The position numbers were made by a program, and so were the translations under genes. Below the pieces are notes generated by a model, which worked only from the letters and a program-made list of their open reading frames with translations, had not been told where the DNA came from and ran no database searches. Positions 1-64,000 of a stretch of 64,000 bases of DNA are shown here, piece after piece. Each line of letters opens with the position of its first letter. Position 1 is the first letter of the stretch. Origin of the DNA: Spirosoma sp. 48-14 (GTDB lineage: Bacteria > Bacteroidota > Bacteroidia > Cytophagales > Spirosomataceae). The stretch is from assembly GCF_001898575.1 (NCBI RefSeq), contig NZ_MKUD01000006.1:168459-232458 (forward strand), written 5' to 3'.

Positions 1-1
1 T

Positions 2-1015
2 CCGCCACCCGCCAATATAGACACGACGGATTACTCGGACCGTTTTCATATCCACGGGTACAAGAAAATAGTGGCTCAGGAAGCCTACGATTTTTACAAA
101 AAGTGGACAAGTAAAGATTTTCCCCGGATGCTGATCATTGAGATCCAGCATGCCAATCAATACTACGACGATTCTTATGCTGTAAATTCTGAAAACCTTG
201 GCCCGTATGGAGATGCCATTATGTATGAATTGTTGCCCGAAATAGAAAAACGATTCCGAGGTATTGGCCAGGGATGGGCACGGTTTACGTATGGTGGCAG
301 TACGGGAGGCTGGGAGGCACTGGCGGCACAGGTCTTTTATCCCGACGAGTTTAACGGCTGCTTTGCCGCCTGCCCCGACCCGATCAGTTTTGATGCATAC
401 ACCGTTTTTAATCTGTACAAGGAGAAGAATGCGTATTATCAGGAAGGGCCCTTCAGACGGACGCCACGCCCTGGCCAGCGAAACTATCTTGGGCAAGTGC
501 AATGGACGATGGAAGAGACCAATCACCGCGAATTGGTCACCGGTACGCATACCCGTTCGGGCGATCAGTTCGACATATGGGAAGCCGTTTTTTCGCCAGT
601 AGGGGCTGATGGGTATCCCAAACGAATCTGGAACAAAATGACGGGCGAAATTGATCAGACCGTAGCCGCTTACTGGCGCGAGCATTACGACTTATTGCAT
701 ATTCTGAAGCGCGACTGGAAAACGCTGGGGCCTAAGGTTACCGGAAAAATCCATATCTACTGTGGCGATATGGACAATTACTACCTCAACAACGCTGTCT
801 ACCTGATGGAGGATTTTTTGAAAAGCGTAAAAAATCCTCCCGCCTATAGCGAAGTCGCCTATGGTGACCGGGCTGAGCACTGCTGGAATGGCGACCCGAC
901 GCAACCCAATTACATCAGTCGGCTACGGTATAATACGATGTATATAGATAAAATTCTGAAACGAATTGAGGCCAGCCACCCGGCGGGGGCAGATCTGATA
1001 AGCTGGCGGTATTAA
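2..1015 (+). CDS. Putative esterase, alpha/beta-hydrolase fold (5' partial)
   Basis: The reading frame is open from the first bases of the window, so the true start lies upstream; a GTG at 71 is probably not the start. The visible 337 codons include GGSTGGWEA, a G-x-S-x-G nucleophile elbow typical of esterase-D-like alpha/beta hydrolases. The C-terminal GDRAEHCWNGDP region could supply the catalytic His. The protein probably cleaves an ester, but the substrate cannot be read from the sequence. It converges on the luxC-like gene, and a 20-bp hairpin lies between them. The catalytic Asp was not assigned. Family call moderately sure, substrate unknown. Confidence 0.6.
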   Translation, partial: PPPANIDTTDYSDRFHIHGYKKIVAQEAYDFYKKWTSKDFPRMLIIEIQHANQYYDDSYAVNSENLGPYGDAIMYELLPEIEKRFRGIGQGWARFTYGGSTGGWEALAAQVFYPDEFNGCFAACPDPISFDAYTVFNLYKEKNAYYQEGPFRRTPRPGQRNYLGQVQWTMEETNHRELVTGTHTRSGDQFDIWEAVFSPVGADGYPKRIWNKMTGEIDQTVAAYWREHYDLLHILKRDWKTLGPKVTGKIHIYCGDMDNYYLNNAVYLMEDFLKSVKNPPAYSEVAYGDRAEHCWNGDPTQPNYISRLRYNTMYIDKILKRIEASHPAGADLISWRY

Positions 1016-1018
1016 GCA

Positions 1019-1083
1019 GTAGCGGGGAAAAGACAGAAGAAGAAGGAGTAGCATAACTTCCTTTTCTGTCTTTTCCCCGCTAC
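1019..1083. terminator. 20-bp inverted repeat between convergent genes
   Basis: Arms 1019-1038 and 1064-1083 are perfect complements around a 25-nt loop. The stop codons of the two converging genes lie three bases outside each arm (TAA 1013-1015 and, on the minus strand, 1087-1089). It probably acts as a bidirectional terminator. Confidence 0.75.
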
Positions 1084-1086
1084 CGT

Positions 1087-2106
1087 TTATAACGTTGATA
1101 GAAAGGCCATTGTGTCGATACCATCGGCATAGTCGGTGAGGGATGGACATTGGGTTTCTCCAAAGGGAACGCTACCCGTTCGCCAGCCCTGCGCAGAGGC
1201 CACCACCTGAATTTGTGCGGTATGAGCATGGAGCCAGGCGTCAACATCGGCCTGCGTTTGGTAGGTTTGGTAGTAGATGACCGAAATGGGCGATACCAGA
1301 CCATCATTTTGGGTCACCAATAAATAGCCATTATCCAGATGAGGAATGGCATTGATCAGGTAAACCGACTTATTATAATCGTAATTGTTCTGGTACTTGT
1401 GGTTGTCCAGATACTGCTTGGCCTCAGGCTCCAGCGTCCGCAGGAGTGGGATAAAATCATAGCCTTCGGGTACCAGCAATGTCGATACGTTACGGCAGCC
1501 TAACCCGTAATAGTCCGAAATGTCGTGGCCCAGTTTTGCAAATTCCTCCTCGGACTCTTCACCCATGAGCAGACCTACTGATGTACGGTTTTTACGGATA
1601 ATATGGGGCTTTTTGGCAAAGTAATAGTCAAAGTAGCGAGAGGTATTGTTGCTGCCTGTAGCAATGTAGGCATCAGCAGCATTGAGACGTTCGGCTTCTT
1701 CTACCCAGTTGGAAATAGCTGGATTAATCTCCTTTAATTTTTGTATTAAATAATGAATAAGTACAAAATCCTGTGTACTGAGTTTGGCTAGTAATTTGTG
1801 CCCGCTCATGAGCACACAGAGCAGGTCATGGAAGCCGACTGCCGGAATATTTCCTGCCATAACAACCCCAACCGTTTTAGGCGTTGCTGGCTCGGTGGCA
1901 TACTGGTTAGCCCAGGTAGTAAGTTTGTCGGTCGTCAGAAATTGATCGGCAATAGCCCGTAACGCTTTTTGTGAGTTAATGGGCGTGAACCAGTTATTTT
2001 TATGATAGGCTCGTTGGGCAATTTCGTCCAATTCGGGCTGAGCGTCGGCCGAGCGCAGGAACTCGCCCAAAGCCACGAACGTTTGCAGGCGTTCAGAGTG
2101 AAGCAT
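1087..2106 (-). CDS. LuxC-like acyl-CoA reductase
   Basis: This 339-residue protein belongs to the LuxC/acyl-CoA reductase branch of the aldehyde dehydrogenase fold, which reduces acyl-CoA or acyl thioesters to aldehydes with NAD(P)H. The likely catalytic Cys is about residue 203 in the motif GLGCRNVS, and GVVMAGNIPAVGFHD matches the family's nucleotide-binding region. I chose the ATG at 2106; an in-frame ATG at 2121 adds five residues. It is divergent from a ferredoxin gene, an arrangement I recognise from other Bacteroidota, where the pair may work together. The physiological acyl substrate is not evident; there are no lux genes, so bioluminescence is not implied. Confidence 0.8.
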   Translation of the reverse strand: MLHSERLQTFVALGEFLRSADAQPELDEIAQRAYHKNNWFTPINSQKALRAIADQFLTTDKLTTWANQYATEPATPKTVGVVMAGNIPAVGFHDLLCVLMSGHKLLAKLSTQDFVLIHYLIQKLKEINPAISNWVEEAERLNAADAYIATGSNNTSRYFDYYFAKKPHIIRKNRTSVGLLMGEESEEEFAKLGHDISDYYGLGCRNVSTLLVPEGYDFIPLLRTLEPEAKQYLDNHKYQNNYDYNKSVYLINAIPHLDNGYLLVTQNDGLVSPISVIYYQTYQTQADVDAWLHAHTAQIQVVASAQGWRTGSVPFGETQCPSLTDYADGIDTMAFLSTL

Positions 2107-2158
2107 GTAAGAAATAAACAAATGGAATACACCATCAACTAATGTAATGAAATTTTAG

Positions 2159-2189
2159 TTTGCGGCCAACCTTTAAATAGTTATATTTG
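2159..2189 (+). promoter_or_regulatory. Promoter of the ferredoxin gene
   Basis: A -33 TTTG (2159-2162) is followed after exactly 19 bp by TATATTTG (2182-2189), matching the Bacteroidota housekeeping consensus TTTG-N19-TAnnTTTG. The transcript should begin near 2196, about 45 nt ahead of the ATG. Confidence 0.75.
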
Positions 2190-2231
2190 TTGTTCGATTT
2201 ACAGAGATAAAAATTTACGATCTATAAATAA

Positions 2232-2591
<360 letters not shown>

Positions 2592-2950
2592 GGTAAGCTA
2601 AGATTTTAATTTTTTTTAGAAAGGCCCCCTCATCGCGATGAGGGGGCCTTTCTGCATTTAGTCCAGACGAAACAATCGCTGAAAGCAAAAAAGCTAACCC
2701 TAAAAGCTTATAATTTAAGAAAAATAATATTTGGCAAATGAATTAATAAGCCAAATATGTTGACAGATGATATTTTTAGCGTATTTTCAGTATTAAGGAT
2801 AGAATAAGTAGTATATTTTAAATAAAATTGACTAAAAAACACAAAACAGCTTAATTTTTTTGCACTATTGCTTGCGTAGAATAAATTATGTAACAAAATT
2901 TGCTTCGAAATAAGACCGCAGTACCTACTCTACACAACCAAATTTATAGT
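2592..2950. other. Intergenic region: terminator plus AT-rich leader
   Basis: Apart from the ferredoxin terminator I see no gene. About 2700-2900 is strikingly AT-rich. A TTTG at 2859-2862 followed after 19 bp by TAAATTAT (2882-2889) is a weak promoter candidate for the porin gene. Confidence 0.5.
2618..2653 (+). terminator. 36-nt perfect palindrome after ferredoxin
   Basis: Positions 2618-2635 and 2636-2653 are exact reverse complements with no loop bases left over (core AGGCCCCCTCATCG). A run of seven T lies on the upstream side, so it may also terminate in the opposite direction. Confidence 0.8.
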
Positions 2951-4126
2951 ATGAAAAAAGCTATTTTACTTATTAGTTCTTTGTTTTTGGGTTATGGCGT
3001 TCAAGCGCAGGATACAACCGCTGCCGCCCCTGGAAAATTTACCTTCTCGGGCTATCTGGACACCTATTACTTTGGTAATTTCAATAATCCAAAGAGTCAG
3101 TCAAATTTGGGTTTAAACGGTAGTGGGGTTGGGAATGCGCGTGCTTTTGACCAGAAGGCTGGGCAGTTTGGGATTGGGTTAGTTCAGGCCAAAGCGGCTT
3201 ACTCATCAGCGCATGTAGATGCGGTGATGGACCTTACCTTCGGCACCTTCGGCGATCTGGGAAACTATGGCAACAACGTTGGGCTGTTGGGTACTCCCGG
3301 TTCGACGGCTCTGGCGATTAAGCAAGCCTACATTACCCTGAAAGCATCCGACAAGTTGTCGTTTACGGCGGGTCAGTTTGGAACGCACATTGGTTATGAG
3401 GTTATCGATGCGCCGGTTAACTACAACTACTCCCTCTCGAATCTCTTCAACAACGGCCCCTTCTATCATATCGGTCTGAAAGCACAATATGCGTTCAGCG
3501 ATCGGGCTTCGTTGATGCTGGGTTTGGTTAACAACGTTGACAACCTGGTTGACAACAACAAAAAGAAAGGGCTTATCGGTCAGTTCTTCTTCTCTCCAGT
3601 TTCGGGCTGGAATGTGTATCTGAACGCGATTATGTCGAACGAAGCGTCGAAGGATGTAACGAATCCCAATGGTACAGTAGCTGTCAGTGCAGATAATGCC
3701 ATGTACCAACTCTTCGATCTGACAACAACCTATCAGATTACGTCGAAATTCTTCCTGGGTCTGAATGCAGCTGCTGGTTCGCAGAAGGGCGATTATCAAG
3801 GTGTGGGCGGTCCTACTACGACGAAGAACTGGGGTGGGGTTGCTGTTTATACGAACTATGCCTTCTCTGATAAATTTGGCTTAGGTGCTCGTTACGAGAC
3901 GTTTGATAACAAAGGTGGAGCTCGTGCCCTGACGGATGCTGCCGGAAATGGCGCCAGTGTAAACTCGATCACCATCACGGGTAATATCACCACCGGCGAT
4001 GGCCACGTATTGTTGAAGCCGGAATTGCGGATTGATAGCTACTCGGCCAACAAGTTTGAGAAAAATGATGGCTCGCTGACAACCTCTCAGACTACCCTGG
4101 GTATGGCTGCCATCTTTAAGTTCTAA
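2951..4126 (+). CDS. Outer-membrane beta-barrel porin (OmpL/BBP2-like)
   Basis: The start is the ATG at 2951, which begins a signal peptide (MKKAILLISSLFLGYGVQAQ) with likely cleavage after AQA; an upstream in-frame start at 2900 would bury it. The mature protein (about 370 residues) has alternating hydrophobic strands, repeated aromatic girdle residues and a C-terminal Phe (GMAAIFKF), all typical of an outer-membrane barrel. It fits the OmpL-like porin-2 family. The ammonium transporter gene follows after 64 bp on the same strand with no terminator between, so the porin may admit ammonium or small nitrogen compounds across the outer membrane. Substrate is inferred from context only. Confidence 0.75.
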   Translation: MKKAILLISSLFLGYGVQAQDTTAAAPGKFTFSGYLDTYYFGNFNNPKSQSNLGLNGSGVGNARAFDQKAGQFGIGLVQAKAAYSSAHVDAVMDLTFGTFGDLGNYGNNVGLLGTPGSTALAIKQAYITLKASDKLSFTAGQFGTHIGYEVIDAPVNYNYSLSNLFNNGPFYHIGLKAQYAFSDRASLMLGLVNNVDNLVDNNKKKGLIGQFFFSPVSGWNVYLNAIMSNEASKDVTNPNGTVAVSADNAMYQLFDLTTTYQITSKFFLGLNAAAGSQKGDYQGVGGPTTTKNWGGVAVYTNYAFSDKFGLGARYETFDNKGGARALTDAAGNGASVNSITITGNITTGDGHVLLKPELRIDSYSANKFEKNDGSLTTSQTTLGMAAIFKF

Positions 4127-4190
4127 CTCGTATCCCCGTTTTCTTAACCTAGTTTTCAATTAACCAGTACAACAAAAAACCTCAATTATT

Positions 4191-5525
4191 ATGCAAAAGC
4201 CCAATTACATTCCTCTGGTTTTGCTGTTAGTATTTGCCGTTCTGGGTATAATACCTGGTTTCAACGGCGTACCAACGCAGATTGTGACTGAAGGCATCAA
4301 CTCCGGCGATACCGCCTGGATGCTGGTTGCTACTGCCCTCGTTCTGCTGATGACGCCGGGTCTGGCGTACTTCTATGGTGGGATGGTGAACAACAAAAAC
4401 GTGATCTCAACCATGCTGCAAAGCTTTATTGCCATGGGCGTGATCAGCGTATTGTGGGTGATCGTTGGTTTTAGCCTGGCGTTTGGTTCTGACATTGGCG
4501 GATTTATTGGTAATCCAATGGACCACTTCATGTTCAAGGGTGTACTGGATGGTAAGCCCTGGTCGCTGGCAGCTTCAATTCCACTGGTCGTATTCGCTTT
4601 CTTCCAACTGAAGTTTGCCGTAATTACCCCGGCTCTGGTAACGGGCTCGATGGCCGAGCGTATCAACTTCCGCTCGTATGTCCTGTTTATGATTCTGTTC
4701 AGCATATTCGTATATGCTCCACTGGCCCACATGACCTGGCATCCTGATGGTATCCTGTTCAAGCGTGGTGTACTCGACTTTGCAGGTGGAACGGTTGTGC
4801 ACATGTCGGCTGGTTGGGCTGCTCTGGCAGGTGCCCTGTATCTGAAGCGTCGTAAGTCGCACGTAGAAGCAAGCTATTTCCCACCAGCCAATATTCCTTT
4901 CGTACTGTTAGGTACTGGTTTGCTGTGGTTTGGCTGGTTCGGTTTTAACGCTGGTTCGGCAGTAGCTGCTTCTCCATTGGCTGCTTCGGCTTTCGCAACG
5001 ACGAACACGGCTGCTGCTGCTGCTGGTCTGGGCTGGGTGCTGTTCGATGCTGCAAAAGGTAAAAAAGTATCGGCGCTGGGTTTCTGTATCGGTGCAGTAG
5101 TTGGTCTGGTTGCTATTACACCAGCCGCGGGTTTTGTTACGGTTCCGACAGCTATTTTCATCGGTGCGATAGCCGCTATCATCTCGAACTACATTGCTCA
5201 CCTGCGTTCGAAATCAACTCTGGACGATACGCTTGACGTATTCCCTTGTCACGGTGTAGGTGGTATGGTTGGTATGGTAATGACGGGTATTTTTGCCAGC
5301 AAAGGTGTTAACTCGGCTGTAACGGTTGAAGGCCTGGCTTTTGGTGAAACGGGTCTGTTCGTTGAGCACATGATTGCGCTGATCGGCGTATCGGTTTTCG
5401 CATTCGGTATGTCGTTCGTACTGCTGAAAGTGACCGACCTGATTCTGCCACTGCGCGTAACAGAAGACGACGAGAAACTTGGTCTGGATGTAAGCCAGCA
5501 CGACGAATTCCTGATCGAAGCGTAA
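4191..5525 (+). CDS. amtB: Ammonium transporter
   Basis: This 444-residue inner-membrane protein has the Amt/Rh family pattern of about eleven membrane segments. The conserved twin histidines of the conduction pore are visible as His204 in GTVVHMSAGW and His354 in FPCHGVGGM. The signature DTLDVFPCHGVGG and the NTAAAAAG segment are also present. It imports ammonium or ammonia. No GlnK/PII gene lies next to it, unlike the proteobacterial glnK-amtB pair; instead an outer-membrane porin precedes it. A hairpin follows at 5534. Confidence 0.95.
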   Translation: MQKPNYIPLVLLLVFAVLGIIPGFNGVPTQIVTEGINSGDTAWMLVATALVLLMTPGLAYFYGGMVNNKNVISTMLQSFIAMGVISVLWVIVGFSLAFGSDIGGFIGNPMDHFMFKGVLDGKPWSLAASIPLVVFAFFQLKFAVITPALVTGSMAERINFRSYVLFMILFSIFVYAPLAHMTWHPDGILFKRGVLDFAGGTVVHMSAGWAALAGALYLKRRKSHVEASYFPPANIPFVLLGTGLLWFGWFGFNAGSAVAASPLAASAFATTNTAAAAAGLGWVLFDAAKGKKVSALGFCIGAVVGLVAITPAAGFVTVPTAIFIGAIAAIISNYIAHLRSKSTLDDTLDVFPCHGVGGMVGMVMTGIFASKGVNSAVTVEGLAFGETGLFVEHMIALIGVSVFAFGMSFVLLKVTDLILPLRVTEDDEKLGLDVSQHDEFLIEA

Positions 5526-5533
5526 ATAATGTC

Positions 5534-5578
5534 TGATGTAGGATACATGATGTATTGTACATTCTGTATCCTACATCA
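5534..5578. terminator. Hairpin after amtB
   Basis: Arms 5534-5554 and 5558-5578 pair over 21 bp with two mismatches and a 3-nt loop. No long T run follows. The rest of the 5579-5733 gap shows no gene. Confidence 0.6.
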
Positions 5579-5733
5579 CACGTAGTATATTATACATCAA
5601 CTGAGCCACAGGCACCCTGTCTAGCCATAATGTCTGGCAGTTTTATCTGTGGTTTTGTTGTACTCATGGAGCCGCTCCCACTTGGGGGCGGTTTCCTGTT
5701 TTATAGAAATGGTCCTACACGCCTTGCCATATT

Positions 5734-6096
5734 TTAGAGTAGTAGCATCACCAGCAAAGCGATAATGGCAGGCATGGCCTGAACCCAGAAGATAGATTTT
5801 TGGGCTGTTAAAGCTCCAAATACGCCCGCTACAATGACGCAACCCAGAAAAAAGATAGCGACGTTTATGCACCAGGCAGGGTCTTGAATCAATAGCGACC
5901 AGATCAATCCTGCCGCCAGAAAGCCGTTATACAATCCCTGATTGGCCGCCAGCGATTTGGTAGGTTCAAACAACTCCGCCGGAAGTGACCGGAACGTTTT
6001 GCGGCCACGGGTAGTCCAGGCAAACATTTCCAGCCAAAGTATATAGAGGTGCTCCAGGGCAACAAGGCCGATTAGAATTTTGGTAAGTAGGGACAT
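5734..6096 (-). CDS. DUF1304 small integral membrane protein
   Basis: This 120-residue protein has four hydrophobic segments and the N-terminal pattern ALEHLYILWLEMF seen in DUF1304 proteins, followed by ANQGLYNGFLAAG. Family members are small inner-membrane proteins of unknown function. It stands alone between amtB, which converges on it, and mtaB, which reads the same way upstream of it. The function cannot be stated. Confidence 0.8.
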   Translation of the reverse strand: MSLLTKILIGLVALEHLYILWLEMFAWTTRGRKTFRSLPAELFEPTKSLAANQGLYNGFLAAGLIWSLLIQDPAWCINVAIFFLGCVIVAGVFGALTAQKSIFWVQAMPAIIALLVMLLL

Positions 6097-6146
6097 AGAA
6101 TAAGTGAGAGAGTAAAACTTATTGACTTAATCTCAATAGTTTAATT

Positions 6147-6218
6147 AACCGCAAAGGCGCGAAGACGCAAAGAAATACACTATTGTGAAATACTTTGCGT
6201 CTTCGCGCCTTTGCGGTT
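6147..6218. repeat. 26-bp inverted repeat with 'cgcaaag' words
   Basis: Arms 6147-6172 and 6193-6218 are perfect complements around a 20-nt loop. Each arm is built from the word GCAAAG/GCGAAG repeated (AACCGCAAAGGCGCGAAGA...). It lies just beyond the mtaB stop, and it could terminate mtaB transcription. Confidence 0.85.
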
Positions 6219-6228
6219 GATGACTAAT

Positions 6229-7557
6229 TCAATGCTTCTCTAAAACTACTTCAGGCTCTTCAACTTCCATTAATCCGTCGGGATTAACGCCCGTTAAGCG
6301 TACAGGGAGCAGTTCGTTGATGAGCAAAGGGTCATATTTGGCCACAACCCGAACGTAGTTTTCGGTAAATCCCTGCATCAGTCCATCCTGAACATCTTCT
6401 TCAAACAATACAGTGGCTGTTTGGCCAATCTGAGTGTCGTAAAAGGAACGACGTTTTTTGTCTGATAAAATATGCAGCATTTTAGACCGCTCGGCCCGTA
6501 CATGACCGGGTACAATCGGTTTAATACCTAAAGCCGTTGTATTGGGCCTCTCCGAATACGTAAATACGTGCAGGTACGAAATCGGCAATTCGTTTAGAAA
6601 CAGGTACGTTTCCTTAAATTCAGTGTCTGTTTCGCCAGGGTGTCCTACGATCACATCCACACCAATGCAGGCATGAGGCATCAATTCCTTGATTTTCTGC
6701 ACCCGATCGGCATACAGTTCGCGTTTGTATCGACGACGCATCAAGCCCAGCACCCGGTTACTACCCGACTGTAAGGGTATGTGAAAATGAGGGACGAATC
6801 GTTTCGACTGAGCGACAAAGGCAATGATTTCGTCGGTCAGTAAATTGGGTTCGATGCTGGAAATACGGAATCGTTCGATGCCTTCTACGTCGTCCAGCGC
6901 CCGAACCAGGTCGAAAAAGGTTTCCTGCCGCTGGCCGTTGATCAGCCCAAAATCGCCGATGTTGACGCCAGTCAACACGATTTCCTTAACACCACGCCCG
7001 GCTATTTCCTGAGCGGCTTTGATAACGTTGGCAACCGTATCCGAACGACTTTTACCCCGCGCCAGTGGAATGGTGCAATACGCACACGGATAATCGCAGC
7101 CGTCCTGCACCTTCAGGAATGTACGGGTACGGTCATTGAGTGAATAGGACGCATGGTATTCAATAGCTTCTTCGATGGGAGAGTTGAAAACCTGCGCAGG
7201 TTGGCCAGTGGGAACTTTTACAAACGTTGGCATCAGCTCGTGCAGGCGGAATTTCTCCGACGCACCCAATACAGCATCGACGCCCGGAATTTCGGAAATC
7301 TCCTGCGGCTTCAGTTGGGCATAACAGCCCAGGATAGCTACGTAGCCATCGGGATTAATCTTCTGGGCTTCGCGGACAATTTTCCGGCATTTTTTGTCGG
7401 CGTTGTCGGTTACGGAGCAGGTGTTGATGATGAAGATGTCGGGTTGCTGGTTAAACTCTACCCGTTCGTATCCATGCTGCTCCATCAGCCGGGCCAGCGT
7501 AGACGTTTCGGAAAAATTTAGTTTACAACCGAGTGTATAAAAAGCGACTTTTTTCAC
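6229..7557 (-). CDS. mtaB: tRNA t6A37 methylthiotransferase MtaB
   Basis: This 442-residue radical-SAM enzyme adds a methylthio group to N6-threonylcarbamoyladenosine at position 37 of tRNA. An N-terminal UPF0004 domain carries Cys residues in YTLGCKLNF, NTCSVT and LGCYAQL for one Fe-S cluster. The radical-SAM motif is CDYPCAYC (C-x3-C-x2-C), and a TRAM-like C-terminal domain follows. I chose the GTG at 7557 because the homologous sequence begins there (VKKVAFYTLGC) and because a -7 box (7576-7583) lies between it and the upstream ATG at 7632. Confidence 0.9.
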   Translation of the reverse strand: MKKVAFYTLGCKLNFSETSTLARLMEQHGYERVEFNQQPDIFIINTCSVTDNADKKCRKIVREAQKINPDGYVAILGCYAQLKPQEISEIPGVDAVLGASEKFRLHELMPTFVKVPTGQPAQVFNSPIEEAIEYHASYSLNDRTRTFLKVQDGCDYPCAYCTIPLARGKSRSDTVANVIKAAQEIAGRGVKEIVLTGVNIGDFGLINGQRQETFFDLVRALDDVEGIERFRISSIEPNLLTDEIIAFVAQSKRFVPHFHIPLQSGSNRVLGLMRRRYKRELYADRVQKIKELMPHACIGVDVIVGHPGETDTEFKETYLFLNELPISYLHVFTYSERPNTTALGIKPIVPGHVRAERSKMLHILSDKKRRSFYDTQIGQTATVLFEEDVQDGLMQGFTENYVRVVAKYDPLLINELLPVRLTGVNPDGLMEVEEPEVVLEKH

Positions 7558-7575
7558 AGCAGATGATCTATCTTG

Positions 7576-7583
7576 CAAAATTA
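7576..7583 (-). promoter_or_regulatory. -7 box of mtaB
   Basis: Read on the minus strand this is TAATTTTG, a TAnnTTTG box 19 bp ahead of the GTG start. No clear -33 TTTG was found. Confidence 0.45.
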
Positions 7584-7648
7584 CAAAAAAACGACGGGCT
7601 GGGTTCCTTTGGCTTTCATTAGCAGTACCCACCTGCCATAAGAGACTA

Positions 7649-7668
7649 TAGTTTTGCCGTTAGTTTTG
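7649..7668 (+). promoter_or_regulatory. Two tandem -7 boxes ahead of rsmE
   Basis: TAGTTTTG occurs twice, at 7649-7656 and 7661-7668, upstream of the ATG at 7716. Neither has a clear -33 TTTG at 19 bp. Confidence 0.4.
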
Positions 7669-7715
7669 GACCAACTCCTCCTTGATTCGGTAAGAGTCTC
7701 ATTAGTAGAATACAT

Positions 7716-8423
7716 ATGCACTTATTTTATCAACCGGATTCGGTTTCTTACCTAAGTGAAGACGATTCACGCCATGCGATCAAAACCTTGCGTTTAGGGG
7801 TTGGCGAGGTTATTGCTGTTACAGATGGACACGGAAATCGGTACACGGCCGTTATAACCCAGGCCGATATTCGGCGTTGTGGGTTTCGGGTAACCGAGAT
7901 TGAAACGACACTGGGAAGACCATTTTCGGTTCGAATCTGTGTGGCGCCAACCAAAAACCTGGACCGCATCGAATGGTTTGTGGAGAAAGCCGTTGAGGTT
8001 GGAATTGAACGGATCAGCTTCTTTTACGGGCAGCATTCCGAGCGTCGGGTGCTCAAACTGGAGCGTCTGGAGAAAATTGCAATTGCGGCCATGAAACAGT
8101 CATTGCAATCGTTTTTACCCCGTCTAGATGAGGCTGTTTCCTTTGGCGAACTGATCAAAACAATCGACGAAGGGGAGCGGTTTATTGCACATTTGCCCAG
8201 TGAGGATTCGTCGGCTAACGAACCAGTGATTAACTTAGCAAAAGTGGCCGTAGCAAACCATCGATATGCCGTGCTGATTGGACCCGAAGGCGATTTTTCG
8301 GAAACTGAATTGCAACAGGCGGCTTCGGCTGGTTTTCGGATGGTAACGCTAGGGGCTAATCGGCTCCGAACCGAAACGGCCGCTCTTACAGCCTGTCAGC
8401 TATTGAATTTTGTAAATACATGA
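7716..8423 (+). CDS. rsmE: 16S rRNA (uracil-1498-N3)-methyltransferase RsmE
   Basis: This 235-residue SPOUT-class enzyme methylates U1498 of 16S rRNA using S-adenosylmethionine. The C-terminal trefoil-knot signature is clear: LIGPEGDFSETELQ followed by TLGANRLRTETAAL. The N-terminal region (HAIKTLRLGVGEVI...VTDGHGNRY) is the PUA-like RNA-binding part. The stop codon overlaps the next start by four bases (ATGA), so it is translationally coupled to the DUF4159 gene. Confidence 0.93.
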   Translation: MHLFYQPDSVSYLSEDDSRHAIKTLRLGVGEVIAVTDGHGNRYTAVITQADIRRCGFRVTEIETTLGRPFSVRICVAPTKNLDRIEWFVEKAVEVGIERISFFYGQHSERRVLKLERLEKIAIAAMKQSLQSFLPRLDEAVSFGELIKTIDEGERFIAHLPSEDSSANEPVINLAKVAVANHRYAVLIGPEGDFSETELQQAASAGFRMVTLGANRLRTETAALTACQLLNFVNT

Positions 8424-9079
8424 AAAAGCTACTGCTCGTTTTCTCCATTCTGCTATCGACATCTGTTGTTGTGCAGGCGCAATACGCCTACAAAATTGCC
8501 AAGTTAAAGTATGGGGGTGGGGGCGACTGGTATGCCAATAAAACCTCGTTGCCGAACCTGATCAAGTTTGCCAATGCTAATCTGCGTATGAACATCTTCC
8601 CCGAAGAAGACATCGTAGAAGCCGGAAGCCCCGATATTTTTGGGTATCCGTTTGTCCACATGACAGGCCACGGCAATGTTACCTTCAACGATGCCGAAGT
8701 GCAGAATCTGCGTCGGTATCTGATGTCGGGCGGCTTTTTGCATGTTGACGACAACTATGGACTGGATAAGTTCATCCGCCGGGAAATGAAAAAAGTGTTT
8801 CCTGAACTGAATTTTATCGAACTGCCGTTCAACCACCCTGTCTATCAGCAAAAATTTAAATTCCCAAATGGACTGCCGAAAGTGCATGAGCATGATGGCA
8901 AGGCTCCACAAGGTTTTGGCCTGATCTACCAGGGACGGCTGGTTTGTTTTTACAGCTACGAGTGCGATTTAGGCAACGGTTGGGAAGATCAGAGCGTGTA
9001 TAATGACCCCGAAACCGTTCGTCAGCAGGCGCTGCGAATGGGGGCCAACCTGCTACAATATGCAACGACGACGAACTAA
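8420..9079 (+). CDS. Exported DUF4159 protein
   Basis: This 219-residue protein begins with a signal peptide (MKKLLLVFSILLSTSVVVQA) and then matches the DUF4159 family through FVHMTGHGNVTF, YLMSGGFLHVDDNYG and the late CFYSYECDLGNGWED. The fold resembles class I glutamine amidotransferase-like domains, but no catalytic role is known. The ATGA overlap with rsmE makes a two-gene operon. Location is probably periplasmic. Confidence 0.85.
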   Translation: MKKLLLVFSILLSTSVVVQAQYAYKIAKLKYGGGGDWYANKTSLPNLIKFANANLRMNIFPEEDIVEAGSPDIFGYPFVHMTGHGNVTFNDAEVQNLRRYLMSGGFLHVDDNYGLDKFIRREMKKVFPELNFIELPFNHPVYQQKFKFPNGLPKVHEHDGKAPQGFGLIYQGRLVCFYSYECDLGNGWEDQSVYNDPETVRQQALRMGANLLQYATTTN

Positions 9080-9173
9080 AGAGGCTGTAGGCTTCTGGCT
9101 TTCATAGGATAAATAGATGTTATCCAGACTTAAATTATTTGAGGAGGCTAGGGCTAATCCAATGGAAATTCGT

Positions 9174-9181
9174 TAGTTTTG
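9174..9181 (+). promoter_or_regulatory. -7 box ahead of the desaturase
   Basis: TAGTTTTG matches TAnnTTTG, 51 bp before the GTG start at 9233. The -33 element is unclear. Nothing else recognisable lies in 9080-9232. Confidence 0.4.
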
Positions 9182-9232
9182 TATTACTATTTTTAGTGAC
9201 TTGTAGTTTCACCCTTTAATTCAGTAAAGCTT

Positions 9233-10045
9233 GTGATTGTACTGGCCGCGTTCATTGGGCACTGGTATTTGTCCCTGTTCTGCCAAACATTTTTCTTACA
9301 CCGCTATTCAGCCCATAAAATGTTCTCCATGAGCAAATTCTGGGAGCGGTTCTTTTACACACTGACGTATATCTCGCAGGGGTCTTCGTACTTGAGTCCA
9401 CGGGCTTATGCAGTCCTGCACCGGATGCACCACGCGTTCAGTGATACTGAAAAAGATCCTCATTCGCCACATCATACCAAGAATATCTTCACCATGATGT
9501 GGAAGACCAAAGATATTTATAACGCCGTTCTGCACCGTAAATATGCCGTTGAGCGTCAGTTCGACCGTAACTACCCTGAATGGAATTTTATTGAAAAGCT
9601 GGGTGATTCTTGGGTGTCGCGAATTGGTTGGGGTGTACTCTACAGCGTATTCTACATCTTTGCCTTCATTTACCTGGATATGCACTGGGCGTTTTTCTTC
9701 CTGTTGCCGGTCCATTTTGTAATGGGACCTGTGCATGGAGCTATCATCAACTGGAGTGGTCATAAGTACGGCTATTCGAACTTCGACAACCACGATCAAT
9801 CGAAAAATTCGCTGGTGCTGGATGTGGTTATGATGGGTGAGCTGTTCCAGAATAACCACCATAAGCGTCCAAATGCAGCTAATTTTGGAGCAAAATGGTT
9901 TGAATTCGATCCGACCTACCCACTCATTGGTATTCTGCATAAACTGCACATTGTTCGGTTACGTCCGTCAGCAGAGGCCAAGAAAGCGCAGCTGGAAGTG
10001 GGACATGACCGCCGGGTTGATGTTCATGAGGAAGTGGAAGGCTAG
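9233..10045 (+). CDS. Acyl-lipid/acyl-CoA fatty-acid desaturase
   Basis: This 270-residue integral membrane di-iron enzyme introduces a cis double bond into fatty acyl chains. The three histidine boxes are HRYSAH, HRMHH and NNHHKRP, in the order and spacing of the stearoyl-CoA desaturase (Delta-9) group. There are about four membrane segments, and the first is incomplete if the GTG is wrong. No ATG exists upstream in frame before the stop at 9197-9199, so GTG 9233 is the best start. A tight hairpin ends the gene. Confidence 0.85.
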   Translation: MIVLAAFIGHWYLSLFCQTFFLHRYSAHKMFSMSKFWERFFYTLTYISQGSSYLSPRAYAVLHRMHHAFSDTEKDPHSPHHTKNIFTMMWKTKDIYNAVLHRKYAVERQFDRNYPEWNFIEKLGDSWVSRIGWGVLYSVFYIFAFIYLDMHWAFFFLLPVHFVMGPVHGAIINWSGHKYGYSNFDNHDQSKNSLVLDVVMMGELFQNNHHKRPNAANFGAKWFEFDPTYPLIGILHKLHIVRLRPSAEAKKAQLEVGHDRRVDVHEEVEG

Positions 10046-10079
10046 ATTAAAACGGACATATATATTGCCCCAGAAGGCA

Positions 10080-10113
10080 ACGAAAAAGCCCTGAATGTTC
10101 AGGGCTTTTTCGT
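10080..10113. terminator. 16-bp hairpin between convergent genes
   Basis: Arms 10080-10095 and 10098-10113 are perfect complements (core AAAAAGCCCTGAA). They are flanked by A and T runs, so this should be a good bidirectional intrinsic terminator. Confidence 0.85.
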
Positions 10114-10133
10114 TTTATTTGGAATACAAGTAA

Positions 10134-10661
10134 TTACAAAAGCGCTTTAGCGATGTCATGCCATGATTTAACCCGCCGAAACTGGGTGTCTTCACGGTTA
10201 TGAAGGGCATCGAAAAGAAAGCCTTCTCCCTGAAACGTGCGGAGATTTCGGGGTAAATCGTCGATCAAAAAGTCCGTATTTAGGACACTTTTATCGCCTA
10301 GAAAAATATAGTTATGCCAGGTTATTGCCGGGAAGTGTCGTTGCAGCCAGTCCCATTTTTCGCGGAGTGAGTTAGGGAATTCCTGAGCGGCCGATGCCAC
10401 AAAAACATCGTACTTCTGCATTAGCTCAGCAATGACTTCCTGTGCCCCTTCTATCACCTCAATGTCAGCAAAGAAGCCTGGTTCGTACACCCGTTCTGAC
10501 AAAGCCTGGTACTCATGTTCGTCGAACAACTCGTGAAAGGACTTTTCTTTCAATTCATCGAGGGTGTAGCGGGGCATTTCGCCCTCCAGATAGAGTTTAA
10601 CGAATTTGGCGTGTGTGTCGGCCATGACATCATCCATGTCGATGGCAATGCGTTGTTTCAT
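10134..10661 (-). CDS. 5'(3')-deoxyribonucleotidase, HAD superfamily
   Basis: This 175-residue protein matches the NT5C family, which dephosphorylates deoxynucleoside monophosphates in the cytoplasm. The nucleophile motif is DMDDVMADT at residues 8-16. Later HAD motifs are VFVASAAQEFPNS and the acidic FLIDDLPRNL. The length is normal for the bacterial form. It probably helps balance the deoxynucleotide pool. Confidence 0.85.
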   Translation of the reverse strand: MKQRIAIDMDDVMADTHAKFVKLYLEGEMPRYTLDELKEKSFHELFDEHEYQALSERVYEPGFFADIEVIEGAQEVIAELMQKYDVFVASAAQEFPNSLREKWDWLQRHFPAITWHNYIFLGDKSVLNTDFLIDDLPRNLRTFQGEGFLFDALHNREDTQFRRVKSWHDIAKALL

Positions 10662-10768
10662 AAGTGTCTGATCGGACCGCCGACGCGGCCAGGATTTAGC
10701 TGATTTAACTGATCTGCCTTGATGCTTTCAAAGAAAGCCTTTTACAAAATCATAGTTGGTCAGTCAAA

Positions 10769-12235
10769 TCACATAAATCCCGGTTTAAATTGTTCAAGAT
10801 AATCGGCGACGCGCCGGACAAATTGACCACCTAATGAGCCATCGACAACGCGGTGGTCATACGAGTGGGAAAGGAACATTAATTGACGAATACCAATAAA
10901 ATCGCCTTGTGGCGTTTCGATGACGGCCGGTTTTTTGACGATGGCACCAAAGGCCATGATCGCGACCTGGGGCTGTACAATGATCGGTGTACCCATGAGG
11001 TTGCCAAACGTACCGATGTTGGAGATGGTGTAGGTGCCACCCGCCAAGTCGTCGGCTGTTAGTTTGTTCTCGCGGGCCCGTTTGGTCAGATCATTTACCT
11101 TTTTGGTCAACCCTACCAGATTATATTGATCAGCATTATGGATTACGGGGACAATAAGATTGCCGTTGGGCAAAGCCACCGCCATACCAATATTGACCTG
11201 CTTTTTGACCAGAATTGTATCGCCTTCTACCGAAATGTTGATCATCGGGAAGTCTTTGATGGCTTTCACAACGGCTTCAACCAGTATAGGTGTATAGGTC
11301 AGGTTTTCGCCTGTTTGTTGCTTAAACTGGTCTTTGACTTTCGTTCGCCACTCGACAACGGGGGTCATATCGGCCTCCACAAACGAACTGACATGGGGCG
11401 AAATCTGCTTCGACTCCACCATGCGCTGAGCGATCATCTTCCGCATTCGATCCATCTGGATGATGTCGGTCTGTCCATTTAGCGAACGCGGTGCAGTAGG
11501 CTGGGTGCTGGGTACTGGGGGAGTGGAGCCTGTAGCGACAAACTTTCCGAGGTCTTTACCCTTTTGCGCCGTACTCCATGTCTCATGCACTTTCCCTTCT
11601 GCCCGGTCAATTACATAAGCCAGAATATCTTTTTTGGTCAGCCGATTGTCGGCACCTGAGCCCGGAATGCGATCCAACTCATCCCGTGAAACGGATTCCT
11701 CCTTGGCAATATTCAGGACCAGCGGGGAATAAAAGCGGTTGGCAAAAATAGGACCATCATTGGGTAGAACGTGTTTGGATGATGCCGTTCCCGTTTCTGG
11801 TACAGCCGGACGGCTGCTCATGGCCGAAATGCTGGCTTCCAGTTCGCGGGCTACTTCGGTAACGTCGTGGCTTTCGGCTTCGGGCTGTGATGTTGCCAAT
11901 TCAGGATTGGCAACATCACCAATGCCTTTGGGCGTTTCATAGGAGTCGTCGGGTTGGTCGTTGCTGGGTGCAGTAGCTTGTTCCGCAGATTCCTTGGCGA
12001 CTTCGATTCGGGCGATGGGAGCCCCAATCGCAACGACATCACCGTCTTTTACCAATAGTTCTTTCAAAACACCCGCAAACGGGGCTGGTACTTCCGTGTC
12101 CACTTTATCGGTCGCCACTTCCAGTACTGACTCGTCGGCTTCGATACGGTCGCCCGGTTGTTTCAACCAGGTGATGACCGTACATTCCATTATACTTTCG
12201 CCCATTTTGGGCATAATCATGTCGATGAGCGCCAT
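10769..12235 (-). CDS. 2-oxo acid dehydrogenase E2 acyltransferase
   Basis: This 488-residue protein is the dihydrolipoyl acyltransferase core of a pyruvate- or branched-chain-type dehydrogenase complex. In order it has a lipoyl domain with the attachment Lys44 in ATDKVDT, a long linker, a peripheral-subunit-binding domain (SPLVLNIAKEE...LTKKDILAYV) and the catalytic domain with SHSYDHRVVDG (H-x3-D) near the C-terminus. I chose the ATG at 12235, since the lipoyl domain begins there. E1 and E3 genes are not in the window, so the substrate is unassigned. The linker carries an in-frame 14-bp palindrome (11887-11919). Confidence 0.92.
   Translation of the reverse strand: MALIDMIMPKMGESIMECTVITWLKQPGDRIEADESVLEVATDKVDTEVPAPFAGVLKELLVKDGDVVAIGAPIARIEVAKESAEQATAPSNDQPDDSYETPKGIGDVANPELATSQPEAESHDVTEVARELEASISAMSSRPAVPETGTASSKHVLPNDGPIFANRFYSPLVLNIAKEESVSRDELDRIPGSGADNRLTKKDILAYVIDRAEGKVHETWSTAQKGKDLGKFVATGSTPPVPSTQPTAPRSLNGQTDIIQMDRMRKMIAQRMVESKQISPHVSSFVEADMTPVVEWRTKVKDQFKQQTGENLTYTPILVEAVVKAIKDFPMINISVEGDTILVKKQVNIGMAVALPNGNLIVPVIHNADQYNLVGLTKKVNDLTKRARENKLTADDLAGGTYTISNIGTFGNLMGTPIIVQPQVAIMAFGAIVKKPAVIETPQGDFIGIRQLMFLSHSYDHRVVDGSLGGQFVRRVADYLEQFKPGFM
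11887..11919. repeat. 14-bp palindrome inside the E2 linker
   Basis: Arms 11887-11900 and 11906-11919 are perfect complements with a 5-nt loop. On the minus strand the span encodes roughly DVANPELATS in the flexible linker between the lipoyl and subunit-binding domains. Confidence 0.7.
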
Positions 12236-12250
12236 ATTCGTTAAGGAGCG

Positions 12251-12328
12251 AGGAGTGGGGAGCAAGGAGTTAGAAGGGCTGACGCATCAACGTTTACCAA
12301 CCATTCTCATTCCTTGTTCCCCACTCCT
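12251..12328. repeat. Imperfect inverted repeat between cinA and the E2 gene
   Basis: Arms 12251-12275 and 12304-12328 pair over about 25 bp with a few mismatches or wobbles (core AGGAGTGGGGA). It lies downstream of the cinA stop and just ahead of the E2 start on the same strand. Confidence 0.75.
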
Positions 12329-12333
12329 ACATA

Positions 12334-13584
12334 CTAGTTCATAATTTCTTCCCGCAGCATGTTTAGCAGATAGGTGCTGGTAAGCTGGATGTTCTGGTCG
12401 CGGTACTGACCTAGTTTGAGTAGCCGCGTAACTGTACGTGTATCTGTTGCACAGGCAATCCAGATCGTTCCAACGGGCTTATCGGGTGTACCTCCATCGG
12501 GCCCCGCAATTCCGCTGGTAGCGATTCCTACGTTTGTGCCGAGTGCGGTTCGTACACCTTCGGCCATTTGCCGTACTGTTTCCTCGCTGACAGCGCCAAA
12601 AAGTTCCAGCGTTTCGGGCTTTACACCCAGGGAGGCTACTTTGACAGCGTTGCTATAACTCACAATACTTCCCCAAAAATAAGCCGACGAGCCTGGGACT
12701 TTAGTGATCTGTGACGATACATAACCACCTGTGCAACTTTCGGCAATGCCCAGGGTAAGATTTTTTTCTTTCAGTAATCGCCCAACTACGTCTTCAAGTT
12801 CGTCATTATCGAAGCCAAATACGTGTTTGCTAATGAGAGGCATCACCTTTTCTACCTGATCGGCCAATTCCTGATCAAGTACGCTATTATTATCGCCGGT
12901 GGCTGTCAGCCGAAGTTTTACCCCGCCAAAACTGGGTAAATACGCGAGTTTGATATGGTCGGGTAGGGCGTCTTCCCAGGCTTCGATCCGTTCAGCCAGA
13001 AACGATTCGCCAATGCCTACCGTCCGAATCATTTTATGTTTGATGATCGGTGTCTGGAAATGGGTGGTCAGTTTTGGCAAAATCCGGTTCGCCATAAGGT
13101 GCTTCATCTCAAAGGGAACCCCCGGAAGCGATACGTACACCCGTCCTTCATATTCAAACCACATACCGGGGGCCGTCCCCCAATCGTTCTGAATATAAAC
13201 GGCATTGGCGGGCAGGTCGGCCTGGGCACGGTTTAGGTCGGTCATTTCCCGGCCTCGCTTGACAAAAAAACTGGTTACCAAGGCCAGTGCATCGGGATTT
13301 CTGACCATGCCGACGCCAAAATAGGTGCAAAGCGTTTTCTTGGTGATGTCGTCTTTAGTTGGGCCCAGACCTCCAGTAATGATGATGACATCGGCCCGTT
13401 GATGGGCTTCGTGTAGTACTTGCAGGATAACCTCAGCCTGATCACCTACCGATGATTTGCGGACGGTTCGAATCCCGATGTTGGTAAGTTCGGTGCCAAT
13501 CCAGGCAGTATTCGTATCGATAATTTGCCCGAACAATATTTCGTCGCCAATGGTAATTACTTCGGCACGGATGGTGTTAGTCAT
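12334..13584 (-). CDS. cinA: CinA-family protein (NMN deamidase-related)
   Basis: This 416-residue protein has two domains: an N-terminal MoCF-like domain (EVITIGDEILFGQIIDTNT, IITGGLGPTKDD, VYVSLPGVPFEM) and a C-terminal CinA domain (LGIAESCTGGYVSSQIT, GIAGPDGGTPDKPVGT). The latter deamidates nicotinamide mononucleotide in pyridine-nucleotide salvage; the former is associated with ADP-ribose pyrophosphatase activity. I chose the ATG at 13584. An in-frame extension to 13644 would be encoded by a repeat element and gives a low-complexity N-terminus, so I rejected it. Confidence 0.92.
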   Translation of the reverse strand: MTNTIRAEVITIGDEILFGQIIDTNTAWIGTELTNIGIRTVRKSSVGDQAEVILQVLHEAHQRADVIIITGGLGPTKDDITKKTLCTYFGVGMVRNPDALALVTSFFVKRGREMTDLNRAQADLPANAVYIQNDWGTAPGMWFEYEGRVYVSLPGVPFEMKHLMANRILPKLTTHFQTPIIKHKMIRTVGIGESFLAERIEAWEDALPDHIKLAYLPSFGGVKLRLTATGDNNSVLDQELADQVEKVMPLISKHVFGFDNDELEDVVGRLLKEKNLTLGIAESCTGGYVSSQITKVPGSSAYFWGSIVSYSNAVKVASLGVKPETLELFGAVSEETVRQMAEGVRTALGTNVGIATSGIAGPDGGTPDKPVGTIWIACATDTRTVTRLLKLGQYRDQNIQLTSTYLLNMLREEIMN

Positions 13585-13587
13585 AGA

Positions 13588-13720
13588 AATGAATAATGAG
13601 TAATGGATAATGAATAATGACTTAGAGCCAGCATTCGGGGGCATGAATGAAAATTTATTTATTGACCATCAGGGGGTTAAAAAATATTTTTCATTCTTCA
13701 TTATACATTATGCATTCATT
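13588..13720. repeat. Inverted repeat of 'aatgaataatga' words
   Basis: 13588-13620 is a run of AATGA/ATAATG words, and 13691-13720 holds the complementary words. The two arms pair imperfectly over about 30 bp around a 70-nt spacer. The element lies in the leader of cinA. Confidence 0.7.
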
Positions 13721-13725
13721 GCTGT

Positions 13726-13733
13726 CAAAAGTA
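13726..13733 (-). promoter_or_regulatory. -7 box of cinA
   Basis: The minus-strand reading TACTTTTG matches TAnnTTTG. It would put the transcript start near 13719, inside or just before the inverted repeat, giving a leader of about 135 nt. Confidence 0.4.
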
Positions 13734-13788
13734 CGAAAAAACGATTTAGCGCCATTGTTCGTTACGAAATAGCAACCTGATAAATGCA

Positions 13789-14556
13789 ATGATGAATAAA
13801 ACCATTTTTACGGCCGCCCTGCTTGCCTTCGCGCTCAGTCAACCAAGCTTTGCTCAGGATTCGACCCGCCAGCAGCAATCCTCTGGGGGCGGCATTTTTG
13901 GTAAAATCCTGAAAGCCGTAACCGAAACAGCCCCCACAACGTCGGGCGGATTGACTAGTACCGATATTGCGTCCGGGCTAAAAGAAGCCTTACGGATTGG
14001 GGTTACCAATGGATCGAATCAGGCTTCGAAACTGGATGGCTATTTTAAAAACCCATTGTTGAAAATTGCGTTCCCGCCCGAAGCACAAAATGTAGCAACA
14101 AGACTGCGGCAGTTGGGCTTTAACAAGCAGGTCGATCAATTTGAGCTATCGATGAACCGGGCTGCTGAAGATGCTGCCAAGAAAGCGGCTCCTGTGTTTG
14201 TGAAGGCCATTACGTCGATGAGTATTCAGGATGCCGTTGGTATTTTGCGGGGTAATGATGATGCCGCTACCCAGTATCTTCGCCGGACATCAGGCCAGCA
14301 GCTTGTAACGGAGTTTACGCCTATTGTCGACAGTACACTACGGAAAAACAACGCAACCAAATATTACACCGACCTGGCCAATATTTATAACAAGATACCG
14401 CTTGTGCAGAAGGTAAATCCGAATCTGACCGAATATGCCACGGGCAAAGCTGTCGATGGATTATTTATTCTGGTTGCTCAGGAAGAGAAGAAAATACGGG
14501 AGAACCCGGCTGCGCGGGTAACGGACTTATTGAAAAAAGTATTTTCGAAACAGTAA
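13789..14556 (+). CDS. Exported DUF4197 protein
   Basis: This 255-residue protein starts with a signal peptide (MNKTIFTAALLAFALSQPSFAQ) and then matches DUF4197 along its whole length, including GLKEALRIGVTNG, LPPEA-like FPPEAQNV, LNRAAEDAA-like MNRAAEDAAKKA and GILRGNDDAATQYLR. Family members are periplasmic or membrane-associated proteins of unknown function. Two adjacent ATGs exist (13789, 13792). The last codons and the stop lie inside a 32-bp inverted repeat shared with the converging haemoglobin gene. Confidence 0.85.
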   Translation: MMNKTIFTAALLAFALSQPSFAQDSTRQQQSSGGGIFGKILKAVTETAPTTSGGLTSTDIASGLKEALRIGVTNGSNQASKLDGYFKNPLLKIAFPPEAQNVATRLRQLGFNKQVDQFELSMNRAAEDAAKKAAPVFVKAITSMSIQDAVGILRGNDDAATQYLRRTSGQQLVTEFTPIVDSTLRKNNATKYYTDLANIYNKIPLVQKVNPNLTEYATGKAVDGLFILVAQEEKKIRENPAARVTDLLKKVFSKQ

Positions 14557-14627
14557 CGTGGGTGGTAACCGCGATTTATACTAATTTTAATAGCTATAAA
14601 TCGCGGGTTACCACCCACGTTACTGTT
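14549..14627. repeat. 32-bp inverted repeat containing both stop codons
   Basis: Arms 14549-14580 and 14595-14627 pair over 32 bp with one bulged base. The left arm holds the last codons and TAA (14554-14556) of the DUF4197 gene, and the right arm holds the minus-strand stop (14620-14622) of the haemoglobin gene, so both proteins end in Gln encoded by mirror copies. Confidence 0.9.
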
Positions 14628-15021
14628 CCATATACGAGTCATTGTTGATGTACTCAAGCTTGTTGCTCCAGACCAGCGCAATCTGGGTAGCCCGCTGACG
14701 AACCTGTTCGGCGGTTTCGCCAGTGAAATTCTCGGCTAAGGTTGCTGAAAACAACTGCAACCAGCGCTCGAAGTGGTCGATGGTAAGTGTATGCTGTTGA
14801 TTGACAATTAGATGAGGTCGGAACGGGTGTCCATCATAAGCATTGTTTCCCAGGATGATCGATTCCCAGAAGGCGTACATCTTAGGCAAATGTTTCGACC
14901 AGTCCACCTGGGCAACATCGGTAAAAACAGGGCCGATTAGCGGATCAACCTGCACTTTCTGATAAAAGGAATCGACCAGAAACTTAATGGCTTCCGGCGA
15001 ATCCAGCGTTTTCCTGGACAT
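14620..15021 (-). CDS. Group III truncated haemoglobin
   Basis: This 133-residue protein matches the trHbIII family of small 2-on-2 globins. Visible landmarks are FYQKVQVDPLIGPVF in the first helices, WESIILGNNAYDGHPFRPH and the likely proximal histidine in DHFERWLQLF. These proteins bind oxygen, nitric oxide or sulfide; the exact role is unresolved. The C-terminal codons and stop are part of an inverted repeat. The ArsC/Spx-like gene lies upstream on the same strand, separated by another repeat. Confidence 0.9.
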   Translation of the reverse strand: MSRKTLDSPEAIKFLVDSFYQKVQVDPLIGPVFTDVAQVDWSKHLPKMYAFWESIILGNNAYDGHPFRPHLIVNQQHTLTIDHFERWLQLFSATLAENFTGETAEQVRQRATQIALVWSNKLEYINNDSYMEQ

Positions 15022-15034
15022 AATGTTATTGTGG

Positions 15035-15114
15035 TTTTCGACAGGATTTACAGGATGAATAAGATTATCCTTGATGATAAATAATCCTGTTCATCCTGTA
15101 AATCCTGTCGAAAA
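15035..15114. repeat. 25-bp inverted repeat, 'acaggat' words
   Basis: Arms 15035-15059 and 15090-15114 are perfect complements around a 30-nt loop. The arm contains ACAGGATTTACAGGATGAA, that is, a short word repeated. It lies between the ArsC/Spx-like gene and the haemoglobin gene. Confidence 0.9.
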
Positions 15115-15126
15115 TACAACCGTTAA

Positions 15127-15474
15127 TCAGACCGAAAACGTTTCCTGGTACTGCTCTTCGTTGAAACCCAGCGCTACAATTTTGCCATCAGACTCGATCA
15201 GGGGACGACGAATCACCGATGTTTTGTCGAGCATCAAAGCGGTCGCTTCTTCGGCGTTGGTGGGCTTCTCGGCATCAGTGAGTTTTTTCCAGGTTAAGCC
15301 CGATCGGTTTACCAGCTCCTCCCAGGACTTTTGCGTAAGCCAGTGTTCGATTGTGGTCCGATCAATACCCTGCTTTTTATAGTCGTGAAATTGGTAGTCT
15401 ATACCGTGTTCAGCGAGCCAGGTACGGGCTTTTTTCACCGTGTCGCAATTCGGGATGGCGTAAAGGGTATACAT
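15127..15474 (-). CDS. ArsC/Spx-family (YffB-like) protein
   Basis: This 115-residue protein has a thioredoxin-like fold of the ArsC/Spx/YffB family. The single N-terminal Cys10 is in IPNCDTVKKA, and VIRRPLIESDGK is the conserved C-terminal signature. It could be a glutathione- or thiol-dependent reductase. True arsenate reduction is not implied because no other ars gene is nearby, and a C-x2-C Spx redox switch is absent. Confidence 0.85.
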   Translation of the reverse strand: MYTLYAIPNCDTVKKARTWLAEHGIDYQFHDYKKQGIDRTTIEHWLTQKSWEELVNRSGLTWKKLTDAEKPTNAEEATALMLDKTSVIRRPLIESDGKIVALGFNEEQYQETFSV

Positions 15475-15529
15475 ACGTGTAGGGGGAATCGAAGGGAAGG
15501 ACGACTACAATGTTTGATGAATAAAGCCG

Positions 15530-15537
15530 CAAAGTTA
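15530..15537 (-). promoter_or_regulatory. -7 box of the ArsC/Spx-like gene
   Basis: The minus-strand reading TAACTTTG matches TAnnTTTG, about 55 nt ahead of the ATG. Confidence 0.4.
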
Positions 15538-15774
15538 TTGGTCGAGCTGGAAAATGTCCGCATCCAGATTTTTCTTTCCCTGCATCAAATCGGTGATGAT
15601 TTTGACTTTCAGAATGAGAAGGGAGGATACGTATCTAACACCTCATTCGTGTAAGGCCAATATGGCTTTCCACGGAGTAGATTCATGACTTGTTTAAATA
15701 CTCGCAGATTAAACTGTTGTTGAAGGTAGGGGCAAGAATGATCTGTGGGTGTGTGGGTTTCCGGCTGTACTCCC

Positions 15775-15782
15775 TAAATTTG
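15775..15782 (+). promoter_or_regulatory. -7 box just ahead of gldC
   Basis: TAAATTTG matches TAnnTTTG but lies only five bases before the ATG at 15788. If used, the mRNA would be leaderless or nearly so. Confidence 0.4.
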
Positions 15783-15787
15783 TACCT

Positions 15788-16141
15788 ATGAAAAAGTCAG
15801 ATATTAATTTTTCGGTTGAACTTGATAAGGAAAACGTCCCTGAAAAAATTTATTGGGATGCTACCGATAACCCAAACGAAGGGCTCAGCGATACACGGGC
15901 TATTGCCATTGCCCTTTGGGATCACTACCACAACAGTACGCTCAAAATTGACCTTTGGACAAAGGATATGGAAGTGATCGATATGAAGCGCTTCCTGATC
16001 GAAATCATGAGTGGTATTGCCGACACGGCTATAAATGCAACGGGTGATCAGCAGATGGCCAATGACATCGAGAAAACCTGCCGGGTTCTCAGCAAACGGC
16101 TCGAAGAGGAAATTAAACAGCAGCAAAATCAACAGCAGTAG
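15788..16141 (+). CDS. gldC: Gliding motility protein GldC
   Basis: The 117-residue product matches GldC nearly end to end, with landmarks FSVELDKENVPEKIYWDATD, IAIALWDHYH and KIDLWTKDM. GldC is an accessory protein of Bacteroidota gliding motility and type IX secretion; in Flavobacterium it is not strictly essential. There is no signal peptide, so it is cytoplasmic. I chose the ATG at 15788 because conservation begins there, not at the upstream in-frame codon at 15749. No other gld gene is adjacent. The C-terminus is Gln-rich. Confidence 0.92.
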   Translation: MKKSDINFSVELDKENVPEKIYWDATDNPNEGLSDTRAIAIALWDHYHNSTLKIDLWTKDMEVIDMKRFLIEIMSGIADTAINATGDQQMANDIEKTCRVLSKRLEEEIKQQQNQQQ

Positions 16142-16198
16142 GCACGAAGTCAACACATTGGCCGTTAATTTGCTAAGGTCTGTTTAATCCTATTTTCT

Positions 16199-16276
16199 TA
16201 AATATGGAGACACGGAGAGCACAGCGCATAAGGAAATGTCTATGTTTTCTCTGTGTACTCCGTGTCTCCGTGTTTA
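16199..16276. repeat. 26-bp inverted repeat, 'cacggaga' words
   Basis: Arms 16199-16224 and 16251-16276 pair with a few mismatches or wobbles. Each is made of GGAGACACGGAGA-type words. It ends 12 bases before the start of the thioredoxin-like gene. Confidence 0.85.
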
Positions 16277-16288
16277 ATTCATTTATTC

Positions 16289-17476
16289 ATGAAAAAAATT
16301 CTTCTGTTGCTTCTGGTTGCTAATGTGGCCCTTGCCCAGAAAGCGGGTATTCAGTTTCGGCAAATTCCGGTGGCGGCTGTCTTTCAGGAGGCCCGGCGGG
16401 CGAATAAACCTGTATTTATCGAAATTTTTTCGCCAACCTGTCATGTATGTCAGAGCTTTATCCCTACGCTGGAAGATGCTCGGGTAGGTAAGTTCTATAA
16501 CAGCAAGTTTATCAGTACAAAGCTCGATATTAACCAGCCTACAACCCAGCAGTTTCTAACCAGCCGTCATTTGTTTGTGCCTTCGTTACCCTTGTTTCTG
16601 TATTTCGATCCGCAGCAGAATATGGTTCACTTCGCCATGAGTAATAACTCGACGGATGAAGTAATTCGGCATGGGACGAATGCGCTGGACCCGCAAACGC
16701 GCAGTCAGACAATGAAGGCGCGGTTTCAGCAGGGTGAGCGGTCGGCCAACTTCCTGATCGATTACGCCATGTATGCTCGGATCACACGCGATACGGTGGC
16801 GAATATGGCTGCGATGAATGAATATGCTCATCAGCAATCATCGGCTGCCTATGCCAACCAGACGAATTGGGCAGCACTTCAAAAACTGGTACTGGACTAT
16901 GAAAACCCATTATTTCAGTATATGCTGAATCACCTCGATACGTACCGAAAAGCCTATGGCGTTCAGGAAACCCAGCAGGTGGCTGAAAACATCCTGATGT
17001 CGTCGTTATACAGCGGTCGGGGGGCGCAGTTTCCGATTTCGAAGATTCTGGATGTGAAGCAGGGGCTGGTCAAAATCGGTATTGACCCCAAAGTGTCGGC
17101 CAATCGAACCTTACTGCCGGAAGTTAATGCCTATTTCCGGGCCCGACAGACCGCCAAAGCCGTTGAGCGCATGGATAATCAGGTAAATTCGAACCAGCTA
17201 ACCGTACCCGAGTATCTGTACATTTCCCGATTGTTTAATCGGAGCAGTCCCGATGCCAGCGACGTACCAACTGTTGTGAAGTGGGTGAACAAAGGCTTGG
17301 CCCTGAAACCTACCCCGAAGGATCAGGCTGATTTGTATTATGAACTGGCTGAAGCCTACCGTCGGGGCGGAAAAACGGCTGATGCTCAGAAAGCGGCTCA
17401 GAAATCCATGGAACTCGCCCAGGCCAGCCATGTCGATACGCGTCGTAATGTTGAGCAAATGGGAAAACTGAAGTAG
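16289..17476 (+). CDS. Exported thioredoxin-fold protein with C-terminal TPR-like region
   Basis: The product (395 residues from the ATG at 16289) opens with a signal peptide (MKKILLLLLVANVALA). A thioredoxin-like domain follows, with KPVFIEIFSPTCHVCQ holding a C-x2-C pair (CHVC) and the cis-Pro region FVPSLPLFLYF. The C-terminal third (near KDQADLYYELAEAYRRGGKTADAQKAAQKSMELA) looks like a tetratricopeptide repeat. The protein is probably a periplasmic thiol-disulfide oxidoreductase or a scaffold; the client is unknown. The start at 16253 would come from the repeat and is rejected. Confidence 0.7.
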   Translation: MKKILLLLLVANVALAQKAGIQFRQIPVAAVFQEARRANKPVFIEIFSPTCHVCQSFIPTLEDARVGKFYNSKFISTKLDINQPTTQQFLTSRHLFVPSLPLFLYFDPQQNMVHFAMSNNSTDEVIRHGTNALDPQTRSQTMKARFQQGERSANFLIDYAMYARITRDTVANMAAMNEYAHQQSSAAYANQTNWAALQKLVLDYENPLFQYMLNHLDTYRKAYGVQETQQVAENILMSSLYSGRGAQFPISKILDVKQGLVKIGIDPKVSANRTLLPEVNAYFRARQTAKAVERMDNQVNSNQLTVPEYLYISRLFNRSSPDASDVPTVVKWVNKGLALKPTPKDQADLYYELAEAYRRGGKTADAQKAAQKSMELAQASHVDTRRNVEQMGKLK

Positions 17477-17489
17477 TTTACGCTGATAG

Positions 17490-17531
17490 TAACAGAAAAG
17501 GGCCCCTTTGCAAAGGGGCCCTTTTCTGTTA
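17490..17531. terminator. 42-nt perfect palindrome between convergent genes
   Basis: 17490-17510 and 17511-17531 are exact reverse complements (core AAAAGGGCCCCTTTG). It lies between the convergent thioredoxin-like and DUF4397 genes, so it should terminate both. Confidence 0.9.
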
Positions 17532-17551
17532 TATAACCTTTTGAGTGAGTC

Positions 17552-18316
17552 TTAGCGATTCACCGAAATATTCATCCCCACTACCTGGGAGCCGGTTCCG
17601 CCAAACACACCACGTGCCAGAATCGTATAGAACCGACCTGCATAGGGTTGGATGGTGCCTGAGACTACGACGGTAGATCCTCCGGTTGGCCTGATTTGCA
17701 CCGGAACGGCTGTAGAGCCGTAAGTGATGGTTGGGATGGGCACAAAAGCAGCGGTTCCTTTTAGCGGAGCAATTCCCGTAGCTACTACGGTTCCATTGAC
17801 AACCAAGTCGTAGGTGGCATTAGCGTCGGTGGTGCCCGTTACGAAGTTCAGCAGCCTAATATACGCTTTTGTCGGGTCGCTAGCCGTCAGATTATCGGTC
17901 AGCGTTAGCGTGCTGTAAGTAGGGGCGTTCCCATAAACGAAAACGGAATAGTAGGTATCGGCCTGGGTGCTTACATCGGTTGTTGCCACGGTGGCACCGG
18001 GCGTAGTCGTTGTACTGGATGGGGCCACTACTTTTACTTTTGCTGTTCCGGGCGTTATCAGTGCATAATCCTGAATCGGAAACGAGTTGTTGTAAGTAAC
18101 AGACGCTGCACTAGCAGGGGGAACCGTGTTTACACCCGAAAACCGCTGGTCGTTAATATAAAAATCGACACCTGACAAATCAGGCGCTAAGTGATAGAAC
18201 TTCACTCGGGCTCCTGTTGCGGGCGCAACGGAATCCAGAAAGTTAGCCTTGTCTCCACAGGCTAGCACGAACGAGCCGAGGCAGAGAATGAATAAAAACT
18301 TTATGATCTGTTTCAT
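17552..18316 (-). CDS. DUF4397 lipoprotein
   Basis: This 254-residue lipoprotein has a lipobox (FVLAC) near residue 21 and matches DUF4397 through VKFYHLAPDLSGVDFYIND, YNNSFPIQDYALITPGTAKVKV and a second Ig-like half. It is the last gene after a SusC and a SusD gene on the same strand (87 bp after SusD). It is therefore probably a surface-exposed accessory of that uptake system, perhaps a glycan- or protein-binding lipoprotein. The second ATG (18316) was preferred over 18325. Confidence 0.85.
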   Translation of the reverse strand: MKQIIKFLFILCLGSFVLACGDKANFLDSVAPATGARVKFYHLAPDLSGVDFYINDQRFSGVNTVPPASAASVTYNNSFPIQDYALITPGTAKVKVVAPSSTTTTPGATVATTDVSTQADTYYSVFVYGNAPTYSTLTLTDNLTASDPTKAYIRLLNFVTGTTDANATYDLVVNGTVVATGIAPLKGTAAFVPIPTITYGSTAVPVQIRPTGGSTVVVSGTIQPYAGRFYTILARGVFGGTGSQVVGMNISVNR

Positions 18317-18402
18317 AGATGGCATTGAATGAAAGTAGCGTTAAAGTAGGGTTGGAAAACCGGCCACTCTGGATCTGTTGAGGGAAAGTTTCCACTGCTC
18401 TA

Positions 18403-19926
18403 CTATTTCTGACTGAACCATTGCTCAACCGTATGATAATCGAGTGCATTACCGCCGTATTTATCCAGTGAGGCCCGGTTCCAAACATACTCTGAATTAT
18501 AGCGCGGACGAACCCGATAAGCCACCTTCCCGTTATTATCGGGAAAAAGCTGCGTACCATTGGGAGGTGTAAAGCCGATGTATACGTTCGGATCGTAATG
18601 ATACCGACGTAGATCAACCCAGGTTTCAATGATACCATGTCCTACCAGCGCCAGATACTTTTGTAGCATAACATCGCTGATTTTGAGTGCGCTGGCCGAT
18701 TGGGCAACTGCTGCACTGGCCAGATATTTGGCTTTGTCGGCGGCCGACACACCCGCGTAATCCATGGCTGCCCCAATACCCGCCTGATAAGCCGCTAATG
18801 CGGTCGCTTTGTCGCCTTTAATGAAGGCTGCTTCAGCTTTAATAAACTGAATTTCGGAGTAGGTCAGGAGAGGGAACGGCGCCCCATCTCTGTAAATGTA
18901 TTTGCCTGGCGTGGTACCCGACACCACTAGATTCGGTAATTCGCCCCAGAAGGTCGGAATCCGTTTGGTATTGCCATTTACGTTGTTGGGATCACCCTGG
19001 GTGGGTACTACACCCCGATAAACTCCATCGGGAGAAGCCGACGTCAGAATCGGTTGGCGAGGGTCAACAACACCGCCAAATACGCGGCCGTCGAGCAAAC
19101 TAACCAGAAAATCCGTCTGGCGATATGTACCCAGGTTGCTGCGCGTAACACCGAAGAAATTCATCAGGGCTGAGTTGCCCCCGGCCGTAAACGGAATGTT
19201 GAAGTTGTCGGCGTTGCTGGCCAGCGACTTATTGCAGTAGTCGATAACCACATCTGGATTATAGCTGGATTTGTTGCTAATATGGTGGGCGTTACGGGCC
19301 AATACACCATACGCAAACTTGATCCATTTTGATCGATCGCCACCATACACCAGATCGCCACGCGCCAGCGATGCCTGCGAAACGGCTCCATCCGTGCGGT
19401 TAAGGTCGGTCAGGGCATCGTTCGCCAGTTGCTTGACGTAGGCATACACATCCTCCTGCGTGTCGTAATCAAACACATAACGGTTTGGCTCGAAGGCTTC
19501 TTTGAGCACAATTTCGCCGTGATAGTCGGTTGTGGTCTGCCAGCTCCAGGCGAAAATAGCCTTCGCTACGCCACTATAATCCCACTTTTGCTTGGCTTTC
19601 GCGTCGTCGATCATTAGCTGGATATTCTGCCCCAGGTTCCAGTAGTTCATCCGCCAGATCATTCCGGCATTATCCGAACCGGCATCATATCCCATCCGAT
19701 CCCAGTTGTTGTTGGCGGTAGCCTCGCTCCAGTTCTGAATATATTTGCCAATAAACCGGGAGTCGAACTGCTCGCCGAAGGCCATCTGGGCAAACATCGG
19801 TGGTAGCAAAACATAGCCTTCCGCAATCTGAGGGTTAGAAGGATCGCGGTTAATATCCAGGTATTTTTCGCAGCTACTCATTGTTATCAGACTGAGCAGC
19901 AGTGCGAGTAGGGTAAGTCGTTTCAT
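18403..19926 (-). CDS. SusD/RagB-family lipoprotein (SusD-like_2 type)
   Basis: This 507-residue protein has a lipoprotein signal with SSC at the cleavage site, followed by EKYLDINRDPSNPQ, typical of the SusD-like_2 family. Helical TPR-like repeats follow (VAKAIFAWSWQTTTDYHGEI, YSEIQFIKAEAAFIKGDK). SusD proteins sit on the cell surface as a lid on the SusC barrel and bind the incoming oligomer. It lies directly downstream of a SusC gene on the same strand, 81 bp apart, with a repeat in between. The substrate is unknown. Confidence 0.92.
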   Translation of the reverse strand: MKRLTLLALLLSLITMSSCEKYLDINRDPSNPQIAEGYVLLPPMFAQMAFGEQFDSRFIGKYIQNWSEATANNNWDRMGYDAGSDNAGMIWRMNYWNLGQNIQLMIDDAKAKQKWDYSGVAKAIFAWSWQTTTDYHGEIVLKEAFEPNRYVFDYDTQEDVYAYVKQLANDALTDLNRTDGAVSQASLARGDLVYGGDRSKWIKFAYGVLARNAHHISNKSSYNPDVVIDYCNKSLASNADNFNIPFTAGGNSALMNFFGVTRSNLGTYRQTDFLVSLLDGRVFGGVVDPRQPILTSASPDGVYRGVVPTQGDPNNVNGNTKRIPTFWGELPNLVVSGTTPGKYIYRDGAPFPLLTYSEIQFIKAEAAFIKGDKATALAAYQAGIGAAMDYAGVSAADKAKYLASAAVAQSASALKISDVMLQKYLALVGHGIIETWVDLRRYHYDPNVYIGFTPPNGTQLFPDNNGKVAYRVRPRYNSEYVWNRASLDKYGGNALDYHTVEQWFSQK

Positions 19927-19934
19927 TAATGTAT

Positions 19935-20005
19935 GATATAGGGTATGTGATATATGGTGTCAGAATGAGCCTAGGCTATCCATTCTGAATCATATATCCT
20001 ATATA
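19935..20005. repeat. Imperfect inverted repeat between susC and susD
   Basis: Arms 19935-19967 and 19981-20005 pair over about 24 bp with mismatches, and the loop contains the palindrome AGCCTAGGCT. It sits between the SusC stop and SusD start, where partial termination could set the SusC:SusD ratio. Confidence 0.65.
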
Positions 20006-20007
20006 AA

Positions 20008-23000
20008 TTAGAAGCCTACGCGCAGACCAGCCGAGAAACCACGGGGAACCGATAACGTGCCAAAATCAATACCACCCGCACCGACACCACCCGATGTCGC
20101 TGTAGTACCATTTACGTTTGGATCGGCCCCGGTGTAGTTGGTCACTAGGAATAAATCAGTTCCGTTGACAAACACACTGGCCTGCTTGAATACCTTCGAC
20201 TTGTTCAGCAAGGCTGTCGGCAGCACGTAACTTAACGTTACATCGCGCAGACGTAGCCAGTTGATATCTTTCTCGACAAACTCCGACTCTGGAATCGAGT
20301 TGTAATAATCGGTTGACCGTAGCGAAGGAATGATCTGGATCGTGTTGGGGGTTGGCGTGCCGGTATCTTCTTTACCATCGCGCAGAACGCCCTTGAATAC
20401 GACCGGCGTATCGCGATCAAGCGTTTTTTTGCTTAGTCCCGAGCGCCAGAGATACATGGCCGTTCCGTTGAACACGTCACCCCCTTTGCGAATGTCGAGC
20501 AGGAACGATAAGCTCAGCGACTTGTACCGGAACGAGTTGGTCAGGCCAATCGTGAAATCGGGATTACGGTCGCCAATGGGCAGGAAGGTGGCATTGGTAA
20601 TGGGCAGGCCTGTGCCTGGATTCACCAGAATGTCGCCGTTTTTGTTGCGAGCGTAACTGTATCCGCCAATGGCCGTAGCCGAGCCGCTACCACGCTGGTA
20701 GTAGTTGAAGTTATAGCTTCGGTAGGCCGCGTTGTCGCTGGGGAAATACGATGGCAGGTTACTTACAAACGCACTGGAACGGGCATTGCCATAGAGCCAG
20801 GTGTCGGAGTTATAATATTCCGGTACATCAGCAGGGAGGTTCTTCACGTCCGTTTTCAACTTCGAGAAGTTCAGAATGACATCCCAGCCGAAATCTGCTT
20901 TTTTCACAGGTGAACCTTTCAATTGCAGCTCAACGCCCCGGTTGTTGAATGTTCCTCCGTTCAGCAGACCGAAAATGAATCCGGTAGCATAGCTAAGTCG
21001 TTGGGTAACAATCTGCTGGGAAAGCGTTTTGTTGTAGTACGCAAAGTCGAGGCCAAGGCGTCCACCAAAAAACATCAACTCGGTACCCACTTCATAACTT
21101 TCGCCACGTTCGGGTTTTAGATCGGGGTTACTGCCGTAAAAATCATAGGCAAAACCACCACCTGTAGAGGTCTGCGGAACCAGCGTGGCGGCTACTTTAT
21201 AAGGAGGAGCATCTCGTCCCGTCTGTCCGTAACTGGCCCGAAGTTTACCGTAGTAGAAGGTATTCCCACGCGCTTTGAGGGCTGGCAGGTCCGAGAAATT
21301 GAACGCCAGCGAAGCCGCTGGGTAGAAGAAGCTGCGATTAGCTGCGGGCAGGGTCGATGACCAGTCATTCCGGCCGGTAACGGTCAGAATCAGGAGTTCG
21401 TCATAATTCAACGTCAGGCTTCCCAGCACACTTTGCAGCCTTTGTTGCGTCTGCGTGTATTTGTTCCGTTGTGTAGTTGGGTCGGTGTTGTTCGTTGAGT
21501 TGAAGTCAGGCAAATAGAGCCGTTCGCCGTAAGCTGTCGTAACCTTATAATTCCGGTCGTCGATAGTGGTTCCGAGCAGCAGGGAGGTGCTTAGCTTCCC
21601 AAAGTTCTTCTTGAGTGTCGCAAGCAGGTTCCCGTTTAACAATTGACTATTCTCTAACGCATTTTCAACAGAACCTTTGGTCGAGAATCCGCCAAGGGTG
21701 ACATCTGTACCCTGCCAGGATTCTGGACTCAGGAAGAGGTTACTTTGAGTCGAGTACAGGTCAGCGCCGAAACGACCTGTCAGGTTCAGCCAGGGCGTTG
21801 GGTTATAGTTCAGCTGGAAGTTGGCAATGGTCCGGTTGGTGATGTCGCCACTTTTGTTTTTGTTGACCGAAAAGAATGGGTTGTCGGTTTCGCCCTGGTT
21901 GATGCTACCACCCAGAATTCGTCGTGTACCATCTGGATTCAGGTAGTTTCGAACATCATCATTGGCTGGCCAGGCAAGCAGACTGATCAGAAACCCGTTG
22001 TTGCCCCGAATGGCCTTCGTCACCTGCGAATTGACGTAATTCAACGAGGTCATAACGTCCAGTTTCGGGCTGAGACGGGCCGTTCCCGTAAGCCGTACAG
22101 ATAGCCGCTTATAACCCGTGGTCGGTACAACCCCCGTCTGATTGGTGTAGTTGGTCGATAGCCGGTAAGTGGCTACATCACTCCCCCCTTCAAAGCCCAC
22201 ATTATGAACCTGAGTAAAGCCTTTCTGAAAAAAGCTGCGGACGTTGTCGTAGATAGGGGCATCCGATGCGTATTTGGGGCCGAAATAAGCCGGGATTGTA
22301 GCGGCACTTGGATTTGCATACCCCTGTGTACCACGGCCGTAAACCGTCTGCGTTTCGGGAAAGCGATAGACTTCGGTCGTTTGAAAGCGGTTGTCATAAG
22401 TTACCCGGCCAGCACCTTTTCCGCCTTTTTTCGTCGTAATCACGATAGCACCCGACGAAGCATCGATGCCGTACAGAGCAGCGGCTTCGGGGCCTTTCAG
22501 GACGGTGATGCTCTCAATATCGTTCGGGTTGATGTCGGCTGCCCGGTTCAGGTAGTCGTTATCGCGGTTGGGGCGGTTGGAAACCAGCGCTCCCTGGTTG
22601 AACGTCCGGTTGTCAATAGGTAATCCATCGACAACGAACAGGGGTTGGTTATTGCCTCCAATTGAACTGGCACCACGTAGCTGAATCATGGCCGAAGAAC
22701 CGGGAGTTCCGGAGGTCGTTGTCATGGTCAGACCGGCTACCCGGCCCTGCATACCCACCAGGAAGTTATCACGCTGGGCGTTGGCAATATCCTGACCTTT
22801 TACCAGGCCAACCGAGTAGCCCAGTGCCCGCTGTTCCTGCTTGATGCCGAGAGCCGTTACGACGACTTCGCTTAATTCTGACTCAGAATCGGCCAGGCTA
22901 ATGTTGATTTGGCTTTGTGCGCCCACTTCAATTGTTTGGGCGGTCATTCCGATCAGGCTAAATACCAGCGTGGCATTTGGGCCAACGGTAAGTTTATAAT

Positions 23001-23184
23001 TACCGGCTCCGTCGGTTGTAGTGCCACGCGTTGTGCCTTTGACTTGGACGTTTGCACCAGGGAGGGGACTGCCATCTTTGGCCGATGTGACTTTACCCGT
23101 GATCGTGCGATCCTGAGCATACACTTTCGTCAGCATGGCCAGACTAATCAGCAGTATGTAAATACTGCGTATACGTGCTCTCAT
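20008..23184 (-). CDS. SusC/RagA-family TonB-linked outer-membrane transporter
   Basis: This 1058-residue protein has a signal peptide ending in VYAQ and a carboxypeptidase-D-regulatory-like domain (ITGKVTSAKDGSPLPGANVQV). A plug domain follows, with SEVVVTALGI, LRGASSIGGNNQPLFVVDG and AAALYGIDASSGAIVITTKKG, then a 22-strand barrel ending in an aromatic residue (LRVGF). It moves large substrates across the outer membrane using TonB energy, with the SusD partner encoded next. The start at 23184 begins the signal peptide; the longer frame to 23253 is rejected. Confidence 0.93.
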   Translation of the reverse strand: MRARIRSIYILLISLAMLTKVYAQDRTITGKVTSAKDGSPLPGANVQVKGTTRGTTTDGAGNYKLTVGPNATLVFSLIGMTAQTIEVGAQSQINISLADSESELSEVVVTALGIKQEQRALGYSVGLVKGQDIANAQRDNFLVGMQGRVAGLTMTTTSGTPGSSAMIQLRGASSIGGNNQPLFVVDGLPIDNRTFNQGALVSNRPNRDNDYLNRAADINPNDIESITVLKGPEAAALYGIDASSGAIVITTKKGGKGAGRVTYDNRFQTTEVYRFPETQTVYGRGTQGYANPSAATIPAYFGPKYASDAPIYDNVRSFFQKGFTQVHNVGFEGGSDVATYRLSTNYTNQTGVVPTTGYKRLSVRLTGTARLSPKLDVMTSLNYVNSQVTKAIRGNNGFLISLLAWPANDDVRNYLNPDGTRRILGGSINQGETDNPFFSVNKNKSGDITNRTIANFQLNYNPTPWLNLTGRFGADLYSTQSNLFLSPESWQGTDVTLGGFSTKGSVENALENSQLLNGNLLATLKKNFGKLSTSLLLGTTIDDRNYKVTTAYGERLYLPDFNSTNNTDPTTQRNKYTQTQQRLQSVLGSLTLNYDELLILTVTGRNDWSSTLPAANRSFFYPAASLAFNFSDLPALKARGNTFYYGKLRASYGQTGRDAPPYKVAATLVPQTSTGGGFAYDFYGSNPDLKPERGESYEVGTELMFFGGRLGLDFAYYNKTLSQQIVTQRLSYATGFIFGLLNGGTFNNRGVELQLKGSPVKKADFGWDVILNFSKLKTDVKNLPADVPEYYNSDTWLYGNARSSAFVSNLPSYFPSDNAAYRSYNFNYYQRGSGSATAIGGYSYARNKNGDILVNPGTGLPITNATFLPIGDRNPDFTIGLTNSFRYKSLSLSFLLDIRKGGDVFNGTAMYLWRSGLSKKTLDRDTPVVFKGVLRDGKEDTGTPTPNTIQIIPSLRSTDYYNSIPESEFVEKDINWLRLRDVTLSYVLPTALLNKSKVFKQASVFVNGTDLFLVTNYTGADPNVNGTTATSGGVGAGGIDFGTLSVPRGFSAGLRVGF

Positions 23185-23250
23185 AAGCAGATAGTTTGGG
23201 GTAGTTGATGAAAAAAAATGGATTAAAATTGAGTTAACGGGGCAAAGAAA

Positions 23251-23258
23251 CAAAAATA
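23251..23258 (-). promoter_or_regulatory. -7 box of the minus-strand susC
   Basis: The minus-strand reading TATTTTTG matches TAnnTTTG, about 66 nt ahead of the ATG at 23184. The -33 box is not clear. Confidence 0.4.
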
Positions 23259-23472
23259 TAGGTTCAGTAGAGTAAAGAATAGGGTTTTAAAAATCACCCA
23301 AAAGAGGCTTCCTATATCTATAGTTGATTAACTGCCTTGGTAATCAGTTTTGTAGAATTATGTGTAGGTACTTTAAATGTTGGCATAGATAATATTTTGA
23401 AATCGCTCGGTCAGTATGCATTTTGTGTGTACCCGGCAGAAGCCTTCGTTAGTCGTTTCGTCGACAAACGAT

Positions 23473-23480
23473 TACTTTTG
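23473..23480 (+). promoter_or_regulatory. -7 box of the TonB-type receptor
   Basis: TACTTTTG matches TAnnTTTG, 19 bp before the ATG at 23500. The leader would be only about 13 nt. Confidence 0.45.
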
Positions 23481-23499
23481 CCGGGTAACTTGTTTTTGA

Positions 23500-25908
23500 A
23501 TGATTCGTTTCTGCGCCATCTTGTTCTGCTTTTTTCTTACGTTAAGTAGATCATCTGTACTTATTGCCCAGCCTAATTCGCTCCGCATCCGTATCCAGGA
23601 AGCCAACCAACAGGCTGTTATAGGGGCAACCCTGCAACTAACCGACCGAGCCGATTCGACCCGTAAACTGTATGCGCTGAGTGATACGGCAGGCCGGGCT
23701 GCGTTTATCTTAACGCCTGGTCATTCCTACCGACTCCTGGTGACTTCGGTGGGGTATAAACCGCTTCGAAAAGAGCCTTTGCTAACCTCAACGCAGCCGC
23801 TATTGACTTTGGTAATGACACCCGACAATGTACAACTGGGGGCTGTGTCGGTAACGGCTGCTAAACCTCTGGTGCGTCAGGAAGACGATAAGATGATTGT
23901 TGACCCGGAGCCAGTGGCGGCTACAAGTACCAGTGCTTACGAATTGCTGGAAAAAACGCCGGGGCTTTTTCTGGACCCGGATGGGAACGTGTATTTGAGC
24001 AGTACGACCCCCGCTACGATTTACATCAATGGGCGGGAACAGAAAATGAGTGCCGCCGATATAGCGTCCATTTTGAAAAGCCTGCCACCGAATAGCATAG
24101 CACGTATGGAGATTCTTCGAACTCCTTCGGCGCGGTATGATGCCAGTAGTAGTGGTGGGGTCGTGAATATTGTTCTGAAGAAAGGAATTAGCCTTGGGAT
24201 GACCGGGTCCGCCAACGCGGGTTTTAACCAGGGGCGATTTGGTAATCAGTTTGTTGGGTTGAATCTGAACAATAGCCGGGGCAAACGGACATCCTATCTG
24301 AATTTGAATTATACCCACCGGAATTCGTATGAGCAGATTCTGACGAATCGAACATTTTCGCCCGATTCCATTTTGCGGCAGGATGCCTATACAACGTACC
24401 CGGCTCATGTTTTTTACACCGGGTATGGCTTGGGATTCGAGCTTTCCCGGAAATGGGATTTAAATCTGGATGGGCGCTTTGCCTGGAATCAGTCGTCGTC
24501 ATCGGCTGCCAATCGGAATCAGATCAGCCAGCTTAGTCTCAATCGATTGGTGTCAGATAATTTGAATCTGACAGATGGATCTAATCGCATGCTTTCGATT
24601 AGTCAGGGAGCAAACCTGAAATATAAAATCGATACGCTGGGGTCTGAATGGATTACCGATGTGTCATACAACTACACCGGCAACCGGGGCGATCAGGTAT
24701 TCTCAACACAGTACTCGTTGCCTGAACGCCCCGAGACGCGTGGTGATGGCAACTTTGATTCGCAACGCCAATTGATTGCCCTGCAAACCGACTTAAAATA
24801 TAAGCTCACCAAAACAATTACGGTTGAAACAGGGGCCAAACTAACCTGGCAGCAATTCACTAGTCGGCAAGATTATTTTACGGTGATCGCGAATCAGCGG
24901 CAACCAAATGGTAGCCGGACGAATGCCTTTGATTATCGGGAAAATATCAATTCGGCCTATGCCCAGGCATCCAAAACAATCGGGCCATTCCTGCTGAAGG
25001 CGGGTCTTCGGTTGGAGAACACGAACATGAATGGGCATCAGCGAATACCGACAGATACGTCATTTAAAATTAACCGGACCGATTTGTTCCCGTATGTATA
25101 CCTAAGTCGTCGGGTTGCTAAAATTGCCGGGTATGAACTACGGAGCTATCTGGTGTATCGGCGATCCATTACCCGTCCTGCCTACGATTACCTGAATCCC
25201 GCAGCGCGTTATGTCGATCAATACCTGTACGATCGGGGTAATCCGGCGCTGCGACCTCAATTCACCGAAAATTACGAGATAAACATCAGTGTAGAAGATC
25301 GGCCTTTGTTTGCGATCGGGCAGAATAATACCCGTGATATTTTTACGAATGTCGTGTATCAGGACCCCATCAATCGGAGTATTGCGTACCGAACGTACGA
25401 CAATCTGGGTACGAATAAAGAGACGTATTTTCGTGTGCTGGCTGGTATTCCGCCCATCAAGCGGTATTTCTTTGTCGTGGGAGCGCAGTACAATTACAAC
25501 GAGTATTCGGGGGTTTATGAAAATCGTCCGCTAAATTTTAAGCGCGGAAGCTGGTCATTTTTTACCTATCATTCGCTCAAGATCGACACCCGCTCTACCT
25601 TAACTCTAAATGGATTTATTCGTACGAAAGGCCAGCTTCAATTTTATGAGTTGAGCAATTTCGGGGCACTCAACCTGAGTTTGAATCGGAAATTTATGCA
25701 GGACAAACTGATGGTAACGTTGACCGCGAATGACATCTTTTTTACGAACTTTTACGACTTTACCCTTCAGCAAGGATCGGTATCGGCCAATGGATTACGT
25801 CGAAACGATACCCGCCGATTCGGATTGACATTGCGGTATAACTTCGGGCTCCGCAAAAAAGAAGAACGGGTCAATATGTTCAACATTGACCCGCAGCCGC
25901 AGAATTGA
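23500..25908 (+). CDS. TonB-dependent receptor-type outer-membrane barrel
   Basis: This 802-residue protein has a signal peptide (MIRFCAILFCFFLTLSRSSV...AQ), a carboxypeptidase-regulatory-like domain (residues about 25-110) and a plug domain with TPGLFLDPDGNVYLSS and TPSARYDASSSGGVVNIVLKKG. A long barrel follows of the outer membrane beta-barrel type seen in Bacteroidota receptors without a SusD partner. It ends in a polar tail (NMFNIDPQPQN) and not in the aromatic residue usual for barrels. It may be an importer of siderophores, peptides or the like; the substrate cannot be read. The stop codon begins a 31-bp inverted repeat. Confidence 0.85.
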   Translation: MIRFCAILFCFFLTLSRSSVLIAQPNSLRIRIQEANQQAVIGATLQLTDRADSTRKLYALSDTAGRAAFILTPGHSYRLLVTSVGYKPLRKEPLLTSTQPLLTLVMTPDNVQLGAVSVTAAKPLVRQEDDKMIVDPEPVAATSTSAYELLEKTPGLFLDPDGNVYLSSTTPATIYINGREQKMSAADIASILKSLPPNSIARMEILRTPSARYDASSSGGVVNIVLKKGISLGMTGSANAGFNQGRFGNQFVGLNLNNSRGKRTSYLNLNYTHRNSYEQILTNRTFSPDSILRQDAYTTYPAHVFYTGYGLGFELSRKWDLNLDGRFAWNQSSSSAANRNQISQLSLNRLVSDNLNLTDGSNRMLSISQGANLKYKIDTLGSEWITDVSYNYTGNRGDQVFSTQYSLPERPETRGDGNFDSQRQLIALQTDLKYKLTKTITVETGAKLTWQQFTSRQDYFTVIANQRQPNGSRTNAFDYRENINSAYAQASKTIGPFLLKAGLRLENTNMNGHQRIPTDTSFKINRTDLFPYVYLSRRVAKIAGYELRSYLVYRRSITRPAYDYLNPAARYVDQYLYDRGNPALRPQFTENYEINISVEDRPLFAIGQNNTRDIFTNVVYQDPINRSIAYRTYDNLGTNKETYFRVLAGIPPIKRYFFVVGAQYNYNEYSGVYENRPLNFKRGSWSFFTYHSLKIDTRSTLTLNGFIRTKGQLQFYELSNFGALNLSLNRKFMQDKLMVTLTANDIFFTNFYDFTLQQGSVSANGLRRNDTRRFGLTLRYNFGLRKKEERVNMFNIDPQPQN

Positions 25909-25975
25909 GACTAGAACGTGGATTGTCAGGATTCGTTAAAATCTACGAATCCTGACAATCCACGTTCTAGTCTCA
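25906..25975. repeat. 31-bp perfect inverted repeat with a stop codon at each end
   Basis: Arms 25906-25936 and 25945-25975 are exact complements around an 8-nt loop. The outermost bases on both sides are the TGA stops of the two converging genes (25906-25908 plus; 25973-25975 minus). Confidence 0.95.
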
Positions 25976-26527
25976 TTTGCCCTGGTAAATAGGCCGTGTA
26001 AATGGCGGTTGAAGGAGCAGATGGAACGAATTCTCATCTCCCAGTACGACCGCCCGACGCAGGTCGTTTTCGGCTTGAGGTAATTGCCGAAGTTGAATCC
26101 GGGCTAATGCCCGCCAGCGATAGGCATCAGGTTGCTCATCGTGGTAATGCCATACCGCTTTGTCGAACTCCCGGAAAGCCAACTGAAATTCGGCCGTGTG
26201 GTAATAGGCTACGCCCCGATCCAGGTAGCATTCGGCCAGGGTATTATCCCGGCTGATGGCTTCGGTCAGGTCGTAAATAGCTGAGTAATAATTCTCCTGA
26301 AAAAGCTGACACTTACCCCGATAGGCATACGCAATAGCTGATTTCGGGTGTTGCCGAACGGCTTTATCGAAGTATGAGTAAGCGTCCGAAATATTCCGTT
26401 GCTGAACCAGATCGATGCCTCTCTGAAATCGTTTGAGGTCTTTTTCAGAGACAGTGTCGTGGTCAACCAGGAAATACCGGATGGTCATATAAATTCCAAA
26501 AAGCAGACATAATAAGGTAATTTCCAT
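25973..26527 (-). CDS. Membrane-anchored TPR protein
   Basis: The 184-residue product has an N-terminal hydrophobic anchor (MEITLLCLLFGIYMTIRYFLV) and about three tetratricopeptide repeats, such as SAIAYAYRGKCQLFQENYYSA, AECYLDRGVAYYHTAEFQLA and DAYRWRALARIQLRQLPQAENDLRRA. TPR proteins mediate protein-protein contact; no partner is evident. The repeats probably face the cytoplasm or periplasm depending on anchor orientation, which I cannot fix. Its stop codon forms the right end of a 31-bp inverted repeat. Confidence 0.75.
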   Translation of the reverse strand: MEITLLCLLFGIYMTIRYFLVDHDTVSEKDLKRFQRGIDLVQQRNISDAYSYFDKAVRQHPKSAIAYAYRGKCQLFQENYYSAIYDLTEAISRDNTLAECYLDRGVAYYHTAEFQLAFREFDKAVWHYHDEQPDAYRWRALARIQLRQLPQAENDLRRAVVLGDENSFHLLLQPPFTRPIYQGK

Positions 26528-26592
26528 ATCTCCTCTGGTTTTCCTAATCCTGCGAATTTAGCGCTTCAGGGACGATCGAACAAGTAACTTAA

Positions 26593-26943
26593 TCAGTTTA
26601 ATGCCGCCTGAACGGCTTTGGGTAAACTTTTCCGAACGAGTTCGTAGGAGTGGTCGATCCACTCCTGAAGCTCGGTTGTCCGAACGCTCCCGTTAACAGT
26701 TATTGTGTTCCAATGTGTCTTGTTCATGTGATAACCCGGCGCTACTGCGGGATGCTCATCCTGAAGCTGTACAGCCCGTTCCGGATCACATTTTAAGTTA
26801 ATTGTCGTGGGCTGGCTTTCTGTTGCCAATAGGGCAAACATTTTGCCTCCTACTTTAAAAACGAGCGTATCGCCCCCAAATGGAAACGATTCGGTAACGC
26901 CCGGTTTGGCAATGCAGTAGTCGCGTATGGTTTCGATATTCAT
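26593..26943 (-). CDS. MmcQ/YjbR-family protein
   Basis: The 116-residue product matches the MmcQ/YjbR family (CyaY-like fold, sometimes described as DNA-binding) through CIAKPGVTESFPFGGDTLVFKVGGKMFAL, INLKCDPERAVQL and the late GYHMNKTHWNTI. The biological role of the family is poorly defined. Its ATG overlaps the stop of the small membrane gene upstream by four bases, so the two are co-translated. Confidence 0.85.
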   Translation of the reverse strand: MNIETIRDYCIAKPGVTESFPFGGDTLVFKVGGKMFALLATESQPTTINLKCDPERAVQLQDEHPAVAPGYHMNKTHWNTITVNGSVRTTELQEWIDHSYELVRKSLPKAVQAALN

Positions 26944-27128
26944 CGGGTACAGTGACGAACTGTGTACACAACAATGGCCATCAGAAACATCACAATCGAA
27001 ATTCGATTGATACCGTGCATCATACGCAGGTTTGTGCTGGTTGGCTGGTTTGGATCGGGCTTGCGGAATACCCGTATGAAATAGGTAAAGACCGGCCCAA
27101 TTTTCAGATAATTAAGGAGTCTGTTCAC
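26940..27128 (-). CDS. Small membrane protein, DUF6728-like
   Basis: I place the start at the GTG at 27128, giving 62 residues that begin VNRLLNYLKIGPVFTYF and contain one C-terminal membrane segment (ISIVMFLMAIVVYTV). The segment NLRMMHGINRIS precedes it. It resembles the short DUF6728 proteins of Bacteroidota as I remember them. A longer reading to 27191 adds an unrelated N-terminus. The four-base overlap with the MmcQ/YjbR gene suggests joint expression. Function is unknown. Confidence 0.55.
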   Translation of the reverse strand: MNRLLNYLKIGPVFTYFIRVFRKPDPNQPTSTNLRMMHGINRISIVMFLMAIVVYTVRHCTR

Positions 27129-27244
27129 GAGAGTGTCAATGTATACTGTACAAAGAAAAACGGATAATGCGATTGCTTCTCCAGATAACAATCCTCAACG
27201 GGTAAACATTACCGCAAGCCTGACTATTCATGCTACATTTTTCA

Positions 27245-29323
27245 TTATTCGTTAACCAGGCTTGGTTCGATCCAGCGGTCATCTTCCCGAATGAGTTCGA
27301 TCAGTTCATCGACGGCACGATCGGCAGGTACCGATTTCTTGATAACCTGCTGCCCTCGGTATAGCGATATTTTATCACGGCCAATACCAACATAACCATA
27401 ATCTGCGTCGGCCATTTCGCCAGGACCGTTAACGATACAGCCCATAATACCAATCTTAACTCCTTTCAGATGGTCGGTCCGTTGGCGAATCATGGCTGTC
27501 GTTTCCTGCAAGTCGAACAACGTACGGCCACAGGACGGGCATGAGATGTACTCGGTTTTGGTAATACGTGTCCGCGCAGCCTGCAAAATCCCAAACGACA
27601 GGTTGTTAAGTGCTTTTAGCTCGCTGGCTATCACCTGTGGTGTCGGGTTCTCAAACCCGACATTTTGCGTCAGCAATTCATGTCGGGTTTGAGAACCCGA
27701 CACCACAAGTGACAGTATTATACCATCCCCCAGTCCATCGATCAGCAAACCACCCACATCGGTAGCGGCATACAACGGAATATCTTCAGAAGGAATAGCT
27801 GAATAGCCGCGTTGAACGACTACGGGAAGAGTAAGTTCCTGATTGATCAGCTCTACAAATAATCGACGCAGTTCGGGCATCGCATGGGCATTGTCGGTTG
27901 TGACCAGCAGAACAACGGTTTGATCGTTTCGTAACGCAGTGAGCAAGTCGGGAGATACTTCCGAAAGCGACAGCTGGACGAAATTCAGGCGAGGGTGTAA
28001 GGGGGCTTTTGTTATTTGAGCCTGTGTATACTCACTGGCTGTGAGCAGAGGGAACGCATTGGTCTGATCCGCAACTGTTTGCCAGCTAGCATAGTCAAGA
28101 ATCTGTTTCAGGCCATTCGGTAGCATGAACGCTGCGGGTTGCGAACCCAGATATATATAATCGGCACCCAGGTCGTTCATCCGCCATTTGTCTGGCTCCG
28201 GCAGATAAAAATGACCGATGGGTTTAAGATCATCATGTTGACGGACGGGAATCTGGCTGAAATCAGCAATGACCCGTGGCACATTCTGTCCACCAAAATT
28301 AGCGACCTCATGCGTTGTCCGACGTGTATATTGAAATGGATTGATCGGATAGCTGGTAATTTCCGGAATCGGTTTGCTTTCGGCTGCCCGATGGGTGTAC
28401 CGATCAATCAGCGCCTGAGCAACGGGTGCTTCGCGTTCGGGTTCTTCGGTGAGCGATACCCGAACCGTATCGCCAATGCCATCTTCCAGCAAAGTACCAA
28501 TCCCCAATGCCGATTTGATGCGGCCATCTTCAGCTTCACCGGCTTCGGTTACGCCTAGGTGGAGCGGATATGGTTTTAACCCTTCCTCATCCAGTCGTTG
28601 AACAAGTAAACGATATGCCTGTACCATCACCTGTGGGTTACTTGACTTCATCGACAGGACGATGTTGTAATAATTCTCGTCCTCACAAATCCGCAGAAAC
28701 TCCAGCGCCGATTCCACCATACCAACGGGTGTATCCCCATACCGACTCAGAATGCGGTCGGAGAGGGAACCATGGTTAGTGCCAATTCGCATAGCGGTAC
28801 CATACTCCTTACATATCCGTACCAGCGGCAGAAACTTATCCCGAATTCGTTCCAGTTCCGATGCATAGGCCGCATCAGTATAATCGATAAATTCAAAGCG
28901 TTTGCGGTCGGCATAGTTGCCCGGATTGATGCGAACTTTCTCAACAATACGCGCGGCCAGTTCGGCAGCATTGGGGGTAAAATGAATGTCGGCAACGAGC
29001 GGTGTGGTATAGCCCCTTGCCCGGAGTTCCTTACGGATATTCTCCAGGTTTTGTGCTTCTTTTACACTGGGGGCTGTGATGCGTACATACTCGCAGCCAG
29101 CTTCAATCATGCGGATGGTCTGTTCTACGGAACCGAGTGTGTCCATCGTATCCACCGTTGTCATCGACTGCACACGGATTGGATAATCGGAGCCCAGCGG
29201 TACATCGCCTATGTTGACCGTAACCGTTTTTCGGCGGGTGTATTGTGTTAGCGAAGGCGTGTAAAGAACAGGAGAACCAGATAAGTTGGCTGATTGTGAA
29301 GGGGTAATCAACGAGTCGAGCAT
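27245..29323 (-). CDS. ispG: 4-hydroxy-3-methylbut-2-enyl diphosphate synthase (long form)
   Basis: This 692-residue Fe-S enzyme makes HMBPP from methylerythritol cyclodiphosphate in the MEP isoprenoid pathway. It is the three-domain form also found in plants and Chlamydia: TIM barrel (VQSMTTVDTMDT...VADIHF...VRINPGNY), central extra domain, and C-terminal Fe-S domain with CPSCGRTLFDLQ and MGCIVNGPGEMADADYGY. I chose the ATG at 29323, since a -7 box sits at 29353-29360. Residues about 538-565, between the LLIDGLGDG segment and LNNLSFGILQAAR, are encoded by an inverted repeat and look like an in-frame insertion. Confidence 0.95.
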   Translation of the reverse strand: MLDSLITPSQSANLSGSPVLYTPSLTQYTRRKTVTVNIGDVPLGSDYPIRVQSMTTVDTMDTLGSVEQTIRMIEAGCEYVRITAPSVKEAQNLENIRKELRARGYTTPLVADIHFTPNAAELAARIVEKVRINPGNYADRKRFEFIDYTDAAYASELERIRDKFLPLVRICKEYGTAMRIGTNHGSLSDRILSRYGDTPVGMVESALEFLRICEDENYYNIVLSMKSSNPQVMVQAYRLLVQRLDEEGLKPYPLHLGVTEAGEAEDGRIKSALGIGTLLEDGIGDTVRVSLTEEPEREAPVAQALIDRYTHRAAESKPIPEITSYPINPFQYTRRTTHEVANFGGQNVPRVIADFSQIPVRQHDDLKPIGHFYLPEPDKWRMNDLGADYIYLGSQPAAFMLPNGLKQILDYASWQTVADQTNAFPLLTASEYTQAQITKAPLHPRLNFVQLSLSEVSPDLLTALRNDQTVVLLVTTDNAHAMPELRRLFVELINQELTLPVVVQRGYSAIPSEDIPLYAATDVGGLLIDGLGDGIILSLVVSGSQTRHELLTQNVGFENPTPQVIASELKALNNLSFGILQAARTRITKTEYISCPSCGRTLFDLQETTAMIRQRTDHLKGVKIGIMGCIVNGPGEMADADYGYVGIGRDKISLYRGQQVIKKSVPADRAVDELIELIREDDRWIEPSLVNE
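27631..27712. repeat. 33-bp inverted repeat in frame inside ispG
   Basis: Arms 27631-27663 and 27680-27712 pair over 33 bp with one mismatch (27635/27708) and a 16-nt loop; 27636-27663 and 27680-27707 pair perfectly. Each arm is itself a small hairpin: GTGTCGGGTT, a 4-base loop, AACCCGACA. The same small hairpin recurs at 47296-47319. Confidence 0.92.
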
Positions 29324-29352
29324 ACAGATAGCGGCAGCGCCGTTTGACCTTA

Positions 29353-29360
29353 CAAAGGTA
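29353..29360 (-). promoter_or_regulatory. -7 box of ispG
   Basis: The minus-strand reading TACCTTTG matches TAnnTTTG, about 30 bp ahead of the ATG at 29323. This argues against the alternative start at 29365. The other bases of 29366-29602 show no gene. Confidence 0.5.
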
Positions 29361-29602
29361 CGCAAAAACCGCGTTTTCGGTTTGGTATCGGTTGATGGGA
29401 AAACGTATGGTTTTGCCTAAACGTTCGCGTAGAAAAGCATCCTATCAACAACCATAGTAGTATGGTTATTATGTTGGTCGATTCTCTTGCACACCTGATT
29501 CAAGAAACAAAAGTCTCTTAAATCAGTTAATTACATTCGAAATGAAGCCTGTTATAAACGGTGTTTATAGATACTTCAACCGAAATGTAAATTTTAAACG
29601 TT

Positions 29603-29986
29603 ATGAAAACCAAGATATTAAGTGCATTTGCTGTTGCTTTTATGATTAGCCTGGGAGCTTACGCCCAGGACGCTACAGCCAACATGACGAAGCAGGAGCG
29701 GAAAGAAATGCGTAAGCAGGAAAAAGCAGAACGCAAAGCCCGTATGAAGGAGGATTTGAAGAATACAGGCCGGGCTATTGGCGAAACAGCCGACGAAGCT
29801 GCTCAAGGCGCTAAGAGCAAAGCCAAAGTAGCTGGCGAAGCTATCGACAGTGCTGCTACCAAAACGGGTCGGGCTGTGGATCGGGGATTAGATAAAGCCG
29901 AAGGGGCTATCATTAATGAACGCGATCGGGTCAGAGCCAAACGAGATTCGTCACGAGCCGAAAAAGCCCGTCGGGATTCGTTGTAG
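29603..29986 (+). CDS. Exported Ala/Lys/Arg-rich repetitive protein
   Basis: The product has 127 residues. A signal peptide (MKTKILSAFAVAFMISLGAYAQ) is followed by a very charged stretch (KQERKEMRKQEKAERKARMKEDL) and then by loose 11-residue repeats (GETADEAAQGAKSKAKVAGEAIDSAATKTGRA). The pattern resembles amphipathic-helix proteins of the LEA or apolipoprotein kind, which bind membranes or protect against drying. No family name is certain. The TAG stop (29984-29986) lies in the left arm of an inverted repeat shared with the converging acyltransferase gene. Confidence 0.6.
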   Translation: MKTKILSAFAVAFMISLGAYAQDATANMTKQERKEMRKQEKAERKARMKEDLKNTGRAIGETADEAAQGAKSKAKVAGEAIDSAATKTGRAVDRGLDKAEGAIINERDRVRAKRDSSRAEKARRDSL

Positions 29987-30120
29987 ACCGCAATACCTTG
30001 CGGCTCACGACCAGACGGTTCTAGTGCCTCAATGGGATAAAGATTGGATCAGTGTAGGCTTGATCCAATGGACGATAATTATTGCTGACGCGAAAGAGAC
30101 GTAAGGTATTGCGTCTCTAC
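29983..30120. repeat. Nested inverted repeat with both stop codons in the outer arms
   Basis: Outer arms 29983-30007 and 30096-30120 pair imperfectly around the shared core CGCAATACCTT. An inner hairpin pairs 30043-30051 with 30061-30069 (ATTGGATCA). The plus-strand TAG (29984-29986) and the minus-strand TAG (30117-30119) sit at mirror positions. Confidence 0.8.
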
Positions 30121-30989
30121 GTTAGCTTCGCTTCGATTTTTGCATATTTTCCCCGCCAGTGCTTCCAACGTTTATGTGACCAGAGCCAGTCAGAAGGGTG
30201 TTTACAAATATTGGCTTGTAATTGATCTCTATACATTTCGAGAATAGCGCCCTCAGGGATATTTGTATACGGCGGACAGGCAATAAGTTTAAAGGTACCT
30301 TCGTAATAACCTCGTCGGATACGAACCAATTCCAGGAAGAATACAGGTAAATTTTTACTTCGGGCTAATCGTTCTGTACCTGGGTAGAAAGGCGTATCGC
30401 GGTTCAAAAACTCCATCCAATAGCCTTGTTCGGGTACATTCGGAACCTGGTCTGCCACCAATGCAATTACACGAGGGATGCCTCTTCGGATTACCATTTG
30501 CCGGGGCAGTAAGTTCATGGGGGTTGGCACAGCTCCATGCGTGGCACGCAATTCCTGCATAAACTTTTCCATGTCCGGATTGGTGAGAGGCTTATACACG
30601 CTATCCACCGGAATATCAATAACAACCGCAGCAGAAGGAACCCATTCCCAGTTGCATTGATGAGAACCTGTGCAGATAACCGTCTGACCAGCCGCTAAAT
30701 ACTCTTTGATTAATTCGGGATTGGTGTATAAAAATCGTTTTTTTAGTTCGCAGGGCTTAATGGCAGATAACTTGATTGTTTCAACGAGAATATCGGCAAG
30801 ATTTCGGTAAAAATCGTTGGCTATTTGTTGGATCGTATCGGGAGATTTTTCAGGAAACGATAGGCGTAAATTTTCCCGAATAACGTCTTGTCTATAGCGC
30901 ACAATATAGGCTAGAACAACATATAGGATATCTGAAATACCATACAGAACAGGAAAGGGCAAACGGGCTAAAAGACGCAGAAAAATCAT
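30117..30989 (-). CDS. LpxL/HtrB-like lysophospholipid acyltransferase (copy A)
   Basis: This 290-residue inner-membrane protein adds an acyl chain to lipid A or a related lipid. The N-terminal hydrophobic anchor is followed by the catalytic H-x4-E motif in GSHQCNWEWVPSA near residue 110. Further family signatures are VYKPLTNPDMEKFM, ALVADQVPN and FYPGTERLARSKNLPVF. It is a gap-free paralogue of the gene at 31141-32013, about 60 percent identical by eye, and lies directly downstream of it. Confidence 0.88.
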   Translation of the reverse strand: MIFLRLLARLPFPVLYGISDILYVVLAYIVRYRQDVIRENLRLSFPEKSPDTIQQIANDFYRNLADILVETIKLSAIKPCELKKRFLYTNPELIKEYLAAGQTVICTGSHQCNWEWVPSAAVVIDIPVDSVYKPLTNPDMEKFMQELRATHGAVPTPMNLLPRQMVIRRGIPRVIALVADQVPNVPEQGYWMEFLNRDTPFYPGTERLARSKNLPVFFLELVRIRRGYYEGTFKLIACPPYTNIPEGAILEMYRDQLQANICKHPSDWLWSHKRWKHWRGKYAKIEAKLT

Positions 30990-31140
30990 TTACGTGTACA
31001 GAACGGTAGAGTACAAAAACTACTAACTGTCATAAATATAACAAATTATAGATGAAATAGTCATAAAAAAACATAATATGTCGACAGGTAGCATATCATA
31101 TAAACGACGGCAGGCTGAAAAGTGTACGTATTGGCGACAA

Positions 31141-32013
31141 TTAATCCAGCTTTGCCTCAATCTTCGCGTATTTGCCCCGCCAGTGCTTCCATCGGCGGTG
31201 CGACCACAGCCAGTCGGAAGGGTACTTGCGAATCGTAGCTTCTAGTAGATCCCGGTAGCGTTCCAGCAACGCTCCAGTAGGTAAGTCAGTGTAAGGTGGG
31301 GAGCCAACAGGAAAAAAAGTAGCTTCGTAATAACCCCGACGAATTCGAACCAATTCTAGATAAAACACCGGCAAATTTCGGCTTCGTGCCAGCCGCTCAG
31401 TTCCTGGATAAAAAGGTGTATCCTGATGCAGAAAATCTGTCCAGTAAGCCTGTTCGGGTACATTCGGAACCTGATCCGCCACCAGCGCAATGATACGGGG
31501 TACATTTTTATGCGAAGCCATCCGACGGGGCAGGTTGTTCATCGGAACTGGTTCGGCCCCAAAACTCGACCGAATCATCTGCATCATTTTTTCTGAAAAC
31601 GCACTGGTCAACGGCTTATAGATACTATCGGTAGGCATCCCATTTAATACAGCCGCTGACGGTAACCATTCCCAGTTGCTTTGATGTGAAGCCATGCCGA
31701 TAACGGCCTGACCTGCCTGTAAACAGGCTTTTACAATATCGGCATTGGTAAATCGAACCCGCTGTTTGAGGTCTTCTGGTGACAGGCCGGGTAGCTTGAT
31801 CGTCTCAACCAGTATGTCGGACAGATTATGGTAGAACCCTTTGATAATCTGCTTGATTTCGTCGCCTGATTTCTCTGGAAACGACTGGGTTAAATTGGCT
31901 AAAATCACCTTTCGGCGGTAGCGGATAACATAGTTGAGCAGAAAGGCTAATATATCAGAAATACCATAAAGGATACTCAGCGGTAAACGGGATAAAAGTC
32001 GAAAAAAAGTCAT
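31141..32013 (-). CDS. LpxL/HtrB-like lysophospholipid acyltransferase (copy B)
   Basis: Same length (290) and same architecture as copy A: catalytic H-x4-E in ASHQSNWEW, then IYKPLTSAF, ALVADQVPN and FYPGTERLARSRNLPVF. The last 14 residues before the final one are identical in both copies (KHWRGKYAKIEAKL). The chief differences lie in the N-terminal third and around the acyl-acceptor region, so the two could handle different chains or acceptors. A -7 box lies at 32076-32083. The gap of 151 bp to copy A has no terminator that I can see. Confidence 0.88.
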   Translation of the reverse strand: MTFFRLLSRLPLSILYGISDILAFLLNYVIRYRRKVILANLTQSFPEKSGDEIKQIIKGFYHNLSDILVETIKLPGLSPEDLKQRVRFTNADIVKACLQAGQAVIGMASHQSNWEWLPSAAVLNGMPTDSIYKPLTSAFSEKMMQMIRSSFGAEPVPMNNLPRRMASHKNVPRIIALVADQVPNVPEQAYWTDFLHQDTPFYPGTERLARSRNLPVFYLELVRIRRGYYEATFFPVGSPPYTDLPTGALLERYRDLLEATIRKYPSDWLWSHRRWKHWRGKYAKIEAKLD

Positions 32014-32075
32014 TGGTTGAACCTAAACCGAACCCACGGCGAAAAAAAAGTATAATTGAAAAATTAAAAAAATAC

Positions 32076-32083
32076 CAAAATTA
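32076..32083 (-). promoter_or_regulatory. -7 box of the acyltransferase pair
   Basis: The minus-strand reading TAATTTTG matches TAnnTTTG, about 63 nt ahead of the copy B start. Confidence 0.4.
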
Positions 32084-32084
32084 G

Positions 32085-32816
32085 TTGGTGGTATTGTTTT
32101 TTTGCTTTACTTGTGAACGGATACATGAGTTGTCATTGGAAACGTACCCATTAACACCTGACTCCACAAATTTACTGATCGAGTTACATTACCTTCCCTG
32201 TCTGGATTTCCTGTCGGGGCTAATGAACTTCGGTAAGGTGTGGCTGGAAGCGCAGGAGCATTACCAAAAGCAAAGTTACAGAAATCGCTGCTACGTTCTG
32301 ACGGCAAATAAGGTGGACAGCCTTACTGTGCCTGTGCAACAGGGGACCCGGCACCTGCCTATTCGCGACCTTCGGGTGGCTAATGACCAGAACTGGCAGG
32401 TTCATCACTGGCGATGTATTCAGGCCGCTTATGGGAAAGCTCCATTTTTCGAATACTATGCGCCCGATATTGAGCCGTATTATCGAAAACACTGGACGTT
32501 TTTATTCGACTTGAATTATGAGTTGCTGACAATTTGTCTGAAATTGATGCAGGTGCGTATCGACCTGAACCTGACAGAATGGTATGAAAAAGTGCCCTCG
32601 GTCGGCTTCGTTGACGCCCGATCCTGCATAAATCCGGCTAATAGGCCAGAATCGTACATATTCCATCGGCCAGTGTCGTATCCACAAAATTTTGGACCTG
32701 AATTTGTACCTAACTTAAGTGTCATAGACCTGTTGTTCTGCCAGGGACCGGCCGCTAAGGACGTGTTGAAGGCCGGCCTTCGGGAGAGTGAACAAATCCT
32801 TAAAACTCTTCGTTAG
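32085..32816 (+). CDS. WbqC-family protein
   Basis: The product matches the WbqC family through LLIELHYLPCLDFLSGLM near the start, CYVLTANKVDSLTVPV, the central HHWRCIQAAYGKAPFFEYY and the C-terminal FGPEFVPNLSVIDLLFCQGP. Family members are linked to O-antigen or glycan-biosynthesis loci, but the catalytic activity is not settled. The start is uncertain: the frame opens with a GTG at 32085 that touches the minus-strand promoter, homology begins only around residue 30, and no in-frame ATG exists in between; TTG codons near 32127 or 32133 are alternatives. Confidence 0.75.
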   Translation: MVVLFFCFTCERIHELSLETYPLTPDSTNLLIELHYLPCLDFLSGLMNFGKVWLEAQEHYQKQSYRNRCYVLTANKVDSLTVPVQQGTRHLPIRDLRVANDQNWQVHHWRCIQAAYGKAPFFEYYAPDIEPYYRKHWTFLFDLNYELLTICLKLMQVRIDLNLTEWYEKVPSVGFVDARSCINPANRPESYIFHRPVSYPQNFGPEFVPNLSVIDLLFCQGPAAKDVLKAGLRESEQILKTLR

Positions 32817-32855
32817 GCCAGTATAGTACGCTTACCTAAGGAGACCCTAAAACGA

Positions 32856-35384
32856 ATGGAAGCAAAATTCTCAAATCGCGTAAAGGAAGTTATCACGCTG
32901 AGCCGGGAAGAAGCCTTACGCTTAGGCCACGATTATATTGGCACAGAGCATCTGCTGCTCGGTATGATTCGTGAAGGGGAGGGTGTGGCCGTCGGCTTGC
33001 TTAAAAAATTAGGCATCTCGCTCGACGAACTCCGGGTTACCATTGAACAGGCCACGAAAGGAACCGCTACCAACAATGTGAAAAATCTGGCGAATATTCC
33101 GCTGACTCGTCAGTCGGAAAAAACCCTGAAAATCACTTATTTGGAGGCTAAAATCTTCAAAAGCCCGCTCATCGGAACGGAGCACCTTCTGCTGTCGATT
33201 CTACGTGATGAAGACAATGTCGCCACGCAGATTCTCAATAAATTTAATATTAATTACGAAGTCATTAAGGAGATGCTGGAATATCAATCATCGGGTAGCC
33301 GACCAGTGATGGGCCCCGAAACCGACGATGACGACAATGACCGGGGCATGTTTGGCGGAAGCAGCTCCAGCTCAGGAAAAGATCCGAAAGGGTCTGAAAA
33401 GTCCCGGACTCCCGTTCTGGATAACTTCGGACGCGATCTGACCAAACTGGCTGAAGTAGGTAAGCTTGACCCTATCGTTGGCCGTGAAAAAGAAATTGAA
33501 CGCGTGGCCCAGATCCTGAGCCGCCGGAAGAAAAATAACCCAATCCTGATTGGTGAACCGGGCGTTGGTAAAACTGCCATCGCTGAAGGACTGGCCCTGC
33601 GCATTGTGCAGAAGAAAGTCTCGCGGGTGTTGTTCGGTAAGCGGGTGGTTACCCTCGATCTGGCGTCGCTCGTGGCTGGTACCAAATACCGAGGACAGTT
33701 TGAAGAGCGTATGAAGGCCGTGATGAACGAGCTGGAAAAATCGCCGGAAGTGATTCTGTTCATCGATGAGTTGCACACCATCGTTGGAGCCGGTGGCGCT
33801 TCGGGTTCGCTCGATGCCTCGAACATGTTCAAACCGGCTCTGGCACGGGGCGACATTCAATGCATCGGCGCTACTACGCTTGACGAATACCGCCAGTACA
33901 TCGAGAAAGATGGCGCTCTGGCTCGTCGTTTCCAGATGGTGATGGTTGATGCTACATCGATTGACGAAACCATCGAAATCCTGAACAATATCAAGGATAA
34001 GTACGAAGATCACCACCACGTCAACTACACCAAAGAGGCTATCGAAGCTGCGGTGAAACTGTCGGAGCGTTATATCTCTGACCGCTTCCTGCCCGATAAA
34101 GCGATCGACGTCCTCGACGAAGTAGGTGCTCGTGTACACATCTCGAACATTACCGTTCCCGAAGATATTCTGAGACTGGAAGAACAGATCGAGAATATCA
34201 AGAAAGAGAAAAATCAGGTTGTCAAGAGCCAGAAGTACGAAGAAGCGGCTCAGCTCCGCGACAAGGAAAAACGCCTGATCGATCAGCTGGAGCGGGCTAA
34301 ACAAGCCTGGGAAGAAGATACCAAGAAACGTCGGTATACGGTCAACGAAGAAAACGTGGCCGAAGTCGTTGCGATGATGACAGGTATTCCGGTTACGAGC
34401 GTCTCGAACGACGAAGGCAAGAAGCTCGTCAACATGGGCGAAGAACTGAAAGGTCGGGTTATCGGACAAAATGCTGCCATTGAGAAACTGGTGAAAGCCA
34501 TTCAACGGACGCGGGTTGGTCTGAAAGATCCGAAGAAACCGATCGGCTCGTTCATTTTCCTTGGCCCAACCGGGGTCGGTAAAACGGAATTAGCGAAAGT
34601 GCTGGCTACCTACCTCTTCGACAAAGACGATGCGCTGGTTCGAATCGACATGTCGGAATACATGGAGAAATTCAGCGTGAGCCGTCTGGTGGGTGCTCCT
34701 CCGGGCTACGTTGGATACGAAGAAGGTGGGCAGTTAACCGAAAAAATCCGTCGGAAACCATACAGTGTTGTGTTGCTTGACGAAATCGAAAAAGCGCACC
34801 CGGATGTATTCAACATCCTGCTGCAAGTGCTAGACGATGGTATCCTGACCGATGGTCTGGGTCGCCGGGTCGATTTCCGCAACACCATCATCATCATGAC
34901 GTCGAACATTGGGGTTCGTGATCTGAAAGACTTCGGTGCCGGTATCGGTTTCGCTACCAAGCGGAATGCGGAGAGTCAGGATGAACTGATGAAGAGCACG
35001 ATTCAAAGTGCGTTGCGGAAGGCATTCTCGCCTGAATTCCTCAACCGTCTCGACGATGTGATTGTGTTCAACTCGTTGCAACGTGAAGATATTCACAAGA
35101 TCATCGATCTCATGCTCGGTAAGTTGCTGGGTCGTGTCATCAACCTGGGTTATCGGGTAGAGTTGACCGATAAAGCGAAGGACTTCCTGGCCGAAAAAGG
35201 GTACGATCAGCAGTACGGTGCTCGTCCATTAAGCCGGGCTATCCAGCGCTACCTCGAAGACCCCGTTGCTGAGGAAATTCTGAAAGGCGAACTGAAAGAA
35301 GGCGACGTAATTATGGCTGATTACAGTGGTGAAGGTGAAAACCTGACCATCACCGTTAGAAAGCCCGAAGCCGTTGTCGAGTAA
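32856..35384 (+). CDS. clpC: ATP-dependent Clp protease ATP-binding subunit ClpC
   Basis: This 842-residue AAA+ unfoldase feeds substrates to ClpP. It has two Clp_N repeats (residues about 1-145), an acidic linker, the first AAA module with Walker [10 protein letters not shown] at residues 233-241, a UVR/coiled-coil middle region (about 440-480, [15 protein letters not shown]) and a second AAA module with GPTGVGKTE near 570. The UVR region marks it as ClpC and not ClpA. It probably belongs to protein quality control and regulated proteolysis. No clpP or mcsB gene is adjacent. A terminator follows at 35407. Confidence 0.95.
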
Positions 35385-35406
35385 ATAGATAACCTTGTTA
35401 TAACTG

Positions 35407-35436
35407 AAAGGTCGGATGGGAACATTCGGCCTTTTT
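35407..35436 (+). terminator. Intrinsic terminator of clpC
   Basis: Arms 35407-35416 and 35425-35434 pair over 10 bp with two G-U wobbles and run into a short T stretch. Confidence 0.7.
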
Positions 35437-35509
35437 GGTTAAAGAGTTTTTGGGGCTATCCCCAATGACTTTTCTGATGTTCTTTGTATTAATAAACAGT
35501 TAGGAGGAT

Positions 35510-36253
35510 TTGGAATTTATTCCCGAAATATATCAATTCACTAATAGTGATGCTGAGGAGTTAAAGTTTTTAGGCTACCAACTCATATCTGATAACATTG
35601 ACTCCTTTATACGGTTCATGCAAACTAAATTTCGAAATTTTAATTTGTTAGCATTACTGAAAGTCGTAGACAAGCAGTTTTCAGATACGACGGATAAATA
35701 CATAATAAGGGAAATTAGATTCGAGGAATCATCTAATAAACTTCGAATTAATTATCACAACGGATGTGATGATGAAGATAACGCACTTGCTTTTGTGCGA
35801 GAGTTTTCAGTAAAAGCCAACGCTATTAAGGTTAATCACATTTATTGCGTCATTCCCAAGAGCAGTCGTAACAAGGGGCTTATTAAACCTGTTTTCCGAG
35901 AAAGCCTGCAACAATATGTAAATTGTAATGCAAAGGTAATCTCAGTACATGCTGGGTTAAGCGGAGGGGGGTATACATGGGCGAGACATGGTTTCTGTGC
36001 AACCATAAGAAGCGAAGTAGACTTTATTCTACAGGAAGCTAAAAAGTTGCTAAGTAATCATGAGTTTGGCGTAGTAGAAAAGATATACAATACGTATTAT
36101 TACAAAAATCCAAAAGGTAAAGCTTTTCCTATGGATTTATGGGCTGCTCTAGATTTCATGAAACCTGTTTTAATGGGAAGTGATTGGCATGGAGAATTGA
36201 ATTTGAAGAACAAAGAGCAATTTCGTAACTTTAAAGATTATGTATCCAGATAA
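35510..36253 (+). CDS. Unrecognised protein with a GGYTWARHGF motif, low-GC cassette gene 1
   Basis: I do not recognise this 247-residue protein. It has no signal peptide or membrane segment. The most family-like part is the C-terminal half: VISVHAGLSGGGYTWARHGFCAT, then MGSDWHGELNLKNKEQFRNFKDYV. The start is doubtful: a stop (TAG 35501) lies just upstream, and the first usable codon is TTG 35510, only two bases after an AGGAGG. It may be a truncated gene. The DNA is clearly more AT-rich than the neighbours, suggesting acquisition. It overlaps the next gene by 14 bases. Confidence 0.55.
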   Translation: MEFIPEIYQFTNSDAEELKFLGYQLISDNIDSFIRFMQTKFRNFNLLALLKVVDKQFSDTTDKYIIREIRFEESSNKLRINYHNGCDDEDNALAFVREFSVKANAIKVNHIYCVIPKSSRNKGLIKPVFRESLQQYVNCNAKVISVHAGLSGGGYTWARHGFCATIRSEVDFILQEAKKLLSNHEFGVVEKIYNTYYYKNPKGKAFPMDLWAALDFMKPVLMGSDWHGELNLKNKEQFRNFKDYVSR

Positions 36254-36614
36254 TAAGAAGAGAGTTGTTGAGCATACTTCAGTGGCGGAAGAACTGCTAT
36301 TTGAGGTACCTGAACTTGAATCAAAATGTAGAGCTGTTGAAAAAGCCGTGAGAGAAAGCTATTTCACGCTTCAGGAAGCTTTGCGAAATTATAAGGTAAG
36401 TGAGGTAGAATACATATCTTATGGTTTAATGAAGAATCGTCGAAAGCTCAAACGGGCCAGGAAACAAGATCAGGTTTTTGATACTATTGCTTTTGTTGTT
36501 TCAATTTTTGATCCGTCTATTAAGTCGTTTAATATAGACGGTAGACAAGCTATGCATGAGATAAAAAAAATTTCAGACAAGGCGTCTGCTAATAAAAAAC
36601 CAGTGATTTATTAA
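36240..36614 (+). CDS. Unrecognised helical protein, low-GC cassette gene 2
   Basis: I do not recognise this 124-residue protein. It begins with the ATG at 36240, inside the end of the previous gene, and is predicted from its composition to be mostly helical and charged (SVAEELLFEVPELESKCRAVE, GLMKNRRKLKRARKQDQVFD). The tight overlap suggests the two products act together. An intrinsic terminator follows at once. A toxin/antitoxin or effector/immunity pair is possible but rests only on gene arrangement. Confidence 0.5.
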   Translation: MYPDNKKRVVEHTSVAEELLFEVPELESKCRAVEKAVRESYFTLQEALRNYKVSEVEYISYGLMKNRRKLKRARKQDQVFDTIAFVVSIFDPSIKSFNIDGRQAMHEIKKISDKASANKKPVIY

Positions 36615-36651
36615 CAAAAGCCTCCTGACTTATAAAGTTAGGAGGCTTTTG
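36615..36651 (+). terminator. Intrinsic terminator of the low-GC cassette
   Basis: Arms 36615-36629 and 36637-36651 pair over 15 bp with one wobble (CAAAAGCCTCCTGAC) and a 7-nt loop, ending in T bases. It probably also serves the converging GMC gene. Confidence 0.85.
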
Positions 36652-36680
36652 GATGATTGAACGTTTGGGAATACCCCAGC

Positions 36681-38435
36681 TTAAATATTCTTCTGCTTCA
36701 CCTGATCGATTAGATACTCGCTGGTACGCATTGAAGCGGCCAGGATGGTCCAGGTCACGTTCTTGTCGCCCTGGGAAACGAACGGAGCCGCATCGACGAC
36801 AAACAGATTTTTTACATCGTGAGCCTGCTGGAACTTGTTGAGGGCCGATTTTTTAGGATCGTTACCCATACGAACCGTCCCAACTTCGTGAATGATACGT
36901 CCGGGAGCCGCCAGGCCATAGCCATGTGCTGTATTAGGCCCAGGCTTTGAACCAAGGGCAATGCCACCCATTGCATGAATAATCTCTTCGAAAGTATCCT
37001 GCATGTGCTTGGCCTGCTTCACTTCGTAATCCGACCATTTGTAGTGGAAGCGTAAGGTTGGAATCCCATATTTATCCACTTTATCCGGATCAATTTCGCA
37101 GTAGTTACTTTCGAGCGGCACCGGCTCTCCACGCCCCGACATGCTGATATAAGCGCCATAGAAACGACGATAATCGTCTTTCAGGCCTTTTCCATAGCCA
37201 CCGCCGGGTTTCATCTGGCCATCCCGACCAGGAATCATTCCGTTCAGGGCTTCTATACCGCCACCAAAACCGGCACCTGGCATACCCATACCACCACCGT
37301 ATTCGATGTGGTAGCCGCGTGGGAAGTCTAATTTTTTGTTATCCAGCCACCAGGGTGTAAATACGTGCATGCCACCAACGCCATCTTCGTTGTAGCGTTT
37401 ACGGTCCATCAGGGCAGGTACAAACCCGGATCGGCTGGCTCCTGTAGAGTCGTTCAGGTATTTGCCCACTACACCACTGCTGTTGGCCAGTCCGGTTGGG
37501 AAGCGGGCTGATTTTGAATTAAGGAGGATTCGTGCCGATTCGCAGGTGCTGGCTCCCAGCATTACAGCTTTAGCTTTGATCGTTATTTCCTGCAAAGTGG
37601 CTTTGTCAACATAGCTGACGCCTGTTGCTAATCCTGTTTGTGGATCGGTCAGCACTTCACGAGCCATAGCGCCATTGATCAGCGTTACATTACCCGTTTT
37701 AACGGCCGGAATGCAAAGCACCGAAGAGGCCGAAAAATCGGCATACGCCTGACATCCCCGGTTACACTGATGGCAATAAAAACATTGCCCCCGCTCTTTA
37801 TTGATGGGTTTGGTCAGAATACTCAGGCGAGACGGGATAACCGGAATACCTATGCTTTTCCCGGCTTTCCGAAGCATCAGCTCATGTAAACGAGGCTTCG
37901 GTGGGGGTAAAAAGATGCCGTCTGGTTCGTTGGGTAAGTTCTCGATAGAGCCAAAAACGCCGATTAACTTGTCGACCCGATCATAGAAGGGTTTCATATC
38001 TTCGTAGGTGATCGGCCAGTCGTCACCTACACCAGATAGCGAACCCCGCCGAAAATCGTCGGGTCCGAAACGCATGGAAATACGCCCCCAGTGGTTAGTA
38101 CGGCCCCCGAGCATCCGCGACCGAAACCAGCCAAATTCCGTTCCTGGCTTGGCTGAATAGGGCTCTCCCTCGATTTCCCAGCCTCCCCATGCCGCGTCGA
38201 AGTCACCCCCCGAGCGGAATTCGGTAGCAGCCCCACGCCGGGGAGATTCCCAAGGCCACTTGAGTTGAGTAATATACTTTGGGTCGGCAGGATCGTAATA
38301 GCCACCTGCTTCGAGCAGAGCAACTTTGGCACCCGCCTTGGCGAGCATATACGCGGCCATACCGCCACCAGCTCCCGAACCAACGATGACGACATCGTAT
38401 ACAGTTGGGGCTTTTTTGAGTTGTGGGACTTCCAT
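36681..38435 (-). CDS. GMC-family FAD oxidoreductase with Cys cluster
   Basis: The 584-residue product has the dinucleotide-binding [21 protein letters not shown] at the N-terminus, the GMC segment [11 protein letters not shown] and a C-terminal [17 protein letters not shown] with [19 protein letters not shown]. This family oxidises alcohols or sugars with FAD. A Cys-rich segment [11 protein letters not shown] around residue 220 (C-x2-C-x2-C-x3-C) is reminiscent of the Fe-S motif in FAD-dependent gluconate/glucose dehydrogenase large subunits. The usual small subunit and cytochrome genes are not beside it. No signal peptide is evident. Substrate unknown. Confidence 0.85.
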
Positions 38436-38565
38436 ACGTTGGAGAGGTACAAGAATAGGCTTTTCAGAAACAGTAGCTTTATAAGTTAAAAAGCGGTTAA
38501 GTTTACTGATACGCCGGTACGAATTCTGGTATCGACAACGTGGTAAGCCTGTTAGGTTTATACGT

Positions 38566-39309
38566 TCACCGCAGTGCCTGTACGCACTCGGCCACTTTAT
38601 CAGTATTGATGACGTCTACACCGAGCTTTTTTAATTGCTTCCAGGCGTTGGGTGTATCTGGAATTGCCCAGAAACGGATTGGCTTTTTATCGTTGTGTGC
38701 CCGTTTAATGACGCGTTTGAGCTTTTCACGGTCTTCGTCCGAAATCTCGCCGTTGCCATCCCAGTGTGAATACAGTTGGAAATTATCACTGATAAGAGCG
38801 ATTCGCTGAAGGGTTTCTTCGTCATATACCTCGCTGGGCCGACCATCAAACTGAAGTAAGGAATAGTCGAAGTAATTGGGAATTTTAGGTCGATTTCCAC
38901 TGATAATCACTTGGATCGCTTTCGGATTTGCAGCTCGATTAAACACGGGTAGATTCTGCTCTAATAAGTTGATCAGTAAGGGAAGAGTCTCCGTTGGATT
39001 ATCTTTTACATCGACCACCAGGTTAAATGTGTAGTCACGGTCGGAGCTGGGTTTGTCTTTGTACTGCTTAAATAATCGGACAATAGGTTGCAGATAGAGG
39101 GAATCGAGGGTAGGGGCATTAGGGCCTGGTTTATCGTGCGAAACGACCAATTTCCCATTCTGGAGCCAGATATCTGCTTCGATAAAATCAGCTTTTTGCT
39201 CGTAAGCGTTCATAAACGGACGAGCCTTGGCATAATCGTTGTGTGAATGGATTTTCTGGGCAAAGGCAATCGAAGCCGTTAGTTGTATAAGGAGTAAGAC
39301 GCGTAGCAT
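38566..39309 (-). CDS. Exported PLC-like/glycerophosphodiesterase-fold protein
   Basis: The product (247 residues from the ATG at 39309) has a signal peptide (MLRVLLLIQLTASIAFA) and the pattern of the PLC-like phosphodiesterase superfamily: KIHSHNDYAKARPFMNAYEQ (catalytic-type His), FIEADIWLQNGKLVVSHD and late FWAIPDTPNAWKQLKKLGVDVINTD. It resembles AIM6-type phosphodiesterases. It is probably periplasmic and cleaves a phosphodiester, perhaps from phospholipid head groups. The substrate is unproven. Confidence 0.8.
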   Translation of the reverse strand: MLRVLLLIQLTASIAFAQKIHSHNDYAKARPFMNAYEQKADFIEADIWLQNGKLVVSHDKPGPNAPTLDSLYLQPIVRLFKQYKDKPSSDRDYTFNLVVDVKDNPTETLPLLINLLEQNLPVFNRAANPKAIQVIISGNRPKIPNYFDYSLLQFDGRPSEVYDEETLQRIALISDNFQLYSHWDGNGEISDEDREKLKRVIKRAHNDKKPIRFWAIPDTPNAWKQLKKLGVDVINTDKVAECVQALR

Positions 39310-39581
39310 GGCGAGAGTAGTTGAAAGGCTCAGGAAATTAACGTTTGAGGAATGTGATGAATATAGCACAATCATAATTCCTATGACAAAGTAAGCGGCT
39401 GGTACGGCAATCGCAAAAGACTTCCGTCAGGAGTTAGTCAGAAAGTAAGGGGGCGCCAGCAATTAACATTATTTAATATGTTTTTGGATGATTCGATGCA
39501 CAAAAGCTATAGATTGCTCTGTAAACGAAGAATATAGTAGATACAAGATCGTGAAACTATATAAATAAGACGATTTGTAGT

Positions 39582-40778
39582 ATGAAAATAGTATTTACGG
39601 CACTTTTAGGGCTGTTTTGTCTGAACGATTTGTATGCCCAGATTCAGAAAGGGAATGGCATTCTTAGTGGTACTGTTTCTGTTGCCTATGATCGGCAAAC
39701 GCGTCCTTTTTCGACTATTCTCAATACGGGGCCAACGAGTGTACAGACAAACTGGATGCCTGCTTTAGCCATAACGGCCGGGCGTTTCTGGAAAGACAAC
39801 TGGTTGGCAGGAGTCTCGTTGTCGGGTTCATTAACCCGGAACCAGCAGAATCTGGAGAGTAATACCGATCGAACGTACCCCAATACCTTCTATTCCATCT
39901 TTGTTACGCCTTTTATCCGTCGATACTGGCAGGTTGGTTCGGTTTATGTATTTGGCGGAGTTGGCGTGTCGGTGAGTACGAGTGGGAGTAGGCGATCGTA
40001 TTTTGATTCTGATGGCCAATTGAAGGAGTCAGGGGAGCGAACAAAAACAATGGGTATCGCCCCACGAGTAGAAGCTGGGATCAACTATTTAGTGTCGAGT
40101 CGATTAGGTATTCAATTGCTGGCAAGTACCAATTCATTGCCACTTTCGACTGCCGGGTTAAGTGCCGGTTTAGTATACTGGACAGGACCTGGACGGATGT
40201 CAAATGCTCAGGAGCAACGGGATAATCCGCAGACGAATGCTGGTAAATGGGTTTTAGAGGGTGGATTTTCGGTAACTAATCAACAAACAAACCAGGATGC
40301 TGGGGGCGGAATCACGGCCTATCAGTCAAGAACTAACGTATGCTCGTTCAGTCCATCAATCGGTTATTTTATCGGGAAAAATAAGTTGATAGGCGTTAGC
40401 ATCCCTATTGCCTATAGCGGTAATCATCTGACGAGTACAAATGCGTCAGCTAGTAAAGATATGCAATGGACAGTGGGGGTTGTGCCTTATTTTCAGCACT
40501 ATTGGTTACCAACACAACTGACGCCTTATACGCGCATCGAAGCCGGGTATATGCATTACACGTCAGAGGATTACAGTGGCTTTTCGGTTAATGGAGCGGT
40601 TCGGGTTGGATTAGCCTATATGATTGGACAGCGGTTTATTTTGGAGACATCACTGGCAGGTGCTTCGGTTTCTTATAGGGCATCTGGTAGATCTGATCGG
40701 CCCGGCGATGCTAAAACCTGGAATGGAGGAGTGTCAGCTGGGTTAACTGGAAACTTTGCACTTCGATATGTATTGTAA
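39582..40778 (+). CDS. Outer-membrane protein made of two similar barrel-like halves
   Basis: This 398-residue protein has a signal peptide (MKIVFTALLGLFCLNDLYAQ) and only beta-rich, aromatic-alternating sequence. The halves (about 22-205 and 215-398) look like a tandem duplication: GILSGTVSVAYDRQTRPFST answers to WVLEGGFSVTNQQTNQDAGG, and GRFWKDNWLAGVSLSGSLT to GYFIGKNKLIGVSIPIAYSG. Each half has the size of an eight-stranded barrel. Which Pfam barrel family applies is unclear. It probably sits in the outer membrane; function unknown. It is monocistronic and followed by a repeat. Confidence 0.6.
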   Translation: MKIVFTALLGLFCLNDLYAQIQKGNGILSGTVSVAYDRQTRPFSTILNTGPTSVQTNWMPALAITAGRFWKDNWLAGVSLSGSLTRNQQNLESNTDRTYPNTFYSIFVTPFIRRYWQVGSVYVFGGVGVSVSTSGSRRSYFDSDGQLKESGERTKTMGIAPRVEAGINYLVSSRLGIQLLASTNSLPLSTAGLSAGLVYWTGPGRMSNAQEQRDNPQTNAGKWVLEGGFSVTNQQTNQDAGGGITAYQSRTNVCSFSPSIGYFIGKNKLIGVSIPIAYSGNHLTSTNASASKDMQWTVGVVPYFQHYWLPTQLTPYTRIEAGYMHYTSEDYSGFSVNGAVRVGLAYMIGQRFILETSLAGASVSYRASGRSDRPGDAKTWNGGVSAGLTGNFALRYVL

Positions 40779-40830
40779 TACCCCTATGATACCTTGTCAT
40801 TTACACCCAAACCGCTATTTTTGGCACCGT

Positions 40831-40932
40831 AAAAAAAGAGCGAAAGAGTGAACGAGTGAACGAGTGAAGCTATCCAGCAGTTTATCGCTCATTCACTCGT
40901 TCACTCTTTTACTCTTTCGCTTTTTGCTCTTT
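40831..40932. repeat. Inverted repeat of 'gagtgaac' words ahead of fabG
   Basis: 40831-40870 contains GAGTGAAC-type words in tandem, and 40886-40932 carries the complementary words, giving an imperfect stem of about 40 bp. It ends eight bases before the fabG ATG, so a folded form would occlude the start of fabG. Confidence 0.8.
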
Positions 40933-40940
40933 ATTTTAAA

Positions 40941-41687
40941 ATGAATTTACTAACAGGAAAAGTTGCCCTGATCACAGGTGCATCACGCGGAATTGGCCGG
41001 GCCATGGCCCAGAAATTTGCCCAGGAAGGGGCTACCGTTGTCTTTACGTATTTGTCGAGTGTTGAAAAAGGCCAGGCATTGGAAGAAGAGCTACGGGCGT
41101 TTGGGGGTCAGGTAAAAGGCTACCGATCCGATGCATCCAATTATCAGGCTGCTGAAGAACTGGTTAGCCAGGTGATTGCTGATTTCGGTAAGCTCGATGT
41201 ATTGATCAACAATGCCGGTATTACCCGTGATGGATTGTTAATGCGGATGTCGGAAGAACAATGGGATACCGTAATTAACGTTAATTTAAAGTCGGTCTTT
41301 AACCTGACCAAAGCGGCTACCAAGCCAATGATGAAGGCAAAAACGGGTTCGATTATCAATATTACATCGGTAGTCGGTATTCGGGGCAATGCAGGCCAGG
41401 CTAATTATGCGGCTTCGAAAGCGGGAATCATTGGATTTACCAAATCCGTGGCCCTGGAATTAGGCTCGCGGAATATTCGTTCCAACGCCATTGCACCCGG
41501 TTTTATCGAAACCGAAATGACCGGCGAAATCAATGAGAAGGCGCTCGAAGACTGGAAGCAACAGATTCCAATGAAGCGGGGAGGCCAGCCCGACGAAGTT
41601 GCCGATTGTGCCGTTTTCCTGGCATCCGACCTCTCCCGCTACATCACCGGCCAGGTGCTGCAAGTGGATGGGGGAATGTTAACCTAG
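40941..41687 (+). CDS. fabG: 3-oxoacyl-[acyl-carrier-protein] reductase
   Basis: This 248-residue short-chain dehydrogenase reduces 3-oxoacyl-ACP in fatty-acid elongation with NADPH. It has the cofactor motif ITGASRGIGRA, the NNAGITRDGLL segment, catalytic Ser in ITSVVG, Tyr/Lys in YAASKAG, and the C-terminal ITGQVLQVDGGM typical of FabG. No other fab gene is adjacent. The VWA gene follows 54 bp later on the same strand. The long inverted repeat directly upstream may affect its translation. Confidence 0.93.
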   Translation: MNLLTGKVALITGASRGIGRAMAQKFAQEGATVVFTYLSSVEKGQALEEELRAFGGQVKGYRSDASNYQAAEELVSQVIADFGKLDVLINNAGITRDGLLMRMSEEQWDTVINVNLKSVFNLTKAATKPMMKAKTGSIINITSVVGIRGNAGQANYAASKAGIIGFTKSVALELGSRNIRSNAIAPGFIETEMTGEINEKALEDWKQQIPMKRGGQPDEVADCAVFLASDLSRYITGQVLQVDGGMLT

Positions 41688-41741
41688 TGGTAATGAGCGC
41701 GTAATCGAATTCCGCGCTCATTAATCCTCACTCCTAAAAAA

Positions 41742-43859
41742 ATGGATTTTATCTTTCAGTCCTCACCCTGGTGGATTTTCGTTTGTTTGCTTGTAGGCGC
41801 TGTCTATGCCTTCGCTATGTACCAGCCTTTGCCACGGCTGGCAGGTAGTGGTGTAACCGTTGGCGGTTTCGACAGGCGAACAACGTACGGACTAGCCGCT
41901 TTGCGCTTCGTAGTGGTTAGTTTTCTTTGCTTTTTGCTGTTGAATCCGCTGATTCGAAGTCTGCGCACACTGACCGAGAAGCCGAAAGTGGTACTGGCTA
42001 TCGATAACTCGGAGTCCATAGCAGGAGCGGGGCGGCCTAATCTGGACAAAGCGTTGGTTGGTTTGCAAACACTTCGGCAGCAATTGGCCGACAAGGGGCT
42101 GGATGTGACCATACGAACCTTAGCCGATACGGTTACCAGTGGTGATTTGACGCAGATTCCGTTTACTCGCCGAACGACTGATTTGTCGGCCTTGCTCGCG
42201 GGTATCCGTTCGGATTATGAAGGGCGTAATCTGACCGATGTGGTACTGGTAACCGATGGCATTTTTAACCAGGGTGTTTCACCAACGTTTGGTCAATATC
42301 CGTTTGCTGTACAGACAGTAGGGCTGGGCGACACCGTTGCCAAAAAAGATATTCAGCTTAAAGGCATTATCGCCAACCGAATTGCGTATCTGGGGAATCA
42401 GTTTCCGGTACAGGCCGAAATCGTGAGTAATGGCTTTCAAGGGCGAAGTGCAACGGTTGTGCTGCGTCAGAATGGAAAGGAATTGGAGAGGCAATCGGTT
42501 AACTTTACCAAGAACGACACGTTCAATCAGGTTAATTTCCAGACTACAGCTACCCAGAAAGGTGTTCAGCATTACGTTGTGGAGATCTTGCCGCAGCCAG
42601 GCGAATTTAGTACGCGCAACAATCGGCAGGATGTGTATCTGGACGTTATCGATGGAAAAGAGAAAGTTCTGCTATTGGCCCTGGCCCCACATCCAGACGT
42701 GAAAGCCATCCGCAACATTCTGGAGCGTAATCAAAACTACGAACTGGACGTACGTATCCTGACGGGAACCCCCGCCGAAGCTACCCCACCCGCCGACAAA
42801 ACCTACGACCTGATTATTCTGCACCAGATTCCCGATAATGGAGGAGTCGGTAACCCGTTGATTCAAAAGTTTTTTTCGAAAAATACACCTGTACTGTTTG
42901 TCCTTGGTAATCAGTCGTCGCTGGGGCCGTTCAATACGTCTAATTCGGTGGTTCAGGTTTCGGCACAGCCTAGCCAGAGCGACAAGGTAACGGGCGTGTT
43001 TAATCCCGAATTTCGGCAGTTGAACCTTGATCCGGCCCGACTCGAAATACTGTCCAAACTTCCGCCCATGTCGGTGCCCTATGGCGACTACCGATTACAG
43101 CCCGGTAGTGAAGTTGTCCTGTGGCAGCAGGTTGGCAGTATCAAGACCGCAAAACCATTGCTGGCTCTAAACGTAACCAGCCCACGTAAAACCGCTGTAC
43201 TAGCCGGAGAAGGGCTTTGGTCATGGCGCCTGGAGGAGTACGCCCTGACTGATAAGCAGGAGGTTGTGGATGAGTTGATTCAGAAAGTAATTCAACTGAT
43301 TTCCGTGAAAGAAGATCGGCGGAAGCTGCGCGTATATCCGATTCGGAATGAATTTGTAGCCGGAGAAAAAGTCATTTTCGAAACCGAACTTTACAACGAC
43401 ATCTACGAACGACTATTTGACAAACCTGTTCGGCTGGAGGTTAGTGACGAAAAAGGCGTAACGCGATCCTATAATTACACGCCCACAGCGTCTAACAGTC
43501 GTTTTGAAATAAGCCGATTGCCTGAGGGAGCCTATCGCTTTAAGGCAACAGTCACGATCAATGATAAAGCGGAACAGTCGTCGGGGCAGTTTGTGGTTCG
43601 CGATCTGCAACTTGAAGCGCTCAATACAACGGCCGATCACGGTATGTTGCGTCAGTTAGCGCAGCAAACGGGCGGCCAGTTCTATGCAGTCAGTCGCATG
43701 GATGATCTGGTCAAAAACCTGACTAGCCGTTCGCACCCGGCTCGCCTGACCAGCACTGAGGAAATGAATGAGTTGATCAACTGGAAATGGCTATTTTTCG
43801 TCGTACTAACGCTGGCTGCTATTGAATGGGGCCTGCGAAAGTTTTACGGAGGCTATTAG
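41742..43859 (+). CDS. Membrane-anchored VWA-domain protein
   Basis: This 705-residue protein has two N-terminal membrane segments (SPWWIFVCLLVGAVYAFAMY and LAALRFVVVSFLCFLLLNPL), then a von Willebrand A domain with the metal-site motif DNSES (D-x-S-x-S), extended Ig-like beta domains, and a final membrane segment (WKWLFFVVLTLAAIEWGLRKF). This layout is common in Bacteroidota and may act in envelope or stress systems. It is probably inner-membrane with a large periplasmic part. No MoxR or BatA/B genes are adjacent, so the pathway is unassigned. Confidence 0.8.
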   Translation: MDFIFQSSPWWIFVCLLVGAVYAFAMYQPLPRLAGSGVTVGGFDRRTTYGLAALRFVVVSFLCFLLLNPLIRSLRTLTEKPKVVLAIDNSESIAGAGRPNLDKALVGLQTLRQQLADKGLDVTIRTLADTVTSGDLTQIPFTRRTTDLSALLAGIRSDYEGRNLTDVVLVTDGIFNQGVSPTFGQYPFAVQTVGLGDTVAKKDIQLKGIIANRIAYLGNQFPVQAEIVSNGFQGRSATVVLRQNGKELERQSVNFTKNDTFNQVNFQTTATQKGVQHYVVEILPQPGEFSTRNNRQDVYLDVIDGKEKVLLLALAPHPDVKAIRNILERNQNYELDVRILTGTPAEATPPADKTYDLIILHQIPDNGGVGNPLIQKFFSKNTPVLFVLGNQSSLGPFNTSNSVVQVSAQPSQSDKVTGVFNPEFRQLNLDPARLEILSKLPPMSVPYGDYRLQPGSEVVLWQQVGSIKTAKPLLALNVTSPRKTAVLAGEGLWSWRLEEYALTDKQEVVDELIQKVIQLISVKEDRRKLRVYPIRNEFVAGEKVIFETELYNDIYERLFDKPVRLEVSDEKGVTRSYNYTPTASNSRFEISRLPEGAYRFKATVTINDKAEQSSGQFVVRDLQLEALNTTADHGMLRQLAQQTGGQFYAVSRMDDLVKNLTSRSHPARLTSTEEMNELINWKWLFFVVLTLAAIEWGLRKFYGGY

Positions 43860-43882
43860 CCGAATTGACTATCCAAACCTGT

Positions 43883-43922
43883 AGCGCTTTACCGACACCA
43901 TGCTTTGTTTCGGTAAAGCGCT
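43883..43922 (+). terminator. Terminator of the fabG-VWA unit
   Basis: Arms 43883-43895 and 43910-43922 are perfect 13-bp complements (AGCGCTTTACCGA) followed by TTTTC. Confidence 0.8.
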
Positions 43923-44039
43923 TTTCTTTTGAACCCGTTAGTACTTTATACAGATAAACTATTTGCTTCAGCTTTTATGTTTTTAAGATGTAATCAGAAA
44001 CTTTACGATTGTATATTCGTCTAATCAACACTAACAATA

Positions 44040-44219
44040 ATGGAAACACCAATGAAGCCGATGACCGCTCGCGAAAAAATTCGCAGGCTGGTCGAAGTAA
44101 AAGAGCAGGTACAACGGGAAGCCCGGGAACGCTACCAAAATGACCCTGAATATCGGGCCATATTTGACGAGTTGAAAAAGAAGAATGCAGGAAAAAGGGC
44201 CATTAAAGGAAAGAAATAG
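44040..44219 (+). CDS. Small charged protein overlapping the DUF6169 gene
   Basis: The ATG at 44040 opens a 59-residue frame that is easy to miss because of its size. The product is basic and predicted helical (MTAREKIRRLVEVKEQVQRE, then PEYRAIFDELKKKNAGKR). It overlaps the next gene by 35 bases in another frame. Such a size and overlap is what an antitoxin-like or adaptor partner would show, but no DNA-binding fold can be named. Composition and coding bias look genuine. Confidence 0.6.
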   Translation: METPMKPMTAREKIRRLVEVKEQVQREARERYQNDPEYRAIFDELKKKNAGKRAIKGKK

Positions 44220-44694
44220 ATACGATTTTGCCTGGATAGGTGGAGAGCAAAATGTATATGCTTTTACAACAAGCGACGAGGTTGTTTATGAAATTCGATT
44301 TGTTCCATCCGATTATTTATTTATCGATTATATAGAGGGGCGGGTCAACGCTTTTGAAATGGTCATCGCCGTGGCCGATAATCCGACTGGAAAACACATT
44401 CCGGCCGACCCTCTGACAGAGCCAACAATTCTGGCTATTTTTTACGATTTCTTCCGGTCTTTAGAACACGTAATAATTTATATCTGCGATAGTTCGGATG
44501 GTCGGGAGAAGGCCCGCTTCCGAAAGTTTACCAGTTGGTTTTTCAACAATACGAGGGCCGATTTGGTCAAAATGGACGCCTGGATTCCTGATGGAGATCG
44601 CCATACAATTCTCTCCGGGATATTGAGTAGGAAAAATCCCTATTTCAGTCAATTTATCGAACTCTTCCACAACTTATCAGAAGCGGATAAGTGA
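44185..44694 (+). CDS. DUF6169-like protein
   Basis: This 169-residue protein probably belongs to DUF6169, a Bacteroidota family of unknown function; the match rests on NRYDFAWIGGEQNVYAFTTSDEVVYEIRF, the central LAIFYDFFRSLEHVIIYICDSSDGREKAR and the FRKFTSWF stretch. There is no signal or membrane segment. The N-terminal 10 residues are encoded in the overlap with the small gene upstream, so the start could be slightly later. It may form a two-protein unit with that partner. Confidence 0.6.
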   Translation: MQEKGPLKERNRYDFAWIGGEQNVYAFTTSDEVVYEIRFVPSDYLFIDYIEGRVNAFEMVIAVADNPTGKHIPADPLTEPTILAIFYDFFRSLEHVIIYICDSSDGREKARFRKFTSWFFNNTRADLVKMDAWIPDGDRHTILSGILSRKNPYFSQFIELFHNLSEADK

Positions 44695-44739
44695 GTGACG
44701 CTAAAGCCAATCCTAATTGACTGAAAAATTAGAAGGGTA

Positions 44740-47196
44740 CTAATCCTGTTCAATCTCACCCAATTCGGCCCGGATGGCGCTGTTTACAAACCGTATTTCG
44801 CTGTAGGTGACGCCATGGCCGATTGTCTGAATCAGTTCGGTAAATGTGGCTGATGGCGTAGTTTCGAGGTGAGGGCGAATCAGCTGAATACGATCGGAAG
44901 GTAACACGGCATCGACCGATAGTTCGCCCCGATTGATGCATTGAGCAAGATGCCCTTCGATAGTAGATATGGCAAATCCCCGTTCGGTCGCTATTTCGGG
45001 AATGGTTTTACCAGCCTGAAAAAGGGCAAGGGTCTGCGTAGTCGATGGAATTTTAGGTTCCTTCGGTTCTTTCACCTTTTTCACTTTCGGCTCTTTGGTA
45101 GGCTTGGGCCGTTCGAGATACTCTTTAATGACGGACAGCACTTCGTGGCCGATCTGCTTCACCTTGGTTTTGCCAAACCCTTTGATAGCCAGAAGTTCTT
45201 CGAGTGTAGTTGGACGAAGACGGGCTAGTTCGGCGATGGTTTTCTGTGGAAGTACCATATAGCCGGAGGTGTCGTGTTCTCCCGCCAGATCATTACGCCA
45301 TTTCATCAGCGCACCATATAGCCCACCACGTCCCGATTTTTCGGAAGCAGCTTCGGCTGGCTGGTCGAAATTTTTGCGTTCGGGCTGAAAGTCCAGTTCG
45401 GCATGGTTTCGAGCCTGTAAGTAAGCCAGCGCATCGAATCCGTTTTGGCAGCTTTCGAAGGTACGAAGCTTGACAAACAACTCTTTTTCAAGTTCATCCA
45501 GCACTTCCAGCAGCAGCTCTCGTACCTGTTTGTTATCGCAATCGGTGGGGCATCGGTGAAGGGTGGGCAATAGCTCGTCGCCAAGCAACGACCGGAAATA
45601 GGCAACGGCTTTGCGGATACGTTCCTGTAAATCGGGGTTGTCTTCTGGCAAACGTTCGTCAGCAAAATAACCAGTTAACTGCTTCTGAAAGCGAATGCTG
45701 ATCTCACGGGCCTTATCCCGTACGCTTTCTGTTAATTGGTTGATAATAGGCCCGCATTCGGGATCGACACTGCTGGCATGCTCATTGACCACTCGTCGAC
45801 AACGGTATAACAAGGAACTGGCGCGTTCGAACGAAAACAGATCCAGAAGTAATTGCTGCTGATTGGTGCGTTTAGACTCATGCAGATGCTGTTCGGTAGG
45901 CGTTTGCTGAATAAGTTCATCGTGAAAATCTTCCAGCGTCTGCTCGGTTTTGATGCTGTGCGACGGAATTGGTGATCGCAACACCAGTCCGTCGAGTGTT
46001 TTACAACGGCTCAACGCTACATACACCTGCCCATGAGCGAAGGCCGCAGAAGCGTCGATAATGGCTTTTTCGAACGTAAGTCCCTGGCTCTTGTGGATGG
46101 TGATGGCCCAGGCCAGTTTGAGCGGGAACTGCCGGAACGTGCCAATGGATTCAGCTTTGATTTCTTTTGTGGCTGGGTCGAGGCTATACCGAAGGTTGGT
46201 CCAGTCGGCGGGGAGCACATCAATCACGTCGTCGTCTCCGCTTTTGACATAAATGATATCATCGTCAATGTCGACAATCTGACCGATTTTACCGTTGTAA
46301 TAGCGTTTCTCGCGCGTAATGTCATTTTTGATGAACATCACCTGCGCCCCCACTTTTAGTTCCAGATTGGCTTCAGTCGGGTAAATCGTAGCGGGGAAAT
46401 CCCCTTCAATAGTGGCATCAAAGGTATGTAGTGCCGTTTTAAGACTGTTGAGTTTATGACTATTGATTTGCTGGGCCGTTGTGTTATGCGTCGAGAGGGT
46501 AATATAGCCTTCATCGTCGCGGGGGGTAAAGTTGGGAATGTAACGTTGGTTGAGGTCGGCAAGTTGATCGCGGGTAATCGTTTTTTCGCGAATGCTATTT
46601 AACAGACTCACAAACCGGGCGTCGGCCTGCCGGTAAATCTGCGTCAGCTCAATCGAAATATAGGGCGTATGACTTAGCGCTTTGCTGCCGAAAAAATAGC
46701 CGGTTTCGTAGTAAGGTCTTAGCAGCTCCCACTCTTCATCCCGGATCACGGGTGGTAGTTGCTGCATATCGCCAATGAGCAGAAGCTGGACACCGCCAAA
46801 GGGCTGGCTGTTATTTCGATATCGGCGGAGCACTTCGTCGATACCATCCAGAACATCGGCCCGCACCATACTGATTTCGTCAATAATGAGTAGGTCGAGG
46901 GTGCGCAGAAGCCTGATTTTTTCTCTGTTGAACTTCCGGCTCTCCCGCAGTGTAGAACCCGGCACCAGGGGGCCAAACGGTAATTGAAACAGCGAATGAA
47001 TGGTAACACCCCCGGCATTGATGGCCGCTACACCCGTTGGTGCAACTACAGCCAGTCGCTTGGCACTTAGTTGTTTAACCTGGTGTAGAAACGTTGTTTT
47101 ACCCGTCCCCGCTTTTCCGGTCAGGAAAATATTACGATTCGTGTGAAGAACAAATTGATGGGCAAGAGCAAGTCTTTCGTTTACGGGGGCAGGCAT
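44740..47196 (-). CDS. PIF1-like helicase with HRDC and helix-turn-helix domains
   Basis: This 818-residue protein has an N-terminal superfamily-1B helicase core: Walker A TGKAGTGKTTF (about residues 25-35), Walker B LLIIDEISMV, then AITIHKSQGLTFEKAIID and VALSRCKTLDGL. A C-terminal HRDC-type domain (PTTLEELLAIKGFGKTKVKQIG) and a helix-turn-helix segment (GKTIPEIATERGFAISTIEGHL) follow. PIF1-type helicases unwind G-quadruplex and D-loop DNA; the added domains suggest DNA binding. A TACTTTTG box on the minus strand (47220-47227) could be its promoter. Confidence 0.88.
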   Translation of the reverse strand: MPAPVNERLALAHQFVLHTNRNIFLTGKAGTGKTTFLHQVKQLSAKRLAVVAPTGVAAINAGGVTIHSLFQLPFGPLVPGSTLRESRKFNREKIRLLRTLDLLIIDEISMVRADVLDGIDEVLRRYRNNSQPFGGVQLLLIGDMQQLPPVIRDEEWELLRPYYETGYFFGSKALSHTPYISIELTQIYRQADARFVSLLNSIREKTITRDQLADLNQRYIPNFTPRDDEGYITLSTHNTTAQQINSHKLNSLKTALHTFDATIEGDFPATIYPTEANLELKVGAQVMFIKNDITREKRYYNGKIGQIVDIDDDIIYVKSGDDDVIDVLPADWTNLRYSLDPATKEIKAESIGTFRQFPLKLAWAITIHKSQGLTFEKAIIDASAAFAHGQVYVALSRCKTLDGLVLRSPIPSHSIKTEQTLEDFHDELIQQTPTEQHLHESKRTNQQQLLLDLFSFERASSLLYRCRRVVNEHASSVDPECGPIINQLTESVRDKAREISIRFQKQLTGYFADERLPEDNPDLQERIRKAVAYFRSLLGDELLPTLHRCPTDCDNKQVRELLLEVLDELEKELFVKLRTFESCQNGFDALAYLQARNHAELDFQPERKNFDQPAEAASEKSGRGGLYGALMKWRNDLAGEHDTSGYMVLPQKTIAELARLRPTTLEELLAIKGFGKTKVKQIGHEVLSVIKEYLERPKPTKEPKVKKVKEPKEPKIPSTTQTLALFQAGKTIPEIATERGFAISTIEGHLAQCINRGELSVDAVLPSDRIQLIRPHLETTPSATFTELIQTIGHGVTYSEIRFVNSAIRAELGEIEQD

Positions 47197-47219
47197 ACCA
47201 ACACAGCATTATTCGTATA

Positions 47220-47227
47220 CAAAAGTA
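47220..47227 (-). promoter_or_regulatory. -7 box of the PIF1-like helicase
   Basis: The minus-strand reading TACTTTTG matches TAnnTTTG, 24 bp ahead of the ATG. No -33 TTTG is clear. Confidence 0.45.
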
Positions 47228-47275
47228 CGTATTTTAAGGCTGGCTTTTCAATCGAGAGCAAGAGTAATCCTGTGG

Positions 47276-47340
47276 TGCCTTTCGTGGTTTTCGTGGTGTC
47301 GGGTTTGAGAACCCGACACAATGAGGTTTCTCAAACAGGA
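47276..47340. repeat. Repeat cluster sharing the ispG element
   Basis: GTGGTGTCGGGTT followed by AACCCGACAC forms a small hairpin at 47296-47319 that matches the mini-hairpin found twice in the ispG insertion. The flanks hold TTTCGTGGTTTTCGTGG (47280-47296) and GAGGTTTCTCAAAC (47323-47336). The right side abuts the EamA gene end at 47348. Confidence 0.75.
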
Positions 47341-47347
47341 AGAGTTT

Positions 47348-47770
47348 TCAGTCGCGGGAGGTGGCAATGATGATGGCCCCTATCCCCATGAGCAAGGCCC
47401 CGGCTATGACCTGCCAGTTAACTTTCTCTTTTAAAAACACCATCGCCAGAATGACCGAAAAAATTAGTGAGCAGTTGGTGATAGGAGATACCTGAGACGC
47501 GTGCCCCAACTTCAGCGCCCGAAACGAGAATAAGGACGACAGGCAGGTGACAATTCCGGCAATGATCAGGTATATCCAGACTCGGCGTTCGATTCGGGAG
47601 ATTTCGGCCAGGAGTCCCTGCGAAATGACCACGCTCCACGACACAATCAGAATCATGACCGACTGAATGGCAAACGCCAGGCTGGAATCCAGATGTTTAA
47701 TGCCAGCTTTCGATAACGTAACAACAATAGCCGCCGATAAGGCAGCTGACAAGGCAAATACAATCCACAT
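47348..47770 (-). CDS. EamA-type half-size membrane transporter
   Basis: This 140-residue protein has five hydrophobic segments and one EamA domain, half the normal DMT transporter length, with the C-terminal signature SLIFSVILAMVFLKEKVNWQVIAGALLMGIGAIII. Single-domain members of this superfamily form homo- or heterodimers and export small metabolites. The repeat cluster beyond its stop separates it from the helicase gene. Substrate unknown. Confidence 0.85.
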   Translation of the reverse strand: MWIVFALSAALSAAIVVTLSKAGIKHLDSSLAFAIQSVMILIVSWSVVISQGLLAEISRIERRVWIYLIIAGIVTCLSSLFSFRALKLGHASQVSPITNCSLIFSVILAMVFLKEKVNWQVIAGALLMGIGAIIIATSRD

Positions 47771-47857
47771 AGCCTTTTTGATGGAGTATACCGTATAAAT
47801 CAGTAGAGGAGCCTAAATGATTAAAAAAAGATAAAATTAACTTCACTCGGTGGTTTG

Positions 47858-47865
47858 TATTTTTG
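47858..47865 (+). promoter_or_regulatory. -7 box of the phospholipase C gene
   Basis: TATTTTTG matches TAnnTTTG, 58 bp before the ATG at 47924. The -33 box is not clear. Confidence 0.4.
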
Positions 47866-47923
47866 GGGATGCTCTACGGAGTTACATACCAGGGTAGCCA
47901 ATCACGATCAACGACAATATGAT

Positions 47924-50434
47924 ATGGATTCCAGACGCGATTTTCTAAAAAAAGCAGCGCTGCTGTCAACGGTTCTCTCGGGCGGATTGCCTGAGTCTAT
48001 TCAGCGTGCGTTCGCTATTGACCCACAACCCGGTACTACCTTTCTGGACGCCGAACATGTGGTGATTCTGATGCAGGAGAATCGTTCATTCGATCACACC
48101 TATGGTACGTTGCAGGGGGTTCGGGGATTTAATGACCCACGGGCGTTTACCTTACCGAACAAAAACAAAATCTGGCTTCAGACCAATAAGGCGGGGGAAA
48201 CGTATGCGCCATTTCGGCTGAATATCAAGGATACCAAAGCCACCTGGATGCACTCGCTGCCCCACTCCTGGGAGAATCAGGTCGATGCCCGCAATGGCGG
48301 TAAAATGGATAAGTGGCTGGATGCCAAGCCGTCGGGGCACAAAGAGTATGCCCATATGCCGCTTACACTGGGGTATTATAACCGGGAGGATATTCCGTTC
48401 TACTATGCATTAGCCGATGCCTTTACAGTCTGTGATCAGAACTTTTGTTCTTCTCTGACGGGCACCACACCGAACCGGCTCTATTTCTGGACGGGCACCA
48501 TCCGGGACCCCCGTGATCCAAAGGCGATGGCGAACGTTCGGAATGAAAATGTTGATTACGATGCCGAAGTAAGCTGGACTACGTTTCCCGAACGACTGGA
48601 AGAGGCTGGCATATCGTGGAAGATTTATCAGAACGAAATCAGCCTGTCGACGGGCCTGCACGGGGAGGAAGATAACTGGCTGGGCAATTTTACGGATAAC
48701 CCCATCGAATGGTTTTCGCAGTATCATGTCCGATTCCACCCGGCCTACTATCCGTTTCTTCAACGCGAGGAAAAAGCCCTTCCCGAACGGATTAAAGCAC
48801 TGGAAGCCAAACTGAAAAGTTTGCCCGAAACCGACAAAGCCTACGCTGAAACAGCTCGGGCGTTGAAACAGCAGCAGGAATGGCAAAAGGAAGTGCAGGT
48901 CGATCTGGTGAAGTATGCGCCGGAGAAATTTGACCAGTTGTCACAACGGGAGAAGGCGCTGTGCCAGAAAGCCTTTACGACCAATGTCAATGACCCGAAC
49001 TACCGCCAACTGACGACCCTGACCTATCAGGATGGCGCAACGGAGCGGAAAATGGCTGTTCCGAAGGGAGATGTGCTGCACCAGTTTCGAGAGGATGTAA
49101 AAGCTCGGAAACTACCGACGGTATCGTGGCTGGTCCCCCCCGAAAACTTCTCCGATCATCCGGGCGCTCCCTGGTATGGTGCCTGGTATCTGTCGGAGGT
49201 AATGGACATTCTAACCCAGAACCCGGACGTCTGGAAGAAAACGATTTTTATTCTGGCTTATGACGAAAATGACGGTTACTTCGATCATGTACCACCGTTT
49301 GTGCCAGCCCATCCCGAGAAGCCAGAAACCGGATTGAGTAGCAAAGGCATCGATGCACGTCTGGAATTTGTGACCCAGGAGCAGGAAAGTAAGCGTAAAA
49401 ATGGGGGACGTACCGGGCCTATTGGATTGGGTTTCCGGGTTCCGCTAGTGATCGCATCGCCCTGGAGTCGGGGAGGATATGTTTGCTCCGAAGTGTTTGA
49501 TCATACATCAACGCTTCAGTTTCTGGAAAATTTCCTGAGTCATAAAACCGGCAAGACCATCCGGGAGTCGAACATCAGCGACTGGCGACGCACCATCTGT
49601 GGGGATTTAACGTCGGCGTTTCAACCCTATCGCGGTGAGACCATTAAGCTGCCCACCTTTGTGGCGAAGCAAACATTTTTGGAAGGAATTCACAAAGCGC
49701 AGTTTAAGGGTCTTCCCAGCAATTATAAGCAACTGACCTCCGACGAAATCAACCGGATCAATGACAACCCGCAAACGGCATCCCAGTTGCCGCGTCAGGA
49801 AGAGGGGGTTCGTGCTTCCTGTGCCTTGCCCTATGAGCTCTACGTCGATGGGCGCGTTGCTGAAAACCGATTTGCGTTGACATTGTCTGCAAAAAACGAT
49901 GTGTTCGGTAAAAAAGCGCTGGGTGCACCGTTTCAGGTCTGTCAGATGCTCCCAAATGATGCTCGTTTTCGGTCCTACACGGTGGTTGCTGGCGATAGCC
50001 TTACCGATACCTGGTTGCTCGACGTTCCTTTACAGCTTTGCGTTCAGGGGCCTAATGGCTTTTATCGGGAGTTTAAAGCAACAGCCGGGAGCCCACCTAT
50101 CTCCATCGCCTGCACGTATGAACGCGATACGAAAAACCAGTTGACGGGTAATGTGTTGGTAAAACTTACCAATACCGATGCCGCTCGAAGCTATACGGTT
50201 CAGCTTATGGATAATGGATATCAGGCTAAGGAGCAAATCAAAACATTGGAGAAGGCAGGGGCAAAGGGAGCCACGCAAACAGTTCTGTTAAATCTGAAAG
50301 CCAGCTATAACTGGTATGATTTCAGCGTGAAAGTGACTGGGTTTGCCGACTTTGAGCAACGCTATGCCGGGCGGGTAGAAACCGGTAAAGTGGGTTTCAG
50401 CGATCCGCTGATGGGGCGCTCGAATAAAGTGTAA
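47924..50434 (+). CDS. Phosphocholine-type phospholipase C, Tat-exported
   Basis: This 836-residue protein has a twin-arginine signal (SRRDFLKKAALLSTVLSGG) and the catalytic domain of the phosphocholine-specific PLC/acid phosphatase family: VVILMQENRSFDHTYGTLQG, FCSSLTGTTPNRLYFWTG and ILAYDENDGYFDHVPPFV. Two C-terminal beta domains of the PLC type (DUF756) fill residues about 630-836. It cleaves phosphodiester head groups of phospholipids outside the inner membrane. The start is the ATG at 47924, which begins the Tat signal. Ethanolamine uptake and breakdown genes follow on the same strand, suggesting nutrient use of lipid head groups. Confidence 0.9.
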   Translation: MDSRRDFLKKAALLSTVLSGGLPESIQRAFAIDPQPGTTFLDAEHVVILMQENRSFDHTYGTLQGVRGFNDPRAFTLPNKNKIWLQTNKAGETYAPFRLNIKDTKATWMHSLPHSWENQVDARNGGKMDKWLDAKPSGHKEYAHMPLTLGYYNREDIPFYYALADAFTVCDQNFCSSLTGTTPNRLYFWTGTIRDPRDPKAMANVRNENVDYDAEVSWTTFPERLEEAGISWKIYQNEISLSTGLHGEEDNWLGNFTDNPIEWFSQYHVRFHPAYYPFLQREEKALPERIKALEAKLKSLPETDKAYAETARALKQQQEWQKEVQVDLVKYAPEKFDQLSQREKALCQKAFTTNVNDPNYRQLTTLTYQDGATERKMAVPKGDVLHQFREDVKARKLPTVSWLVPPENFSDHPGAPWYGAWYLSEVMDILTQNPDVWKKTIFILAYDENDGYFDHVPPFVPAHPEKPETGLSSKGIDARLEFVTQEQESKRKNGGRTGPIGLGFRVPLVIASPWSRGGYVCSEVFDHTSTLQFLENFLSHKTGKTIRESNISDWRRTICGDLTSAFQPYRGETIKLPTFVAKQTFLEGIHKAQFKGLPSNYKQLTSDEINRINDNPQTASQLPRQEEGVRASCALPYELYVDGRVAENRFALTLSAKNDVFGKKALGAPFQVCQMLPNDARFRSYTVVAGDSLTDTWLLDVPLQLCVQGPNGFYREFKATAGSPPISIACTYERDTKNQLTGNVLVKLTNTDAARSYTVQLMDNGYQAKEQIKTLEKAGAKGATQTVLLNLKASYNWYDFSVKVTGFADFEQRYAGRVETGKVGFSDPLMGRSNKV

Positions 50435-50488
50435 GAACTAAATTGCTTCTATTGTTAAAAAAACAGAATATTCATCTGTAATTAATAA

Positions 50489-50520
50489 ACTTCCCGAAAG
50501 TTTTAAAACTTTCGGGAAGT
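50489..50520 (+). terminator. 32-nt palindrome between plc and the permease gene
   Basis: 50489-50504 and 50505-50520 are exact complements (ACTTCCCGAAAGTTTT). No T run follows. It ends 19 bases before the permease ATG, so it could be a terminator of plc or a leader hairpin of the permease. Confidence 0.7.
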
Positions 50521-50539
50521 TGGTTGTATCTTCCCCCGT

Positions 50540-51853
50540 ATGACCGACGAATCACAGGGACTTAAAAAAGTATTAAAACCCATTCATTTGTGGGCTATAG
50601 GGGTTGGCCTGGTAATTTCGGGCGAATATTTTGGCTGGAACTATGGCTGGGGCGTAGCTGGAACCGTTGGGCTGCTGATTGCTACTCTGTTGATCACGGT
50701 TCTGTATTTTACCTTTATTTTCAGCTTTACCGAACTTACCACAGCGATTCCGAATGCCGGTGGGCCGTTTGCCTATGCGCTGCAAGCCTTTGGCCCCTGG
50801 GGGGCATTGATAGCAGGCTACGCTACCCTGATTGAATTTTTGTTTGCAACGCCTGCCATTGCCCTGGCGCTGGGCAGTTATATTCATTTCCTGTATCCAG
50901 CCGTTCCTGTACTGGCAGCGTCGATCAGTGCGTATATTCTGTTTACGATCATCAATTTGCTGGGTATTCAGGAAGCGGCCTGGTTTTCGCTGATTATGAC
51001 CCTGCTCGCCATTGTTGAGTTGCTGGTGTTTATTGGGGTTGTAGCTCCCGATTTTAAACTGGCTACGTTTCTGCATAACCCAATGCCGTTTGGCTGGGGT
51101 GGAGTGTTTGCTGCCCTGCCATTTGCTATCTGGCTCTACGTGTGTCTGGAAGGCATCGCTATGGTGGCCGAAGAAGTTCGTGATGAGAAGAATGCCATTG
51201 CCAAAGGCTACATTTCGGCGTTGCTTACGTTGACCGTGCTGGCGCTGGCTGTTATGTTCTGCGTAGGGGGTATTGCCGACTGGGAAAAACTCGATCATCT
51301 CGACTACCCGTTGCCCGAATCGATTGCCCTGGTGGTTGGCCGCGATAATCCACTAACGAAAGCGTTTGCCAGTGTCGGCCTGTTTGGCTTGATTGCTTCG
51401 TTTCATGGCATCATTATCAGTTACTCCCGGCAGATTTTTGCATTGGCGCGCAGTGGCTATTTGCCCGGTGTACTCGCCAGCGTTAGCAAGACACGCCAGG
51501 TGCCCTATTGGGCTTTATTGCTGGGGGCGGTACTGGGTATTCTTGCGCTGTGTTTGTTGGATACCAGCAACTTGGTGGTCTTGTCGACGATTGGTGCCGT
51601 AGTGGTTTATATAATTAGTATGCTGGCTTTGTTTACATTACGACAGAGCCAGCCAACCCTGAATCGACCATTTAAAGCACCGTTTTACCCCGTCTTTCCG
51701 GCATTGGCTCTCCTACTGGCCGTTGTGGCATTAGCCGCTATGATTTACTTTTATAGTCGGTTGAGCCTGTTATTTTTTATTGGTTTGATGATTGTCGGCG
51801 GTTTGTTTTATGCGTCTAGCCTGTATCGGTTGAAAACTTCCGGGAGGGTTTAA
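50540..51853 (+). CDS. eat: Ethanolamine permease (APC superfamily)
   Basis: This 437-residue protein has about twelve membrane segments. The N-terminal HLWAIGVGLVISGEYFGWNYGW, NAGGPFAYALQAFGPWG and MVAEEVRDEKNAIAKGYI fit the ethanolamine permease group of the APC superfamily. It imports ethanolamine across the inner membrane. It stands directly before eutB and eutC, so the substrate is well supported by context. The last codons are part of an AAAACTTCCGGGAGGGTTT word like the ones in nearby repeats. Confidence 0.88.
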   Translation: MTDESQGLKKVLKPIHLWAIGVGLVISGEYFGWNYGWGVAGTVGLLIATLLITVLYFTFIFSFTELTTAIPNAGGPFAYALQAFGPWGALIAGYATLIEFLFATPAIALALGSYIHFLYPAVPVLAASISAYILFTIINLLGIQEAAWFSLIMTLLAIVELLVFIGVVAPDFKLATFLHNPMPFGWGGVFAALPFAIWLYVCLEGIAMVAEEVRDEKNAIAKGYISALLTLTVLALAVMFCVGGIADWEKLDHLDYPLPESIALVVGRDNPLTKAFASVGLFGLIASFHGIIISYSRQIFALARSGYLPGVLASVSKTRQVPYWALLLGAVLGILALCLLDTSNLVVLSTIGAVVVYIISMLALFTLRQSQPTLNRPFKAPFYPVFPALALLLAVVALAAMIYFYSRLSLLFFIGLMIVGGLFYASSLYRLKTSGRV

Positions 51854-51854
51854 G

Positions 51855-51953
51855 CACCTTGTCATTGCTAGTCATTGGGTACTCATTCTTGGCCATGCAA
51901 AACCAATGGCTGTCAGTGAGGCAAAATGACAACCACTGACCATAGAATGACGA
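51855..51953. repeat. Imperfect inverted repeat of 'gtcattg' words ahead of eutB
   Basis: The left part (51857-51895) reads GTCATTG, GTCATTGG and CTCATTC in turn; the right part (51924-51953) contains the complementary AATGACAACC and AATGAC words. The pairing is imperfect. I found no cobalamin riboswitch features. Confidence 0.55.
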
Positions 51954-51960
51954 TTTGTTT

Positions 51961-53340
51961 ATGACCTATTCGTGTACCATTCGAGGGTTTACGTACCGAT
52001 TTGACAGCTTACGCGAACTACTGGCAAAAGCAAGCCCAGTACGCTCGGGTGATGCATTGGCGGGACTGGTAGCCGATAGTTACGAGGAACGGGTAGCGGC
52101 TCAGATTGCCCTGGCCGATGTTCCGCTGACGGTATTTCTGAATGAGGCTGTCATTCCCTATGAAACCGATGAAGTTACCCGCCTGATTGTTGATACACAC
52201 CATACAGCTGCTTTTACCCCGATCAGCCATCTGACCGTGGGCGGCCTGCGCGATTGGCTACTAAGTGATGAGGCTGATACGGTTACCTTACAGCAACTAG
52301 CCCCCGGACTTACCCCCGAAATGGTGGCTGCGGTCTCGAAACTGATGCGGAATCAGGACTTGATACTGGTGGCTCAAAAGTGTGAGGTGGTCACCCGGTT
52401 TCGGAATACGCAGGGGCTTCGTGGGCATATGGCCGTTCGGCTGCAACCCAACCATCCTACCGACGATGCCAAAGGCATAGCGGCTAGCATGATCGATGGA
52501 CTGCTGTATGGGAGTGGCGATGCTATGATCGGGATCAATCCGGCCACCGATAGCCCGGCTGCTACGTCCCGCTTACTTTTTATGCTGGATGAACTGCGTG
52601 AGCGATTTGCCATACCTACGCAAAGCTGCGTACTTAGCCACGTAACAACGACCCTGCAACTGATTGAACAGCGGGTGCCCGTCGATCTGGTGTTTCAATC
52701 CATTGCCGGAACCGAAAAGGCCAATGCCAGCTTTGGAATCAATCTGTCATTGCTTCAGGAAGCCTATGAAGCGGGCTTATCTCTACAACGAGGAACGCTC
52801 GGAAGTAATCTGATGTACTTCGAAACGGGGCAGGGGAGCGCGTTATCGTCCAATGCGCATCTTGGGGTCGATCAGCAAACCTGCGAAGTACGGGCCTATG
52901 CCGTTGCGCGGGCGTATCAACCTTTTCTGGTCAATTCGGTGGTCGGCTTTATTGGTCCCGAATACCTTTTTGACGGGAAACAGATCATTCGGGCGGGGCT
53001 GGAAGACCATTTTTGCGCCAAACTGATGGGATTGCCGATGGGTATGGATATTTGCTATACCAATCACGCCCAAGCCGATCAGGACGATATGGATACATTG
53101 CTGACTCTGCTGGGTGTCGCGGGGGTTAATTTCATTATGGGCATTCCCGGTGCCGACGATATAATGCTAAACTACCAGTCCACTTCCTTTCATGATGCGC
53201 TGTATGTGCGTCGGGTATTGGGGCTTCGGCCAGCGCCGGAATTCGAAGATTGGCTATTGCGACAGGGTATTATGGACCAGCAGGGCAACCGGCTGTCGAG
53301 TCAGGCACAAAAACAGCTTTACGCAGCATTGGTAGGCTGA
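51961..53340 (+). CDS. eutB: Ethanolamine ammonia-lyase large subunit
   Basis: The 459-residue product is the catalytic TIM-barrel subunit, which with adenosylcobalamin converts ethanolamine to acetaldehyde and ammonia. Family landmarks include DLILVAQKCEVVTRFRNT, GHMAVRLQPNHPTDD, DGLLYGSGDAMIGINPATDS and FQSIAGTEKANASFGINL. Length is normal. I chose the ATG at 51961 over a TTG two codons earlier. eutC follows after 11 bp. No microcompartment shell genes or EutA reactivase are in the window. Confidence 0.95.
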   Translation: MTYSCTIRGFTYRFDSLRELLAKASPVRSGDALAGLVADSYEERVAAQIALADVPLTVFLNEAVIPYETDEVTRLIVDTHHTAAFTPISHLTVGGLRDWLLSDEADTVTLQQLAPGLTPEMVAAVSKLMRNQDLILVAQKCEVVTRFRNTQGLRGHMAVRLQPNHPTDDAKGIAASMIDGLLYGSGDAMIGINPATDSPAATSRLLFMLDELRERFAIPTQSCVLSHVTTTLQLIEQRVPVDLVFQSIAGTEKANASFGINLSLLQEAYEAGLSLQRGTLGSNLMYFETGQGSALSSNAHLGVDQQTCEVRAYAVARAYQPFLVNSVVGFIGPEYLFDGKQIIRAGLEDHFCAKLMGLPMGMDICYTNHAQADQDDMDTLLTLLGVAGVNFIMGIPGADDIMLNYQSTSFHDALYVRRVLGLRPAPEFEDWLLRQGIMDQQGNRLSSQAQKQLYAALVG

Positions 53341-53351
53341 GCGCAACGAAC

Positions 53352-54122
53352 ATGAATGAGATTAGAAAAGCAGGAGTCGAACCCGATGAGTGGCAATCGT
53401 TGAAAGCCTACACCAATGCGCGCATTGCGTTGGGCAGAACGGGTGTTTCGGTTCCCCTTCGTGAAGCCCTACAGTTCAAACTGGCCCATGCTCATGCTAA
53501 AGATGCGGTGTATTCAGCACTGGATATGACTGACTTGCAAAATCAACTGGCGGCATGTGGATTGCCGGTTTACTGCGTTCGGAGTCGGGCCATTCACCGG
53601 GACATGTATCTTCAACGCCCTGACCTGGGCCGATTGCTGGACGAACGCTCGGCCGAACAGCTTCAACAGATCGATAGTCCAGCGGCTGACATCTGTATTA
53701 TTGTAGCGGATGGTCTTTCGGCAACGGCTATTACGCAAAACGCCATTCAGGTTGTAAGTGGCTTAGTTGAAAAGGTGCAACAGACTGGATTTTCGCTAGC
53801 TCCGATCGTGTTGGTCGAACAGGGGCGGGTGGCTATAATGGATGCCATCGGGAGTTTACTCAATGCTCGTTTGGCGATTATTCTGATTGGTGAACGGCCA
53901 GGGCTAAGCTCGTTCGATAGCATGGGCGCTTATATTACCTACGCTCCCCGGCCGGGCCTGACCGATGAAAGCCGAAACTGTATCTCCAACATCCGTGAGC
54001 AGGGGTTAGCGCCCGTTTTGGCCGTCGATAATATCATGGACCTGATTCGATCGGCATTTCGGTTCCAACTGACAGGCGTTCAGCTAAAAGCAGATAGTAA
54101 CGCGGACCTCCTCTCTGCCTAG
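53352..54122 (+). CDS. eutC: Ethanolamine ammonia-lyase small subunit
   Basis: The 256-residue small subunit binds the nucleotide tail of cobalamin and completes the EutBC enzyme. Visible landmarks are NARIALGRTGVSVPLREALQFKLAHAHAKDAV, CIIVADGLSATAITQNA, ILIGERPGLSSFDSMGAYITY and the late NCISNIREQGL. The start at 53352 fits the family; a longer frame that overlaps eutB by 91 bases is rejected. Confidence 0.95.
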   Translation: MNEIRKAGVEPDEWQSLKAYTNARIALGRTGVSVPLREALQFKLAHAHAKDAVYSALDMTDLQNQLAACGLPVYCVRSRAIHRDMYLQRPDLGRLLDERSAEQLQQIDSPAADICIIVADGLSATAITQNAIQVVSGLVEKVQQTGFSLAPIVLVEQGRVAIMDAIGSLLNARLAIILIGERPGLSSFDSMGAYITYAPRPGLTDESRNCISNIREQGLAPVLAVDNIMDLIRSAFRFQLTGVQLKADSNADLLSA

Positions 54123-54182
54123 TTTCAAGCGAAGTTCTTCGAAATAAACAATCTCAGGAGCAATTTCTGTTTATCTGCGTTA

Positions 54183-54190
54183 TACTTTTG
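54183..54190 (+). promoter_or_regulatory. -7 box of the Smr-protein gene
   Basis: TACTTTTG matches TAnnTTTG, 65 bp ahead of the ATG at 54256. No -33 TTTG at 19 bp. Confidence 0.4.
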
Positions 54191-54255
54191 AAGCCACAAG
54201 GTCGTAGGCTTTGGGACCACTGAATGCTTATGACGACTAACAACGAGCGATAATC

Positions 54256-55281
54256 ATGAATATAGGAGATAAAGTCCGGTTGCTCCGGGCAAAAGAACAG
54301 GGCGTTGTATCGCGGTTTTTACCAGGCGATATGATTGAGATCGAGATTGAAGATGGCTTTCGGATTCCGGTGATGCGTTCGGAACTGGTACTGGTTTCGC
54401 CCCTGGAGGCCGAACGTCTTCTGAAAGCGAATCCGTACGATCCTCAGAAAACCATAGCCCCTGCTGCACCCACCATTCTGGCCAACCAGGGGATTTATCT
54501 CGCATTCATTCCCGTCAACGATCGTGAGTATACACTGCACCTGATCAATAATACCGATTGGGAATTTCCGTACCTGATCGGCGAAGAGACGGCGGCTGCG
54601 GGGGGAGGGGTTCAGTTTCGGGGTTTGCAGAGCGGGGTTCTGAAACCTAAATCGCAGCAGAAAATGAATGATCTCTATGCCCACGCCCAGTTTGATGCCT
54701 GGCCAACTTTTGTGGTGCAGGGACTCTGGTTTCGGGTGGGAAAGACGTCGTTGCGCCAGCCATTTATGAAACGCTTTAAGGCAAGGGCGGCTACTCTTTT
54801 TAAAGAGAAAGTAAAGACACCTATTCTGAATCAACCCGGTTTCCTGACTCAACTGGATGCCGATACAGCTGAACCCGCACCGCCTGTAAGCGCAGCCAGT
54901 AACCGGCCTCCACAACTCAAAACGATTCGGCCCGACGAACTGAAAGCGGAGATGCTGAAGCCCAAAGCGGAGCAAACCAGCGTCTCGATTGAACGTCCTA
55001 CATCCGTCGTGGACTTACATGCCGAAGCGCTTCTCCCCAAAGGAACGGGCAATCGTACCCCCGCCGATTTGTTGAAGCTGCAACTGGAAACCTTCGACAA
55101 AGCGCTCGAAAACGCTATTGCCAGTGGCATGAGCGAGATTACGTTTATTCACGGTGTAGGAAGTGGTGCATTGCGAACCGAACTGCACAAGCGATTGGGC
55201 AAGCATCCGAACGTCCGATTTTTTGAAGACGCTCAAAAGCAGAAGTTTGGCTATGGAGCCACGAAGGTGACGATTAAATGA
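54256..55281 (+). CDS. DUF2027 and Smr-domain protein
   Basis: This 341-residue protein begins with a KOW/Tudor-like segment (NIGDKVRLLRAKEQGVVSRF) followed by the DUF2027 region. It ends with an Smr nuclease-like domain: VVDLHAEALL, then ITFIHGVGSGALRTELHKRLGKHP. Smr domains of this type bind or nick nucleic acids, in bacteria also at collided ribosomes. The exact role in this phylum is not known. A basic Pro-rich linker (about 200-255) joins the parts. A repeat follows its stop. Confidence 0.85.
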   Translation: MNIGDKVRLLRAKEQGVVSRFLPGDMIEIEIEDGFRIPVMRSELVLVSPLEAERLLKANPYDPQKTIAPAAPTILANQGIYLAFIPVNDREYTLHLINNTDWEFPYLIGEETAAAGGGVQFRGLQSGVLKPKSQQKMNDLYAHAQFDAWPTFVVQGLWFRVGKTSLRQPFMKRFKARAATLFKEKVKTPILNQPGFLTQLDADTAEPAPPVSAASNRPPQLKTIRPDELKAEMLKPKAEQTSVSIERPTSVVDLHAEALLPKGTGNRTPADLLKLQLETFDKALENAIASGMSEITFIHGVGSGALRTELHKRLGKHPNVRFFEDAQKQKFGYGATKVTIK

Positions 55282-55290
55282 ATAATGAAT

Positions 55291-55354
55291 AATGGGTAAT
55301 GAACAATGAATAATGATCGACGGCAGCCTCATTATTCATTGTTCATTACCCATT
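55291..55354. repeat. 26-bp perfect inverted repeat between convergent genes
   Basis: Arms 55291-55316 and 55329-55354 are exact complements with a 12-nt loop, made of AATGAATAATG-type words and followed by T bases. It lies 17 bases before the trpB2-like stop and 9 bases after the Smr gene stop, so it probably terminates both. Confidence 0.9.
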
Positions 55355-55371
55355 TTTTCATTCTCATAGAG

Positions 55372-56739
55372 TTAGCTAATAATCGGTGTATCCAGTTCGG
55401 CCAGCGATGCCTGAATTTCTTCGGACGTTACCTCATGTTCGACCAGTTTGCCCGTGAGGTATTGCTCGTAGGCGCTCATATCGAAATGGCCGTGACCGCA
55501 TAGGTTGAACAGGATAGTTTTGCTTTTGCCTTCTTCTTTTGCTTTTCGGGCTTCCTGCATCACCGTCGCAATGGCATGGGTTGCTTCTGGGGCCGGAATG
55601 ATGCCTTCGGCTCGGGCAAATTGAACCCCCGCTTCGAAGCATTCCAGTTGCTTGTATGCCTGGGCTTCGATCAGCCCGTCTTTTAATAACTGACTGACAA
55701 TGGCCCCAGCACCATGATACCGTAAACCACCGGCATGAATGGGAGCCGGAATAAAGTTATGCCCCAGCGTGTACATGGGAATCAGTGGCGTCATACCGAT
55801 GGTATCGCCCAGATCGTACCGGAACACACCTCGTGTCAGTTTGGGGCAGGAAGCTGGCTCGGCCGCAATACATCGAATCTGTTTGCCTTCGGTCAGGTTG
55901 TACCGGAGGAATGGGAACGAAATACCGGCAAAGTTTGATCCACCGCCAAACGGTGCCACCACAATATCCGGGAAGTCGCCCGCCATTTCGAGTTGTTTGA
56001 TGGCTTCCAGGCCAATGACCGTTTGATGCATCAATACGTGGTTCAGTACCGAGCCGAGCGCATACTTGGTCTGTTCGTCCTGCATAGCGAGTTCCACCGC
56101 TTCTGAAATGGCAATGCCCAGGCTACCCGGCGAATTGGGGTCCTGTGCCAGAATCTGACGTCCGGCGGCTGTCCGTTCCGATGGCGACGGATACACGGTA
56201 GCCCCCCAGGTATTCATCATGATTTTTCGGTATGGCTTACCATCGTAGCTGGCCCGGACCATGTATACCTCGCAGTCGATGCCAAATAACTGGCAGGCAA
56301 AGCTTAACGCACTACCCCATTGACCGGCACCGGTCTCGGTGGTGATCCGTTTAACCCCAGCCTGCTTATTGTAAAAGGCCTGTGGCACTGCCGTATTGGG
56401 CTTATGTGACCCTGCCGGACTGACACCTTCGTATTTGTAGTAAATCTTGGCGGGGGTGTCCAGCAGCTTTTCCAGACCATACGCGCGAAACAAAGGAGTG
56501 GGCCGCCAGATTTTATACACATCGCGGACCTCTTCGGGAATGGGTACCCAGGTATCAGTCGTCACTTCCTGCTTGATCAGCTCCATTGGAAACAGCGGAG
56601 CCAGCATGTCGGGTCCTATGGGTTCGTGCGTACCCGGATGAAGCGGTGGAAGTGGCTTATTGGGCATGTCGGCCACAATGTTGTACCAATTTTCGGGGAT
56701 GTCTGTTTCCGATAGACTGATTTTTTTGATCTGTGTCAT
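55372..56739 (-). CDS. trpB2: TrpB2-type tryptophan synthase beta-like enzyme
   Basis: This 455-residue PLP enzyme is the TrpB2 branch, which carries long N- and C-terminal extensions compared with TrpB1. The PLP lysine is in GSHKPNT, with ETGAGQWGSALSFA, the glycine-rich APFGGGSNFAGISFP and the late TILFNLCGHGHFD. It makes tryptophan from serine and indole without a TrpA partner nearby; its physiological role may be indole salvage. The ATG at 56739 is preferred over the TTG at 56745. Confidence 0.92.
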   Translation of the reverse strand: MTQIKKISLSETDIPENWYNIVADMPNKPLPPLHPGTHEPIGPDMLAPLFPMELIKQEVTTDTWVPIPEEVRDVYKIWRPTPLFRAYGLEKLLDTPAKIYYKYEGVSPAGSHKPNTAVPQAFYNKQAGVKRITTETGAGQWGSALSFACQLFGIDCEVYMVRASYDGKPYRKIMMNTWGATVYPSPSERTAAGRQILAQDPNSPGSLGIAISEAVELAMQDEQTKYALGSVLNHVLMHQTVIGLEAIKQLEMAGDFPDIVVAPFGGGSNFAGISFPFLRYNLTEGKQIRCIAAEPASCPKLTRGVFRYDLGDTIGMTPLIPMYTLGHNFIPAPIHAGGLRYHGAGAIVSQLLKDGLIEAQAYKQLECFEAGVQFARAEGIIPAPEATHAIATVMQEARKAKEEGKSKTILFNLCGHGHFDMSAYEQYLTGKLVEHEVTSEEIQASLAELDTPIIS

Positions 56740-56878
56740 AATCAATGAGGTGCTCTGACGAGCTGGGTGTTAGGTAAGAACAAATAGGCTAATGCGCAGA
56801 TTGGCTATCAATAAACGGAGAATAAACGATAAAAAGCAACCAATTCATGTAATTTAGCTCCTAAATCTGCCACTCGTT

Positions 56879-58297
56879 ATGCATGGTAAGTATGTGACTC
56901 GTCTGGTCATTATCGGACTATTGGTCAGTACCCTTAGTTGCCAGACTTCTCAAAAACGTCTTAATCCGAAAGCTCCTAAAGAAGCTTATAACACCACCGA
57001 AATGGAAGTCCGAAATGAACGATTTTTATCCACGGTTCATGTTCCTGTATCCATTGCCCTCAGCGATGTAGAACGGCAGGTCAATGCTCAGGTCAATGGA
57101 TTGATTTATGAGGACAATAGCCTGGATGATAACAACAACGACCAGTTCATGACTAAAGTCTGGAAACGGGGAACCATTATGGTGTCGGCACAGGACAGCC
57201 TGTTTCAGTTTACGGTCCCGTTGCGAATCTGGGCTAAAGCAGGCGTTTCTGTTCTGGGGTTCATGCAGTATAAAGAAACTGAGTTCGAAATTGACCTACG
57301 CTTCAAATCCAAATTTGATCTCGATCCCGACTGGTCGGTGCATACCCAGACTCAGGCCGATGGCTACGGCTGGGTTCGTAAGCCAACGGTGAGCGTAGTA
57401 GGAGTGAATATTCCTATTACCAACATTGTTGCCCGGCTTATCGATAAAAACCTGGGAACCATCTCCAAAACGCTCGATCAGCAGATTCGCCGAAATATTG
57501 ATCTGCGGGCTCCCGTTCTGAAAGCCTGGAACACCCTTCGCGAACCATACCTGATTTCCGAAAAGTACCGGACCTATTTGCAGGTGGTACCCAAGCGTGT
57601 GCTCATTACCCCGTTGCGGTTCGAAGGGCGGCTCATTCGGTCAACCATCGGTATTGAAGGGTACACATTAACCACTACAGGAGCAAAACCCGATGTACGT
57701 CCGGCCGTATCGTTGCCAAACCTGACGGTGGTATCGGAGGTGAAGGACGATTTTCAGATTGGCCTACTAAGTGAAGCCAGCTACCCTGAGGTAGCCCGGA
57801 TTGCCGCCGACGAATTTGTCGGAAAGTCGTTTTCGTTCAGCAATGACCGCTACCACATTACCATTACTGGTATGGATTTGTATGGGCAAAACGAACACCT
57901 CATCATCAAAGCAGGAATTAAAGGAACCTTGAACGGTGATATATACCTTCGGGGAAAGCCGTATTATGACCCAAAAGATCAGACGATTTCGCTGAGAGAT
58001 CTTCAGTACGACCTTGATACTAAAAACATACTGGCCCAGTCGGCAAGTTGGTTATTGAAAGGAACCTTTGCCCGAACGCTCGAAAAGCAATTGACTATTC
58101 CGGTTGGTTCACAATTGGCCGATATGCAGAAACTGCTGCAACGGCAGCTTACCAACAATCAGTTGGCTAAGGGCGTCGTGATGAATGGGCATATCGATGA
58201 AATTAAACCCGATCAGGTGTATCTGACGCCCACGGCGATGCTGGCGGTCGTTAATGCCAGAGGGCGAATCGATATTAAAGTAGATGGTTTGCAGTAG
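56879..58297 (+). CDS. DUF4403 lipoprotein
   Basis: This 472-residue lipoprotein has a lipobox at VSTLSCQ (Cys about residue 21) and matches the DUF4403 family through STVHVPVSIALSDVERQVN, WGTIMVSAQ-like KRGTIMVSAQDSLFQF, the LSEASYPEVARIAADEFVGK segment and the C-terminal DIKVDGLQ. These proteins are probably periplasmic-facing or outer-membrane lipoproteins; function unknown. Monocistronic, with a terminator at 58346. Confidence 0.87.
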   Translation: MHGKYVTRLVIIGLLVSTLSCQTSQKRLNPKAPKEAYNTTEMEVRNERFLSTVHVPVSIALSDVERQVNAQVNGLIYEDNSLDDNNNDQFMTKVWKRGTIMVSAQDSLFQFTVPLRIWAKAGVSVLGFMQYKETEFEIDLRFKSKFDLDPDWSVHTQTQADGYGWVRKPTVSVVGVNIPITNIVARLIDKNLGTISKTLDQQIRRNIDLRAPVLKAWNTLREPYLISEKYRTYLQVVPKRVLITPLRFEGRLIRSTIGIEGYTLTTTGAKPDVRPAVSLPNLTVVSEVKDDFQIGLLSEASYPEVARIAADEFVGKSFSFSNDRYHITITGMDLYGQNEHLIIKAGIKGTLNGDIYLRGKPYYDPKDQTISLRDLQYDLDTKNILAQSASWLLKGTFARTLEKQLTIPVGSQLADMQKLLQRQLTNNQLAKGVVMNGHIDEIKPDQVYLTPTAMLAVVNARGRIDIKVDGLQ

Positions 58298-58345
58298 TCG
58301 TTCATACGGCAAACGCTAGTCGTTCGATTCTGACACGAATAGGTT

Positions 58346-58387
58346 AAGAAGGCCTTCCCTGACTGGCGAAAAGGGAAGGCCTTTCTT
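58346..58387 (+). terminator. Intrinsic terminator after the DUF4403 gene
   Basis: Arms 58346-58360 and 58372-58387 pair with one bulge (AAGAAGGCCTTCCCT) and are followed by T bases. Confidence 0.85.
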
Positions 58388-58879
58388 TTTGTCAGAAAAT
58401 GATCGTATCGGGAAATTAGATTATCTATATATACTTAAGTAGTTAAAAACTGAAATTTTACTGGATAAGTATCTTTTATGTAAATATATAATACTAATAC
58501 TTTGACAGTGTATAATTTTATGTTTTGTATATGTGCTAATGGATAAAATTAAAAGTTAAATTATAATTAAAATTCAATTTATTATTTGGTTTGGTATATA
58601 GAATTAGTAATTGATAGGTAATAATACTCAATAATTCTGTGAATTTATCGCTGATATAACTAGGTAAAAAATATAATTTTTCCTTCAAAAAATTATCTAT
58701 AGGTGGTAATACTAGATTAAGTCAATATTCTGATTTATATGATTTAGATAATAAAAAGTTTAATAATATTTATTTTTAATCTAATTTTTATATTTATTAT
58801 GAGAAAAATAACAGAATTATATTTTGATCATTTTGTCTATTTATACATAAAAGTTTGTATAATTTTTTTAATACGAAAT

Positions 58880-58910
58880 TTTGAACTGAAAAATGCGGAA
58901 TATACTTTTG
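58880..58910 (+). promoter_or_regulatory. Promoter of the second susC-susD operon
   Basis: A -33 TTTG (58880-58883) is followed after exactly 19 bp by TACTTTTG (58903-58910), the same spacing as the ferredoxin promoter. The transcript should begin near 58917, about 36 nt before the ATG. Confidence 0.75.
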
Positions 58911-58952
58911 TAAAAGTGCTTCTTGCTTAACTGACACTAATCGTACTTGTTT

Positions 58953-61900
58953 ATGGGAAAAAAGTTACTGCTGAGCTTGCTTTTCGTTTGCTCAATTTGC
59001 GTCGTTACCTGGGCGCAGGATCGTAAAATCACGGGTAAAGTTACTCAGGCCGATGATGGCACTTCTTTACCAGGTGTATCGGTCGTTTTGAAAGGGACGA
59101 CCGTTGGAACAGTTACTGATAGTGATGGTGGTTATTCGCTATCGGTTCCCGCAAAAGGAACATTAACCTTCTCCTTCATCGGCATGATGACCAAAGAGGT
59201 AGAATTGGGAGCTTCATCGGTCGTAAATGTGAAATTGTCCAGCGACACCAAGCAACTTTCTGAAATCGTTGTAACAGGAACTGGCGTTGCCACTGATAAG
59301 CGGAAACTGGCTATATCCGTTGAATCGGTGTCGGCGAAAGATTTGCCACAGGCACCGTCTGCTTCGATCGATCAGGCGTTGATTGGTAAAATCGCGGGTG
59401 CCCAGATTACCAGCCGGAGCGGTACGCCTGGTGCTGATGTGAACATTCTGTTGCGGGGTATCAATACCATCAACCGGGGTACTTCACCGATGATTCTGAT
59501 CGACGGTATTCAAATGGGCGCTACCAGTCTGCAAACCATTGATCTGAACTCGATCGAACGTGTTGAGGTCGTACAGGGTGCGGCTGCAGCTACTATTTAT
59601 GGGGCGCAGGGGGCTAATGGCGTTATTCAACTGTTCACCAAAAAAGGCAAGAATGGGCAGTTGAACATCGATATTTCGTCCAGCATCGCCCAGAACACGT
59701 ATTTGAACGTGGGTGGTGTAAGTAAGGCGATGTACCATGCGTTTGCTACCGATGCCAACAACAACATCATCGGATCGTCGGGTAAGCCTATCACCTATGA
59801 TGCCGCGAACGGGATCTATAGCGAAAACGTGCAGTACAACTCGACCGACCCTACGGCAACCAACAGCAAGCCGTATAATGCGAATCTGCAATACCACGAC
59901 CACTTTGCGTATTTCTTCAAGCCTGCCAATACAGTCAATAATAGTATAGCCATTTCGGGTGGTAGCCAGAAAGCCGATTTTAGCCTGTCGGTATCGAACA
60001 GCCATCAGGAAAGTAACATCATCAACAACGGGTATTTCGATCGGAGTAACATAACGGCTAACATTGGTGCTCAGTTAGCCAAAGGCTTGACCCTGCGTTC
60101 GATCACGCAGTTGGCGTATACCAAAAACACGTTGAAAACCAGCGATCGGACCATTTTGTACGGGATGCTGAATGCATATCCACTTGCCGATTTTTCGCTG
60201 ACTACGACCGACGGTTCCATTCCGTTCAATATGAACCAGACCATCGGTATCAATGCATCGAACCCATCGTATCGGCAGGCTTATACCCGGAACAATGACA
60301 ACAAGGTCGACATCATCCAAAACATCAACCTGAACTTCAAGTTCCCCAAATTCGTGGAGTTGGACGCCAAGTATGGCCTCAATTTCCAGACGCAAAACCG
60401 CGACCTGGAATTTGCGAACCAGGCAAATAATGCAAACGTCAAATACTGGGTAACGCAGGGTTCACAAAACTTTATTTCGAACTACAATACGGCCAATACC
60501 GGCGATCTGACGAAATATACGAACAGCAAGATGTTCCAGAACTTCCTGGCTACAGCAACGGCTGTGTTCGACCTGAAAGAAGATTTTGGTTCCTCTATTC
60601 CGCTTAAGTCGATTACGCAGGCTCTGTTCGATTACCGGAACAGCACCGTGAAAGAATACACTAGTGCAGCCATTGGTTTGCCGGCTGCCTATGCACCGTA
60701 TAACGCAGCGAACACCACATCATGGCGCGTATACCGCGATTATCAGGAGCCATTCATTACCTATGGATATCTGATCAACCAGCGGTTTGAGTACGGTGAT
60801 TTCGCGGGTATTTCGGGCGGTTTCCGAAGCGATTACTCATCAGCGTTCGGTCAGGGTTCCAAGCCCTTTACGTTCCCGCGTGGCGATGCATTTGTACGGT
60901 TGTCAGCGCTGCCTTTCTGGCAGAACAGTGCAGTCAATGGCTTCCTGCCTGAGCTGAAACTTCGGGCTGCTTACGGTCAGGCCGGTATTCAGCCCAAACC
61001 ATTCGACCGCTACGTTACTATTACGCCAACCACGGTCGGTAATACAACGGCTTTCTACTACGCCAATGGGCAAAGTAACCCGGCGTTGGGCGTAGAGGTG
61101 TCGCAGGAAATCGAAGTCGGAACCGACATGGTATTCAGCTTATTTAAAGGATCGAGCTGGCTGAATGGTATTGCGCTGGCCGCTACCTACTGGGATCGGC
61201 AGACCAAAGACGCGATCTACTCCGTCGACGTAGCGCCTTCCGTCGGCCTGGGTACGCTGATCGATAACGCTTTCACATTAGGTTCGAACGGTATCCAGTT
61301 TTCGTTGAACTCAACGGTGTATAATGGCTCGGCCCTGAAATGGAACACGACCATTAACTTCGGTAAGCAAAGCTCGAAAATCATTTCGGTTCGGGGCGAT
61401 GCGCCAGTTGTTGTGACATCGAATGCCGGTAGCACCAACTATGTATTAAAGGCAGGTGAAAAAATCGGTCAGTTGTATGGCTATAAGCTGATTCACAGCG
61501 TCGATGCCAAAGACCCGAACGGTAACTTCTTTATCCCTCAAGCCGATCAGGAAGCCTACACGGTTGCCAGCAATGGAATCGTTGTGAACAAAGCCACCAA
61601 GCAGCCCTACTTTACAGCTGATAAGTACAGCTTTGGCGATCCGAACCCAAAATTCAACATGTCGTTTATCAACGACTTCAGCTACAAGAATTTCCTGACG
61701 TTCGGCTTCCAGTTCGACTGGGTAGCTGGTAACCACCTGTACAACCAGACCAAAGAATGGATGTATCGGGATGGTATCCACAGTGAGTACGCCAATCCGA
61801 TCACGATTGATGGCCAAACAGGTGCCTGGACGGCCTTCTACCGGGGGGTTTATGCACAACGTACAGCCAATGGCACAAAAGATTATTTCTACGAAGATGC

Positions 61901-62144
61901 TTCCTTCCTGCGTTTACGGAACATTCAGATCGGACTTGATTTTGCTAAGTTGTTTAAAATCCCAGCTACCAAAAAGCTCCAGCTCGTACTGGCCGGACGT
62001 AACCTGTGGACTCTGACCAAGTATACCGGCTTCGATCCTGAAATCAGCTCGGGTACGTCGAACTCGGCCTGGGACCGGGGTACAGACCATAGCACGATGC
62101 CAAACTTTAAGTCGTATCAGGCTACGCTGAACATTGGATTTTAA
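58953..62144 (+). CDS. SusC/RagA-family TonB-linked outer-membrane transporter (second)
   Basis: The 1063-residue product has a signal peptide (MGKKLLLSLLFVCSICVVTWAQ), the regulatory-like domain ITGKVTQADDGTSLPGVSVV, the plug with SEIVVTGTGVATDKRK, LLRGINTINRGTSPMILIDG and AATIYGAQGANGVIQLFTKKG, and a barrel ending in LNIGF. It is paired with a SusD gene 24 bp downstream. It imports a large substrate, probably an oligosaccharide or peptide. I chose the ATG at 58953 over the TTG at 58947. Confidence 0.93.
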   Translation: MGKKLLLSLLFVCSICVVTWAQDRKITGKVTQADDGTSLPGVSVVLKGTTVGTVTDSDGGYSLSVPAKGTLTFSFIGMMTKEVELGASSVVNVKLSSDTKQLSEIVVTGTGVATDKRKLAISVESVSAKDLPQAPSASIDQALIGKIAGAQITSRSGTPGADVNILLRGINTINRGTSPMILIDGIQMGATSLQTIDLNSIERVEVVQGAAAATIYGAQGANGVIQLFTKKGKNGQLNIDISSSIAQNTYLNVGGVSKAMYHAFATDANNNIIGSSGKPITYDAANGIYSENVQYNSTDPTATNSKPYNANLQYHDHFAYFFKPANTVNNSIAISGGSQKADFSLSVSNSHQESNIINNGYFDRSNITANIGAQLAKGLTLRSITQLAYTKNTLKTSDRTILYGMLNAYPLADFSLTTTDGSIPFNMNQTIGINASNPSYRQAYTRNNDNKVDIIQNINLNFKFPKFVELDAKYGLNFQTQNRDLEFANQANNANVKYWVTQGSQNFISNYNTANTGDLTKYTNSKMFQNFLATATAVFDLKEDFGSSIPLKSITQALFDYRNSTVKEYTSAAIGLPAAYAPYNAANTTSWRVYRDYQEPFITYGYLINQRFEYGDFAGISGGFRSDYSSAFGQGSKPFTFPRGDAFVRLSALPFWQNSAVNGFLPELKLRAAYGQAGIQPKPFDRYVTITPTTVGNTTAFYYANGQSNPALGVEVSQEIEVGTDMVFSLFKGSSWLNGIALAATYWDRQTKDAIYSVDVAPSVGLGTLIDNAFTLGSNGIQFSLNSTVYNGSALKWNTTINFGKQSSKIISVRGDAPVVVTSNAGSTNYVLKAGEKIGQLYGYKLIHSVDAKDPNGNFFIPQADQEAYTVASNGIVVNKATKQPYFTADKYSFGDPNPKFNMSFINDFSYKNFLTFGFQFDWVAGNHLYNQTKEWMYRDGIHSEYANPITIDGQTGAWTAFYRGVYAQRTANGTKDYFYEDASFLRLRNIQIGLDFAKLFKIPATKKLQLVLAGRNLWTLTKYTGFDPEISSGTSNSAWDRGTDHSTMPNFKSYQATLNIGF

Positions 62145-62168
62145 GTAACCCACTCAAAAACTTGAACT

Positions 62169-63815
62169 ATGAATAAGTTAAAAATATATGCACTGACGCT
62201 GGTTTTTTCGGGGTTCATGGCGTCTTGTAAAGAGCAGCTCCAGGTCGAAAACCCCAACCAGCCTTCCTCACCGGCTCTGAAAACGGAATCAGGTCTGGTC
62301 TCGTTCGGTGAAGGCTTTTACATCACTGGTTTCAAAGATGTGAAGTATTATGACGGGGTGCCGGGCTATTTCTGGTCGGGTGCTATCGGTAACCATGAAT
62401 TGATGGGCGACGTGATCGGAACGGATATTGCCAACGTGTTTATCAACCAGATTGGCTGCCCGAACCAGGTCACCCTCGACGATGGCACCGTACTGGTTAA
62501 CCCGAACTCGCCAAGCAAGCAGATTGATTTCATTCGGATTACCGCCAATGTCAATTCGACAGGCTTCCAGAACTCGACCTATTACGAGTGGGCCTACATG
62601 TATAACCTGAACAATGCTGCCAACACCTTGCTGGCGAACATCGACGGTGTCACATTTACGGGTGAAGCCGACACCAAAAAAGGTGTACTGAAAGCGTGGG
62701 CTTACTGGTGGAAAGGCTATGCCTACTCGCACATTGGTTCCATTTATTATGCTGGTATCATTAACGATAAGGCCAATGGCGAAGTGCTGAACGGCACGAA
62801 TGGTAACTACGTAACCAAAGAGGCAATCATTGCTGAGGCTAACAAAAACTTCGATGCGGCTGCTAAAATCCTGGGTGGTTTAACCGCCAGTGCCGACTAC
62901 ACGGCTACAATGCAGGGCCTGATTCCAAACTTCAACCGGGTAGGCAAAGGTGGTGTGCTGAGCCCAGCCATGTGGGTACGGAACATCAATACCATGAAAG
63001 CCCGGAATATTCTGGTAAATACGCGTGTAGCGGATATGACCGCAGCCCAGTGGGCCGACATCCTGACCTTAACCAACAGTGGGGTACAGGCTACCGATCT
63101 GGTTTTCACAGGCCGTTCGAACGCAACGGGTGATTTTCTGTCGCCAACCACCGGAACTGTTTCTGGTAAAACAACGGGTGCCAACAACACCTACAAAATT
63201 TCGGAACGCCTGATTCAGGATTTCAAAACGGGTGACCTTCGTTTGTCGAACAACTTCCAGCAACGAAGTTCGGCATACATTGGTGAAACCTCACGGGGCA
63301 ATGCATTCTTTACCCGCTGGAACCTGATCAACCGGGGAGCCGCTGGTTCGGAAGGAAGTGCATCGGTCATCACCTATTCAAATACCAATGCGGGTGGTTA
63401 TGAATTATACATGGCCAGTTCGTATGAAGAGAACCAGTTGATGAAAGCCGAAGCGTTGATGTATACGGGTAAAATCGAAGATGGCCTGGCGCTGATCGAC
63501 GAAGTGCGGAAAGCGCAGGGTGCTGGATTGGCGGCTGTAGCCGGTACCGGTTTGACCCTGGATGCGGCAAAAGAAGAACTTCGTCGTGAGCGCCGGGTGG
63601 GTCTTTTGTTCCGTGCTTTGTCGTTCTATGATGCACGTCGCTGGGGCTTACTGGAATCGGGCCGTAAAAATGCGGTTGCCCTTAGCCGGACGGGCGTTGT
63701 AAGCACAAAAGCAACCATTTCGTATGGCTATCTCGACTACTGGGATGTACCAGATAACGAAATCGCCTATAACCCACCCGCCAGTGGTAGTGCGGCAACA
63801 AAGAATCCGAAGTAA
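62169..63815 (+). CDS. SusD/RagB-family lipoprotein (second)
   Basis: This 548-residue lipoprotein has a signal with MASC at the cleavage site followed by KEQLQVENPNQPS, the acidic N-terminus common after the lipid anchor. TPR-like helices follow (LKAWAYWWKGYAYSHIGSIYYAG), and the C-terminal block EELRRERRVGLLFRALSFYDARRWG is the typical SusD signature. It binds substrate at the surface above the SusC barrel. The signature is more complete here than in the first SusD. A strong terminator closes the operon. Confidence 0.92.
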   Translation: MNKLKIYALTLVFSGFMASCKEQLQVENPNQPSSPALKTESGLVSFGEGFYITGFKDVKYYDGVPGYFWSGAIGNHELMGDVIGTDIANVFINQIGCPNQVTLDDGTVLVNPNSPSKQIDFIRITANVNSTGFQNSTYYEWAYMYNLNNAANTLLANIDGVTFTGEADTKKGVLKAWAYWWKGYAYSHIGSIYYAGIINDKANGEVLNGTNGNYVTKEAIIAEANKNFDAAAKILGGLTASADYTATMQGLIPNFNRVGKGGVLSPAMWVRNINTMKARNILVNTRVADMTAAQWADILTLTNSGVQATDLVFTGRSNATGDFLSPTTGTVSGKTTGANNTYKISERLIQDFKTGDLRLSNNFQQRSSAYIGETSRGNAFFTRWNLINRGAAGSEGSASVITYSNTNAGGYELYMASSYEENQLMKAEALMYTGKIEDGLALIDEVRKAQGAGLAAVAGTGLTLDAAKEELRRERRVGLLFRALSFYDARRWGLLESGRKNAVALSRTGVVSTKATISYGYLDYWDVPDNEIAYNPPASGSAATKNPK

Positions 63816-63837
63816 TATAACCTGAATTGATGAGTCG

Positions 63838-63880
63838 ACTCCCGGTTACATGTAGTTCGCTACAGGAACCGGGAGTTTTT
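63838..63880 (+). terminator. Intrinsic terminator of the second susC-susD operon
   Basis: Outer arms 63838-63847 and 63867-63876 (ACTCCCGGTT) and an inner stem around 63851-63864 form a two-stage hairpin that runs into TTTTT. Confidence 0.88.
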
Positions 63881-63941
63881 TGTTGGTCAGGATTATACGA
63901 TCGAATAGGGGAGTAAACCAAAAACAACGGCTAAAAAAACG

Positions 63942-63949
63942 TACCTTTG
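63942..63949 (+). promoter_or_regulatory. -7 box of the probable RNase P RNA gene
   Basis: TACCTTTG matches TAnnTTTG and lies just ahead of the probable rnpB transcript start; no TTTG at -33 is visible. Confidence 0.5.
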
Positions 63950-63954
63950 TAGCC

Positions 63955-64000
63955 CCAAACAACCCAGGCTGGCTTATCGCGTCTGCACCAGCAGATGAGG
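63955..64000 (+). ncRNA. rnpB: RNase P RNA, 5' end (partial)
   Basis: The last bases, including CCAGGCTGGCTTATCGCG and ...GCAGATGAGG, look like the 5' part of bacterial RNase P RNA. The conserved GAGGAAAGTCC box should begin exactly where the window is cut. The transcript start is set from the -7 box at 63942-63949. The gene continues past the window. Confidence 0.5.

Follow-up and report, generated by a model that had tools for sequence, protein, structure and literature searches.

A REP is a hairpin with the tetranucleotide GT[AG]G at its foot, and an inverted pair of REPs forms a REPIN (PMC6006769, PMC3116915, PMC8266576). Double-foot REPs belong to TnpAREP subclass 2.4, which PMC6006769 describes with the motifs NH[IFV]H, WQ, and YIxNNP and reports from Bacteroidetes among others; in this subclass, REPs also occur in frame within their own tnpAREP genes. 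In-frame intragenic REPs of the GTAG and CGTC families, including dimers that add 20 to 30 residues, are described in PMC3733652, where the recB genes of X. campestris and X. oryzae are said to carry REPs that differ from each other but occupy roughly the same position. RPE-4 and RPE-6 are grouped there with repeats of the CGTC type, which according to that source have no dedicated transposase.

The window examined here, a stretch of 64,000 nucleotides from Spirosoma sp. 48-14 (genome G000), contains a palindromic element inside ispG (Table 1). Like REPINs or BIMEs with their RAYT (TnpAREP), the family to which this element belongs shows a GT[AG]G foot, a short hairpin, inverted pairs, and dispersal, and it flanks a REP-associated tyrosine transposase. 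It differs from the known REPIN/RAYT systems in its foot, GTGG, in a family found here in Spirosoma alone, in having an isoprenoid enzyme as host, and in a genome of its own without a cognate RAYT. The likeness to the intragenic GTAG and CGTC REPs of PMC3733652 lies in the in-frame REP dimers that add residues; however, many of the genes listed in that source encode DNA repair and RNA enzymes of other phyla, whereas in Spirosoma the host is a metabolic gene in three clades of one genus. The initial annotation had instead compared the element to Rickettsia palindromic elements. Both are in-frame palindromes in coding genes with extra residues that appear to be tolerated, but the Rickettsia type is defined by a CGTC tag, the lack of a dedicated transposase, and several host genes, whereas the Spirosoma element has a GTGG tag and a RAYT within its genus, and ispG is the only recognized host gene of the copies collected here. 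The GTGG foot, the inverted pair, and a RAYT of the genus with the same hairpins make the anatomy that of a REPIN, and a grouping with the Rickettsia elements is not supported. REP/RAYT systems of Bacteroidetes are included in PMC6006769. The literature found on Spirosoma palindromic repeats contained nothing about this element, judged by title, and that on IspG insertions consisted only of Porphyromonas papers matching the word ISPg. Among the matches listed for REP with intragenic or TnpAREP, or with Cytophaga or Bacteroidota, titles looked unrelated. The ispG insert is a further case of the in-frame REPs already in print, with an unusual threefold recurrence.

Table 1. Coordinates of ispG and of the repeat elements in the window
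Feature	Position	Strand	Remark
ispG (long type)	27245..29365	minus	706-aa frame from TTG; Pfam GcpE, 1.2e-121
In-frame insert of 72 nt, codons VVSGSQTRHELLTQNVGFENPTPQ	27635..27706	minus	72 nt in 3/3 carriers, 0 in 33 others
REPIN: GTGG-hairpin, 18-nt spacer, hairpin-CCAC (70 bp)	27637..27706	unstranded	
REP half 1: GTGG + TGTCGGGTT CTCA AACCCGACA	27637..27662	plus	
REP half 2, inverted copy of half 1	27681..27706	minus	
Asymmetric centre GCGTCAGCAAT	27667..27677	plus	Orientation relative to gene opposite to that in G008
Second family member in window: lone intergenic hairpin, one GTGG foot	47293..47318	plus	

Translation of ispG likely starts from the ATG at position 29323, giving a protein of 692 aa, and residues counted from there place the insert at 540 to 563. 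The element thus contributes 24 codons (72 nt), fewer than the roughly 28 extra residues first assigned to it. The reading frame stays open through the insert without a stop, and the encoded peptide spans VVSGSQTR...NVGFENPTPQ. The linker from GGLLIDG to FGILQA measured 59 aa in G000 versus 38 aa in the sister genome G001. The insert site is this variable linker, or hinge, directly ahead of the Fe-S domain of IspG. In the C-terminal domain, Cys595, Cys598, and Cys629, which we take to be the Fe-S cluster ligands, were invariant among 46 aligned sequences. The 70-bp REPIN gave a 72-nt insert, whose extra 2 bp have no proven source.

The inverted repeat consists of two arms of 36 nt each (27628-27663 and 27680-27715) with 94% complementarity. 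The initial annotation, which described a repeat of 33 bp with one mismatch, was correct in placing a palindromic repeat in the ispG frame. Its core is formed by perfect 22-bp hairpins at 27641-27662 and 27681-27702, in inverted order with starts 40 bp apart. A third perfect copy was found at 47297-47318, in agreement with the recurrence that had been claimed at 47296-47319. The pattern TGTCGGGTTNNNNAACCCGACA (at most 3 mismatches) had 4 matches in the window versus 0.01 on average over 100 shuffles; the fourth match (39820, 2 mismatches) is probably due to chance. In the whole G000 genome, 20 places matched with at most 2 mismatches versus 1 for the reversed control pattern, and a shorter, looser pattern gave 27 places versus 4 for the control. 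These results support the earlier proposal of an in-frame insertion by a palindromic element, which is dispersed in the genome and leaves the frame intact. The REP unit has the consensus GTGG + TGTCGG[GT]TT NNNN AA[CA]CCGACA, with the tetranucleotide at the foot of the hairpin as in REPs, and the ispG element joins two such units in inverted order into one long hairpin, as in REPINs. The computed fold of the insert as a single strand was a 32-bp stem of -66.1 kcal/mol (z = -14.4).

IspG was found in 36/36 genomes of the genus, and the insert was present in three of them (G000, G008, and G026), an occurrence in separate Spirosoma lineages that the initial annotation had missed. The linker from GGLLIDG to FGILQA was 59, 60, and 63 aa long in these carriers, respectively, versus 35 to 44 aa in the 33 others. 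The two outcomes that would have refuted the initial annotation did not occur: 33/36 homologues of the genus lack the segment, and the hairpin recurs elsewhere in the genome. The extra segments of the three carriers share V[VL]SGSQTR...VGFEN[PL]T[PA]Q in the same reading frame, and the central peptide is different in all three. Among 80 IspG loci from named genomes, of which 67 were measurable and 13 were not, the distance from LLIDG to LQA was 30 to 43 aa in 64 and 52 to 54 aa in 3, and the insert motif was not found in these three longer linkers.

In a tree built from a codon alignment of the 36 ispG genes, the three carriers fell into three clades, each with element-free sisters: G000 with G001 and G015, G008 with G022, G003, and G032, and G026 with G016. 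Forcing the carriers together cost 242 lnL, and a single clade of carriers was rejected (AU test, p = 0.001). The 180 bp on each side of the linker in G000 had identities of 0.86/0.89 to G001 versus 0.73/0.80 to G008, and those in G008 had 0.81/0.87 to G003. These flanks are clearly nearest to those of their own sisters, which rejects a transfer of the element between G000 and G008 by local recombination. The rejection covers this pair; in G026 the left flank does not decide, with G016 and G008 tied at 0.73 each, and the right flank is at 0.84 to G016 versus 0.82 to G008. At fourfold sites compared between G000 and G008, the arms were identical at 12/12 positions versus 105/288 (36%) elsewhere in ispG (P = 5.5e-6), a gene that is near saturation at such sites for this pair. 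Comparing G026 with either of the other two carriers gave 9/9 identical arm sites. The asymmetric centre is flipped between G000 and G008. The G026 element has an eroded centre and 4 to 5 of 54 arm positions changed, and this insertion looks the oldest of the three. A comparison element whose flanks are common to G000 and G001 has kept its centre and shows 2 arm differences, unlike the ispG elements. With a common origin rejected, the arms identical, and the centre inverted, it is most likely that one type of mobile element came into the same IspG hinge about three times. Most simply, these would be three insertions that differ in age.

Hairpins of the family pattern were detected in 20/36 genomes of the genus, at 1 to 77 copies each, and the control patterns gave 0 in all. 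Full dimers with the centre GTCAGCAA occurred in 9/36 genomes at 28 places, again with 0 for the controls. Among 390 genomes drawn from the order, the strict dimer pattern was positive in 6, all Spirosoma. It was found in 0/372 genomes of the order outside the genus, an absence that is no proof because 12/18 Spirosoma genomes of the same draw were also negative. The family is multicopy, dispersed, and mostly extragenic, as 78/85 hairpin clusters had no frame spanning them by at least 60 codons on each side. Such an open frame spanned the other 7/85 clusters, and 3 lay in a recognized gene, in every case ispG; this set is partly biased, since the ispG loci were chosen on purpose and the G026 copy was found through ispG alone. 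In the unbiased dimer set, 2/28 lay in ispG. Frames over the elements in L069, L070, L078, and L104 were not accepted as genes, as judged by eye: a signal-peptide-like start lies after the element in L069, the L104 frame runs opposite to the flanking genes, and the frames in L070 and L078 are both anonymous. The flanks of REPINs were often palindromic, with 16/24 dimers, including nonindependent ones, complementary at the first flanking base versus 7.3 expected, and this weakened outward. In L099, L205, L213, L316, and others, REP flanks were palindromic over up to 12/12 bases. It is as if the element enters the tips of existing hairpins.

Y1 transposases were present in 29/36 genomes of the genus. 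One RAYT clade, named here for its sequence MGLRNR (178 aa, at least 69% identity to P0001), was found in 6/36 genomes (G003, G014, G018, G022, G026, and G035). Two of its proteins exceeded the cutoff of NCBIfam REP_Tyr_transpos (REP-associated tyrosine transposase; 3.3e-31 and 1.6e-30) and also matched Pfam Y1_Tnp. All 6 genomes with the clade bear hairpins, and the clade occurred in 0/16 hairpin-free genomes. Exact-family GTCGG hairpins lay within 190 bp of the MGLRNR gene at 4/6 loci, on both sides at 2, and the remaining 2/6 loci had weaker GTGGTGTC- or GTCAGG-type repeats alongside, judged by eye; the G026 locus is broken off by a contig end. A cognate RAYT therefore exists within the genus, in 6/36 genomes, with the same REPs beside it at 4/6 loci. 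The proteins contain NHIH and YIHNNP or YIHTNP, which fit TnpAREP subclasses 2.4 and 2.6 about equally; in place of the WQ of subclass 2.4 they have WE or WT, and double-foot hairpins are present.

No MGLRNR RAYT was found in 14/20 hairpin-bearing genomes, including G000 and G008, and G026 is the only one of the three ispG carriers with this clade. The copies in these 14 genomes therefore either are orphans or owe their mobility to another RAYT or to one since lost. Orphan REPs, without a cognate RAYT, are known. G000 had only distant matches to the clade (29 to 33% identity), none of them a same-genome cognate RAYT, and a family hairpin adjoined none of its six Y1 loci. This absence limits the claim that the MGLRNR RAYT moved the window copy.

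We consider it highly probable that a REPIN inserted independently into the ispG linker of G000, G008, and G026, mobilized by a RAYT, with the frame kept and the enzyme working. The element is a REPIN, a nonautonomous pair of inverted REP sequences, most likely mobilized by a RAYT of the MGLRNR clade, a single-strand Y1/HUH transposase. It inserted into the variable linker just ahead of the Fe-S domain, each time presumably in a single step, and the same kind of insertion most likely occurred independently in the three lineages. Because 72 nt keeps the frame and the frame stays open, the predicted product is an IspG that carries a 24-residue extra loop and still works, a loop that would be tolerated and not useful. 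In a structure model of IspG (692 aa, 46 aligned sequences; mean pLDDT, 85.5), pLDDT was 93 at residues 531 to 540, fell to about 51 at 541 to 560 within the insert, and was 81 and then 95 over 561 to 580; the drop suggests that the insert probably forms a flexible loop. In the genome pair G005/G004, no clean filled and empty site was found (9 G005 loci tried, 3 placed in 400 kb of G004). One placed element was common to both genomes; at the other two sites longer stretches had been replaced, which left no readable target duplication. For want of a clean site pair, we infer the boundaries of the ispG insertion.

A single ancestral insertion into ispG, kept in three lineages and lost elsewhere, would have required the arms to be homogenized by gene conversion or by template switching within the hairpin. 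Such template switching would invert the centre as well, and an inverted centre is also seen between G000 and G018 at the kdsA-kdsC site. The co-varying arms of G026 (GTGC..GCAC instead of GTGG..CCAC) fit this history, and weak REP-like stretches were present in the linkers of G034 (12/16, p = 0.006 uncorrected, suggestive by itself but not after correction for 33 species) and of G016, the sister of G026 (11/16, p = 0.08). However, about eight in-frame losses, counted on the tree, would be needed, and the element with shared flanks in G000 and G001 is unlike those in ispG. We therefore regard one ancestral insertion as quite improbable. A native variable linker that resembles the hairpin by chance has practically no standing. 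Linker length does vary natively among the 33 noncarriers, but the exact 22-bp hairpins are common to other genome copies and 0.01 matches were expected in the window; the genome copies, the shuffles, and the 33 insert-free homologues refute this reading.

If the insertion were selected and the site therefore reused, the production or activity of IspG would be tuned by the added loop or by the 32-bp RNA stem. The very stable RNA stem counts for selection, and among the elements in hand only those in ispG lie inside a recognized gene, with 2/28 there in the unbiased set. However, 33/36 species manage without the insert and the centre peptide differs in 3/3 carriers, which makes such selection unlikely. 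Independent, RAYT-mobilized insertion remains our preferred explanation. Three insertions in one linker exceed what mere tolerance predicts; either the ispG site is targeted or something favours it. We suggest only tentatively, and with more doubt than confidence, that the linker might be a true REPIN hotspot, arising from target recognition or from repeated selection of the hairpin in the mRNA. It might thus be a recurrent docking site of the RAYT, and palindromes might hold fixed places across the genus while their sequence is swapped between species.

Other palindromes were found at recurrent places. At the kdsA-kdsC junction (genes named from sequence; L341-L368), a long inverted repeat lies directly upstream of kdsC in 25/28 Spirosoma genomes examined. 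An ispG-type REPIN occupies this junction in G000 and G018 and is degenerate in G035, and the palindromes at the site mostly have unrelated sequences from one lineage to another, which holds even for the sister genomes G000 and G001. Several side observations were made in the window. When 47280-47330 was compared with L220, G001 had a different palindrome with 26-bp arms (CGCAAAGGCG) in place of the hairpin at 47297. A palindrome with 34-bp arms and GTGGATTGTCAGGATT...AATCCTGACAATCCAC at 25903-25978 lies at the very end of an 802-aa frame (23500-25908); it is perhaps another GTGG-footed family, and G001 has a diverged palindrome at the matching place. Further long palindromes of several types lie at 6144-6221, 15035-15114, 40835-40925, 55277-55357, and 5531-5581, and some of them, judged by eye, look similar to the palindromes that other species have at the kdsC site. 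Outside any REPIN, the REPIN centre motif ATTGCTGACGCGA is also found at about 30085-30100; there it lies within an inverted repeat that is imperfect (29989-30113), and G001 has retained it.

Most REPs are intergenic. In ispG, by contrast, REPINs apparently entered the hinge of one metabolic enzyme in frame on three independent occasions, which amounts to a natural experiment for which element-free sisters are available. The ispG case allows tests of how a RAYT chooses its target, how ribosomes translate an mRNA with a very stable hairpin, and how a protein gains a loop from mobile DNA.
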